Assembly: GCA_028386065.3 (NCBI GenBank)
Contig: JAKUCV010002299.1
Span: 1-64,000, forward strand
Direction of reading: 5' to 3'
Source of the DNA: Turnera subulata
Lineage: Eukaryota > Streptophyta > Magnoliopsida > Malpighiales > Passifloraceae
DNA length: 64,000 nucleotides
Position numbers and translations under genes: made by a program. This document shows positions 1 to 64,000 of this stretch, piece after piece. Each line of letters opens with the position of its first letter. The first letter of the stretch is position 1. Under the pieces are notes generated by a model that worked only from the letters and a program-made list of their open reading frames with translations, made no database searches and was not told where the DNA came from.

Positions 1-2839
1 TGTAACAGCCCAGGTAAAAATTTCATTTTTACCGGGACTGTTTAAGTTAATGTACAGTAATTTACCATTGATTTTTAATCTTGGGTAATTAAATTATGGT
101 AAATCGAGTATTGGATTTTGAAACCGAGCCTTGTCCTGGGTTCGGGAATTTTCTGCGGATTTTACGGACCGAAGTTGGGATTTTTCCGGGTCCGGGAATC
201 TTCGGAAAAAGCCGGGATTATTCTCGAATTATCGGACCAGAAATAAGATAAGTGGGTATACCGGATATTTTCTGGTCCAGGTGGGCCACACTTCACATGC
301 AGCATAGTAACTGCATAATTGAAGTTCAATTATTCAGCCGCCAATTCCTATTCAGCCTGTGATTCACCAATAATTTAATTGTCTATAAAAATTAACTCTC
401 TTCTGCTACTCTATGCACAACACAATTACTCAGTACACCACCATCATCACCTGTATCCTTCTGCAAACACACTTCCCGATCCCTGCCTGCCTGCAAACTA
501 CTGCAAACCACCTAATCCATACCAGAAATAATACTAAAATAAACACACCCAACCAACCAGGTGGCGCCACGTCACCATCCCACCTTCACTTCTCCTTTCC
601 TTCTTCTTTTCTTTCCGTGGCCGTAAGCCACCAAACGCCGCCGACCACCCGAGCCACCGCCACTTGCCTCTCTTCCTCCATCCTTTAGTTACCACCGCTG
701 CTGGACGAGGAAAGGCCGTCGCCGTCCTCCTCACGCACAGCAGGAAGGCCACGAAACCACCCCCTGAAGATCGGTGAACCGCCGCCGTCTTCCCACTACC
801 GACGAGCGCCAACAGACCACGCCGCCCGTCTCCACTCCACCGTCACCTTGCGCCGACCTCCTCCTGGTGCTCGCCTCGCCGTTACCTCGCTCCCTGTCCC
901 CGTATGTCACGTCGCCGGCCGTTGCCAAGGTGAGCTGCAGCCCACTTGCGAGGATCCGACCCGGTTACGTAGGACATGACCCGTTTCGTGGTCGGGTCGT
1001 GACCTGGGTCTGAGTCTTTGGGCCGCGCGGGTCCTGGGCCGGATGTGGCTTGGGCCTGCTGTGGTCTGGGCTTGGACCTGGGCCTGACCTTGGGTTTGGG
1101 CTGAATCTGGGTATGGGTTATATAGTAAAGCCCAGCCCGATTTAATTAAAAAAAGAGAAGAGAAAAGAAATTCTGGAAAAGAAAATAAATCTGGAGAGAA
1201 GAAAATAAAATGGAAGAAAATAAAAATGAGGTTTGGAAAATATATTAAGGAATGGAAAATAAATATTTTGAGGAGATAATTTTGGGAACTAATATATGGT
1301 ATGGAAGAAAAATAATAATTCGTAGAAATAATATTTTGGAAAGTACATACCTAGAAATAAATTTTGGAAAGGGTATTATCAAGGTAGAAAAATACCGGAA
1401 TAGTATCCGGGTATAGGTATAAGTATAGAATAGTATCTTGGCACTTGAAATAAATGGTGAATGATGACGATAATGGAGAATTAATCCGGGAGAGTAACCG
1501 AGCTGAGTTAGTATTTAATTTACGGTATACAGTATTAGCAAGACATTTGCATACCATCTTATATGTGCATATTATTTGATTGATATAGGAGTTGACAACG
1601 AGCAATTTGCTGAGGAACCGGACTTGGAACTTGCTGAACAGTTTCATAGTTGATATCGGCTAAGGTGAGGATGGATAACCCTTGTTATGTTGCCTGTAAT
1701 ACTTTGTGTGCTTTGTTGTTCGATTGAACTGCTGAATTGTTGAATGTTTGCTGGTTGACTGTTGTGGATATTATTGTTGCTTTGAACTGTGATATTGACT
1801 ATGTGGATAATATGCTGAGATTGATGTTGAACTATTGACTGTGGAAATTGAGATAAAGAATTTGGAATATGGAATTGGAATTGGAATTGATTTGAGATGT
1901 TGATATAATTGTCATGTGGAGAGTAGTGGTACGACCCGATGGTATGAAAATTAATTTTGGGATGCTATGGTCGGGTTTTGGTTGGTTGGCCCGTCATGCC
2001 TGTGGTTAGGGTATACCGAATACCCAGAGGCTCGGATATGCCGAATATCCGCGGTGGCTCGGATATGCCGAATATCCGCAGAGGCTCAGATATGCCGAAT
2101 ATCTGGTTGGCATGACGTCGCCTGAGGTTGGGGTATACCGAATACCCAGTGGCTCGGATATGCCGAATATCCGCGGTGGCTCGGATATGCCGAATATCCG
2201 CTGTGGCTCGGATATGCCGAATATCCGGTTGTTTTGATATGAGGATTGGTTGTTGACCTAGCATCCGGAATTAATTGATTACCAGGTACGACCCTAGCTT
2301 GTCCAGTGACGGGGCCCGGAAGATAAAATTGGTAATAATAATTAAGCATTCTTTTGGCCTTGGTTCAGTTGTGGATATGTTGTTGCTTATCTGTGTTTGC
2401 TTTTAAGTATTACGGTTGCTTGCATATCACTGTTTATCCTTGGTCGGTGAGCACTTCGGACTCACCCCTCGCCTGCGGGGTTTCATCCCGTAGGATAAGT
2501 TGTTTCCGTAGTTCAGGTACGACGTTCGATGGCTGCTGTTCTTCTTCTCCACCTGACTCCGGATCCATACCACCGATGCATGTGCATAAGTCTTCCGCTG
2601 CTATTCTATTGCTTATATTGCTGTATTGCTGAATTCCTGTGATAAGTATATTACTGATACTATCTGCTGCTGTTGAGAGCACTGTGTTGGGTTGGAATAA
2701 TGGTCCCCGAGAGTGGGTGACAGTTGTATTGGTAGTTGCTATTGTATAATATTTGCACGTTGTACTGTCTGTTCTATCATAATGAATAGTTTCGGCACGT
2801 GTTTACTGTGTTACGGTAAATACGGGTCGGGGCGCTTCA
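1..2839 (+). mobile_element. Probable Ty3/gypsy solo LTR
   Basis: The segment opens TGTAACAGCCC and closes GGGTCGGGGCGCTTCA, giving the TG...CA ends and terminal style usual for long plant gypsy (Tekay/Del-like) LTRs. It also holds a 'gagcacttcggactcaccc' stretch of the kind seen in such LTRs, pyrimidine- and GC-rich leader-like sequence at 0.55-1.1 kb, and a tandem hairpin block. No gag or pol follows: from 2845 the sequence becomes homologous to the copia element at 18.63 kb, so this looks like a solo LTR lodged in the leader of copia copy 1. The left flank is outside the window, so a TSD cannot be tested. Short ORFs here are not conserved genes. Confidence 0.6.
2009..2226 (+). repeat. Tandem array of eight hairpin units
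   Basis: Units of about 27 bp (GGCTCGGATATGCCGAATAT...) each contain a perfect 6-bp stem around a 5-nt loop. Stems are GGGTAT/ATACCC at 2009-2025 and 2131-2147, AGATAT/ATATCT at 2088-2104, and GGATAT/ATATCC at 2034, 2061, 2156, 2183 and 2210. The loop is ACCGA with the GGGTAT stem and GCCGA otherwise. Stem changes are compensatory. The block lies inside the probable LTR. Confidence 0.85.
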
Positions 2840-3859
2840 AATTTAATTATGTCTTTTATTTATTTAATTTTTAGAATTATGTTAATATTACAATATTTGT
2901 ATCCGAGGCCCTTAAAATTTCCGGAAGAAATTTATCATGGCATTAAAATGTGGAAATGTATTTAAATGATAATAGTCTTGAAGACTCAATAAAAGGAAAA
3001 TGGCAAAGACCGGATGTTTTACCGCCGGAAGATCCTACAGATCCTTTAAAGAAAACTGAAGAAAAACATAAACCGCCAGACGATGGATATTATATGACCA
3101 CCAGAAGATGGATATGACCAGAAAATTTATACTGTATTTATCTTGCTTACCCTGAAGGTGCAAGTCAATATATATTGAATAATTTTTATTTCATTGTTAA
3201 TTGTTATATTTTAAAACATTATGTTTTACAGTATGTTATAATTGTTAATTTTTAATGTGGACGTGAAATTATTGTTGACTCCAGCATTTGTCCTGGAGAC
3301 GATGCAATGACGTATTCCGTATTGAATAAATGGAAATTATATATAAGAAATATATGAAAAGTATGATCTCAAAAGAGAAATACGCTCCAGAAGAGCATGG
3401 ATTTTTAATGAGCTCTTGAATAGCACCATTTCTCCTACCCAAAATGCAACAGTATTCAAGGAGGAGTGGAAAATTGTATGTGAATGTTGTTGCATCTACC
3501 TATATTATACCCCTACAGACTATACCCCTACAACAGATGAATAAACTGTGAAGAACACAAGCTTAACTATGATCTAGAAGATTATATGTTTACGCTCTAG
3601 AAGAGCATAAACTCCTGAAGAGTACAAAATATTCTTGTTTACAGTGATAAAAGAAATTGTTATGGATCCCGTTGGATTGACTCTGCTCTATTCCCTGAAG
3701 CGAATAAGACAGTATAATTAATTGTGTCTATGGCCCTGGATGAGGTTATAATGGCAAAGGGAAAGCATGCATATTATTATTGCATAATGGATCCATAACT
3801 GGAGAACATTCACATAGAGGAATTGTTCTCATACATAAAGTTGAAATAATTATTTATCT

Positions 3860-4204
3860 GTTGGGTACAACATTAACTCTAAAACTCTGAGCCTCACTAT
3901 TAATGTTGACCCTAACACTGTCGTTCCAGGAGAACCACACACCACCCATATTATTTTCTCCAAGTATCTCAAACCGATTTGTTGGAGGAAAACGGAGTGG
4001 AATTACCCCATGGTTCTCTTCAGCTTACCACAAGGTCTCAGTAATCAATACCATGTTAGGTTTGTACTGATTCTTCAGATCCCTTAAGGTACGCACAAAA
4101 TCTTGGGACCTTCTGGCTACACCCCTGCAATTCCATAGTCGAAGTCGTACCTTAGGCCATGTAGGTGGTAACCCAGACACCCTTGGGACACTCCGAGCCA
4201 TCAT
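3860..4204 (-). pseudogene. LINE endonuclease fragment, antisense in copia copy 1
   Basis: On the minus strand the sequence reads like the N-terminus of a plant L1-type ORF2 endonuclease (motifs LWNCRGV, RTLRDLKNQYKPNMVL), with extra stops compared with the better-kept copy at 19521-19871. It begins about 10 bases after the end of the ORF at 4211-4537. There is no reverse transcriptase behind it. Same insertion point as in copia copy 2. Confidence 0.65.
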
Positions 4205-4210
4205 AGAAAC

Positions 4211-4537
4211 CTAATAATAGCTGCTTTGATTTAATATTTGACAAGTAGGCTCTAGCTGGAATTCCTGCATTCTATCTGATATGAAAAACATAATAGAGTT
4301 AGTCGAGCCATAAAAGGAAGCCCTTAGATTGCTTTGGTCCTCTAGGAAGAAAGTCTCTTCCATATGAGTCACAAAGAACCTAGAAGAGTAAAGCTCGTCA
4401 ACAAAAACTAAACGAGGAATTCTTGCGAGTTCACTCGACAGTTCCTCCTGCTGCTCATTCACCATGCTATAGGCTACTCTATTCCTCCTTCCTAGAGAGG
4501 CACCCTCAACAAAGAAAACGGTAAAGGGGGAAGGCAT
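4211..4537 (-). CDS. Conserved unknown 108-aa ORF, antisense in copia copy 1
   Basis: A 108-codon ORF beginning MPSPFTVFFVEGASLGRRNR. It is plainly homologous to the 99-aa ORF at 19905-20204 in copy 2 and has stayed open in both, although the surrounding retrotransposon is full of stops. It has no zinc knuckle, signal peptide or membrane segment that I can see; the centre is rich in acidic and aromatic residues (VFVDELYSSRFFVT, EETFFLEDQ). It lies just upstream of a LINE endonuclease fragment in the same direction, so it may be a remnant of a LINE ORF1 or a captured host exon. I do not recognise the family. Whether it is expressed is unknown. Confidence 0.4.
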   Translation of the reverse strand: MPSPFTVFFVEGASLGRRNRVAYSMVNEQQEELSSELARIPRLVFVDELYSSRFFVTHMEETFFLEDQSNLRASFYGSTNSIMFFISDRMQEFQLEPTCQILNQSSYY

Positions 4538-7311
4538 GTTTTATCTTGTTAATGTTTTTCTGTATGTTTCCATCACATATCTTCCCCCCTTCTTATAGCC
4601 TGAGCTTAGACAGCTAGGTGACAGTTTTCATATATGGACCCTCTTTCTATCTCCGAAAAGATCCAGAAGATTTCTCGGTAATTTGCATTAATTTTCAGAA
4701 AATTCCAAAGCTTTCCAATCCTCGAGGATTTGCTTTTGGAAATGTTTGCCACTACATTAATTATTGCTCAATAATTCTGGTCTTTTTCGATATGAGTGGC
4801 AGAAATAAGCCTAAAATTGGAACATATATTGCTAGCCTGAAGCTAGCAGTTGAGTAATTGAAACTTAACATATCCAGCCAGAAGCTGGAATGCACTAACA
4901 TGGAGCTAGCAATTTTAAGTGTTTAAATACACAGTTTGCACAGCCCGAAGCTGTGATCAACTAGAAGTTGATTATTGGATATCTTGTTTGGCATGACCGG
5001 TTGGGCCATCCCGGATCAATAATGATGTACGAAATTTATTTGGTTATTCATTGAAAAACCAGAAGTTTTTATAATCAATGAATTTTCATGAGTTTGTTTG
5101 CTGTGAAAATTAATTGCTCGGCCATCCTAAGATGAGGTTGGCCTAGAATCACTAGTAATTTTGGGAATAATTCAGGGACATGTACGCGGACTAATAAATC
5201 CGTTGTGTTGACCATCTAGGTAATTTTTACGATGCATCGACTAGATGGTCTATTGCGTGCAAGTTGGCATTATGCGCACTTATTTTAATTATTAACCCAC
5301 CTGCGGGTACACATCCCTAATTATGTTATAAGACTATATGTCTAGATAATACTGGTATATTTCTTCAATGAATAATGTATATCATTGGCAATAAACCCAA
5401 ACAGATCTGGGTGAATATCTCCAATTGATTGCAGGACCATTGTTGATGAAATATTACAGTTTGAGAAAATGGTATTTTACATGCAGCAGTACTTATGTTC
5501 ATCAAGCCAACAAGTTATCATAAAATCTCCCCATTTAATTAGATCATGGTCACGAACCTAGTAACTCTCATCTTCAGACCATTTATTGTACAGTATACGT
5601 ATATAATGCTCCACCACAACATATTTGGTCCTTAAAGAAGACTGGGAATATATGTTGAGTATGTTGGGTATGTTGGTTATTAATATAATGAAAGAGTTTA
5701 CCCAACATAAAGGGGAGGAAATAAGCAGCTGGATCAAGAGTAAGAGTTTATCAAAATACATATCAATGTATGATTCTTGATCCTCAAACAAAATAGAGTG
5801 AACCTGAAGTTCAAAAGATGATTCATTTGCAGGAAATTAATATTCAATTGCCAGACACATTTAAATAATGTGACCAAATTTTATATACCAGCTGCATATG
5901 CTCCTGTTCAAATTGATGTTCCTGAAGAACAACTATTGTATGCAAATGAATCTAAAGTGCGCCAGAAGCGTAGAATATGTTCGGTTCCAAAGAAAACTTC
6001 TCGATAGAGAAAAAGGAGCAAAGATATCAGATGGCCCCAATAAGAAAGTAAGACCTCCAATAGAGGTTCAAATTAAAAGTCCTCCAGAAGAGGTTGGTTT
6101 TTCTGACACAATAGATAAAGTTCTAGAAGTAACTCAGGTACCTGAAATAAGTGAAAATAATGAGATCTCAATTATAGTGTCAGGAATATGATGGAACCGA
6201 CGTGAAATAACCGTCGACGGAATATTTGTTTTATAGCGCTAAATATATATGAAAGAAAATGAGGATCATGAACCTACATCTTTTGATGAATGTAGGCGCA
6301 AAATGATTGGCCAAAATAGAGAAATATAATTAAAGTTGTGTTAGACTCGCTTGTGAAGCGAGGAATTTCTCGGACCTGTAGTCCGTACAACAGTGGTATA
6401 AAACCGGTCAATTATAAAAGGTGTTTGTGCAAAAAAGGGAGAAATAGTGAAATATAAAGCACAGTTTGTCGCACAAAGCACGGCTTGTCGCATGTCGTAT
6501 AAGGTTTTGCTCTACGACCTGATATTTAATTATGAGGAGATAAACTCCCCTGTAGTGGATGCAATTATTTTAAGTGTTTAATAAGTCTGGCAATATATGA
6601 AGATATATGAAAGAATTAGAAATGCATCAAATGAATACTATTACAGCCTATATTTATATGGATCTATAATTCATGACATATACATGAGAATCCTTGAAGG
6701 ATTCACGTTGCCTGAAGCAACTAATTCCCGGGATATATATATTCAATTAAACTAAATTGATCTTTACATAGTTTGAGCCAATGTGGATATGTGTAGTATA
6801 ATTATTCTTGCATATATGCTCTATGTGTTTTATTTAACCAGTATATGTGTGAATTTATTATTATTGTTGCTTATGTTTATAATTTAGATCTATATGTGAA
6901 GTTTTTATTATTTTTGTGATCTGAATACTACTGGAACTCCTGAAGAGGTTTCTAAATCTGTGCTATATTTAAGAAAAAAATTTGAGATATTATTATCAAA
7001 AGTGTATTATTATTAGCAAAGTTGTATTACTACCATCAAGGTTGTATTATTACCTTGATCAAGCTTGTATTATTCCATCAAGAAGTGAATTCCATCCCCG
7101 AATTTTATAATAATGTTCTATTTATCGCCATTAATTGACAAAAACAAGCATTATTCACTGTGGGGCTCAATTATTTAGAACCAAATTTTTTATCCTTAAA
7201 TTATTCGATACAAATTAATTCAATATTCCATAACCGAAGAAAATTAGAATCCGAAGATTAATATAAACTTGGGCTAAAAATATGAAACACAAACATGTAC
7301 GTGATTTGCTA

Positions 7312-7400
7312 ACGAGAGTTTGCTTAGTTGGTTGAGATTCAATAAACACTCCCATTAGGTTGGGAATTTGAACTCCACAGACCGTCCCTTTTAGTAGTAG
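7312..7400 (+). repeat. SINE-like tRNA-derived segment
   Basis: A TTGCTTAGTTGGTTGAG stretch resembling a pol III A box is followed about 40 bases later by GGGAATTTGAACTCC, resembling a B box. Spacing fits a tRNA-derived SINE head. No clear tail or TSD was found. Confidence 0.3.
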
Positions 7401-8409
7401 CGAACTCGATAGTTTGCCCTGGCCCTGTTCGTTGCCATATTTTGTCATCATTCGGACAGCTGGGAATAATGACAAAGTTTTAAGAGGTGGTGCATTAGAA
7501 AAAAGGCAAGTTATTTGATTTTGGTTATTATTAGAGCAATGTTTACAACAATTTAATTATTTTCACTAAACAAACCCAACTGTCATATATTAACTTTTCC
7601 TTTGGTACGTAGTGCGGTCGACAACAAAAGCCGATGGCTTCACACCTGTTTGCTAACTATGCTCTCATAATTTTTTTTACAATGAGGAAATTGTGAAAAG
7701 TGGTCATCACCCATCGCTACAGCCTACATGACAATATATGATATTCTATTAATCTGTACAAAATATTTAATTTATCATAGCTCGTGGCGAACAGGGGCCA
7801 ATTGAGGATTATTTCAGGTCGTAAAAATAATTTATGTGAAAAGGTAAAATCAAAGGAGGTTAAATTTATATTGTAGTAAGGACTTGCAATGAAAAATACA
7901 AAAAAAAAATTAGGGTGGCCGTGCCAGGAATCGCTATGTGACAATGCCTACCACGTTCTATCCATTAAAATATACAAAACTATTGGGGAAGTTACAAATG
8001 GGGTTGTTGGGTAATTGGGTTTGATAATTGGATTAGTGTATAATTAAGCTGGTGCTTGACAGTTAGTTCAACGTTCAGGGTGTATGAGTTGGGTTATTGT
8101 CGTCACTGTATTGTAGGCTAGAGTTGGAGCATGAATTTTTGCAGGTAGAAATTAATAATTTAAACATAATTAATTACTAATTACTCATATAAATGTTGAT
8201 CTTCGTTGAACAACAAAACAAGATTGGTTCTTAGGAAATTGGTGAACTCAGCCTTTAATTGGAATACAAAGAACATTTTTGGTGACCAGCCTTTACCAAA
8301 AACGCTCAGACTTCTTGACCTACTGAACTTATAGACCGAATTTTTTTTAGAGATCACCCCTTCTTTAATTAAACCTTGTCACCGCCTAGATCTTTAATCC
8401 CACCGTCAG

Positions 8410-8720
8410 TGACCATGTACCACTGAAAATTTTGATATTCTTTATTGATTTTGTGTGACAATATATTCTTCATCAAAAAAATTCTTGTCACTAAATAGAA
8501 ATTGCTACAAGAATTTAAATTGTCACACAAATATTAAGTATTTGTGACCACTAATTAACATGGACATTAATTGCTTAATTTGCGTCAAAATGTATGATTT
8601 TGGTCACTTTTGTGGAAAAAATTTGTGACAACTAAAATCATAATGTCATAAATAATTTTTCAATGACAAAATTATTTTCGTCATAAAAATTCTCGTCACT
8701 CTACATGTATACATGTTGGG
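8410..8720. repeat. MITE-like repeat with internal GTGACAA motifs
   Basis: AT-rich sequence with many TTGTCAC/GTGACAA motifs in both directions (for example TTGTCACACAAATATTAAG). The portion at about 8512-8575 matches, in reverse orientation, 47805-47872, which shows it is a dispersed repeat. Ends are not resolved. Confidence 0.45.
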
Positions 8721-9044
8721 GTCTTGTACTGGTTTATTGATGCCCAAGGTTGATGGCATAGTGCATGAACTTATCCAAAGTTCCTTGCTCAACAATCTTG
8801 ATCTCAAAAAGCCTAATTGACTTGTCACCCACTCACCCTTGGCGATATACTGTTATTGCCAAACAACAGTCCTCACAACACATGTGATTTTTGATTCTTT
8901 ATCTGGTTCTGCAAGAACATGCTCACACTAGATCTTCTTCTTTCATGATCCTCAATATTTTGCATTGTTGATAGTGTGCCTCCAAGTTGTAGGCAATACT
9001 CTTGCTAGGCTGCACCCATTTTTTAGTTTTCGATTTGGTATCCA

Positions 9045-9196
9045 GAGCTTTGCCCCAACTAATTCGGATTCGACTCGAGTCGCGCATCTAGGTATGGTAG
9101 TGAGTCTCCCAATAAGAATTTTCTGCGTACGAGAGGACTCAAACTCGAGACCTTATTTAAACGAAACCAAGTCGCTTATCATTTAGACCAACCCAC
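9045..9196 (-). repeat. SINE-like element
   Basis: On the minus strand from about 9195 it reads GGGTTGGTCTAAATGATAAG then, about 35 bases on, GGTCTCGAGTTTGAGTCC, close to the A and B boxes of tRNA-derived SINEs. The body continues with GGGAGACTCACTACC. The 3' tail was not delimited. Confidence 0.45.
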
Positions 9197-10082
9197 ATTG
9201 ATACAAGCGGCACTCATTGAGTGCAAGATTTGTGTACTTTGTTAAAAATTTTGTACTCGAATCTTGGTTGAACCCTGGTTAACCCCCTCGACCTCCAAAC
9301 CCTAAGATATCGGGCCGGGTTTGACAACCTTAACCTTGAGTTTTTAGTTTCTACCTAACCAAAATATCGGGACAGAAGAAGTGTACAACATCACAACTAC
9401 GTCGTTTTTGAGTTTCGTCGCATTCCTCTCAGCTGAGAACGATCAACAAACCAAAATCCCTAATTTCTTTGGTTTTTTTTTTGTTTTTCCACTCCGGTTT
9501 GCTCGCTTCTCCAACATCCGGCAATCTCCAATCTTTCTCTCAGCTCCGTTTGCCAATCTCCGCCGTTGTGACTCCTCAGGTTTCAGTTATCTCTTGCATT
9601 CGTAGAATTCGTTTCAACTATATATTTTTTTTAATTGCTCAAAACTGTGATTCTTTGTATTCTATGAGTAAACTTTGTGATAAAAAAGAGTACTCTCTTT
9701 GGATTTGATTTCCTGATGCTGTGTGTGTTTCACTTGGCTTTAGAATTTTAAGGATGTTTCATTCTCTGTTTTAGTTGCCTTGAAAATCAAGGATAATATT
9801 AGAAAATAAAAAAAAAAAAAAGACGAAAGCGAAGAAAGAAAAAAGGAAAAAGCTTTCTCTGTTATACTTGTCTTCCTCTGTTTACTAAATTTGCAACAAA
9901 AATTGAAAGCAAAATTCATGTTTTTGTTTCTGGAAGACGAAACCCATAAGAACGGAAGCAGTGCCAAATTGTGATCTTTTTGCAAACATGCTGACTGGTC
10001 CTGTATTTGTTTTGCTTTCAGCTTTGGCAAACATGGTATGGGCTGAATAAAGCTTGAGCAAAGCACTAAATGGAGCTCAAAC

Positions 10083-12641
10083 TTGCCTCGGAGAACGATG
10101 TTGTCTTCTTACTTGAGAACAGCATCGAAGGTTGCATTGTTCAACATCAAAGACCATGCTTTCTCGATATGTTCTTCTGCTATCAGCAAAACTACTATTC
10201 TTTCTTCTTGTTGTTTCTTCTCTAACTCTGTAAATCACACAAAATCTCTCGTTGAGCAAATCTCTGAAGCTCTTCACTGCCAACGAAACCCTAATCTCTT
10301 GAATCCGGTTCTTATTGCCGAATTGCAACCCCACCATCTACAACCCATTGTAATTTCTCTTCAGTCCAAGCCCTTCACTGCCGTCCGATTCTTTGTATGG
10401 GCAGCCCTGAAGCACCCCAATACACCCCAAACCGAACTGTCCTTTTATGCCCTCCTAAGTGTCTTGCTTTCCAACCGGTTGTTTGGTCCTGCAAATTGTA
10501 TATTTGACAAGTTCGCTGTGCAGTTTGGAACTGATCCTAACATTTTTGGTGAGTTTCATGGTTTTAGTTGGAAGAACAATAGTATTGTGCATGAGTTTTT
10601 GATTGAGAACTATTGTCATAAAGGCAAGATTGATTTGGCTGTTAAGGCGTTCTTGTATGTTCACAAAGAGGGTATCTTGGTCTCACCAGATGTAGTGCAT
10701 GCATTATGGGCTTCTCTCGTTGAGTCTCATCGTATTGATGTGATTCTGGATAACTACGGTGAGCTGTGTTCAGCAGTGAAAGCATTGAAGTTAAGTGTTT
10801 ATGAATTTGCAATGGGTAGGCTTATGGATAAGGGTGAGTTTGAAATGGGTCTGAACTTCCACAAGGCAATGCTTGAGAGAAGGTGGAATCTCGATATTAT
10901 TTCTTGCAATAAAATCTTGAAAAATCTTTGTTCGCAAGGAGAGATTGCAGTTGCATGTGATTATCTTGATATGGTTGTTTCAGTTGGTCCAAAGCCAACT
11001 GTGGTTACATATAGCACATTGATTGATGCTTGTTGTAAAGCAAGATATTTAGGTAAAGCGTTTGAGATTTATAATGATATGATAAAGAACAGTGTGATGC
11101 CTGATTTAATTGTGTATAGCTTGCTCATTGATGGCTTATTCAAGGCAGGAAAATTGGAGGGTGGTAAGCAGCTTCTTTTGATGGCATTGATCAGGGGAAC
11201 CAAGTTAGATGGTGTTGTTTTCAGCTCAGTTATGGATGCATGTGCGAGGACTGGGGATATTAGAAGGATGACTAAAGTGTATAAGACTATGTTGAAGGAA
11301 GGCATTTCCCCCAATATAGTTACTCACAGCATCCTAGTTAGTGGGTTGTGTGAAAATGGTAAGTTAAGGGAGGCTTTTGGAGTGCTTGGTCAGATTGTAA
11401 AGCAAGGTTCGGAGCTTTCTGTTTTCACATATTCTGCTCTCATACATGGCTTATGCGAATCTGGAAATCTGGTCGATGGGATTTTTATGTTTGAGGATAT
11501 GATAAAGAAGGGGCACAAGCCTGATGTTGTTGTTTATGCTGTCATCATAAATGGTTTGTCCAAACAAGGGCTTGTGACTGATGCTCTTAGGTTGTTCTTT
11601 CAGGCTCTGAATGGGGGTCTTGATCCCAATGTCTTTATATTGAACTCCTTGATAGATGGTTGCTGCAGATCAAAACAATTGACAGATGCAGTAAGTGTGT
11701 ATAATGTAATGGGGAAGTTGAGTATCAAACCAGATGTAGTGACCTATACTACACTGTTAAAAGGCATTGCTAAAGCAGAAATGTTGGATGAAGCACTGCT
11801 GTTACTCTTCCAGATGCTCAAGAAAGGCTTCCAACCAGATGTTGTTACTTATTGCACTCTTATTGATGAATTTAGTAAGATGAGAAATCCAGCAGTCGCA
11901 CTGCATATATTTAATTTCATGTGCAAAAGTGGTGTCGCTCCTGATATTGCAACATATAATACTCTTATCAATATGCATATTAGAGAACGTCACTTGCCGG
12001 CTGCAATTGAACTTTTGGGCCATGTTGCTGAGAAAGGACCCAACCCTGATGTCATTACATATAACACCATGATTAGTGGTTACTGCTCCTTCAAAAGGTT
12101 AGTTGACGCACTCCAGCTGTTTGAGAAGATGAAAAGTGGAGGTTTGAGACCGAATGCCATCACATTTACCATACTGATTGATGCTTTTTGTAGAGAAGGT
12201 AGAATGGATGATGCAATGTTAATGTTTTGTAAAATGCTGGAGGTAGGTGCTGATCCCAATGTGATTACGTACAGCTGCTTGATTGATGGTTATCTCAAAT
12301 CTGAAAATATGCAAAGTGGCTTTGAGCTTCACAAAGAGATGCTTGAAACCAACATCTCACCAAATATTGTTAGTTATAGCATCCTTATTGATGGCCTTTG
12401 TAGAAGAGGCCTTATGGAGGAAGCATTGCAAATGTTTCATTGTGCACTAGACAAGCATTTATTGCCTGATGTGATCGTGTATACAATTTTGATTCGTGGA
12501 TATTGCAAGGTTGGGAGAATCACTGATGCCATGATTTTGTATAAGCGTATGTTGTCAAACGGAATCATACCAGACAATTTGTTACAAGTAACAGTTGAGG
12601 AGTATCAACTCCAAGATAGTTGTTCAAACTGTTGTGGTTGA
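10083..12641 (+). CDS. P-class pentatricopeptide repeat (PPR) protein
   Basis: Intact intronless ORF of 852 aa. PPR proteins are sequence-specific RNA binders in mitochondria or chloroplasts that act in transcript stabilisation, splicing, processing or translation. The first ~50 residues are rich in Ser, Arg and hydrophobics with few acids, consistent with an organellar presequence. From about residue 270 there are roughly 16 consecutive 35-residue motifs of the P type (VVTYTTLLKG..., DVITYNTMISGYC...), most ending KP-D or P-N. The C-terminus stops soon after the last motif with no E, DYW or SMR domain, so it should not be a C-to-U editing factor. An alternative start is the Met at codon 6 (10098). 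It resembles Arabidopsis P-class proteins such as At1g31840, but that orthology is unchecked. The upstream 9.4-10.08 kb is pyrimidine-rich and probably holds the 5' UTR. Confidence 0.93.
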   Translation: MPRRTMLSSYLRTASKVALFNIKDHAFSICSSAISKTTILSSCCFFSNSVNHTKSLVEQISEALHCQRNPNLLNPVLIAELQPHHLQPIVISLQSKPFTAVRFFVWAALKHPNTPQTELSFYALLSVLLSNRLFGPANCIFDKFAVQFGTDPNIFGEFHGFSWKNNSIVHEFLIENYCHKGKIDLAVKAFLYVHKEGILVSPDVVHALWASLVESHRIDVILDNYGELCSAVKALKLSVYEFAMGRLMDKGEFEMGLNFHKAMLERRWNLDIISCNKILKNLCSQGEIAVACDYLDMVVSVGPKPTVVTYSTLIDACCKARYLGKAFEIYNDMIKNSVMPDLIVYSLLIDGLFKAGKLEGGKQLLLMALIRGTKLDGVVFSSVMDACARTGDIRRMTKVYKTMLKEGISPNIVTHSILVSGLCENGKLREAFGVLGQIVKQGSELSVFTYSALIHGLCESGNLVDGIFMFEDMIKKGHKPDVVVYAVIINGLSKQGLVTDALRLFFQALNGGLDPNVFILNSLIDGCCRSKQLTDAVSVYNVMGKLSIKPDVVTYTTLLKGIAKAEMLDEALLLLFQMLKKGFQPDVVTYCTLIDEFSKMRNPAVALHIFNFMCKSGVAPDIATYNTLINMHIRERHLPAAIELLGHVAEKGPNPDVITYNTMISGYCSFKRLVDALQLFEKMKSGGLRPNAITFTILIDAFCREGRMDDAMLMFCKMLEVGADPNVITYSCLIDGYLKSENMQSGFELHKEMLETNISPNIVSYSILIDGLCRRGLMEEALQMFHCALDKHLLPDVIVYTILIRGYCKVGRITDAMILYKRMLSNGIIPDNLLQVTVEEYQLQDSCSNCCG

Positions 12642-15600
12642 CCAAGGATGCATGGCGAACTTCTTTCCTTTTGTAATCCACTGCTTGGGCATCTTGAAGA
12701 CGATTGGATTCGTCTGTCTTGTTATACCTTCTAGGTAATTGTCTTGGGGCACACACCCCATTTTATTCTCACTTAAATTATTATTTGACGCCACTCGCAT
12801 GACTTTTCCTTCCATGTGATGCATTTTAATGCCCATGATTGTGGTCACTGTTCGCCAAGTATATACATCGGGTGGTCGTAATTACTGGAAGGTGAGTGAT
12901 CCCAAGTCGAGAGCCTTCTCACAGGATTAAGGTCTACAAGGTTTGGATTGCTGCACCTTATTAACCTTTCTATGAGATCCTTTCATGATACTTGTTCTCT
13001 TTTTATTGCTTTTCCTCAGTGTTGATCAAGCAGGAATTATGCCGGTTGAGTTAATATTAAATTCTAACACACTTAATCACTAGACATCTTCGGAATATTG
13101 ATGTCCGATTCATTTGTATAAGCTATTAGCAATTCCTAAGTACTGATTGAATCATTTCTTTTGGACACTAGGCAAAGCTAGCTTCTCAGGACATACTTGG
13201 CTGCTCAGTTTTGCCGAACCATGATTTCTATTAAGTTGTGCATACTTGTGTCCCTTCATACTGCCGAAATTATGAAAGTTTTGTATTCCTCTTGCATCTT
13301 CAGTTACTTCAACATGTACATAGTATTGGTGTTACTGGTCATTATTGAGGTGATAATCCCATTTTTAGTATTAATAATCTCAGGCTTCATTTCTAATGAC
13401 TATAATCCCACTCAAGTGAAGAAAACAAAAGTCAATTAGGTTGGATTACACTCTCCTCCGATGATAATTACAGGGCACCACTGAAACTGCTCATTTGTGG
13501 ATGCCACCAGGGCGGTTATTTAGTTATCATTTCAAGAAAGGCTCATGATACCTCCCAGTGACGCTGATCATGTGAGTCAGGTGCTTGTCCTGTCTGCTGT
13601 TCTTTTCAATTGCTGCTATAGCAAGTAATTTAGGAATTATAACCTCTAAACTTAGTGTTGTCGCATCAGGAGAGAATTATTCTGATTTGGCATATTGTTT
13701 TGATTGTCTCTACCAGGAAATGTGCTGAAAGAAGCCTGTAGGACACCAATGTGATGGAAAGTTTGATTCGGGTGGGAAATCTTATTGATGCTTCAAAAAG
13801 TTCAAATTTTGATAATTCCCAGCTTACATAGTCCTGTCCTTTCTCTTTAAAAACTAGCAAAATGAAGAACATGGGTGAAAAGCTACGGAAAATAGAACAG
13901 ACCAGAGCTGGAACTACTAGTTTCTAAAAATGTTTGGTTGATTGTGTGCAGCGAAGTACTATAGCATATAGCTTAGCATGTATTTAATGTGTTTTGATTT
14001 TTTGTCCTGAATCGGGCTTTGGAATGACAAAGGTTTCGATCAATATCTATAAAATCGGGCTATAAGGTATTTCCTCTGGAGTTTGACCTTTATAAAATCA
14101 ATGCACTGCAACGTTTTTTTTTCTTTTGTCGAAATGCACTGCAACGTTGATCATGTTCATGTGGTGTGCATAAATCTTGCTTTTGATCTCAATGTGTAAA
14201 CTTTCATAAAAGGAATAGTGCACCTTGATTTTCCTTTTAAGAGAAATTTATGTATAAACATTTGGTGCCTAGGCGTCAGACATAATCTATATTTAAATTT
14301 TCTCATTATGAGGAACTGGTGTGAAAAATGAAAATATATTATGACCCTGGTTTCTCTTTTTGGAATTTTAAAGAATTACTTTGTGAGTTGAATTGGTTTT
14401 ACCTAATCTTAAATAACCTTTAAATTGAAATAATTAGTAACAACTAACAAGTACTTAAATCAAATAATCATAATCAGAAGGGAATGTTGCAATGACCCGG
14501 TATTCTAGTATCTCTTGTCAACTGACACTTCTGTCTTCACAAGTATAGCATTTACTTTTTCTCTTATCATATGCATTGCTTCGTGTTCCCTTGAATCTTC
14601 CAATCCTATTGAATGGTAACAGTGTATATATTCTATAGGAAGGCAGTTGCGGTAGAAAATTATGAAAACCATTCTCAAGCCAATCTCTTATCTTCCCTGT
14701 GCATATATATTTCATATGTTCCCTTTTCATTTATGTTCCTCCTCCATATTCATGTAATCATTTGTGCTGGAGATGCTACAATTTGTTTTCTCTTTCACTT
14801 AAACCCTAGAATGTAGGACGTATATTGGGCCCACATTTTGGGCTTTCACTGTGGATTTATGTTGGATCTAGGTGAATCCCAGCTTATTACCAGCCCTCTC
14901 TACAAGATGAAATCTCAACAGGGAGAATGTGACCAAACTGACAAAGGTATCTCTCCTCGTTACTTTCATGCAAACAAGACAGAAAACAACATTGTGATTG
15001 TGAGAGATTTACAAGTCTGCTGACATCCATGGTTCTCATGCTTGTGTTACTAAAAAAATTTATTGACTATATAGTGTGACTATTCATATACAGGTTGTTA
15101 CTATTTCAGCAAAAGAATTTGCTTACATATAAGGCTACCACGCTCAGCTCAAATTCGCACCTCGATCTATAGAGTATTACCATTATTGAACAGGATTTTA
15201 GGCGTATACGGTCCAAGTCAAAATTATAATCCACTGGCCAATCTATCTGGCTCATATAGTATACGGCTATTGCTGCAAAAGAGACTGAGAGGAGATGACC
15301 TTGTTTTCCATCTTAAGAAGGGGAAAAAGTACTCTAATATATTTGGAAAGCGAAGGAGATACAATTACTCCTACTATCAAGTTAACTATGTCACCCCTTT
15401 TGTGGGTGCTGAAAGTTTGGTCACCACTTTAGAGAAACAACACTAGACCAAATATATGGTTAGGTAAAGAATGAGCGAAAAGGGAAAGGAAATAATAGAA
15501 ATATAAACTACTCCTCACATATATTGGTGCATTAACATAATTCTAAAGAATGTGATTAAAGCCGATCTTATATCCGCGAGAAAATGTATTTATGTGGCTC

Positions 15601-15904
15601 CATTATGCGTCCACCAACAATGTTGCTCAACTACTCTTCACATATGTGCCCTAACAAATACTAACTTCGGAGAATCCAACTCCGTCACTAAAAATGTATG
15701 TGTGTGGGTCAGATAGTAGAGTAATCTTGACTGATACTCAAAGCATTTCACAGAAGAAATGAAAGAAAGTTTGGCTGCTTTTTATAATAGACGATGTTAA
15801 GACCTATAATACTGCTAATGAGTTGTTTGTAGCCGCCAAGGGACGGCTGCAAATTTGAAGGATTTGAGTTTTTCTTTTTCTGGTCAATTGGAGTAAAATT
15901 TAAA
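12642..15904. other. Intergenic spacer after the PPR gene
   Basis: Contains the presumptive PPR 3' UTR at its start. Small ORFs at 13197-13439, 14838-15023 and 15186-15446 show no recognisable domain or convincing splice structure. I see no gene. Confidence 0.5.
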
Positions 15905-16087
15905 TTATATTATAGAGTTTGTAATGACTCCAGCGCCTGAAGACATACAATAGTCGGGTGAGTCGTCCAAATAACGAAGCTCATCGTCAAAGTTTAAACC
16001 ATATTTTGCAAGACAGTCCGCAATAAAGTTCTCCTCTCTGTAGACATGGATGAAGGTTTTGAGGTTGAATGACAGTTTTCCAACCAA
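15905..16087 (-). pseudogene. LINE RNase H fragment
   Basis: The short reading frame contains HVYREENFIADCLAKYGLNF, which matches the C-terminal signature of the RNase H domain attached to plant LINE ORF2 (HVxREgNxxADxLA). Nothing else of a LINE surrounds it. 16.1-17.3 kb beyond it is AT-rich spacer without a recognisable gene. Confidence 0.7.
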
Positions 16088-17299
16088 AAGGAAAACGAAA
16101 CAACATGGATAACTCTACTTTAGTGCCGCATACGTACTAATCAAGGGGAAAAAGAGAGAAGGAAACCTAGCATTGGACATGTGCATTCACCACAACAGTG
16201 AACTTGTAATATTTTCTTTTAGTGCCATAACCTTCTTTTAAAATTAATATATAGTTTTTGGTTAGGCATCAACGATCCAGATTAATCTGATTCAAGCATG
16301 ACAAGAACCACAAAGATGGCTTCCCTAGCCCTTATGACTTCAATATTATTAATATATATAGTAAATTACAATGGTTATAAATTTTCATATATCCTACATA
16401 TAATTATCCATAGAAAAGACACGATTCCCATACGTACAATAGAAATTGAATCATGAAGTTAAAAACTCACAAGCAATCACATGCATAAAGTTATAACTTT
16501 TCATTCTGATATACCCCCATACTTCATCAGCAATATGGCTTTTAGTTTTCTAAGATTCTCTGTGATATAGATAGACTATTTTGTAGCTAGCTAGTCGGGC
16601 AAATGAGCACGAACGAACAATTGTGTCTCCCATGTTCAAAACTCTATTTATACCCATATGCTAGAAAGCTAAATAAAAGGTGAAACTCAGAATACATTCA
16701 AGTTGGAGATTGATATCTTAGCAAAACGAGAAAGTTTAAACAGGATTAGATCAGATGCTTTACTTCAAATAGATTAATTTAACTTAATTTAATTAGATTA
16801 GCATAAAAAATAGATTAATTTTATTAGGTCAAAAGACAGAAAGAATCTCAACAAAGTGTATGGCCAGCAAAGCAGCCTTCTAAGTACTCTCCTTTAAGCA
16901 CTTACAAAGTACTCTAGCTAGGGTTTCTTCCTTTTGTTCCTCTTGGGAACCTCATGTGGTTGCAGGGTAATCCATTATTTTTGGCATATAATGTCCATGT
17001 ATCCATTACTTTAGTTGCACTATGAGAAACTCTGGCACAGTGCCAAACCCTAATTAAGTCAAGGGGATCCGAAGAACCTAGTAGAAGGTATTATATTGGA
17101 TGCCATTATAATACTTAAAGGCGGTCCATTCCATAATATCCATCAACATATACCAAATAATCAACGGCAATGAAAATTTTGGGCAAAAATATGTCATTAG
17201 TACTTGAGAATATTATAAGCTAAAAGTTTAGGTTATGTACAAACTTAAGCAGCACTTGAGAAGAACAAAAAACACTTCCCAATTAAGAGATGACATATA

Positions 17300-17484
17300 T
17301 GTTATGAAAAACGTGTAAATATTATTGTATCTACCCTACAGTAAAAATGTGTATATAAAAGAGATGCAATAAAACGCAGAGAAGAGATCTGGCTCTTCCC
17401 TCCTTCTTTCTTCTTCTCCTGTCCACTACTGTTTTCCTTCTTCTTCATGAAATAACAGCACATCAAACACCTTAATTTTTAACA
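17300..17484 (+). repeat. 5' LTR of copia copy 2
   Basis: TGTTATGAAAAACGTG...TTTTTAACA, 185 bp. Contains a TATATAAAAG box-like sequence near 17351. It is longer than the 3' LTR. Confidence 0.8.
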
Positions 17485-18327
17485 CGCTATCAGCACGAAT
17501 GATTCTACCCAGAGCAAACCAAGAAAAAAAATCAACCCAGAAAATAGAGAAAACCGAGAGAAGAAAGAAAGAAGAAAAGAAAACAAAATAATAGAAACCG
17601 TCTCCCTCCTCAAAGCTACTGTTCACCGTGAGACGTCCCGGGCCGCCACTCGTCTCACCGTCACTACCACGGCCTCCCTCGCGCCGTCGCCTACCCGTCA
17701 GCACCTTCCCCCGTTATCGCCGCTGCTCGACGCGCCTGTAGGACGCCAAGACCCGACAAGCAACCCATCGGATCCACCGCCCCATCTCCACGCGACAACC
17801 GACCGGAGCAATGGAGCCGCCACCTCGAGCCGTTGCAGTTGCCGCCTTCCTCGCACCTGGGTTGCAGCGCGACTCGCCGTCGTTGCCGTTCGTCGCTCCG
17901 CCTGCCTTGAACCCGTAAGGTTCTCGGGTTGAGCTGAGTGACCCGAATGCTCTAACGGGTTGGAGCTGGTGGGCTGATCCTCCTGGGTTAAGCCTCACGA
18001 GCCGGGACGTAGGTTGTGTAGCGGGCCTGCACCTGGGTTCCTGTTGAGGCCTGGGTTTGACCCAGTGCAAGGTCTGGGCTGCACTGTTCGGTCCAGTCCA
18101 TTAGTTTAAAATATATATATATATATAGTTTCCAAAAAAAAAATTCTAGATTATATATTTTGAGTATATGGTATATATAATATGGAAAAATAATTATTTT
18201 GAGAAAATAATTTCGGAAAGGGTCTTATCAAGATATTAAAATACTGGAATAATAACCAGGTATAAGTAAGGTAATCATTTCTAAATCTTTTCAATCCGCA
18301 TCTGTTTATTTGTTTAGTATTCAATAT

Positions 18328-18440
18328 TGGCCGGCAAAGCCGCCTTGCTTCATTTATTGGCCGGCAAAGCCGCCTTATCTCTTTGTTGGTCGGCTAAGCC
18401 GTCTTGTTTCATTTGATGGCCAGCTAAGCCGCCTTTATCG
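18328..18440 (+). repeat. Four imperfect GC-rich tandem repeats
   Basis: About 30-bp units built on TTGGCCGGCAAAGCCGCCTT, each with a small CGGC-(AAA/TAA)-GCCG inverted repeat, in the leader of copia copy 2. Confidence 0.75.
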
Positions 18441-19520
18441 AGTAAGCATATATTATATAGTATCTATTATTATGCTTATTTTTATGATTGGGCTATTAAA
18501 AGGCCCATTGTATTTACTTTCTTGCTTTAATTTACGTTTTGATTGGGCTCGTACAAGGCCCATTGCATTTAATTTTCGTTTATTTAATTTTAATTGTGCT
18601 AATTAATAAAAGACCCATGTTTATTTATTAAGTCTTTTGTTTATTTAGTTTTGGAATTATGTTACAAATATTGGAGGTCCTTAAAATTTTTGGAAGAAAT
18701 TTGTTATGGGTATTGAATGCATTTAAATGCAAATCGTCTGGAAGATGCAATAAAAGAGAAAATAAAGCAAAGACTGGATGTCTTACTGCCAAAAATCCCG
18801 CAGATCTTTGAGGAAAATTGAAGAAAGATATGACCACTAGAAGGTGGATGTTGTATCACCACCAGAAGGTGGATGTTGTATGACCACCAGAAGGTGGATA
18901 TTGTATGACCATCAGAAGATGGATACTGTTCTTATCTTGCTTACCCTGAAGGTGCAAGCCAATATATATTGAATAATTTTATTTTATGTTCAGTTTTATT
19001 ATTTATGCCTTTTATTTTATTTTATTTACTTTACAGCATTTTATAATCCTTTCTAGAATAATGGCTTAAGCATTAGTCTTGAAGACAATGCAAATTGACA
19101 TTCAAGGGGGAGAGTTATATGTGTGGATGTCAACTATTTCACATAATATGTGATAGTACATTCTCGTAATGAGAAAAAGATTAATACGCTCCAGAAGAGC
19201 ATAAGTTTGAATACGTCCCTGAAGACCGCAAGCTTTACTATGATCTAGAAGATCATATATCTACGCTCTAGAAGAGCATATACTCTTGAAGAGTACAGAC
19301 ACTCCCACTTACAGTAATAAAAGAAATTATTATGGATCCTGTCAAATTGACTCTGCTCTATTCCCTGAAGCAAATAAGACAGTATAATTAATTGTGCCTG
19401 TGACTGTGAATGAGGTTATAATGGCAAAGAGAAAACATGCATATTATTATTGCATAATAGATCCATAACTGGAGAACATTCAAAGAGGAATTGTTCCCAT
19501 ACATAAGCATTAATAATTAT

Positions 19521-19871
19521 TTATCTGTTGGGTACAACATTGGCTCTAAAACTCTGAGCCTCGTTGTTGATGTTGACCTGAACATTGTCGTTCCAGGAGA
19601 ACCACATACCACCCATGTTATTTTCTCCAGGTATCTCAAACCGATTTGTTGGAGGAAAACGGAGTGGAAGTACCCCATGGTTCTCTGTAGGTTCCCACAA
19701 GGTTTCAGTAATCAGTACCATGTTGGGCTTATACTGATTCTTCAGATCCCTTAAGGTACGCACAAAATCTTGGGACCTTCTAGTTACACCCCTGCAGTTC
19801 CACAGTAACAGACGTACCTTAGGCCATGTAGGTGGTAACCCTGACACTCTTGGGATACTCCGAGCCATCAT
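19521..19871 (-). pseudogene. LINE ORF2 endonuclease N-terminal fragment
   Basis: Open frame of 116 codons carrying LLLWNCRGVTRRSQDF, RTLRDLKNQYKPNMVLITET and MGGMWFSWNDNV, the start of an apurinic-type endonuclease of a plant L1 LINE, including the catalytic Glu of the ITET motif. It ends well before the remaining endonuclease motifs, and no reverse transcriptase follows. It starts 33 bases after the stop of the ORF at 19905-20204 in the same direction, and is antisense to the copia element around it. Confidence 0.8.
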
Positions 19872-19904
19872 GGAAACCTGATAATAACTGCTTTGATTTA
19901 ATAT

Positions 19905-20204
19905 TTAACATGAAGACTCTAGCTGAAATTCCTGCAGTCTATCAGATATGAAAAACATAATAGAGTTAGCCGTGTCATAAAAGGAAGCCCTTAGAATGTT
20001 TTGGTCCTCTAGGAAGAAAGTTTCTTCTATAGGAGTCACAAAGAACCTAGATGAGTATAGCTCATCAACAAAAACTAAACGAGGAATTCTTGCAAGTTCA
20101 CTCGGTAATTCCTCCTGTTGCGCATTCACCATACTATATGCTAACCTATTCCTCCTTCCTAGAGAGGCACCCTCAATAAAGAAAACCGTAGTTGGGGAAG
20201 GCAT
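19905..20204 (-). CDS. Conserved unknown 99-aa ORF, antisense in copia copy 2
   Basis: Homologue of the ORF at 4211-4537: both start MPSP, share EGASLGRRNR, ARIPRLVFVDELYSSRFFVT and SIMFFISDR, and both are open, although this copy stops about nine codons sooner. Differences by eye are mostly conservative (Val/Ile, Glu/Ala, Phe/Thr). It could be a LINE ORF1 relic, a captured host exon or an antisense ORF belonging to this copia family. No domain is recognised and no function is proposed. Confidence 0.4.
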   Translation of the reverse strand: MPSPTTVFFIEGASLGRRNRLAYSMVNAQQEELPSELARIPRLVFVDELYSSRFFVTPIEETFFLEDQNILRASFYDTANSIMFFISDRLQEFQLESSC

Positions 20205-23200
20205 TTTTTCTTATCTTATTAAGTTTTCTGAATCTTCCTGTTTCTACCACTCCCTTCTTATAGCCTGAGCTAGACAGCTAGGTGTCATTTTTCCAAATAT
20301 GGACCCTCTTTCTGTCTCCGAAAAGATCCAAAAGATTTTTCAAAAATTAAAAAATTTGCATTATTTGTCAATAAACTCCAAAATTTTTCAATCTTCGAGG
20401 AATTGTTTTTGGAAAAGTTTACTGCCACATTTAATTATTGTCCAATAATTCTGATCTTTTTCGACATGAGTGGCAGATATAAGCCTAAAATTGGCACATA
20501 TATTGCAGCCTGAAGCTAGCAATTTAAGTTATCAAACTTACCATATCCAGCGAGAAGCTGGAATGCACTGCCTGAAGCTAGCAATTTTTAAGTGTTTAAA
20601 CACATAGTTTGAACAGCCCGAAGCTGAGACTAACTAGAAGTTGGCTGATAAATATATAATTTATAGCTAGTATGCCCCAGCCAGAAGCTGGTAAATAATT
20701 TTCCTAAGTTATCATTTCCAGCCTGAAGCTGGCACCAACTTGAAGTTGGTACATGGACTTGTTGCTTGGCATGACCGGTTGGGCCATCCCGGGTCAATAA
20801 TGATGCGCGAAATTTATTTGGTCATTCATTGAAAAATCAGAAGTTTTACAATCAATGAATTTCCACGTGTTTATGTGCTGCGAAAATTAATTATACGGCC
20901 TTCCTAAGATGAGATTAGCCTGGAATCACTAGCAAGTTTGGAAATAATTCAGGGACATGTACGCAGACTAATAACTCCTCCGTGTTGACCTTTTAGGTAA
21001 TTTTTACGATGCATCGACTAGATGGTCTATTGTGTGATGCAAGTTGGCATTGTGCGCACTTATTTTAATGATTGAGCCACTTGTGGGTACATATCCATAC
21101 TTATATTATTAAACTGTATGTCTAAATAATGCTGGTATATTTTTTCAGTGGATAATGTATATCATTGGAAATAAACCCAAACAGATCTGGGGGAATATTG
21201 ACAATTGATTGCAGGACCATTGTTAATGAAATATTACTTTTTGAGAAAATGGTATTTTACATGCAGCAGAACTTGTGTGCATCAAGCCAACAAGTTATCA
21301 TAATGTCTCCCCATTTAATTGGTTCATGGTCACGAACCTAGTAACCCCCATCATCGGACCGTTGGTTGTACAAGTGTATAATGCTCCACCACAGTATAGT
21401 AAAATTGGTCCTTAAAGAAGACTGGGAATATATGTTGTGTATGTTGGGCATGAATCTCCATCAATTACAAAGTAATTGAAACCATTGACTAATGATTGGA
21501 GATTTATTTATTATTAATTAAATGAAAGTGTTTACCCAACATAAGGGGGAGAAAATAAGCAGTTGGATCAAGATAGATCAAGATATTATTGAAATGCATT
21601 ATCAATGTATGATTGTTGATCCTCAAACAAATTAGTGTGAATTTGAAGTTCAAAAGATGATTCATTTGCATGAAAAATTGATATGCAATTCTCAGACACA
21701 TAAAGTGACCAAATCTTATATACCAGCTACAAATACTCCTGTTCAAATTGATGTTCTTGAAGAACAATTACTGTAAGCAAATGAATCTAAAGTGCGACAG
21801 AAGCGCAAAATATACTCGGTTCCAAAAGAAAGCAAAAATTCTCGATAGAGAAAAAGGAGCAAAGAGATAAGATGGCCCCGGTAAGAAAATAAGACCTCCA
21901 GTAGAGGTTCAAATTAAAAATCCTCAAGAAGAGGAAAATTCTCCAGAAGAGGTCTCTGACACAATTGATAAAGTTCAAGAAGTAACTCAGGTACCTGAAA
22001 TAATTGAAAATGATGAGATCTCAATTACAGTGTCAAGAATGAGATGGAACCGATGTGAAATAACCGTCAATGGAATATTTATTTTATATAGTGCTAAATA
22101 TTATTAAATAAAATGAGGATCATGAACCTACATCTGTTGGTGAATGTAGGCGCAGAATGATTGGCCAAAATAGAAAAACACAATTAAGGCTGTGTTAGAC
22201 TCGCTTGTGAAGCGAGAAAATTTTCGGACCTGTAGTCCGTACACCAGATGGAGTAAAATCGGTCCGTCATAAAATGTGTATTTGTGCTAAAAAGGAAATA
22301 AATAGTAAGATATAAAGCACGATTTGTAGCACAAAGTTTTACCCAAACGACGTCTATTTATTGTGAGGAGATATACTCCCCTGTGGTGGATGCAATTATT
22401 TTTTTTTGATAAGTCTGGCATTATATGAAAAGAATTAGAAATGCATCTAATGGATGCTATTACAGCCTATTTTTACGGATCCGTAAGTCATCACATTTGC
22501 ATGAGAATCCCTGAAGGATTCAAGTTGCTTGAAGCAATTAATTCCGGGGAATATACAAAATTAAGCTAAATTGATCTTTATATGGTTTAAACCAAATTTG
22601 AGTATGTGTAATATAATTATTCTTGCATATAGGCTCTATGTATTTGCACTTATGATTTAGATACTATTATTGTGATCTAAATATTATTGGAACTCTTGAA
22701 GAAGCTTCCAAATACCGTGCTATATTTCAAGGAAGAATTAAGAAGAATTTGAGATGAAAAATCTCAAGAAAGAATTAGATTGGTCCTGAAGTACCCTATC
22801 AAAGTGCAATTTATCTTACTAGTAACATAAAGCCTGAAGCTTTGACATAAGCCTATTGGCAAGATATGATTGTGCTTTTATTTTCGGGATATAATAGATA
22901 TGACATTATATTAACTCTGTAAGCCCGAAGAGAATATAGTTGGTTTTGCAGATGCAGGTCATTTGCTTCATCCACATAAAGCACAGACAGACATATGCTA
23001 CCACTTTACACATGAAGCTGATATATTATTGCGACCACAAAAGCTAGATGGCAAGGAAGATGTTCCAACAACGAATTATGAGGATAATGCTGCCAACATT
23101 GTCTTATTAAAGTTGTGATGTATCAAAAGTAATCGGACAAAGCATACGTCACCAGATGCCACCAAAAGTTGACAAGGATGATTGGCATGCAACGACATCA

Positions 23201-23364
23201 AGAAATCAAGGGAGGCCAATATGAGGGGGAGTAGAGTACGCACTGCACTCTTTTTTCCTTCACCAAGTTTTTATCCCACTGGATTTTTCTTGGTAAGGTT
23301 TTTAATGAGACAGTTATTCCAAAAAACGTATTCTATCCAAAATACAATAACATTTAAGGGGGAG

Positions 23365-23454
23365 TGTTATGAAAAAACGTGTAAATATTATTGTACCTAC
23401 CCCTACAGTAAAAATGTGTATATAAATAACAGCACATCAAACACCTTAACTTTT

Positions 23455-23458
<4 letters not shown>
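23365..23458 (+). repeat. 3' LTR of copia copy 2, internally deleted
   Basis: Matches the two ends of the 5' LTR, but about 90 bp between TGTATATAA and ATAACAGCACATC are missing. Directly preceded by the purine run AAGGGGGAG. Confidence 0.8.

Positions 23459-23513
<55 letters not shown>
23459..23513. repeat. (TA)n microsatellite
   Basis: Uninterrupted AT/TA dinucleotide run of about 55 bases directly abutting the copia 3' LTR. Confidence 0.97.
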
Positions 23514-23515
<2 letters not shown>

Positions 23516-25454
23516 ATTAATCTCTCCCGGGCTTCGATCAGCACCTGTTAAAATAGACACCCTATTAAGTGTACCCTACTAATTGTGCATGCATTATTCA
23601 CATTCCTAAAATTTAAACTTTGATTGATGCTTAAGGAACCTCAATCCTTCTCCTCTAGGAAAGCACAATAACTGTGATTAAATTAAATAAGAAATAAGAA
23701 ATGTTTTGCTCGCAACTTGTGTACTATCAGAATTAACATTTTATGAAAGGCTAACAATGGGTGATCTACATGCATGTTCAATTTAAACACCTTTTCCTTA
23801 TGGCTTGAAGTATAGAGTCCCTACATTCCAATGGGGCATTGCTCGACTAAAAATCTAAACTCATTACGCAAAATGCTTTGCCACCAAACCCGACAAGACC
23901 AATTTTCAATCACTTAAGTTTGAGATAATTAGCGCGCGCACACTAATGCTTTAAATCAATCTTTTTTTAGGGTACTCCTTAGCTTAATCTCATTGATGGA
24001 AATGTGCACTATTGTCCTATGTTCATTTTAGAGTAGTAGAAAGGATATTATAAGCTCAGGCAGCTCTAATATGCTGCTAATCATCAATAAAGGTAGCAAA
24101 TTAATGGAAACAAACCAAAAGGAAGTTGGGTAAGGAGATGGGGACCATGATAAGCTTTCCTAGCTTGGAAACTTGATTTGTTAGAATCAGTAGAATATAG
24201 GTTTAACCTAGGTGCCACTTCTGTCGTATTTAATATTATATATTAGTGAGATATTTAAGATAGAAAACTTAAGACTTTTTCGTAATGTTGGCTACCAATA
24301 GTACCACTCTGCGGAATTGCTGGATTAGCTGATGAACATGGAAAGAAGAAAGGAGTGCATTGAGATGGGTTCCTTGTCATTAATTCTATAGAATTTGATT
24401 GTAAAAATCCTTAGGGCTTCAAACCAGCTGAGCCAGGTAGAGGTTCTGGTAGCTCAAGTACAACTTGTTTAAATTTAAACAAGCTCAAATCGGAGCTCCA
24501 GCTTGTTAAGATTTTTTTAGGCTTGAGTTTTACTCTCATTTAGTAAATTCTATCAAGTCATAGATGAGGCCAAGTCTAAATATAACTTTTGAATCAAGCA
24601 AACTAGTTGTTACCTCAAGTCTGAATACGAGTCTAATAAATAATCTAAACTCCCTGGCATGAGTTTTTTATTTGACGCATGATTCTATTTATATATGAGC
24701 ATAAATGAACTGAACACACAAGTCTAAAGAGCTTGCATTACGAGCTTAAATATGTCAAGCTCATGAGCATAAATGAGCTAAACTTAGCTAAATTTGGGAT
24801 TGGCTAATGATTATGTATAGTTTTTTCAAGACAAGCTCAAATTTGGCTAAAGCCCGGCTGGATCTGAGCTTTGAGTTGTTGATGGACCAGCGAGGTTAGG
24901 AGAGCAATTGGTTACTCCAATGAATAGCCATTAGGGCCAGTTCATTTCATAGACACAAAACTGCCTATGCTAAAAATCCAACAAAAGCAGAAAATAGGAC
25001 AAGCATGCATCTAAAACATCTAAATTTTAGCCAAAGTTTTCGAGTATGGGATTTGCGGGATTGAGATCCTTCCCTGTAAAATTATTTCTTACCATCTTAG
25101 CCAAAGTTTTCAAAATCAACAGTTTAAGATTCCATCTTTTCTCATTTAGAGCATTTAGAGTTACATTTTTTATTTTATTTTTTTCACAACCTTCTATTTA
25201 AAAATCAATAGCTTCTGCTTTGCAAGATCTATCTAATTGAATTAACTATGTACAATTAACAATATAGAAGATTTAGCAGCAAAAAAAAAACTATATAGAA
25301 GATAAATCCTGAGATATGTGCCGTTAAATTTATATATTATGTCAAGGGCGACATTCTATGTATGCATACGTACGTACATATATACACATATCACTTATGA
25401 AACATCTATTTAGAAGCCAAGTTTTTGTTTGAGACTACCATTTGATTCTCAAAG
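23514..25454. other. Intergenic, upstream of the NF-YB gene
   Basis: No gene seen. 24.40-24.90 kb has many AAGCTCA/TGAGCTT repeats in both orientations, like a decayed foldback element. The last few hundred bases before 25455 are AT-rich and are the presumptive promoter and 5' UTR of the NF-YB gene. Confidence 0.45.
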
Positions 25455-25919
25455 ATGGCTAATGAACCAGATAAGTTGTTGCCAATTGCCAATGTAGGTA
25501 GGATCATGAAGCAAATACTGCCACCAAATGCCAAGATTTCCAAAGAAGCCAAGCAAACCATTCAAGAATGTGCAACTGAATTTATAAGTTTTGTAACTGG
25601 TGAAGCATCAGACAAGTGTCACAAGGAGAATCGCAAGACAGTGAATGGAGATGACATCTGTTGGGCTCTGAGTACTCTAGGGTTTGACCACTATTCTGAT
25701 GCTATAGTAAGGTATTTGCATAAATATAGGGAGTTCGAGAGAGAGAAAGCCAAACATATCAGGCCTACTGGCACTCAAGACAAAGATGAAGAATCTGATT
25801 ACAATTGCTGTCAAGCGGAGCTGCAAATTGAGACGACTACACCATCAGAGTTTAGGTTCCTTGAAGAGGGTAGTAGCAGCAAGCTTTCGAACCCAGCTCA
25901 AGCATACAAGCCTTCATAG
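25455..25919 (+). CDS. NF-YB4: Nuclear factor Y subunit B (NF-YB4/5 type)
   Basis: Intact single-exon ORF, 154 aa. NF-YB pairs with NF-YC through histone folds, and with NF-YA binds CCAAT boxes in nuclear promoters. The start is [18 protein letters not shown]. The histone-fold core covers about residues 8-94: the DNA-contact segment [36 protein letters not shown] (helix 2), [20 protein letters not shown] (NF-YA/NF-YC contact area) and a C-terminal YLHKYREFE helix. The residue that is Asp in LEC1-type NF-YBs is Lys here (ISKEAK), so it belongs to the non-LEC1 group. [17 protein letters not shown] points to the NF-YB4/NF-YB5 branch. The Ser/Thr-rich tail is not conserved. The assignment to NF-YB4 rather than NF-YB5 is less certain. 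Confidence 0.92.
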
Positions 25920-28900
25920 CAGAAAGATGAAGCAGCAGAAGAAAAGGTGGAGGAGAAGAAGAAGAATAGAAGATGTAAACAATGAACACTAGCTTCAAAA
26001 GTTTTCTAACCACTTGTTAATGCTTTGGACCTCTTGAGAAGATGTATCATTTGACCTAAGACACTTCTAGTACCTTGTAACAGCTTGGTCACTAGCTACT
26101 TAAGGTACCATATATCTGATGTTTCTCCCCTAAGCCTGTGTCTTTCTTCTCTAAACTTTGGTTGTGTTTCTGCCTTGTTCTTTTCATTGGAGGAAATAGC
26201 CTGTACCTTCTTTTTTTCCTTCCTAAATAAATTTTCCGTAGATATCTGGAATACTTCTTACAATTATGATTCTGACAATAAAGCGTGCGTGACTATTTCT
26301 GTGAAATGTAAGCTTAGCTCAGAAGTTCATAACAAGTTAGTTAATGAAGGCCACTCACTGAACCATCATTATTGGATTAATTAAGCACATCTCTAGCTAT
26401 TGGCTAAAGTTTCAATCAAGCTAGAAGTCTCATCGAAGTTCTGATAAGAATAGAAAGAGCTATTTTGATATGAAAACAACTCTTAGGATGGACATACGCA
26501 AGGCCTATACTGTAATTCACACATCACAATCTCATATAAGGAAATGGCTACAAGTCTAGTTCATTTCTAAAAGAATTACGAGATTGATCAAAATAACAAG
26601 TATATGTGGAAGCAGATTAAAGAGGAGGAGCATTCACGCCATTACAGCAAACCCTATTTCTATGATGGCATGAAAAACAATAAATCTCCGTCAGGGACAA
26701 TCATAGTTCTTCATTTTTTCCTCTTTCTCCTTTTGCAATAAAACCCTTTTATATGAGAACAAAAAGTTCACTTATTTGGTGATGGTTTACAAACTACTGC
26801 AACCTGGTTATTCAAAGCCATGCCAATCCATAACACGATACCATCATGTGAGATCAACTACATCTACAGTGACTGCTAGCTTAAGTGGACATTTTTTTAA
26901 AGAACTTTTCTCACCAGAACAGGTCATGACTTAGTTGAATAGCATTATAAACTCCACATTGTTTGAATTTGAAAGATCTTTTCCACCTTATGGTTCCCAC
27001 AGCGCCATCTAATAGCCCTTGTGTGATGTTTTTCTTTAGGATTCAGACAAATTAACTGTAGTTTCGTGTTGTGCTACGACAGTAGTGGACCTAAAAGATA
27101 TCTGGTATAAAAAGCACATTTTCTCATTTATTTATACTCCCCCTTCATGTAAATAAAGGTCTACTTTTGATCACACGTTGTAACATACCCAGTAATTTTC
27201 TAAAAGCTTGTGAATTTTAGTGTTGGATTTGGTATCATTACTCGCATACATGTGAATCTCCAAGACATGCATACTAGTCAAAAGGTAAAGATTGTACATG
27301 CTGCTCCTGGCTAAGGATTTGCTTAACCCCAGAATTTTGGACCACCTAGTTTGTGGCTTTATATGACATGTTTTCTCGTGTAAACCCAATCAACAACTCA
27401 ACCGAGCCTATTTTTAACTATATCCAACTCCATGGGTTTATCTTCCAATAAAAAGAAGACTGCGAAAAGCCTAAAACCCTAGTAACATTAGAAATACTAC
27501 AAGGTTTTAGTGCACAGCCAAGGGGTTTCCAGGATCAACGAGGGGACCACTTCTCAACTTTCATGTTTCTTACAAAAGAATGGAATCTGGCTTGTGCCTT
27601 GTACCAGAAAAGGGAGAGGAAAGAAAAGCTCCACTTGCCTTTGTTCCCAGTAAAAAGAAATGGAGAAGTTCATAACAGGAGACAGACTGTGGAGACAAAA
27701 GCTGAAAACCTCAAAACATACAAAATCAACCAAATGAAAAAACACTAAAAGTACATGTTTTTCTTGGAAAGGTATTGAATTTGACAACCTGAAAACTGTA
27801 AGAACAACTATATCAATGAAGTATTCATTAGGTGATGGTTTTTGATAGAATGATACAATGAATGCTGCTCCCAAGGGCTCCGACCATCAAATTTCGGTAT
27901 CGAACTTCATAACCTACTTGTAATTAACAAGCAAACAATGATATATACATTGGTAACATACACTACGAATTATTTTAACCGAACCACTGATGGACCATAT
28001 TTTCTGCACCAATTTTACAGGACAGGAAAGCAAGAGGTTGATGGGTTCCCCATGTGCTATGCAGCAGTCTAGCACAGGCAAGTGCATCATGGTCACAAAC
28101 TGGCCCGAGACATATTTCAACAGCTGCATTGATCTTCTTAAACTAAGTTGAGAACTTAAATTCCAGCATTCCTGAAACTAAGTCGATGCAAAACGACAAA
28201 AGAGCACGCGAAGATAGCAGCGTGCACGCAAAATATACAAGTTTTGTGCACGGCATGAACAAACCGAAGTTACTGCATAATCAAATCCTGTAAAACCAGT
28301 GATATTCATCCGCCCTTGGGTTTGAAACAAAATTTCATCGTAGTAGGACTTTCCCCAAATTTGCATTTCATGAAAACTTTCCATTACCAACACGATCTAG
28401 AGTTTGCACCGGTTAGGGGAATAAGGTTTTGTACCAATTGCAAGTTTTTTAGGCATCAGCAAGAAGCATGGGAAGTAACCATCTGAAAGCCTTGTTCTTT
28501 GAATGATATTTCAGCATTACAATATCCAGTAAATTAGGCCAGAACAATACTATGACACTATAATCGAACAAGAATGTGACTCCAATATCTCTATTACTAG
28601 CATATCCATTTGTAGGTAAAGCCACTTGGCATTATATGCAGGTTACCTGGGGTCAAATCTCACCTACACCTAGGAATGAGAAAGACTTAAAGAAGACAGA
28701 GGTTTACCTTTTATCTTAAAATCTAAGATTCAACATGCCTCCAGATGAACAAAATAACATTTATTAGGATATAAGCATGTTTAATCAAATCAATACTTAG
28801 GATAATATTTGAAAGTGTAAGCAGATGGTCTCCCTAGGGAACTTTGACTTTCTCCCAAAGCAATATCCTATGATTTTGATAGCTCAATAGCATATAGCAG

Positions 28901-29059
28901 CATTTTGTCAAGGTAAAGGGAAAGCCTGGTCATTTTGGTACTTGGATTAATCGCTAGCTATTAACATATTGATGTTTTATAGTATAATCAAATCCAAAGC
29001 ACAAAGGTATATTTAAATTCAGTAAAAATAACCAGAGGCATTCAGGAATGAAGATAAAA
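25920..29059. other. Intergenic or UTR, no supported gene
   Basis: The first few hundred bases are the presumed NF-YB 3' UTR. Small minus-strand ORFs at 27554-27874, 27914-28129 and 28178-28393 may be transcribed as 3' parts of the gene predicted at 29060-31147, but they show no domain or consistent splice frame. Otherwise AT-rich spacer. Confidence 0.4.
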
Positions 29060-31147
29060 TCAAGTAATTCTATCAATAAAAGCTTCAACTAAGCCCCAAC
29101 CATCATCTACATCTGGTCCTACCCAATAACCAATTATGGTTCTATGAGTACAAGAACTTACATTCACACAAAAAGAAACAAGTTCAGCAAAATTGTTGAA
29201 AGGGGCTGTTAAATTTCTGCAGCAGCACTTATTCACAGAAAGGATGCCCCTAAATTTGTTGTTGTTGCCAAGAGAGATGGTTTCTGCAAACAAAAGTTTG
29301 AAACAGTCAACCAATGAATTATGCACAACAGAGGAGGTTTCATTATTCAATGCTGAGTCATTTGCATGGCTTCTGATTACATCTGCAAAAAAAAATCATT
29401 TATTTTTCAATCACGGCTTTCACCTCCAGCGCAGGTCACCCAATAATTCAGAAAGGAAGGCTTTCTACTTACTGTTCATTGGAAAATTATCATCATCCAA
29501 CAAGAAAGGAATCTAGGAAGTTTATTTTTGACGAGCAAAGATTTTCTACTTCCAAGACAAAGATGAAGGTGAAAGTTGTAATCAAAATAATTCTTAACAA
29601 AATGATAAAGATACCTATATTGAAGGTGACTAGATACAACTTTCTAGGGGAGAGACTGCAGGAAAGCTACTTCCCACTTTGAAGGAGCCAGGCCATCCTT
29701 CTCATCCCTTACCCCGACACTCACCTCTATCTTTATATGCAATAACTATCCAACTGAAGTAATTCATGATGGTCAAATAAGTAGGTCATTCACAAAGAAT
29801 CAAAGATCTAACACTATGCTGCAGTACTTCCTATTTCCTACTGCAATTGCTAACAGGACAGACACTTTCCTTGAAACTTCATACAGAATATATGGAACAT
29901 TCCACACAGCAGTTGCCCCTAAAATAGTGTGGTAAAGAAAGTATTGACAAAGGTGGTGGCTGTTATGGAGGCAGACGAGAGAATAAAATCAAACTGAGGT
30001 TGGCAAAGTGCAAAATAAGACAATAAAACTGGAACACATGTTCATAATTATTCCTTTGACAAAAGAACATTGCAATGAAATAGAAAGAGAAGATTTGATG
30101 ATTGAGCATGCTCAAAGAATGCTAACATAGAGGGTAAGGTGGAAGATTTAGGGTCTTAAGCATTTCTTTATAAGACATCATATCACAGATGAATTGGATT
30201 TATTCCGGCACTATCCATTTTCCTCTTCTCTAATTGTTTCAACTTGCACAAGTACAGAAATGCAGTCCAACATTTCCAACAAAATTTCAGGTGTGGCTAG
30301 CCAAAGTATCCCATTAATAAGCAGACCACTCTGTCTAATGATCTGAATCCAACATTGTACACGTGCCACGACTGCATTTTCACTTAAACACTGTTCAAAC
30401 TACTTAACCCAAAATCCCGTGATCTGGGTTGTGAAAAGCCTATATAATGGTGTAAACCTGTAGATTAAGCCTAAACCCCAAAAGCATGACTGTAAGCAAC
30501 AAGCCCTGTTCCAATACTGCAATGACCATAAGTCACATATCAATTTTTGTTGTCCTAACCATCATTCCGAGTTTCCACAAAAATATAAAACCCATGATAA
30601 GCAACGCAACCATTCACATCATACTACGCCTGTTTTCAGTGCTAATTCTAAAGATGTGAATTCTGCATTTTGAAATTTTGATCCACGCACAGCCAACGTT
30701 TTGATGGTCAATCTAATCTATCATTAAATTCCCAACAAACGCAAGCAGCATAATGTCGTCCTCGTGGCATAACAAGCATGAGAAATCATTAACCAACATC
30801 ACGACCAGCAAAATGTTTGAACGCATCAGAGATAAAAGAATAAGATACAAGACCTGGTTGGCGGCTTTCTCGGCTAGAAAGTCCAACAAGAACTGCTTTG
30901 TTTAGCTGCAATTCCTGCTAGAATAGCCCCGACAGAAAAACAAGCTTATTATTAGTACGGAATTATCGTTAAAGATACGAAATACCCATCTGCACAATTC
31001 TAGCTTCAGGGGGAAAAAATAAGTAAAAGAACCGACTTTGAAGGGCAAAGAGGAGCAGAAATCATGGGTTCGAATCAGAATTACCTTGAAGGGGAATTCT
31101 GGGGCAGAGAGAGGCATGGAGAAGCCGATGGAGATAAAGCACGCCAT
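29060..31147 (-). CDS. Predicted three-exon gene, unknown protein (~148 aa)
   Basis: Proposed coding exons on the minus strand are 31147-31085, 30914-30854 and 29382-29060. Donors are AAG|gtaatt and CCAG|gtcttg; the last acceptor is tttttttgcag. Phases (0, then 1) join all three into one frame of 149 codons including the stop, which is the main support. The second acceptor lies in a TAGCAG (NAGNAG) context, and another AG nine bases further on is also in frame. The product starts MACFISIGFSMPLSAPEF (a possible targeting peptide), has a Cys-rich middle (NKCCCRN) and ends GYWVGPDVDDGWGLVEAFID. An upstream in-frame Met at 31219 is an alternative start. A short intron-like stretch sits inside exon 3 just before the GYWVGP segment, so the end could be spliced differently. 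I do not recognise the family. Confidence 0.38.
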
Positions 31148-32311
31148 TAAAGCTGTGTCTTTTGCTCCTTTTAGAGAAACTGAACCAAAGTGGAAAATTT
31201 CTCCACTTTTTTTTATCATTAGCGTGTCCTTTCTGGTGGTGAAGATCCCAGTGTCTGGGGGGGTTTTCGTTAGGGGTTAAGAAAAACTGTTTGTTTCGTA
31301 GAGAGAAATTATGGAAAAGCGGCGCCGTTTTGCTTTTTCCTAAAATATTCTCGACTTTCCCTTTAATAAAACTTGAAATGATCCTGAAAATACCTTTGCT
31401 AGGATGATAATACCACTCCTTCAGTGTTTTTGTATGAACTCATTCATTTATGAAAAAATCCCGAACGCTCAAAAAAAAAAACAAAAAAATTGAATTCATG
31501 GACTCCCTAGCAAAGAAAAAAACCAAAAGAGGAGAAAAAATGATCACTGAGACTCTGTTTAAAGAAGATTTGATCAAACAAATTAAAAAAACAGAGGCCT
31601 TCCTTTGATCCCTGGAGCCTAGAAAATCTTAGACTTAATCGCAACCAAATCAGGGCAACATCACAGTTAAGATGTTGTTATTAACATTCACACAACTTAA
31701 AACCAAACAATCCTTTTTCCTTTTTGACCTTATGTTTAACCAAATGATCAGATGATCGAAAATTTTGCTTCTCATTTGTTAAGGGCTTCCACAATGAAGG
31801 TTACTGCTGCCTAAGTTTAAGAAAACCTCGGTTTCCCATCTTTTTCCTGGCACTATAGTAATATAACAGTAAACACAAAAGAAAGCAACTGGTACAAAGC
31901 AAAATTTTTGTGTAGCATTCGGTTGTAAATAGCCCAATCTCAAGCATTTTGGACCCTCGCAGAAATCAGGCGAGATGGGAACTTAGCACATCTCAAGGTC
32001 TCTCCTACTGCATCACTAATAGCGTCGACTGAAAATCCAGGCACTATTGCCTACAACCTTCTACGTCAAACTTCTTTCTCCTCGATGGTATTGCTGGGTC
32101 AAGCCAGCTATCACTTTAACAGCAACAGAGGGTTCAATAACCCATACAGCAACAATTTTGAACTCAAATTATATATTTGAAGATCAGCCTGTAGATGGAA
32201 AAGTTCCCACTCGCTGTGCCAATAATACAAACCCAATGTCGTCCAGTGCAGCAAAGTCAATTATTTAGCTTGATAAGCGATAACACCACCAAAAATGCAG
32301 AATCAACTGAG
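31148..32311. other. Spacer between two minus-strand genes
   Basis: 31.15-31.33 kb is the presumed promoter/5' UTR of the predicted gene to the left. About 31.9-32.31 kb is probably the 3' UTR of cyclin H. No further coding signal. Confidence 0.5.
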
Positions 32312-35230
32312 CTACGGACCATTTTGCATTTCAGTTGAACTCTTGTGAGACTTGTGCTTCGATTTCTTCTCCCTTTTCTTACTGCAGTCAAGCAACAAAA
32401 GATCAGCGTAAAGTAAAAAAAAAAAAACAGAAAGTTAATGAACTATCATGCAAACGTACTCATCATGTGAGCTATGACCCCAACAAGATTTTAGCTTCCG
32501 GTTGATGTGCTTCATGTCCTTTTCTGAAGGGAACTTGTAACTCTTTACCTGTATGTAAGAAATTATCAAAAAGAACAGCTAAAGAAAATCATATTTCTCT
32601 AGAATTGGATAATGGATCAAATTAACCAATACTTAACAGAGACAATTCCCGCCATCAAAATCGATAATGAAAGTCAAATTTTGTATAAAGCATAAGTAAA
32701 TATACCCAGGAGTCTATGGATGTTAGAGATTCAACAAGCTCTGAGATCATATGTGCAGAATTCTTGCGAGAGAGCGTGTTCCTAAGGTATCTGCAGAAAA
32801 CAATGCAAGTTACAGAAAGTAAACGTCTGATTGTATTACAGAAAAGGAAGAGAGGGAGATTGCAGACATTCAGAAATGGCAATTCTAACCTTTCAAAGTC
32901 AATAACTTTGTGCATCTCATTTGCCCTCCGCAAAGCAGCCAGAGCCAACTGCAATAAGATGATGAGTAAGCAGAGGAGCAGGGTATAATATTGCTACATG
33001 GAGCTACAAAATAATAAACAGCATCAATTGACATTGATTTGAGGCATTACCATTGCATTGATTTAACACAAATAAGTTTCATCCAATAGACATCCTAGCA
33101 GTAACAAACAATTGACTGAATGAAATAAAAAACAGGCAATACCCTAGATATAATACCAATTAATTGAAAAAGATTCAATAAGGCCTATTAAGCTTCATGG
33201 ATTCTTAAAATACAAGGTTACATCCATTAAATATTCAAGCTGCTTTAAACTATTCACTAGAATAAAATGATTTATCCTACATCAAAAATAATTCATGGAC
33301 AGAAAAATGTGATATGGTTTGCCTAATGACAGCTTTCTCAGTACTGTAATGATGGCTTCTAAGTTTTACGATCATCTTTACTTTTTGATCCATCAGTAAA
33401 TCAGTCACAAATAAGGGAGATATTTTATATGTTTACTCCAACATAATGAAGCAACATACATGCTAATTTTTATTTATTTTAAAAGAACAATACCTGCCCA
33501 GGAGGAAAAAGAAGCGGTGCATCAGTGAACATGATTTTATCAACCTCTGAAGTTGCAGGTGCCTATAAAATATTTAGCCAACAGATTCATAGTCGGAATG
33601 TCAATGGTAGAGGAAAAGCCTTTCAAAACAAATTAGACAAAACCTCAAACATGGTCAAAGGATCAGATTGTAATCTTTAATAACTAAAGATATTTTACTG
33701 AGACAATAGCAAAAATATGTTATCAAATCATGCAAACACCAAGGAACTGTAGCAATTAACCTTTAGCATTTGTATCTGCTCATCTGTGGCATACTGGAAT
33801 TCCTGTGAAATAAAAATTGGACATCAGTAATTGCAATCTTTTGAGAGATTCGGAAGTAACAGAGGATAGAGAACCGAGGAGAAACACAGAATAATTCCTT
33901 TCATACAGTGAAAGATTGTGAAGATAGAAGGATTAACCACTTACTTCCATATCATAGAGATAGCCTTCAAGCGCACGATAAGGTGCATAAACAATAAGAT
34001 CAAAACCTAACGTCTGCATTACAAACCGCAAATGTTGTTATGAACAGAAGTAAAAGAAAGATGATAGAGTTACGCATCTAAGTCATATCCATGCCTGAAG
34101 AACAATCATCTCGTAATTGAGAATCATATGATGATCCTGGGAGATCCCCTTACCGAGCTCCTCCGCTGAAACATGATTCTCCTCTATCTTGCAAGCCGAG
34201 TAAATACAGGTTAACCTGTGCATAATATTGAAGTCACATTCCAACACTTTACTGGGGAGAAATCAATCGAAAACATGTCTAGCTACCATCACAGAATAGC
34301 ACCACAAATAGACATAACGACATACTAAAATAGACATCGAATAAACCGCACATTATGTGTTTCGGATCGTGTTCCATCACCGACCACTGAAGATAAAACC
34401 TTTTGAAGTAAATTAGAGCTGTAGCCTGCAGGACACAAACCAAACCCACATCATCAGCAGCAGCAAACCACGAATCTTATCATCATTATCCCATTCTCTC
34501 CATCCTCATAACTACACCAAAAGAATGTTCCACAAACCTGAATTTTATGAGGGAAATAAAAGGCACTGCACACTTCCCGTAGCTTATACTCGTAGTACAC
34601 CCGCATAAACTGCTCTTCCTCCACACTAAGTGGTTTGGAACGCGAATGCTTATCAGCTGAAACACCAAAACCAAAAGAACAGAAGCAGACAATTATAACC
34701 ATAAAAAAAAAAAAAGAAGAAGAAGAAGAAACACAAAAAATCACATCAGTTATTCGATTACCATTCTCTCCGGTATTAATTTGCGGTTCGGGATAAGTTA
34801 ATGACCCATCGGCATCTACTTCTATTTTAGTCGTCCCACACTAAACAAAAAAATAAAAGGGAATTAGAAAGAAATTATCTTCATAATCATAATCATCATC
34901 ATCATAATAATAATAATAATAACAACCATAATCACAGAAAGATGTAGAGAGAGAAAAAAGCTACTACCTTCTCGAGCATTTGCTTCGCTTTTTGATTAGT
35001 GGATTTGTATTTATCAACCTAAAGTGAAAAAAGAAGATAAATTTTCAAAACCGGTTAAAGATTCAAAATTTCCTGCGCAAACAAGTAGAAAATAAACGAA
35101 ACGTTTTCTTGGGTTTTGGTTTTGGTTCTGTTACTGTGGCGTTTTTGGAGGAGGGAGTGAGTGAGCTTACGAGCTGTTGAGGAGTGAAGATCCACCTGGC
35201 TCGGTGAGTTGAGGTCTGGAAATCGGCCAT
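32312..35230 (-). CDS. CYCH1-1: Cyclin H (CYCH;1), CDK-activating kinase / TFIIH subunit
   Basis: Cyclin H partners CDKD and MAT1 in the nuclear CDK-activating kinase, which phosphorylates CDK T-loops and, within TFIIH, the RNA polymerase II tail. Thirteen coding exons on the minus strand: 35230-35171, 35018-34968, 34840-34762, 34656-34538, 34425-34352, 34215-34095, 34013-33945, 33802-33761, 33562-33494, 32948-32890, 32790-32706, 32548-32460, 32381-32312. They sum to 987 nt, 328 aa, close to the ~336 aa of Arabidopsis CYCH;1. Landmarks are [17 protein letters not shown] at the start, the first cyclin fold ([38 protein letters not shown]), the second fold ([18 protein letters not shown]) and a basic tail ([15 protein letters not shown]). 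All junction phases agree. Intron 6 begins GC rather than GT. Exon 8 is only 42 nt. No disabling change is seen. Confidence 0.95.
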
Positions 35231-36003
35231 GGGATCGCAACTCGGTAACCCTAACTCAGCTTACCGGCTCTGGAATCCCCCGTTTTTAGGTTCTTCTACA
35301 ACAAAGGCACGAATCGATCAATTGACTCTGGTTTTTCCAGTGAGGGAAAATAGAGGAAAAAAAAACAACCAGGTGAAAGGACGAGGGAATAGGAAAAATG
35401 AAAAAAAAAAAAAAAAAGCCTCCCTATGTAAACGACACGTCATTTACGTGTAGCATGTGGACCGGATGGTAATTTGCTTCAGACTAATTAATTACGAGCA
35501 TGAATAATTAATTACATCATAATTTCAGACTAATTAATTTACGAGTATGAACAAATGAATAAAAATTTTTCAAATAAAAATGCAGTTTTCAGTGACATAT
35601 ATTTCTGTTGCCAAGAGTCTTCTGTTCTGTTGCTTATTTGGAAAAACCTGTTGCTTATTAGCTAATTCTTCTTTTGTGATTGATTTTTGTTTTCATGTCT
35701 CTATTTTGCAGTTTGGTTAAATTTGTGTTAACCACTGCTGTGCAATTAATTTGATCAAGCTTTTGAATACTTCATACCTTGTTGATTATCATTAAAGACT
35801 CATGTTTTACAACTATTTCATCAGGTTATTGCGTTGGCCCCTCAGTATTCCAGCACTGTATGAGCTGCATTTCGTGATTTCATTGGCAAAGGCAGTTCTA
35901 TGTACACTTTAATGTGCACCATGATTCAGCTATGGTGTTTGTAATCCTTAGTTATTTAGAGGCCAAAATCCATATTGTGGACTGAATTGCTCGAGGGGCA
36001 ATA
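35231..36003. other. Cyclin H upstream region
   Basis: The first ~200 bases are the presumed 5' UTR and promoter of cyclin H (minus strand), with a long A-run at about 35400-35416. The rest is AT-rich spacer up to the gypsy LTR. No gene. Confidence 0.5.
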
Positions 36004-36438
36004 TGTCACGCATTGGGATTTTTAGGCACGCAAAGTCCTAGTGTAGGCCAAAATCGTGTACATGTTGGATTGATGATGAGGGGTTTGTTATTTAATTAAA
36101 CTAGTCACTTAATTATGTAACGGGCTTGTATCGTTGTGGGCTTGGACTTGACTAATCCTTGTCCATAAAGAATGAGTGGGGGATAAGAAACCTAGTGTGA
36201 GTGGCTTTTCTTAGGATTACTTGAAGAGCACTCAAGTGTTATTGTATAAATAGCATGAGAGGGGAGGCATTGGGCTGTGTGTGTTGTTGTATTCTTTGAG
36301 CAATAATACTACGGAGATTTCTCCCAAATACTGTGTTCTTATTATTTTGTTTGCTTAGGCTGATCTAGGTATCGTTGAGAACCTAGAGCCCCACGGATAT
36401 TGGGTGTCTTTCCGCTGCGCCATCCTGTGTCCGTGACA
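36004..36438 (+). repeat. 5' LTR of the gypsy element
   Basis: 435 bp, TG...CA ends, with a TATAAATAG box near 36245 and an AATAA-containing segment near 36300. Confidence 0.93.
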
Positions 36439-36881
36439 AGTGGTAGCGGAGCGATTGTGTTTATTCACGGAGGATTCCTGGTGCTGCTGGGCGTGCTGGT
36501 GGGTGCGCCTTTCGTCGCTGACGGGTGCGCCTTCGTTGCTGCTGGGGCGCGCCACCGACCTAGCCTTGGTGCGCTGCTGGGGCGCGCCACCGACCTAACC
36601 TGGGGGCGTTTCTGGGCGCGCCTTCGACTGTGTAGGGGTGCGTTTTCTAGGCGCGCCTTTTTGGTGTTGCTGGTGGGCAGAAGCAAATCGAAAGCGTGGG
36701 TTGCTGGACAAGGAGGGTTCATCAAAGTCAGGTTTGAGTTTTATAATTATAAAATCGACTTGTGGGATTTTGTTGAGCTTGTGGATTTGTTTGGCTTGGT
36801 TGCTGTGATTTGTTGTTTGGTGCCGAATTGTTTGGTTCCTTTTCTGCCAATTGCGATTTGTGTTGAGATTTTTGGTTAAGG

Positions 36882-37784
36882 ATGACTACGGAGAAGCCGC
36901 CTCTTGGGGAACAAGAGACGAGTGTGGTTTCTCAAGAGACATCTGATCCAAGTAAGGATGAACCGAAGGTTGCTGACCCAAAGAAGAAGGCTGACAGGGG
37001 CCGATCTAAGAGTAGGGGTCCAGCGAAGACGGGTAATCCGACAGTGGACGCTGCTGTCCCGATCCTTCAACAAAACTTTGAAAAGATTCAAGAACAGTTG
37101 AATGGACTCGAGGAGAGAGTTGACGAATGTGATGCTGGTGCTGAGGGTAGAACGGAAGAGATTCAAGTGCTGAGGCAACAGCTCACAAATCTTGAAATCG
37201 AAGGGCAGGATCAGTCTCAAACTCTAAGGGAGGAGTTCGACAAGCTGCAGACATCGTTCAAGGGGGCAATCGCTGAATTGCAAGAACAAATTGACGAGCA
37301 GTCGAAGCAACTCGCTGTGCAAGGCCAAAAGTTACGAGAACTGAAGGCCAGGAATATACGCATGGAGGAAGAATTGACTCTATGTAGGAGAGTGCTTGCA
37401 AGTAGAGAGAGAGGTGCATCTGCACACGCACTACCGAAAATTGACATACCTAAGCCTGATACCTATCATGGAACGCGAGTGGCTAAGGAGCTTGACAGTT
37501 TTTTGTTTAGTGTGAATCAATACTTTGCAGGTATGAGGATTACGGATGAGGACCAGAAAGTGCAAATTGCTTCTGGGTACTTCAAGGATGCTGCTTTGCT
37601 TTGGTGGAAACAAAGACTAGAGACCTTGGAGGCGGAAAGGAAGAGACTTTCGTGGGACGAGTTCGTGACGGAACTGAAAGCACAGTTCTATCCCAAGTAT
37701 GCTGATAGGGAGGCGAGAAGGAAAATGCGCAGCCTTAAACAGGGGGATAGTATTCGAAAGTACGTGAAGGAATTTAAGAGCTAA
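36882..37784 (+). pseudogene. Gag N-terminal part, frameshifted
   Basis: The 300-codon frame starts MTTEKPPLGEQETSVV. A basic linker (KKKADRGRSKSRGP) is followed by a long coiled coil (about residues 60-170, many Glu/Gln/Leu heptads) and the retrotransposon gag core (YFKDAALLWWKQRLE, AQFYPKYADREARRKM, LKQGDSIRKYVKEF). It ends in a stop where the family normally continues. The continuing frame resumes about 18 bases later (KFEIPRMPDSEAL), so one base has been lost near 37775. Gag forms the virus-like particle that packages the RNA. Confidence 0.88.
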
Positions 37785-37801
37785 AGTTTGAAATTCCACG
37801 C

Positions 37802-38950
37802 ATGCCAGATTCTGAAGCGTTGGATATGTTCGTTGGAGGCTTGCAAGATTGGGCACAAATGGAGGTCGATAGACGCGAAGTTGAGACCTTGGTCGATGCT
37901 ATTCGAGTGGCTGAGTCCTTAGCAGATTACAAGGGAGACAAGCCGAAAAGCTCTAATCACCAGGATGGCGATTCTAAAGGTGGTGGAGAGAAGGCTAAGT
38001 TCGAGAGTTATACATCATCGACAAAGTCAGGTGACGCCAAATCAGGGAAAGGAGACAAAGGTGATGATAATAAACCGTGGGAATGTTTTCTGTGCAAGGG
38101 TCCACACAGTGTTCGCGATTGTCCAAAGAAGCATAGGCTTTCTGCGGTAGTGAAACACATCGAATCTGAGGAGCAAGCTCAAAACAAGCATGGAGGTGGG
38201 GTCAGAATGGCACCACTAGAAAGACTCAGAGCCATAGATGCTACGGCTAAGCCAAGCAAGAAGGGACGGATGTTCATTCGAGTTCAAGTTGGAGGTACGG
38301 AGTTGGATGCTTTGGTTGACAGAGGTGCGACTCACAATTTTTTACAAGCCAAGACGGCCAGAGAATTGGGGATTCGGTACGTGCCACAAGAGAGCACAAC
38401 TACCATGAAGACGGTGAACTTGGAGGCACAACCTATTGTGGGGTTAGCATATGACATGAAGGTTCGCATTGGTAACTGGTGTGGACGGCTAGAGTTTACT
38501 GTGGTGGAGCTTGATGATTATCCTATGGTACTTGGCATGGAGTTCTTGGATAAAAAAGAGGCATTGATTTTTTGCAAAGAGGGTTCGATTGTACTTGATG
38601 GTGTGCAGCCACGCTGCGTCTTGAGCACTATGCGAGAATCAACCTTGGGAGCAATATCAGCGGCAAAGATGGCTTTGGAAACGGGGCAAACTAGTGTGGA
38701 AAAACCAAACGAGGCAGAGGTAAAGGCAATACCAAAGGAAGATGAAGTTCCTACGGATAGGCAACCACCTCGCATGTGGATAAAGGCACACCGGGTTCTT
38801 CGGTGTACGGAGGATGCTGTTGTGTTCAAGTATCTAGTCAAGTGGAGGGATCAACCTGAAGCGAGATGGGTGCACGAGGACAAGCTGAATCGGTTTGGAC
38901 GGCAAGTGGCTTCCTATCTACGGAAGGCAATGAGGGCATTGCCTGAATAG
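37802..38950 (+). CDS. Gag C-terminus, protease and chromodomain fusion ORF
   Basis: A 382-codon ORF. It contains the end of gag, a zinc knuckle (CFLCKGPHSVRDC, about residues 98-110) and a retropepsin-like domain with LDALVDRGATHNFL, where the usual D-S-G or D-T-G is D-R-G, so protease activity is doubtful. The fold continues to DYPMVLGMEFLDK. After about 60 linker residues comes a chromodomain (VFKYLVKWRDQPEARWVHEDKL), normally found at the end of integrase, where it guides insertion to chromatin marks. Everything between protease and chromodomain is gone, with the frame kept. Met 37802 is internal to gag; translation would originally have come from 36882. Confidence 0.88.
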   Translation: MPDSEALDMFVGGLQDWAQMEVDRREVETLVDAIRVAESLADYKGDKPKSSNHQDGDSKGGGEKAKFESYTSSTKSGDAKSGKGDKGDDNKPWECFLCKGPHSVRDCPKKHRLSAVVKHIESEEQAQNKHGGGVRMAPLERLRAIDATAKPSKKGRMFIRVQVGGTELDALVDRGATHNFLQAKTARELGIRYVPQESTTTMKTVNLEAQPIVGLAYDMKVRIGNWCGRLEFTVVELDDYPMVLGMEFLDKKEALIFCKEGSIVLDGVQPRCVLSTMRESTLGAISAAKMALETGQTSVEKPNEAEVKAIPKEDEVPTDRQPPRMWIKAHRVLRCTEDAVVFKYLVKWRDQPEARWVHEDKLNRFGRQVASYLRKAMRALPE

Positions 38951-38961
38951 GTGGTGGAGAA

Positions 38962-39398
38962 TGTCACGCATTGGGATTTTTAGGCACGCAAAGTCCTAGT
39001 GTAGGCCAAATTCGTGTGCATGTTGGATTGATGGTAAGGGGTTTGTTATTTAATTAAACTAGTCACTTAATTATGTAACGGGCTTGTATCGTTGTGGGCT
39101 TGGACTTGACTAATCCTTGTCCATAAAGAATAGGAGTGGGGGATAAGAAACCTAGTGTGAGTGGGTTTTCTTAGGATTACTTGGAAAGCACTCAAGTGTT
39201 ATTGTATAAATAGCATGAGAGGGGAGGCGTTGGGCTGTGTGTGTTGTTGTATTCTTTGAGCAATAATACTACGGAGATTTCTCCCAAATACTGTGTTCTT
39301 ATTATTTTTTTTGCTTAGGCTGATCTAGGTATCGTTGCGAACCTAGAGCCGCACGGATATTGGGTGTCTTTCCGCTGCGCCATCCTATGTCCGTGACA
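38962..39398 (+). repeat. 3' LTR of the gypsy element
   Basis: 437 bp, matching the 5' LTR apart from scattered substitutions and small indels. Confidence 0.93.
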
Positions 39399-39428
39399 AA
39401 TAGATGTACTTTCCAAATCGAAGACCAA

Positions 39429-40234
39429 GGGCCTGTTTGAAACAGGTTTTAAAAACAGATTTTTTGTTTTCATTGTTCTCAAAAATCAAAAATTTTGTTT
39501 GGCGGAATGTTTTCAAGATTTGTTTTCAAAAATAATTTTCCCATATCTGGTTTTGAAACCAAAATTTTGGAAACGATAAAAAGATGTTTTCATTGTTTTC
39601 TCAACAACATGCGGTGGCATTCTCGTAATTAAAAGATATGCAATAAATAACTTTTTTTTTCCCCCCCAAATTAATTCCTCTCTCCAATTACTCCCTCTTT
39701 CACGCTACTTCATTGGACCCTCTTCTCTCCCCCTGCTCCTTGCATCTCCCAAAAGAAGCCATCTTTGGGTTGTTATTCTTCATCTCCCATAGTTCAAAAA
39801 GGTCCTCTTCTCCAAGTCTCTCTTATTCTTTTTTTTTTCTCCGTTCAAGCGTCCGGGATCCTCTCTAGAAAATGCCTGGCCGGAAGACCACTACTCAGAT
39901 CTAGCGAGTAGAAAATAAAGTTGCCGCCGTTGAGTCCTACTCCGGTCGATCGGAACAAAAACTCAGCCACAAGAGAAAGAAGAAGAAGGTGGAGGAGAAA
40001 GACCCACAAGCCTTCAATTGCTATCGTCGTCAACTTGCAGGAGTGGAAGAAAGCGTTAAAAAAAAGGGAGGGGGAAAGAAGAAAGGAGCATGAGCTGTGA
40101 GGGAAAGAAGAAACAAAAGGAAGTTGCCAAATAAATTTTTGAATTTTTGTTTTCATATGAAAATAGGTTTTAAAATTTATTTTTGAAACCAGTTCTCGCA
40201 AACAAAAAAGGGAAAATAGTTTCAAACACGCCCC
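39429..40234. mobile_element. Non-autonomous TIR element (~0.8 kb)
   Basis: The left end GGGCCTGTTTGAAAC and the reverse complement of the right end GGGGCGTGTTTGAAAC match, and similarity continues inward in a decayed way (AAACAGGTTTTAAAA versus AAACCTATTTTCATA). The interior is pyrimidine-rich and carries no transposase. The TSD is unclear (CAA versus AAA). The superfamily is not assigned; PIF/Harbinger or hAT are possible. Confidence 0.6.
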
Positions 40235-40446
40235 AAATTTCCCCTTCTAGTCTTGGTTCTAGACTACGAGTAAGCATCTGTAACTGTTGCATCGGGTATT
40301 TTCTCTGATTAACAGAGACTTGTATGAAAAAGTACTAATATTTTTTCTCCTAATCATTGTAAGTAGTAGGCGTCTATATATCCAGGTAAGAAAAAACATT
40401 TTCAGAGCAGAAAAATCATATTTGATCTAGAGGAGACAGGAGAAGA

Positions 40447-42920
40447 TGTGTGGAAACTAAAAGTACAGAAATATTGTAAAAAAAGCAAAACTCTCTGCGT
40501 GCTACAGTAACCCGACTACCATTTCCCGATTAAGCCATCTTCACCGGCGAGGACACCCATGGCATGAGGAACTAGAGCCTTCCCCGTGTGCATCCTCGAA
40601 GCCGGATCCATCCACCCAGCCTAAACAGAGACCACGGCCTCACAGCAGTAGATCCAACTTGAAGACGACGGAGAGCCCACGCACCGCGCCCCAGTGCGCG
40701 TGCCGCCTTCTGCCATCGGCGCGCCGGCCGTCGTGGCCATGGGTGTGCCACCGGAGGACTTGGAGTCTGACGGCGATAGCGAGCCCACCATCGACCGCCA
40801 CCAGCTCTCCACCAGCAGCCCCGTCCAACGGCGACGGTCCCGCTCGCGTGACCGTGGAGCTGCTCTCCCCACCACCACCGGCGACCGACGACAGCCATCG
40901 CCCCCCTCAGGCGACGATGCAGCAGCCAGTCCCTCCCCTAGCGGTTTCCAACTCCTCTATCGTCAACACCGTGCGGGTCGGCAAGGACACCACCGCCGCC
41001 CTGTACGGTGAAGCTCGAGCTCCACCGACTCAAATGGTGGTGCCACCTTCCCCATCCGAGCCAGCAGTCCTGGAACCCACCAGCATGGCCCCGTCACCCC
41101 ATTTGGCCGACCATCCGTCTGGTGATGTGGATACCGATGTTATCATGGAGGCCGAACGCCCTTCTTACCGAGATTCACTCCTTGCTGGGGCCAATCCTCT
41201 ATACCAAGCGGATCCTTGGGAAGTAGAAGGCGATGCAAAATTCGAGGAGGGCGATCTGTTTGTTTCTCATACAAACGGAGTGGCAAATCTAGAAGTATCT
41301 GATCCTTTCAAAGCTCTCCTGGATAAGCCATGGGAAAAAAGCTGTGATAGTCAAATTGTTTGGACGCCCAATTGGTTTCAAAGCGTTGCACACTAATTTG
41401 CAGTCTCTTTGGAAACCAAATGGACCGTTCAAAATCGTAGACCTGGAAAATAACTTCTATGTGGTGCGTTTCTAGGAAGAAAAGGATTACTTTCATGCCT
41501 TGACAGACGGACCCTGGCTCATATACCGCAGTATGCTTAGTGTCCAACCCTGGACACCTAACTTCCGCACGTCCACCAGCAAGATTGACTCGATAGTGAC
41601 GTGGATCCAATTTCCCGACTTCCCCACCAACCGCTACCACTCCAGGATTCTCCGTCAACTCGGCAACATAGTGGGCAGGACAATCAGACTTAACGGTAAC
41701 TCCTCCAATCCGAGTAAAGCAAAATTTGCTAGAATTGCTGTTTGCCTTGATTTGACAAAGCCATTGTTGGGGACAATACACTTGGAAGGTGAACCCTTAA
41801 AGGTAAGCTATGAAGGCTTGCCCGATATATGTTATATGTGTGGGAAAATTGATCATAATGTGTTAGTTTGCCCAGATGCTCCGCATTCATAGAATGAGAC
41901 AATAGCGCCATCAGCTACAGGTTTGATGGCATCTAGGTGGCCGGATGCCACGTCCGGTGACGGACGGGGTGAATGGATGAATGCGCCAAGATTCTCGAGG
42001 CGTCCACCCCAGACGCCAAATCACGAGCAATCAGGTTCCCCCATTGCCCCACAACCCTGTCCATCCATCCAACAGATTTCACCTCCTGAGTAATGCTCGG
42101 CCTGATGACCGAATTCCGACCATCCTCCCCAGCCCTAGTGCACCCCCCTACCTACACCAACCTTACAAAATGTCCTGCCAGTGGTGTCTTCAGTTCTGAA
42201 TCCTCCCCCACGACCACCACATTCCATTGAGAACCAACCCTCTCCCGATCAACATCCTGTCTTACCTACTCTTGAAGACTTCCTTGGGGAGGGCTCTATT
42301 AAGAAATCCAAAAGCAAAAATCTCAACCGCATCCAAAAGCAATCCACAAGAAAAGCTCAACCAGTGAAAATTTCTAGACTCACAAAGGATAGTCCCAAAA
42401 GACAAACCCTTAGAGATGTATCCAATGCCCATTCCCACCCGTCTACTCCTGATCTTTCGCGGCCTTCCACTGGACCTAGTCCATCTCCAGCTACTATCTA
42501 AGCCATTTACCCAGTCGTCTCCTCCAATTTCAACCAAACCACCCCCCGACCTCGTAAATCCTAGAATGACACAACTGTGGTTCTGGGAGAAGAGTGCCAC
42601 AGCTTGATCTTCTCTCCTGGTGCGTCCAGCTCTAGTATGGATGTGGATCGGCGGACGGTGCCTCCCCAACCTCACTGACCAATCTACCCCCCCGAGTCTG
42701 TTTGTTACCTGTATCAGTTTCACCTCAGCCAGATTCTTGTACTGTTTCCAGTGTTTTGTATGATTCGGGATTTTGATCTCTCGTCCTGTATCGTTCCATT
42801 TAGTTCATCATGTTTTCTTGTATAAGATAGAAGTCGTCTTGAGCGAATGACTTCTAATCATGTATTGAGCTCACGTATATTTTGATTAATATACTTCCCG
42901 GTTTCGACCAAAAAAAAAAA
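40447..42920 (+). mobile_element. LINE copy containing only ORF1 and 3' tail
   Basis: Flanked by a perfect 17-bp TSD, GAGGAGACAGGAGAAGA (40430-40446 and 42921-42937), and ending in an 11-base A tail. The TSD plus poly(A) shows insertion by LINE machinery. The interior has ORF1 (DUF4283-like and zinc knuckle), then directly a 3' UTR-like segment. Endonuclease, reverse transcriptase and RNase H are missing, so this is an internally deleted, non-autonomous LINE rather than a 5'-truncated one. Confidence 0.9.
40659..42501 (+). pseudogene. LINE ORF1 (DUF4283 / zinc-knuckle protein), broken
   Basis: The N-terminal part is GC-rich, Pro/Ser/Ala-rich and low in complexity. The DUF4283 region starts near 41320. 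An extra A in an A-run at about 41337 shifts the frame, and a TAG at about 41473 interrupts it. It resumes as ALTDGPWLIYRSMLSVQPW, IPVWIQ-like TWIQFPDFP and a zinc knuckle in YEGLPDICYMCGKIDHNVLVC (41815-41875). A Pro-rich tail follows in further frames to about 42500. ORF1 of plant LINEs binds the element's RNA. Not translatable as one protein. Confidence 0.8.
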
Positions 42921-43247
42921 GAGGAGACAGGAGAAGACTAAAAACTCTGAACAGTTCCTGGTGTTATACACTTGACAATAGCATTTAGCCGGAGACTGAA
43001 AAGAGAGACTTCCATGTGACCATTATCCAGCTACAAATACAATGGACTTTGATTGCTCAAAATATGGTTCATATATACAGACATTGTATTCATGATCAAT
43101 GTTTGCTATGACTAAGACAGCACAAAAGCAAGCTCGCCCAGAGCTATTAGAGAAAGTGCTACTCTATGAATATATAGTTGTTCTCTAGATAATGAAACGA
43201 TTTACAACAGTAGAATTGCAATATTCACCCGCTAATAGAAAGATTTC

Positions 43248-44440
43248 TCATCGCTTATACTCAATCTTTGATCTTTCATTAAAATATCCATTAAGTTGAT
43301 CAATGAATTCACGAAATCTCTTAGATTTCGCAGCAAACTTCTTCTTACGCTTTTGAAGCTTTCTAGTTATGCGATCTGTCATAACTAGACCTGGCAAAAC
43401 GGGTATTGACACGACAACCCGACACGAACCCGACACGAAATTAGCAGGTATAGGTCAAAGATTTCCAACCCGTTTAGTTAAATGGGTCGACCTGACACGA
43501 CACGAAAATTAGCAGGTCAGGTAGCGGGTTGACCCGCCAACCCGATAGGTACCTGTTTATGACCCAATTATATTTAGGGTATAGATATTTTACTGATTTA
43601 ATATAAGACTTATCCAATATTTAAGGCTAAAGTTACTAAAATTATCCAAAAATACTTCTATAAATGCTTTAAAATATTATTATATTATGATTCTGCAATT
43701 TATAATTTTATTTGATGATTCAAACTCATTTTTAGGCTTGTTAGACTTAATAGGTAACCCGCGGGTCAACCCGAACCCGACACGATAATAAACGGGTTGG
43801 ACACGACACGACACGATTATTAAATGGGTCGGGTCGGGTTGAAGATTTAGAACCCGATTACCTGTTCAACCCGACACGAACCCGACACGACAACACGAAT
43901 TGCCAGGTCTAGTCACAACCATGATGGCTTCCAACTCTTCCTTATTTGATTGAATATCCTTGAGAACCCTTACCTTCTCTGGAGACTCTGATGTCAAAAC
44001 AGGAAAACATATTTCCAGCCGCTTGAAGACCACAAACCAAACCAACACAGTTAACCTCCATCTGTTGACAATGTTCTGCGGAAAGCAATTCAATCAGGGT
44101 TGGAGCTTTCTCCTAATGTTTCTGAAGTTGGTAATCCCAATCCACATCTGCAATTGTTATGCACTAATGTCAGATGTTCAGAACTCAACAAATTAAGTAA
44201 TAAAAATGGGGCACTTGAAGATTGAGCAAAATTTGAGCGAGCACGTATGCATAGGGGTAAAGACATCAATATCAGAACATAGAATTTGTGAACCTTTCCA
44301 AAGTCAATCACACTAATAGTAATAGGTAATGAGGAAGAGCCACCAATATCCAATCTGGCAATCCCATCATTCATGGAAAGCAGATAGCCATTCTCAACAC
44401 CCAAAAGTCTTCCGGATGAATGAACATGAGTGCCAAACAC
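43248..44440 (-). pseudogene. Unidentified gene remnant split by a hAT-like element
   Basis: Three exon-like pieces on the minus strand. 44440-44292 reads HSSGRLLGVENGYLLSM..DFGK and ends at a possible donor. 44155-43920 follows a good acceptor (attgcag) and reads LIELLSAEHCQQMEVNCVGL, with one TAG upstream of this segment and a later frame change. 43920-43248 carries EELEAIM, is cut by the 526-bp element at 43386-43911 and continues in frame as MTDRITRKLQKRKKKFAAKSK..FREFIDQLNGYFNE to a stop. The last part is strongly basic, possibly a coiled coil. I do not recognise the family. Stop, frame change and insertion suggest it is dead. The three pieces may not belong to one gene. Confidence 0.45.
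43386..43911. mobile_element. hAT-like non-autonomous element (526 bp)
   Basis: The TIRs begin TAGACCTGGCAA on both ends (right end read in reverse), and inside each end are ACCCGACACGA-type repeats. The 8-bp flanking duplication GTCATAAC / GTCACAAC has one mismatch, as expected for hAT. Removing the element restores an open frame across the junction of the host sequence. No transposase inside. Confidence 0.88.
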
Positions 44441-44459
44441 ATTACAAAGAAAAGATTAG

Positions 44460-45145
44460 TAGTGGCAAAATGGTTATCCATGGGTTGGGACATAAATGGT
44501 TTATACCCATTTATGATTTATTCATTTATGACCCATCAAAAAATTTAAATGAATAACTATATTCATATTGAACCATTTAATATAGTTCATACCCATCTAT
44601 CCATCTAATTTTAATATCAATTTTTTAAAATTTGTGTTTTAATATTTTTATCCTTATAAATATTACTTCGATCTAGCTCATATTAACCCAAACCAAATAA
44701 GTAAAATTAAGCACGAAAGGGATGGACATGATCGAGCTTAACCTAGCCCACAGGGCCCAATTAGGCCCGCATGGATTAACCCAACTTGGCCCACTTTGGG
44801 CCCAATGAGGCCCATAAGATATGGCCTAAATTCGGCCCAACTCAACCCGCTCGGGGCCTGATTAGGCCCGTCGGTGGACCAAAATGGGCCCAACTGGGCC
44901 CACAAAAGTTGGGTCCGGTCAGGCCCGATATAGGCCCACGTACATAGCTAAATTGAATTATATCATAAATAATTGGGTATCATGAATATTCATTACCCAA
45001 CCCACAAACACCCATAGTTAAATGGGTATATTTTATCCATCAAGACATTTAATTTTACACTAACCTATTTATACCCAAAAGAACCATTTATGATGGTTCC
45101 TAATGGGTGACTTAATGGGTTACCCAACCCATTTTGCCACCACTA
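44460..45145. mobile_element. hAT/MULE-like TIR element (686 bp)
   Basis: The left end is TAGTGGCAAAATGG and the right end, reversed, TAGTGGTGGCAAAATGG. It is flanked on both sides by the identical 11-bp GAAAAGATTAG (44449-44459, 45146-45156). The interior is rich in GGCCCA/TGGGCC repeats and encodes nothing. The TIR style is hAT-like, but an 11-bp TSD would be unusual for hAT. Confidence 0.85.
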
Positions 45146-45287
45146 GAAAAGATTAGCATGCAAATCTGAGAAACAGAAATCATGACAACATACCTGCACA
45201 AAATCCACCTACTTAATAAGAATAGAAAAATGAATGACTGGAAATGATATATACACACTCTAGGACCTCCAAATATTTCGGTAAGAA

Positions 45288-47251
45288 TTATAAACTGATG
45301 CTATGAAGAGAGCATAGCATGCAGTGCATCATATTAAAGCGAGAAGGCAAAGCAGTTTGCATCAACGTCCAACGTGGGCGGAAGTCGGTTGATTTCAACA
45401 CCGCAGGTTGAGGCAACGAGGGTGATGCAAACATTGCCAACTGCAGAGCAGCTGGCCTATCCAGAAAGTACTCCTTGAACATCAGCTTCAGGGACAAAAG
45501 GGAATCCCTAGTAAGCTGTAAATTGAGGTATCCACTGTGCGAGCTTAGCAATTGTTTCTCAACTGAGAAAAGCTCCAAGACTTCTGCTTCTGCTGCTAGA
45601 GACTGGGGAAAGAACAGGTGAATGCAATCTCCATCAAAGTCAGCATTCAAAGGTCCACATATGAGAGGATTAATCTTCACAGTATGATCATCATGTATAT
45701 ACACGGGAAGAGCTTGCAAAGAATGTTTGTGGGTTGTCGGTGGGCCTATTAATGAAGACAATATCACCATCCATGATCCGCCTATGTACAACTTGGCCAG
45801 ATCAAGGTAATGTGTGCCCCTTTGAACCTTCCCTCAGGGAATAGGTAGAATATCCATCTCGATATGCCAAGCACAATTTGTTGTCCACAAGCTTTTGCAG
45901 GTACTCCTTATTGTGGTCAGCTACCCTCTCTTCAAATGCGATCCTCTGATCAATCTCATAAGCGATCCCTATTTCATTCACCTGCTTATAAGAATCACCC
46001 GTGATGACACTACGAGAAGCAAATCCACAACCCTTCCTAATGAACAAAGTTTTCATCTTCTCAAGCCAAGCATTCTTTGAGGATTCAATGGCTTGCTTGT
46101 TTACACCGTATCCAGGCTCCACGTCACGGGCAGATTTTGTGGCACCCCTAGCTTGAAGATAACTATCAACTGCCACTTGCAAATCATTCGCTTCAACTTC
46201 ATGAGATTCAAAATTTGGTGCACCAGAGCGTGAACTTTTGATGGGATCGACTTGCCTAAGAACTTTCTTGAGCATGGATAACGAAGGATCCTGCAATATA
46301 ACATGGTTGTCGTTAGGTATCAAATGGACAAAAACAAGGCAAGAAACACAGCAGCAAGATTGTTTAAGGAAAAAAAGAACTGATCAGTTTATCATTTTCT
46401 TACCGAGGACTTGATGCTAACACCATCTGAAATATCCGGCAGAGACAAACAGTTCGGAGGAACAGGTATGCATTGAAGGATAATAAACCCCTCTTGAGGG
46501 AAATAACCTTTCTCACCAAGCTTTTTCCTGCTATATATCCCGCGGTATTCTCTTCGAAATTTTCAGGACCTGTTATGTGTCCATTTAAATCCCATGGAGG
46601 AGACGCAGAGAGGAAGAAAACCCATATATAAGTAATTAATCATGTTTCCGACCAATGCAACAAGCTGTACAGATGCAATGGTCACAAGCAAGATAGCGAG
46701 GAAATATATGTGAGATCTTCAGAGACAAGTTATTTCATAGGTGATACATAGGACAGCAATTAAGATACATAGGTGAGCTTGTTCAAGACTGGGACCAAGA
46801 AATTGGCCAACAGTAAGCCAGTCAGCTGGAGGCATTTTTCATGTATGATTACACTTGGGATGTGACAAATAACGAGCAAAAAATGAATGGGATCAGAAAA
46901 ATGAAAAACGGAAAGATCTTGTCCACAGATATGCCAACAAACAAACACAATACTCTGACAGTAAATTAACAGAACTATAGACATATCAAGGGCTTCGACT
47001 TTGTATGTTCTTTCTTATATGTAGAAAACTTGGAAGTCAAAATAGGAAAAATTAATGTAAACCAGGTTCAATAGAGCCAAACCTCAAACGGAAGCAATGC
47101 ACGTGTATGGCTGTCACCATAGCGAAAACGATAGCTTTCCAAGAAATTCCATGCACCATCTCGCAGTCTTGATTTTAGACGGTAGCTTCAATTGCAAGAA
47201 AGAAGCACCATCTGTTTTTTTGATGTTTTGAACAGAAACTTGTGAACACTC
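45288..47251 (-). pseudogene. NRPE1: Fragment of NRPE1 (RNA polymerase V largest subunit)
   Basis: Three exons are recognisable: 47251-47083 (DGASFLQLKLPSK, WNFLESYRF), 46569-46404 (KGYFPQEGFI, PVPPNCLSLPDISDGVS) and 46290 to about 45300 (RSGAPNFESHEVEANDLQ, FIRKGCGFASRSVITGDSY, ADFDGDCIHLFFPQSL). NRPE1 is the catalytic subunit of plant Pol V in RNA-directed DNA methylation; the DFDGD metal site is intact. HLFFPQSL and FSVEKQLLSSH mark NRPE1 rather than NRPD1. It is broken: a frameshift near 46535, a TGA at 45802-45804 and an extra C near 45745. The N-terminal zinc-binding exons and everything after the active-site exon are missing. The exon-intron pattern is kept, so it arose by DNA duplication, not by retroposition. 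A functional copy must exist elsewhere. Confidence 0.9.
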
Positions 47252-47538
47252 CTACAAAACAGAAAATAAATTGAGGAAAACTTTATCTGTGCAATAAGCT
47301 GTTCTGTAAGTACTGGATAACAGCCTTGGATAAAACTTTCAAGCCAAATAGAATCCTATGATTGTGTATTTAAAATTTTAATATTTAGGATAGAGAATTA
47401 GGTTTATAATTTGGCAACTAGGATTCATGATTTAAGATTTCATGTTAAAAATTTTAAAATTTAATGTATAATTTTGAATTTTTAAGGTTTAAAATTTATA
47501 TTTAATATTTTAGGATTTAAGATTTAATGCTTAGGATT

Positions 47539-47754
47539 TTAAGCTTTATAGTTTATAATTTTAGGTATTAAGATTAAGATTTTGTAAAATAGGAAGGGCC
47601 ATTGGGATAGATTGCAAGGAATAATAAGCACCACACCCCACCATCTACAAAGCCTCTGCCAAATCCTCCAAGAAAAAGAAAGAACAGTACAGTGATAAAT
47701 GTGATGTAGATTCTGTACTAGCATTGCTGAACGGACTATAGGCATTTTCCACAA
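47539..47754 (-). pseudogene. LINE zinc-finger (zf-RVT) fragment
   Basis: HHIYHCTVLSFSWRIWQRLC resembles the H-x-L/F-x-H-C...W end of the zf-RVT domain that follows reverse transcriptase in plant LINEs. It is isolated and without flanking LINE sequence. 47.25-47.54 kb beside it is a decayed TTTAGGATTTAA-type AT repeat. Confidence 0.5.
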
Positions 47755-47811
47755 ATATAAGACCGCGGGGCGACATAGGATTTGTCTTGCTACAATTAAT
47801 ATCCATGTTAA

Positions 47812-48027
47812 TTAGTTGTCACAAATATTTAATATATTTGTGTGACAATTAAAATTCAAGAGATACTCAGTCTCCATATTCCTGCTCACTATATCTGCCT
47901 CAAGACCCTCTCTTGCACTGCATGCATCAATATTTGTTGTCACCTCTTCAATGAACTGAAGAGCTTTAGCGTCATTCTTGCATGCAGGGCCTTGACGGGT
48001 CGATGAGAGAATTGAATCCACAACCAT
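47812..48027 (-). other. Exon-like unidentified segment
   Basis: The frame reads VVDSILSSTRQGPACKNDAK, then QFIEEVTTNIDACSAREGLE. The composition is protein-like, but the 3' part (from about 47872 down) is the dispersed repeat shared with 8.5 kb. I do not recognise it. 48.03-48.55 kb is AT-rich spacer with nothing visible. Confidence 0.25.
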
Positions 48028-48722
48028 TATATGATTTCAAACTTTTACATAAATTTTTAATTACGTAACTTTTGTTAATTTTTTATGAGATATGGTGTTT
48101 GCGTTTAATATATCATGATAACAACTGGGAGGGAAAAAAAAATCATTATTTTCCTTTCCATTTTATGTAGAAGAAAAAGTGTTTTGGGGTTTACTAAGAA
48201 ATCGAGATTTTACTGCTCTGGCACATCTACTTGAGAAAGGAAACTGATGCCCACAATTCACGAAAAATTGGATCGTCGCCACCTATTATTCAGCCTTGTC
48301 ATGCCTGTCATGAACTTGTATCGTACATTATCAATTAACATCAAGGAAAGAAAAGTCTAATTATAATTTACCATTTTAATTTGGGGCTAATTAAATTACA
48401 TGCCACGGATTTATATTTTCCGATATCAAAGAATGCATTTGTTTTCTCAAAACTAGTAGCATCTTCCCTTTTTCTTTTGTTGCTTTGCTTCTTTTAATTA
48501 GAAATGATGTCGATCACGTGTGATATTGGGTTGGTGACTTTTATTTTTGCTCTCCTTTTTTTTTTTTTTGAAGAAGGCGGCGCAAGGCCTATATTAAATC
48601 AAGTATAAAAAACAACACAGGGCCAGGAAACCCCAACACAATCCTGCATAAGCAGTGGTAAACATTTCTGTGGGGGGAGGCAATCTCATGATAACCAATG
48701 GCAAGAGTCTAACCAACATTTG

Positions 48723-51700
48723 CTAGAAGATCTGCGACTTGATTTCCTTCTCGATGTGTGTGATGACATTGCACTGTCCAATCTCTCGGGAAAGGAGATC
48801 CCTTAAAGCCAACAGTAAGGGGTCCCTAAACTGACCAATCCCATCTCCCATAAGAGTAGACACTAGAGGGGCCGAATCCATCTCAAGAATCACTTTGCAC
48901 AGGTTCATATTCCATGCCAATCTAAGACCATAAAGGGCAGCCCAACACTCAGCAGTAAATGCCGAGCACAATCCCAAATTGGCTGAAAAACCCGACAACC
49001 AGCAACCCGAGGCATCTCTGATCACACCCCCTACACTTGCCAAACCGAGATTACCTTTTAATGCACCATCTGTATTAATCTTTACCCACTCTTCTAGTGG
49101 TCTAACCCATCCCACCAATCACCTACTCCCATGAATTGGAGAATCAATATTGGGGATCGTATTCATAGCCACATCATGAAGTCTTGCTTCCTCAAGTATC
49201 ACCATGATGGAACCACAATGTATATTGGCTTTGCGAAAAATCTACTCATTTCTCCACCTCGACATCCACCATACCGTGTTTGCAAAGATAGCAGCCCATG
49301 AAATTGAATCTGAATACATATCCTTAGATTGCAAATTATTCAACAACCAGCTCTTCAAAGAACCAGAATTGAATTCATCCCAGTAGGCACGTGGAACAAG
49401 TCTCCTCCAAAATCTTTGAGCACGCCAACATGATCTAAGAACATGCAAAGTGTTTTCTTCCATACCTGGGCATGCTTCGCAATAGCTAGAATCAACAAAG
49501 TGTCTTTTAAACCGTTGGCTATTAGTCATTAGCTTGTCATGAGCCGCCAACCACAAAAAATGCCGAATTCTGTGAGGCCCTCTCCACTTCCAAATCCATT
49601 TCCATAGGTCACTACCAACATCCCAACTATGCTTCTCTAGGAGTTCATAAGCAGTTTTAGTAGTAAAGTTACCATCAGAAGAAGATGTCCAGGCAACCAC
49701 ATCTTGTATGAATTCATCACATGGCGGATGTATTGCGGCAATTTTAAGCAACACCACTGAGGGAAGCAGATGTTGAAAAACTTCCCATTTCTATTGTCCA
49801 GACTCTGTCGCCAAATCACGAACACTCAAATTAATTAGTGAACGTGGCACCTCTGAAATAGCATAAGAAAGTAGAGGACTATCACAACCTTTAACCCATT
49901 GGTCATGCCAAAATCTAACCAGATTGCCTGCACCAACATGCCAAGAAACACCCTTTACAAGCACTGGCCATAACCCCACGATGGCTCTCCATAAAGGCGA
50001 AGTTTGCCGCCTATGCACAATCTCCGGTATCAAAGTCATACCAACCTTGTATTTGTGAAATAGAACCCTGACCCATAACTTGTCTCTAAATTGTGTCATG
50101 TTCCGGCAAAGTTTCAAAATAAATGTCTCATTCATAGAGCCAAGCCTCATAAACCCAAGCCACCATGTGATCTAGGTTGGCAAAGAGTTCGCCAGTTAAT
50201 AAGATGGGTTTTCCTGCCATCATTCCTATCTCCCCATACAAATTTTTGACAAAGTTTCTCTATTTCATTGCAAATCCAAATAGGAAGCTTAGCTATCTGC
50301 ATAGTAAATAGAGGGATAGACATCACAACCGATTGATACAATGTTATTCTCCCTGTCAATGACAACTGGTCAGACTTCCATCCAGCTAATCTACTTTGAA
50401 CTTTTTCCACCAGATGCAAGTAAGTGTTACGAGAGACCCTTCCATGAATAATTGGGAAGCCTAAATACTTTCCAAGGTCATTACACTGAGTAAAGCCACT
50501 AACATCACAAATAGCCTTAGCTAACTGCTCATCAATGTTTTTTGAAAAGAAAATTCTGGACTTAGTTGCACTCACTTTCTGACCAAAAAAGCTACAAAAC
50601 AGCTCTAAATAAGACCTTATAACCCCTATTTGCTCCACATCTGCCTCTAAGAAAAGAAACATATCATAAAAAAATAACAAATGAGAAACTTTAGGTCCAT
50701 TCCCTACAAATGCAAATGGCTTCCAAAGGTCCCTGTCAACCAAATCCCCAATAAGTTGTGATAACCTCTCGATGCAAAGAATAAAAAGATAAGGAGATAA
50801 AGGATCCCCTTTCCGGACACCTCTAGAAGGGGCAAAACTGTAGAGGGAAGGCCATTCCAAAGCACCTGGAATGAGGATGATGAGAGGCACTCCATAATCA
50901 GTCTAATAAATTCATGCGGAAACCCAATATCCTGTAGTGTATCATGAACAAAAGACCAACTAAGGCAGTCGTATGCTTTCTCCAAATCAATCTTGATCGC
51001 CATATAGCCTTTCTTTCCTTTCAATTGCCTTAAAGAGTGGACAACCTCCTGTGCAACAATAACATTATTAGTAATACACCGATTGGGGATAAAACTACTT
51101 TGAGTGTCACTGATGAGTTTAGACAATAAGCCCTAGACCCGATTAACAATTACTTTCGTAACCAGTTTATAAGTGACATTACATAACCCAATCGGTCTGA
51201 ATTGACTCATGACTTCAGGGTGATGCACTTTCGGGATAAGTGTCAAGTAAGTTTGGTTAACTTCCTTTATATTCCGGTGGCCACTGAATATCTCCATGAC
51301 AAATTTCGTAACAGTCGCCCCCACTATACCCCAATGCTTCTGATAGAAGTCTGCCTGAAAACCATCTGGGCCCGGTGCCTTGAGGCCCTCCATCTTTAGA
51401 AGGGCTTTGAAAATTTCCTCAGCCGTAACAGACCCTCTCAACGTGTCCACCTCATGCTCAGTCAAAACATGAAACTTGCCACTATTAGGAAAAGAACCAT
51501 CAGTAGCTCTTTCCTGTGAAAACAACACCCCGTAATAATTCCGTGCCAAAGTTCGCAGCCCTCCATCATCAGTAATCCAGCAACCCGAATCATCTTTGAG
51601 AGCTAAAATCCGATTCCTCTTCCTTCTGACCAATGTAGTCGTATGGAAAAATCTAGTGTTGTGGTCGTCATGTTGGATCCAATGAATCCCCGACTTCTTC

Positions 51701-52730
51701 AACCATAACATCTCTTCTTGAGAGGCAAGTTGATCATACTCTTCCATCAGTTCATTCTCCAGGTTTGCCAAAAAGGGATTCCAATTAGTTGAAAGTGCAC
51801 TTTCGATTCCATTTAATCTTGCCACAACCCGTTTTTTCCTTTTAAAAATATTCCCAAATACGGATTTATTCCACACTTCATCTGCTCACGAAACACAGAC
51901 AACATGTGATGGAGACACACATCTTTACTCCAAACTGAAGTTAAAAACTGCCTAAAGTCTTCATGAAGAGTCCAAGCATGCTCAAAATAGAAAGGTCTTG
52001 GCACTCTACCATCCAACCCTCTTCCAAAACATTTCAGTATAATCGGATGATGATCAGACTTAAGCCTTGGTAGATGAGCCACATATGCCTCTGGAAAGGA
52101 GTGAATCCAAGCCGAATTGGACACAGTACGATCCAATCTTTAAAAAATCCTCTCAAATCCTTGCAATCTTGGCCCCTTCTAAGTGAATCTTAGACCGATA
52201 AATCCCAGATCAAGTAATCGGGAATTCTCCAACCATTTACTAAACCGCAACCCTCTAGTATTATCAATAGGTGGCCCTCCTTTACGCTCTTCAAGAATTT
52301 TAATCTCATTAAAGTTGCCAATAACCACCCATGGGTCAACCATATCCTGTGACAAAGTTGATAATTTATCAAAAAGTTGCCTTTTCAATCGACTGTCTGG
52401 GTTTGCGTAAATTACTGTGAGAAACCATCTACCCGAAGCATTATTCTCTAATTTAATATGTACAAAACCGTCACCACTGTCTTCTACTTGAACAACAAAG
52501 TTACCAGATCTCCAAACCACCCACAACCCCCCTGAGAAACCCCTGGCTTCGACTTTGAAGTGAAAGGGGAAGCCCATACTACGAATAACTCGATCCGCAG
52601 CCAGCCCACTAACCCTTGGTTTTGAAATAACTGCCATATCAAAATGGTGTACTCGCAACAAATCAATGAAAAAAATAGTTAAAAAGCAAGGACTAGTAGC
52701 ACCCCGCGCATTCCAATATAGACAATTCAT
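48723..52730 (-). pseudogene. LINE ORF2 polyprotein (EN-RT-zf-RVT-RNase H), dead
   Basis: Begins MNCLYWNARGATSPCF. The endonuclease has SKPRVSG where the catalytic Glu is expected (usually E-PRVSG) and GNFNEI for GDFNEI, so two catalytic residues are lost. The reverse transcriptase keeps PGPDGF, YLTLIPKV, FRPIGLCN, IDLEKAYD and GDPLSPYLF, but the FADD box reads FYDM. A frameshift falls near 50850 and stops occur near 51133, 50147, 49791 and 49242. The zinc finger region has YCEACPG..HVLRSC. RNase H keeps INTDGA, TAECWAAL and EMDS, but its last motif is destroyed. Several of the damaging changes are G-to-A, as expected from deamination of methylated cytosines. Confidence 0.88.
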
Positions 52731-52766
52731 TATTAAATGATTTAAGGAAAAAGATAACCTGGCTTA

Positions 52767-54545
52767 CTAGGCTACGGGCGTACAGCCCGCACCATTGTGG
52801 ACAGCACCACCATCAACGTCCCTTGACATTGTTGACTTCATCTCTCCTAGTACCACAGCTTGGACTGACCCCAACACCTTTCCAGGATCTGGTGGGTCAC
52901 TAGATGTTCTCGGACCCCAAAAACTCTCCATACTTTCTAGTGGGATTGATGAAATAACTGCACCAGTCGCAGTAGAGAGGGAAGAGGGATTAGGAGTCAT
53001 GACAGGTAAATGAGGATTGGCACTAACTGGAGCTTGCTGGAAAACATGTGGATGATAGACACTACGCACGGGTTGCTTTTGCTGTACTTGAGTTGAAACT
53101 GTAGAGGTAGACATGGCTCCCTGAATTGAAGCTTTTTCCTTAACAATTCCCTCCATATCAAAGACTTGCTTCATCTTGCCCTTAGCCATCCGAGAACCCT
53201 CAGTTGACCTCTCACCGCTATGAGTCTGAGGCCAAACCGTGTTCGTTCGAATAGCAGGAGGTACATTAAAGACCTTCACCGAACCCACTGGAGTACTCGC
53301 ATTCTCCTCTTCTGTAACATCTGCCAATACATCAAATCGCAAAGAATTACCAGCCATGAAAACCTCCGGCATTGCCGGTACAACCAGCTTGCTATTCTTA
53401 CGATGTGGCATAGAAGATTGAGACTTGAACCCTTGTTGGTGTTGCACAGTTGACGTCTCAGTTCTGTTGTTCCTTCGACGCCAACGTTTAGAAATCATCC
53501 ACGGACCAAAAGCCTCGAGAACTTCTGGGTGAGTGAAAGCTTCCCGCACTTCAGCATTAACCACCCCCTCATCCACCAGTTTCTCCACGTCCGAATTCAC
53601 AACATTCAAAGAATAGTGATCTCTAATGTGCCCAACTCTACCACACTCAAAACAGATGTCTTGAGTGCCCTCATATACCACCCTCCAGATCCTGTGCCTC
53701 AACTTAAACTTGAACTTCAATGGTTTCATGAGGTCTACCTCAACACAAACTCGTGCAAAATTACATCGAGACGACTCAAGAGTAGCCTTATCAAACTTCG
53801 CCACACCCCAAATACGACTTCCAATCAACACCAGCACCTCCCGATGGTAGTATTCCAAATCCAATTTAGGGAACTGAACCCACACAATTGCCTTATCAAT
53901 GATTGCACTGTCTGGGTCAAAAATGAGTCTCCTACCTTCTCACAATCACCACATGATCCAACACCATCCATGGCCCCTCAAAGAGCACTCTATCATAGTC
54001 TTCATCATTTGTGAATCTAAGCTAGTAATAATCGTTACCCATGTCAGCCATTGTCACATGCCCTTTAAGCTTCCATTGATTCAATAACGATCTGTGAAGG
54101 AAACGGTACCCCACTCGCTTACCCAAAACCTTGAAAAATAGAGTACGGAGCCATGGGCGCCTGATACGCTTCTTCAACTCCGACAACAACCGAATCACTG
54201 GGCAATCTTCTTCCTCATCTTCCTCTTCGTCCGACCCCGAGTCTGCATAATAGTCATCCTAATCTTGTTCGTAATCCGCCATAGGAGTGTCACTTGGGCC
54301 AACCAACATCTCCTTGTATGACGTCTTACGACGGGTTTCCTCTCTCTGCGGGCACTCATTGTTAGCAGATTGCACAGGTTCAGCTTGACACACAAACCCT
54401 TCTACTCAATGGAACCGTCTCCAACTGAGACCTTTACCTTTTTATTGCTTCTTTCCACTTGATCTTTTTCTTGGACAGATTGCTCAGTGATCATAGGCAC
54501 CGTCGCTTCAGTGGCAGCGTTGGGGCAGGATGTCTCAATAACCAT
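52767..54545 (-). pseudogene. LINE ORF1 (DUF4283 and zinc knuckle), broken
   Basis: Starts at an ATG at 54545 ([15 protein letters not shown]...ERSNKKVKV), is interrupted by a stop near 54410 and further changes to about 53890, then is open for 372 codons. The open part has WVQFPKLDLEYYH, RVCVEVDLMKPLKFKFKL and a zinc knuckle CFECGRVGHIRDHY, where the last Cys has become Tyr. A Ser/Thr/Pro-rich tail follows. It ends about 35 bases before ORF2. Confidence 0.82.
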
Positions 54546-54600
54546 TACTGGTGCTACCTGATTTGGACAAAGGGAAGCGCTTGCCCTTCTATTTTATAAA

Positions 54601-56889
54601 GGCAGAGACAAAAACTCTCGGTGGCCTATTGGCGCGACCAGTACTCACAAGCTACTATAAGGGTGAGCATTTCAAGAATAGCCTCTTTCCATCTACCTTC
54701 CTTTTGTCCAATTATTTTCTGTCCGAGTTATATTATACTATCAACTAGTATAGTAGCGTGTGTGTCACACGGCGGTCAATAATTTTTTCTATGTATTAAT
54801 ATTTATTAAAAAAGATAAATCAAAAGAGATTAAATTAAATAATAATTTCATCAAATTAAGAAAAATTGAATGATTTTTTATGCATAATAAAAAATTAATT
54901 AATTAAACAAAAAACATAGCATAAAAAATAAAGTGATTGTGAAAAATGCAACAACAATACTCACTTATATAAAAACATAAAATTCAACGGTAAATTATTT
55001 TTAGAGACTGATTTGGAGAAAAAATGTATTAATAAGGAGAGACTATTTAAATAGAGTGAAATTAATAAATCTTATTATTATCTTTTAAAAAAGATAATTT
55101 AAAAAGATAATTTGAATTAGAAAGACAACCTAATAACACTATTTTTAGAGAGATAATTCTAAAGATATAATTTAAAATAGATTATTTTGAAACTAAATAA
55201 AAATGTTAAAGACCTTGTAGCCTAAAAGATGGAATATGTAACTTATATGGAGCCACATGTCTTTTTCACAATTTTTATTTTTTTAAATTTTCATGTCTCA
55301 ATACTTCAATCATTCTTGAAACATGTCTCTGCCATTTATATATATAATAGATTATCATCATCTTTTGCACACGTAGCCTCTCCTACTACTGCTACTATCG
55401 CACTCTCTCTCTCTCTCTCCCCCTCTCTACGCCGAGTCGTGACATTTCTTCTCATCTTTACTTTTAACACACCTCGTGTTCTTTAACCAACAAAAAAGAA
55501 AAAAATTAAAAGAAGACATGAAAGCCTCCTCTTCTTCTCTTCATCTCGTGTGCTTCTTATACTTCATTACTAGCTACCAACTGGTGCAAAAGTCATGGCG
55601 TCACGGATAGATGAAGGTCTCTACTGTTTACTTGTTCTTATCTGTCCATATACATACGCCATCTACTGTTTTAATTGAGTGAGTGTATTTGACCCTTACA
55701 ATGTAATTGTTACGAAAATTTGACCCTTAGAGGACGAAAATTTTAACAATTTTCCCCCTTCTAGTTGTCATGGAATTTTTTCTCTACCCTTAGTTAAATT
55801 GAGGAGAGCTTGCATAGGATATTAAGACGGACACTCTAAACCCTAGAGTCACAGATATTTCTGTAAGAGAAAGCATGATTAAAATCCTAAAACCCAATTC
55901 AGAACAAGCAAACTTCATCATAAAAAATGCTCCGAAGACTATTGGGAAAGGATTATCGTCAAGATTTAGCCTAACACAAAGTACCTAGAAGTCGTAATCC
56001 TGTGTGCATGGCCCAAAACATTCCAACCCTTGACTATTACAGTAATGGGTTGCCTAAAGCAAGCGTGCTCTATTGATCAATGAGTGCTTCTATGGGTTAA
56101 CCTGAACCCTACGTGCCACCCATCCGTCCGCCCCAACTGCCATTTTATCCCGAGTCGCGCCTCTACGCCTAGTGGACCTTGTTGATGTCGAGCTCGGCAA
56201 GGAATACCAGCTCATCATCACCACCTACTCGGGTCTTAACCGGTACTAGGTGGGGAATATCCTCCAAAACTAATGAAATATATATAAAAAAAAAACTTAT
56301 TTTAACATGACTTTAAATATGCATATGAAGTTAAAGTCTAAATATACATATGGCTAATATTATTTTCATAATATATGTTTAAATTATGTAGTCTAAAATT
56401 ACATAATTCATCAATTACGTAAGTCTAATTTGGATTTCTTTATTTTGAGAAAATTTATTTATTTTTTATTTCAAAAAATTTATTTATTTAGTTATATTTT
56501 TATCTATGAGAAAGTTTTCCTATGTATACAAATTTGTAACCAAGTAGGGTAATGTCCATGAGGAAGGGAATAAAGATGTCAGAAAAGGAACCAACCAAGA
56601 ATATTACCATCAGTGTTAAAGCCAAAGATTATCAACAGACAGTTGAAGAGACAGAGGCCATATTGCAGCCAGAAACAGCTCCTCCTCCTACGCAGCTAGA
56701 GCCAAAGCCAATAGCTAGTATCCAAATTTACTACTACAGCCGCTCCTGAACCAAACATGGACTCTGATGATGGCTTTAAGACTGTGAACGACCACCGATC
56801 AATTTAATTGGAGGAAATAAAAAGAATTGGCAATCACATCATCCATATATAGTCCAAATCATGAAATCTATAGTCATTATTTTTTTTTT
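54601..56889. other. AT-rich intergenic spacer
   Basis: 54.77-55.2 kb is very AT-rich with AAAAAGATAATTT repeats, and 55402-55419 is a (CT)n microsatellite. 56552-56749 is a short ORF (EETEAILQPETAPPPTQL) with no recognisable domain, probably exon debris. No supported gene. Confidence 0.5.
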
Positions 56890-57140
56890 GGATTATAGCC
56901 TTTTTTAATCCTTGTGTTAGACCATAAAGTTGAAAGTCATCCTTGTATTGGTTTTGGTCTATTTTCATCCCTCTGTCCATGGGTTTTGGCTTGTTTTCAT
57001 CCCTCTAAATAGGCCAAAAAGTCGAACACAAGGATGAAAATAAGGCAACATTCACAAATAAAGGGATGAAAACAAGCCAAAATCTAATAGAGGGATGACT
57101 TCCAACTTTGAGGTCTAATACAAGGATGAAAAAACACTTT
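56890..57140. mobile_element. Foldback MITE
   Basis: The two halves are inverted copies: ATCCTTGTGTTAGACC...AAAGTTGAAAGTCATCC on the left and, reversed, ATCCTTGTATTAGACC...AAAGTTGGAAGTCATCC on the right, with GGCTTGTTTTCATCCCT in both arms. No coding capacity. Confidence 0.8.
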
Positions 57141-58935
57141 ATTCCATTTTTTTTTTCAGAGAAGCAAACAAGTGTGCAGATTGGCTTGCCAATTTTGCTT
57201 TCAATTTTCCTATTGGTGTGTATCAAATTGATCAATCCCCTGGAGGGTGTTTGTGTTCGTGCAAAACCGGCTGCAAGTGCACAGGCGCTGCTGTAGTAAA
57301 CAAGGTCGAATCACAGGGGCTGCGAAACAATACTGACCTTAGGCTCTCGATCAATTAGACTATAAACAACAAGAGTAAATAACCAATAGTGATTTGAGAG
57401 TAATGATTCAGAATATAAAAGTCAAATAAAGTAAATAACAAGAAATAAAGGAGAGTGAAATATTAAACTGAAACAATCAAGCAAACAGAATAGAAAGTAG
57501 AAAGGTGATGTCGATTAAGAGAGAAAAGCAGTGGATGGAGACCTAGGTTGTCCGGGGTTCACTACAGCGTCGCTGTCTAACTACAATTCAATGTTCTGGT
57601 ACATTAATTCGCCTACCTTGAAGGGCAACCTGACCTAAAGTGTTTATAACTACTATCACGTGTAGATATAAACCTACCCTAATTCTGGAACATCCTGCTT
57701 TCGTCAGTGAAGCTCTTCCCTAAGGCGCAGTGTCGCTGTGCCAAGCACTGTTATCCTCAACTACTCTAAAAATCTCTTTCGACAACCGGTAAGGTAGAGG
57801 TTCGATATAGAACGGTCTGAGTTTCTAGTTTCTCCGTTAGGTGCATCACTAGGGCGTTTAAGAAAGTGGTTGAGGGTGATCAAGCTACACACACTATTAA
57901 GCTCTCTATATCAAATCAAGGCAAGAACAAATTGAAAGAAACCAGAAACATAAATCATAAATTAAACATCATACTGTAGCTACATCTCTTGAACCTAGAT
58001 TGAAGAATTAGTTCATGGAGAAAGATAAAAACAATGAAAATAGTGTTGACGACATGCTTAAAATAAAAACCTAAAAACTATCACTTTTCTTCAGCTTTCA
58101 GAATTCTTCTTGCCGACTTTGATGCAGTAGCCAACGTCAACTCCAGGGTTTTGTCTCTTCCCTATTTATATGGTTAAGTTTTCAATTAAAACCCTAAGTC
58201 TTGGAGAATAAAAATCTTCATAAAAGTGGCAAATAAGTTTTCTCTCCATAGGAGGAGTGTCCAAGTGCATCCTCTGATTATTCCTAGATTGTAGGTGCAA
58301 ATCGTCCAAAATAATATTCTGGATCAGAGTTCCTTGTCGACAGCGACACTGTTGGCTGTCTGGACTGTTTCTGCAGGCAGCGGCGCTGCTAAACCAAAAA
58401 TCACTAATTAAGCTCCAAATTACGCCAAATTGCACCTGAAGGCAACCAAGGATGAGGAAAGATAGTTTTAACTGAAAAAGAAGTGATTTAACATCTAAAT
58501 GCTTGAATTTATGGTAAATGCAAGGCCAAAAAACGACAGTGTACGCTGTAAAAAGTATGTAATTTCATGCACATCAGTTTGTCGCTTTTACTGCGAATGA
58601 CCCATCAAGTTTATCAATAAATGAATTACATCTTCCTGATATTAAAAAAAATAGTCTTTATTTTAAAAATTTTAAATGGAGTTATATAATGGTCTTCCTA
58701 ATATGTCAATTAAATTTTTTTTGGCAGATAATATGTCAATTAATTACTTATATATATGAGAAGAGAGATTATTAATAAAGCACTCTTATTTTACTGCAAG
58801 ACACAAGTGTTTTTATCAAGTAAAATCCCACACACCGCAATGGACTTGGTTAATCAAGAATATTTTACTAGAATAAGAGGTCACCACGTCAAATTTGAAC
58901 AGCTACAAAATTTTTATTAAAAATGCAGAATTATA
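57141..58935. other. Intergenic, no gene seen
   Basis: Moderately GC-mixed, non-coding sequence. Small ORFs show no domain. The 57.3-58.4 kb part has the texture of a dispersed repeat, but no boundaries were found. Confidence 0.4.
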
Positions 58936-59475
58936 TAGACATAGAGCCAACTTTCATAGCAGGTCGGAATATCTTGGACTGCCATCTTGTTGCGTCAGAG
59001 GTCATTCATTCTTTAAAGTCCTCGAAGTCTAAAGCTATCATCTAGAAGCTGGACTTCCGTAAGGCTTATGATTCTGTTTCCTGGGACTATCTCCTGCAAG
59101 TGATGGACCGTATGGGGTTTGGATGTCGTTGGTTATCTTGGATAAAGACATGTTTACACTCTTCGGTCTTATCTGTGCTCATCAATGGCTCACCTTTCGG
59201 TGAATTTGTGATGCAAAAAGGGCTTAAGTAGGGTGACCCGCTATCGCCTTTTCTTTTCTTATTGGCTACTGAAGGTTTACCATCATTTTTAGACATGGCG
59301 GTGGAGCGACATTTGGTTCAACCGGTTGTGGTTAATGATATTCCTATGATGTTACTCTAGTTTGCCGATGATACACTGTTGTTCTCTACAGCTGACAGGG
59401 CGTCGCTTCTTAATCTAAAGCGGGTGTTGAGGTGTTTTGAACTTATGTCAGGTTTGAGCATTAATTTTTATAAGA

Positions 59476-59901
59476 GTGGGTTGGCAGGGCTACATATATA
59501 TGTCAGAGGCGGAGGTTAATGTTATTGCCGGAAGCTTATTATGTAAACCTGAGAAGCTACCTTTCACTTATCTTGGCTTGCCATTAGGAGAAAACATGCG
59601 ACAGGCTCAACAATGGGAGCCGGTAATCAGGAAATTTCGTTCCCGTCTACACTCATGGAAGGGTAGGTTCTTATCTTTTGCTGGCCGATTGGTCCTCTTG
59701 CGGTCAGTGCTCTCATCCCTCCCACTGTACTTCATATCTATGTTTAAGCTTCCTATTTCGGTGGCTAATAAGTTGGTCCGTATCCAAAGAGAATTCTTGT
59801 GGGGTGGCGTAGGAAGCCAAAGACGACTATGTCTTATCGCATGGTCATGGATTGCTCTCCCTAGGACAAAGGGTGGTTTGGGGGTGGAGGATTTGCTGTG
59901 A
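59476..59901 (+). pseudogene. LINE reverse transcriptase thumb fragment
   Basis: A 141-codon open stretch with LPFTYLGLPLGENMRQ, WEPVIRKFRSRLHSWKGRF, LPLYFISMFKLP and REFLWGGVGS, the conserved region after the RT catalytic core in plant L1 LINEs. Upstream and downstream frames are broken. Confidence 0.85.
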
Positions 59902-60870
59902 AAGAATCAGAGTTTACTCTTTAAGTGGCTTTGGCAGTACCATGAGCATGATGAGATGTTGTGGAGGCGACTTATCTTCGCTAAGTGTGCTGTCCCGCAG
60001 CGTTCTATGTCCGCTGCTTTTGTTCTACAAAGGCTTCGTCTGTATGGTGAAATATTGTTAAGAGCGGCGAGTCACAAGGGCAGTACGACCAGTCATTACA
60101 GGATGGTCTGTCGCTACGGATTGGGGATGGGCGACGGGCACTTTTTTGAGCTGATCCTTGGTCTCCTTTGGGGTGTTTGAGAGATAGATATCAAGGCTTG
60201 TTTCGGTGTTCAACTTTTCAGGAGGCCACCTTGTGGGAGGTTCATCTGGGTGGTTTTCTAAGCCCTGCTTGTGTGACAGCATGGTCAAGGCCCCTCTACT
60301 CCTGGGAGCAGACCTCTGCCGCAACTTTCAGGTGGAGTTGGCGGAGTTACTACATGTGGAGTTGCGGGGGGACGCATGGGTTTGGTTGCAGGGGAATCAG
60401 GGTCTGTTTTCGGTACAAGAGGCCTACCGCTTCCTCACCCTTGGTGTGGTTGTGGCGCCGAAACCATTGGTGTGGCTTTCTCTGGCTCCCCCATATTGAG
60501 TGTTTTATGTGGAGGCTCTTAAATGGTGGTCTGGCCGTGCGAGCGTCGCTTCTTCATCGCGGAATCTTATCTGTAGATGATGCCCTTTGTCCCTTGTGTA
60601 GGACAACGACGGAGGACGAGAACCACCTTTTTCTTCACTGTACGGTCACGGTGTCTTTGTGGCAGAGGTTATGTCGTTGGTAGGGGATCCTTTGGGTACC
60701 GCCGGGTGATGTTAGTGCATGGTTTGTTCAATGGCCCTCACTAGCAGGTGTACAACGGGCACAACAATCTTGGGTGCTGCTTGGGATGGCCATGTTATGG
60801 TCCATATGGCTCTCTCGAAATGCTGTGATATTTTCTGCTAGAACATTCTCAGGCGAGGCCCTTTTTGATA

Positions 60871-62653
60871 GGTTAAAAAGTTTTTCCTGTCCTTTCACTT
60901 TGTCCATTTCACAATTGTTGTCCCTCTACGTTTATTTTCACGCATGGTGTCCCTAAACTTACGATTTACCGAGTCATCTCGTACATTTTACCCATTATCC
61001 CATTATAGCAGGTTAACTGTTGTAGTGTTGACACGTGTTATATAGGGCCCCGCAAGTAACTTTTTTTAACTTTACTTCTATTTTCCATTTTCCTTCTCCG
61101 TAATTTAATTTCTTAAATTTTTTAAAATTAAAATAAATTAGTTTTATATAATAATAAAAAGTAAATAAATCGTCAAAAAACATGTGCTGAATCTTTATTT
61201 ACTTGTCTTCTATTTTAATTTTTTAAATTCCTTTTTTTGAATAAGTAAATTATTTCTTTTTTCTTCACTATAATTTTACCAAAAGTATGGTAAGAGATGT
61301 GCTGAATCTTTATTTACTTATCTTTTATGATAAATTTTTAAATGATAACTCTTACCAGATGACTTTTTTTTTTTTTCTAATATCGTATATAGCTTTTATC
61401 TCCCTTTTGACTCATTCCCATCCAAGAAAACCAACTCAACAATCAACACTACACACGAACCGAATCCAAATCTAAAATCCATCCCTAATTTCATCTCCAT
61501 CCTACCAAATCATCATCATCAGCCCACCTATTCTTCTGCCGCATCCAAGATCTGGGACAAAGATGAATTCAAAAAGGAAATAACACACGCAGCCTTTGGA
61601 AGCAACAACAAAAGCCTGCAATTAATATAATAAATGCCTTTATTTTCTTTTCTAGGGTTTTAATTCTTCCACAAAACCAAATTTCCTCATCCTACACCTA
61701 AATCTAACAAAAAAATCTCGGTGCATGGCTGAAGACACGACCCCCCCAAAACCTAAACTCACACACAACTCACTATGCATTCTTCCACATGTCCTTCGGT
61801 GTCAACCCTCCCCTCCCCTGCCGCCTCCTCCTCCCCCTTCTTTGCAGCAAAACGCACCTCGCCGCCGCGACCGGGACTCAATAGAGAGAGTTGGGACTTG
61901 CTGGTGATGGAGCGGCCACCTATCTCCTTATCAAGCTATTGGAGTATGATCCAGTGTCGGATCTTGATGAGGAGGATGGATTGGCGGCAGTAATCCCAGA
62001 GAGAAAACAAGTGGGCATTAGTTGGAGGAGGGGAAAACAAAATGATAAATCAAAGAGGGGAAGGGAGTACAAAACAGATCTGCCAAAACAAGTGATCATA
62101 AGTGTGTTTGGATTAAAAAAATTAGTGAAAAATTGTAAAACTAAAAGAAAGAGAGAGTGCGAGAGGTGGGCGGTGGTTGAGGGTTGATGTTAGGGTGGTG
62201 GTTAGGGATTGATGTTGGGGTGTTGGTTTCTTTCACATTGTGGTTGATCAACTGGTTAGATTTTTCTTTCCCGAAAACCTACGTTAAGATCTGTTGGGTA
62301 ATTACTTATTTTGGTAAAGATAATTACTAGGTGGTGTAAAGATAATCAGAAAATTGTTTTTTTTTTTCAAACAAAAAGATTTAGTTATTTTTTAAAAAAA
62401 AAACCTTAAAAACCGAAATTGAATTTTAGAAGGATCTGAGTTTTGAAAAAATAAAATTGATTAAAAAAATAGACTGCATGTGGGGCCTACTAAATACGTG
62501 TCTGCACAATAGTTACTCACCGGCTATAGAGAGTAAAATGGACAACAAGTCCCGGTCAATCAAGAGTCAAGGGACACCATGAGTGAAAAAAAACGAATAG
62601 AGACAATAAATACAAATTCGATTAAGTAGAGGAACACGAAAAACTTTTTTACC
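60871..62653. mobile_element. Mutator-like (MULE) element, 1783 bp, nested in the LINE
   Basis: Ends are GGTTAAAAAGTTTTTC and, reversed, GGTAAAAAAGTTTTTC, and similarity of the inverted ends runs for about 190 bp (CATGGTGTCCCT, GACACGT and GGCCCC motifs occur in both arms). It is flanked by the 10-bp TSD CTTTTTGATA (60861-60870, 62654-62663). Long TIRs and a 9-11 bp TSD are the Mutator pattern. There is no transposase. The centre (61.73-62.05 kb) is a GC-richer, protein-like segment (LAGDGAATYLLIKLLEYDP) unlike the flanking AT-rich arms, which might be captured host sequence. Confidence 0.9.
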
Positions 62654-62966
62654 CTTTTTGATATCATTTTGAGTAGGGGGGCCTTCTGGTGGTATAAACT
62701 CCTTCACCCTCAATTCCCATATAATGTTGGGGCTGTCATGGCATCGGCGGAGACGTTCAAAAACTGGGGCAATGGCACGCCTTGCATCGTTCGATATGCC
62801 CAGTGATTGTTGTGTGTTTGTCTTTATTGGTGTATTTCTCTAGTTTTTTTGGGGAGCTATTTCCTGTGTTGTTTCGGATATTCTAACGACATTTGTACAG
62901 CTAACTATTAAGCAATAAAGTTCTCACGATTATTATCAAAAAAAAAAAAATGTAGACATAGAGCCA

Positions 62967-64000
62967 CATGCCCTCCACTCCACACAAACCAGTAGTAAGG
63001 GTAACATGAGTTAGAGGTAATTTGGTGGCAAGCTGTTCATGATTTCATTTCAAATCAAAGGTTTAAATCCCTACTTTTACACTGTTTTTTGCTTAATTTT
63101 GAACCCGAGCCACTGATCAAGAGTGAATGAAGTGACCAGCATAACCAACATATGCATGCGTGGGGGTAAGAACTTCAGGGTGCGTTAGTTTCGGCGGCCC
63201 ATGTTCACGCGGGCCTGGACTTTTTGGTTTTTGGAAAATTTTCCATTTCTGAATACATACAGAGGAGAGTTGGAGAACAAAAATGGTATTTTGTATTACG
63301 CCAACGTCGTATCTAACATTGCCTTAAATCTTCTGATGGTTCCTGTTATTGCATGAGGATTGTTGTTGTTCCTCTGCACCGGCTGAGACATATATAATTA
63401 TAATTATAACAACTATAAATTAAAATTGGCATTTAGAAATAACTCCTGATCTCAATCCACGGCCTGCTGTTCCTGGATTATTGTTGTAAATTATAATTTG
63501 CTCTCTCACTCCACAAAAAAACAAGAGCTTTTGGCAGCCATTTTTTTTTTTTGGTAGAATTTTGGCAGCCATTTTGACTGAATATATCGCGTCAAAGTTG
63601 ACCTTTAATTTCTTTTGAATTTTAGCATCAAAATTTCTTTTGAATTATTTGTTTTTTCTTTTTTGAGAATTCTTTTTGGTTTATTTGTTGGATTGTCATA
63701 ATCCGCACAATTGAGTGATGGTGTCCTGTAAATTACTCAACATTTCGGTGCGTTTGCTTTTGATTCTATACTTGTTTACCATAAGCTTGGTTTTATTACT
63801 GATTTGTCAGAGATTCGACAATCAGAAAAGTTTATTTAGCTATAACTAGTGTTGGAAAATTATGTAAATGAATGCGCAATGTTGAAAATTACTCAACAGT
63901 TTCCTTGTATTTAAATAGTTTCGGTTACTGATTTATTGAGGCTATTACCGGTGAATCTCCTTTTATTAGACAAAACATATATGTAAATGTTGCCCCTGAA
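62967..64000. other. Intergenic, no gene seen
   Basis: AT-rich spacer. TTGGTGGCAAGCTGTTC and GGTTTAAATCCC at 63.03-63.07 kb weakly recall SINE A and B boxes. Nothing else recognisable to the window end. Confidence 0.4.

What the first reader, a model, noticed from the sequence alone, without database searches (positions are those of the whole stretch)
2840..6990. Copia copy 1 is studded with one-strand hairpins of the form stem-C-YNGAA-G-stem
I count at least 15 perfect stems of 4-6 bp around a 5-nt loop of YNGAA type. Examples: GCTAGC-CTGAA-GCTAGC (4831-4847), ATCAAC-TAGAA-GTTGAT (4956-4972), AAAAAC-CAGAA-GTTTTT (5054-5070), GAATCC-TTGAA-GGATTC (6688-6704), TTGC-CTGAA-GCAA (6708-6720). By chance the core C-Y-N-GAA-G should occur only about twice in 4 kb, and each would carry 3 further paired bases only 1 time in 64. 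All read the same way on the sense strand, which suggests an RNA role (packaging, protein binding, translation control) or a strand-biased mutational origin. Several fall on conserved Pro-Glu codons of pol (IPEGF, LPEA), so part may be codon-driven, but the densest cluster (4.83-5.07 kb) is not in a recognisable conserved motif.
Basis: partly seen in the sequence, partly recalled or inferred. Interest (0 to 1): 0.78.

Follow-up and report, generated by a model that had tools for sequence, protein, structure and literature searches.

The report
Retrotransposon RNA dotted with identical-loop hairpins
A plant jumping element that has lost its own gag and pol genes still carries about ten to twenty tiny hairpins with the same five-letter loop pattern along its RNA, and they look preserved by selection, most likely as landing sites for a protein that helps the RNA move.

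Summary
Copy 1 holds 15 stem-C-YNGAA-G-stem hairpins (stem ≥4 bp), all on +; 1000 dinucleotide shuffles give 0.024 on average, at most 1. Copy 2 (18.6-22.9 kb) holds 12; the rest of the window has 0 on + and 1 on −. In the same 519-Mb plant genome, 26 loci carry 10-23 each in sense; one stem pair occurs at 1,326 places. The host is a copia-derived LTR retrotransposon, recently mobile (LTR identity 91-100%), without a gag-pol ORF (longest sense frame across the hairpins 62-145 aa in 29 copies), so codon use cannot explain them. Six coding-intact copia elements have none. Inner stem positions differ 2-8% between younger copies, against 11-13% in the surroundings. One stem pair is A-T in some copies, G-C in others (95 of 100 and 92 of 100 listed), but covariation over all sites is inconclusive. 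Best reading: many dispersed RNA sites for one protein, most likely an autonomous partner's Gag. Binder, partner and folding strand are not shown. The element also carries an antisense ORF under purifying selection.

The parts
2915..2933 (+). hairpin AAATTTC-CGGAA-GAAATTT (7 bp)
   Evidence: same site intact in 12 of 21 aligned rows
2974..2986 (+). hairpin AGTC-TTGAA-GACT (4 bp)
   Evidence: 8 of 21 rows
3384..3396 (+). hairpin GCTC-CAGAA-GAGC (4 bp)
   Evidence: 16 of 20 rows
3594..3606 (+). hairpin GCTC-TAGAA-GAGC (4 bp)
   Evidence: 11 of 14 rows
3611..3623 (+). hairpin ACTC-CTGAA-GAGT (4 bp)
   Evidence: 11 of 14 rows
4830..4848 (+). hairpin TGCTAGC-CTGAA-GCTAGCA (7 bp); its 17-nt centre occurs 291 times in the genome
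4873..4889 (+). hairpin TCCAGC-CAGAA-GCTGGA (6 bp)
   Evidence: 13 of 21 rows
4939..4955 (+). hairpin CACAGC-CCGAA-GCTGTG (6 bp)
   Evidence: 15 of 21 rows
4956..4972 (+). hairpin ATCAAC-TAGAA-GTTGAT (6 bp); most other copies have ACCAAC/GTTGGT at this site
   Evidence: 14 of 21 rows
5054..5070 (+). hairpin AAAAAC-CAGAA-GTTTTT (6 bp)
   Evidence: 18 of 21 rows
5799..5813 (+). hairpin TGAAC-CTGAA-GTTCA (5 bp)
   Evidence: 15 of 19 rows
5917..5931 (+). hairpin TGTTC-CTGAA-GAACA (5 bp)
   Evidence: 14 of 21 rows
6081..6093 (+). hairpin CCTC-CAGAA-GAGG (4 bp)
   Evidence: 8 of 20 rows at the main site
6371..6385 (+). variant-loop hairpin CGGAC-CTGTA-GTCCG (YNGTA loop), present in both copies (copy 2: start 22225)
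6688..6704 (+). hairpin GAATCC-TTGAA-GGATTC (6 bp); site with the A-T / G-C pair exchange between copies
   Evidence: 15 of 21 rows
6707..6721 (+). hairpin GTTGC-CTGAA-GCAAC (5 bp)
   Evidence: 17 of 21 rows
19188..19295 (+). copy 2 hairpins at 19188-19200, 19239-19257, 19265-19277, 19281-19295
20614..20750 (+). copy 2 hairpin cluster: 20614-20626, 20677-20691, 20718-20732, 20734-20750
21752..22843 (+). copy 2 hairpins at 21752-21766, 22505-22521, 22525-22537, 22829-22843
4028..4540 (-). remains of the antisense ORF in copy 1, read in two open pieces (4214-4540 and 4028-4210); none of the listed hairpins lies in it
19524..20210 (-). remains of the antisense ORF in copy 2, read in two open pieces (19908-20210 and 19524-19904)
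23356..23371 (+). probable polypurine tract (AAGGGGGAG) and first bases of the 3' LTR (TGTTATG) of copy 2
   Evidence: sequence; same arrangement as the PPT/LTR border of the loci printed; no LTR pair was found for copy 1 or 2

Best explanation
This is a high-copy, recently mobile, non-autonomous copia-derived LTR retrotransposon. The strand that reads 5' LTR to 3' LTR carries about 10-23 short hairpins spread over about 4.5 kb, with many different stems but the same C-[Y N G A A]-G apex. SHOWN: the hairpins are far beyond chance, lie almost only on one strand, sit in elements without a sense gag-pol, and their inner stems change more slowly than their surroundings. INFERRED: each apex is a binding site for the same RNA-binding protein, with the stem only presenting the loop, so stem sequence may drift as long as it pairs. 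The most likely binder is the Gag/nucleocapsid of an autonomous copia partner. Many weak sites would then give avidity and let this RNA be packaged, reverse-transcribed and reinserted in trans: dispersed packaging signals, as proposed for some RNA viruses.
For: Counts against shuffles. Strand: 293 sense against 0 antisense with at least 5-bp stems in 27 copies. Inside elements 321 sense against 4 antisense in 89.3 kb (19 loci); flanks 6 against 5 in 51 kb. Longest sense frame across the hairpin span in 29 copies: 62-145 aa, the 145 in an inserted stretch of L018; pol remnants only at RVT_2 E=0.098 and gag_pre-integrs E=0.0044, both below cut-off. Of the 150 scored genome matches to the RT remnant (of 2,924 candidates), none has an open frame over 126 aa. 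LTR pairs 91-100% identical in the 13 of 22 elements where a pair was found. Divergence among seven copies with LTR identity of 97.6% or more: background 12.3%, first and second stem pairs 3.1% and 4.2%, closing pair 6.1%, last loop A 4.4%, first loop Y 16.8%. With sites picked in copy 1, copy 2 or L019 and measured among 12 other copies: surroundings 11.6, 13.3, 10.8%; closing and first two stem pairs 2.4-5.2, 2.9-7.5, 2.4-3.3%; last A 1.1, 2.4, 1.7%; Y 19.5, 23.5, 25.5%. Pair exchange A-T / G-C: 95 of 100 and 92 of 100 listed places. L061, fetched by its RT fragment and not by a hairpin, has 17 sense and 1 antisense. Six coding-intact copia elements: 0 on either strand.
Against: No binding protein, partner element or packaging test was available. 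Covariation summed over 28 sites is inconclusive: 12 distinct double changes keeping a pair, against 4-16 in slid controls; the clear A-T / G-C case was picked after the fact and may be one old subfamily split. Wobble counts do not fix the strand: G·T 58 against A·C 59 overall; 27 against 5 at the closing pair favours sense, but 31 against 54 in the rest of the stem does not; shared events 8 against 6. Local folding gives equal mean pair probability for sense and antisense, 0.50-0.63 in three copies, and several hairpins fold weakly. The fourth stem pair is little conserved (9.9%; 10.0, 7.7, 9.6%). Second loop base: 20.7% but only 5.7-8.9%. 20 RT regions and 6 polyproteins of coding copia elements lack the hairpins, so a partner whose Gag reads them is not identified.
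Confidence: 0.42

Rival explanations
1. The hairpins bind a host RNA-binding protein, for example for nuclear export, stability or escape from silencing of a long non-coding RNA, and not the partner's Gag.
For: Same anatomy as for Gag sites: fixed loop pattern, varied stems. No coding element carrying the hairpins was found among those examined.
Against: No candidate host protein was tested. The only similar apex I can name, the pentaloop read by the human RRM protein RBMY and the GAA site of its relative Tra2, is recalled; a search asking for at least five of six such terms together found no paper.
Confidence: 0.22
2. The functional strand is the antisense one: an antisense transcript that encodes the conserved antisense ORF carries C-UUCNR-G hairpins, perhaps bound by that ORF's own protein, or single-stranded minus cDNA folds them.
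For: An antisense ORF is under purifying selection in the same element (codon-position divergence 0.062/0.037/0.177 over 20 copies). Y in the sense loop is R in the antisense loop, which would allow U-A or U·G across the loop. A·C exceeds G·T on the sense strand in the stem outside the closing pair (54 against 31). Folding does not exclude it.
Against: Closing-pair changes favour sense U·G over C·A (27 against 5), though the closing G may be constrained for other reasons. Shared changes are balanced (8 against 6). Hairpins lie on both sides of the antisense ORF. No antisense promoter was sought.
Confidence: 0.13
3. The hairpins arise by a strand-biased mutational process, such as template switching by reverse transcriptase that perfects near-palindromes, without selection.
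For: It would explain perfect stems with pair-preserving changes, and tandemly repeated units such as three consecutive CTCGCCCGAAGCGAG copies in L023.
Against: It does not explain one loop pattern on 26 different stems, nor inner stem positions changing about 2-5 times more slowly than their surroundings, nor absence from six coding copia elements.
Confidence: 0.06
4. Codon-driven coincidence: Pro-Glu codons of pol make the core.
For: Two sites (6688-6721) lie on remnants of a reverse-transcriptase Pro-Glu stretch.
Against: The copies examined do not encode pol. Coding-intact copia elements have 17 sense cores but 0 hairpins. At the 6688 site L024 has Ser where copy 2 and L061 have Phe, and the G-C form of the stem stays paired.
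Confidence: 0.02

Closest known systems
Non-autonomous LTR retrotransposons (LARD / TRIM groups)
   Same: LTRs, primer-binding site, polypurine tract and recent mobility without a sense gag-pol
   Different: Carries an array of same-loop hairpins and an antisense ORF under selection; none of my searches on the subject returned a report of such hairpins (listings and abstract starts seen)
Multiple dispersed packaging signals of RNA viruses (concept as in PMC6281560; only the search listing with the start of the abstract was seen)
   Same: Many stem-loops sharing a short apex motif, scattered along one RNA, stems variable
   Different: Here in a retrotransposon RNA without gag-pol; binding and assembly untested
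TARE1 of tomato (PMC3701649; start of abstract and passages seen)
   Same: High-copy copia-like element with short LTRs, described as mutated and recently amplified
   Different: PBS TGGTATCAAGAA and PPT TGAGGGGGGA differ from those here; 0 hits for 'hairpin' and 'stem' in its main text
AACA/TGTT Rosaceae LTR retrotransposons (PMC5659011; first of seven parts of the text and passages seen)
   Same: Copia-derived; two AACA families lack genes
   Different: Named for atypical terminal dinucleotides; LTRs here end TG...CA in 6 of 7 printed loci (L024 ends TA); 0 hits for 'hairpin' and 'stem-loop' in its main text

Membership tests
LTR retrotransposon | Paired LTRs with TG...CA ends and 5-bp target-site duplication | tested here: met
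   Repeat pairs (108-256 bp matched) in 13 of 22 elements (loci cut short or with N could miss them; none for the two window copies). Of 7 printed, read by eye: 6 end CA at least on one side (L024 ends TA) and 6 show a 5-bp duplication (not L026).
LTR retrotransposon | PBS after 5' LTR and PPT before 3' LTR | tested here: met
   CGTTATCAG at the end of the 5' LTR and a G-rich purine tract (AAGGGGGAG or close variants) before the 3' LTR in 7 of 7 printed loci
Ty1/copia superfamily | pol of copia type | tested here: inconclusive
   Only remnants: RVT_2 E=0.098 and gag_pre-integrs E=0.0044, both below Pfam cut-offs, in 2 of 6 fragments searched
LARD-type non-autonomous element | No sense gag-pol ORF although mobile | tested here: met
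   longer open frames (146-319 aa) in the upstream part of 7 loci have no Pfam match
LARD-type non-autonomous element | Mobilised in trans by an autonomous partner | not testable with these tools
   No partner found; the RVT_2 hits examined (20 of 150 listed) had no hairpins
Dispersed RNA packaging signals | Many hairpins with one apex motif in the genomic RNA | tested here: met
   (as DNA sequence; RNA folding predicted only)
Dispersed RNA packaging signals | Pairing conserved through compensatory change | tested here: inconclusive
   One strong site, but the sum over sites does not exceed slid controls
Dispersed RNA packaging signals | Capsid or Gag protein binds the motif and assembly depends on it | not testable with these tools
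   needs binding and packaging assays

The most novel reading that the evidence does not exclude
A retrotransposon reduced to an RNA 'address': sense gag-pol is gone and what selection keeps is ten to twenty-odd copies of one protein-binding hairpin (plus LTR, PBS, PPT and an antisense gene), by which the RNA parasitises the particles of another element. This would be multivalent dispersed packaging signals in an LTR retrotransposon, with the number of hairpins itself under selection.
Probability: 0.35. Interest if true: 0.85.

Novelty: new variant of a known kind. Interest (0 to 1): 0.72.

Why it matters
How non-autonomous LTR retrotransposons are recognised by the proteins that move them is, to my knowledge, poorly understood. 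A short, repeated, fixed-loop hairpin present 10-23 times per locus examined, one version of which occurs at over a thousand places in the genome, gives a directly testable candidate signal, and a natural set of 26 or more stem variants to separate loop from stem. It would extend the idea of many dispersed packaging signals from RNA viruses to LTR retrotransposons, or reveal a host protein that such RNAs exploit.

Tried and rejected
Codon origin: rejected. Chance or composition: rejected. Strand by wobble or folding: inconclusive. Covariation over all sites: inconclusive. Hairpin number against LTR identity: Spearman 0.55, p=0.051, 13 loci, not significant. Relatives in viral contigs: none for the antisense protein or two DNA patterns. 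Antisense ORF: no Pfam match, no homologue, no solved structure, no real match to two minus-strand ORFs of the window, one of them DUF4283; a fold from 17 rows failed (mean pLDDT 29), so no fold search was made. Upstream sense frames of 7 loci: no Pfam match. Protein search with a sense remnant found nothing. Literature: ten searches; none returned a report of such hairpins. Pattern AAAGTTGCYNGAAGCAACT was badly chosen (flank too specific; 10 hits).

Limits: all 26 loci L009-L034 were found through one intact hairpin, so the share of intact hairpins is biased upward; only L061 and the two window copies were not chosen that way. Counts per locus include flanks. L025 (many N) was left out. Rows with fewer than 15 or 14 of 21 letters matching the commonest letters at a site were dropped; pairs of copies below 65% or 60% local identity were dropped. 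Site col 7519 was left out. Listings show only the first 50 distinct places of 1,326, 100 of 705 and 100 of 796; fix the loop as CTGAA. One search chose its sites from the same copies; one search repeats the test with sites chosen in other copies. The set of 12 includes LTR identities down to 95%.
Full report
What was checked. The five quoted hairpins are at the stated places. In 2840-6990 the core CYNGAAG occurs 25 times on the + strand and once on the − strand. Fifteen of the 25 are capped on perfect stems of at least 4 bp (closing C-G included). Dinucleotide shuffles give 1.62 cores and 0.024 hairpins on average, at most 1 in 1000 shuffles. A second copy of the same element at 18.6-22.9 kb (81% and 87% identical over the two longest blast blocks, 72% over a third) carries 12. 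Outside the two copies the window has none on + and one on −.

What the host is. The window is contig 2080 of a 519-Mb genome, a plant's to judge by its PPR gene and retroelements (inference). The 17-nt centre of one hairpin occurs 291 times there. I took 26 loci around such sites. Each has 10-23 hairpins on the strand that reads 5' LTR, PBS, PPT, 3' LTR; the 20 longer loci have 13 on the other strand in all, flanks included. Direct repeats that fit LTRs were found in 13 of 22 elements (108-256 bp matched, mostly around 200-250) and are 91-100% identical, so the family moved recently. In the seven loci printed, CGTTATCAG follows the 5' LTR, a G-rich purine tract precedes the 3' LTR, and six show 5-bp target-site duplications by eye. 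Across the hairpin-bearing span the longest sense frame in 29 copies is 62-145 aa; only scraps of copia pol remain. Upstream of the hairpins, just after the 5' LTR, longer stop-to-stop frames occur on both strands in a number of loci; seven sense ones of 146-319 aa have no Pfam match. Among the 150 scored genome matches to the RT scrap (of 2,924 candidates) no open frame exceeds 126 aa. Copy number is high: the stem pair ACCAAC/GTTGGT with any 5-nt loop occurs at 1,326 places, against 49 for the reversed pattern; of the 50 distinct places listed, 46 have a YNGAA loop.

The hairpin itself. Over 27 copies, 293 stems of at least 5 bp close a C-[NNGAA]-G loop on the sense strand and none does on the antisense strand; 280 of the 293 begin with a pyrimidine, and there are 26 different left arms. 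A rarer YNGTA form exists, for example 6371-6385. Twenty-eight sites are intact in at least four of 21 aligned rows. In four elements with paired LTRs they run from 1.0-1.3 kb to 5.3-5.6 kb of the 5.9-6.1-kb internal part. They are sparse in the antisense-ORF segment: 11 sense in 18 kb, against 321 in 89 kb for the whole inside, 19 loci.

Selection. In seven copies with LTR identity of 97.6% or more, pairwise divergence is 12.3% in the background, 3.1% and 4.2% in the first two stem pairs, 6.1% at the closing pair and 4.4% at the last loop A, but 16.8% at the first loop base, which swaps C and T, and 9.9% at the fourth pair. Because those sites were chosen in the same alignment, I repeated the test with sites chosen only in copy 1, in copy 2 or in L019 and measured among 12 others. 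The surroundings differ by 11.6, 13.3 and 10.8%; closing and first two stem pairs by 2.4-5.2, 2.9-7.5 and 2.4-3.3%; the last A by 1.1, 2.4 and 1.7%; the pyrimidine by 19.5, 23.5 and 25.5%. Pairing is also kept through change at one site in large numbers. With A on the left, 95 of the 100 listed places have T on the right; with G on the left, 92 of 100 have C; totals are 705 and 796 places. That site was picked after the fact and may be one old event; counted over all sites, pair-preserving double changes do not exceed slid controls (12 against 4-16). The clean proof by covariation is therefore missing.

Controls. Six coding-intact copia elements from the same genome (longest sense ORF 1322-1359 aa) have 0 hairpins on either strand although they contain 17 sense cores. 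Twenty RT regions have 0 on either strand. DNA flanking the elements has 6 and 5 in 51 kb.

Mechanism. A fixed apex on varied stems, repeated many times on one strand of an RNA without gag-pol, is what one expects of a repeated binding site for one RNA-binding protein. Non-autonomous LTR elements must be packaged by proteins of another element (established knowledge). So the most economical reading is dispersed packaging signals read by a partner's Gag. A host protein is the main rival. The antisense strand cannot be excluded: wobble counts, fold predictions and shared changes do not decide it. The same element carries an antisense ORF of about 227 codons whose third positions diverge 4.8 times as much as its second positions over 20 copies, although it is broken in a number of them, both window copies included; an antisense message may thus exist.

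Novelty. Ten literature searches returned no report of such hairpins in an LTR retrotransposon; those bearing on the question are. The library holds open-licence papers only, so this is weak evidence of novelty. The idea of many dispersed packaging signals is known for RNA viruses (PMC6281560, search listing only). I file this as a new variant of a known kind.

Noticed in passing
L024:5258-5938 (+), remains at window 4028-4540 and 19524-20210 (−): An antisense ORF of about 227 codons inside the element is under purifying selection (divergence at codon positions 1/2/3 over 20 copies: 0.062/0.037/0.177) and matched no family searched; its C-terminal half resembles the start of a LINE endonuclease by recall only.
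   Followed up: partly
18328-18440 (5' part of copy 2): About four GGCCGGCAAAGCCGCC-like short hairpins in tandem, of a different type (triloop AAA or TAA); further on GGGC/GCCC inverted repeats around 18489-18568 (by eye).
   Followed up: no
18840-18925: Tandem units with CCACC-AGAA-GGTGG: the same GAAG core presented on a 4-nt loop.
   Followed up: no
L023, L028, L031: The hairpin CTCGC-CCGAA-GCGAG is duplicated in tandem two or three times in these copies, while most other rows have a 7-nt loop (such as TTGTGAA) on a similar stem: an apparent gain and multiplication of the canonical loop.
   Followed up: partly
L009-L028, just after the 5' LTR: Stop-to-stop frames of 110-319 aa on both strands upstream of the hairpins in a number of loci; seven sense ones have no Pfam match. 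Not tested for selection.
   Followed up: partly
36003-39399: A 439-bp direct repeat (96.8% identical) 3 kb apart with gag and protease ORFs in between, a gypsy-type element; it has none of these hairpins.
   Followed up: no
10047-12641: An 864-aa open PPR protein frame (PPR_2, E=4.4e-173) between the two hairpin elements.
   Followed up: no
1983-2231: A roughly 120-bp tandem duplication (90.6% identical) upstream of copy 1.
   Followed up: no
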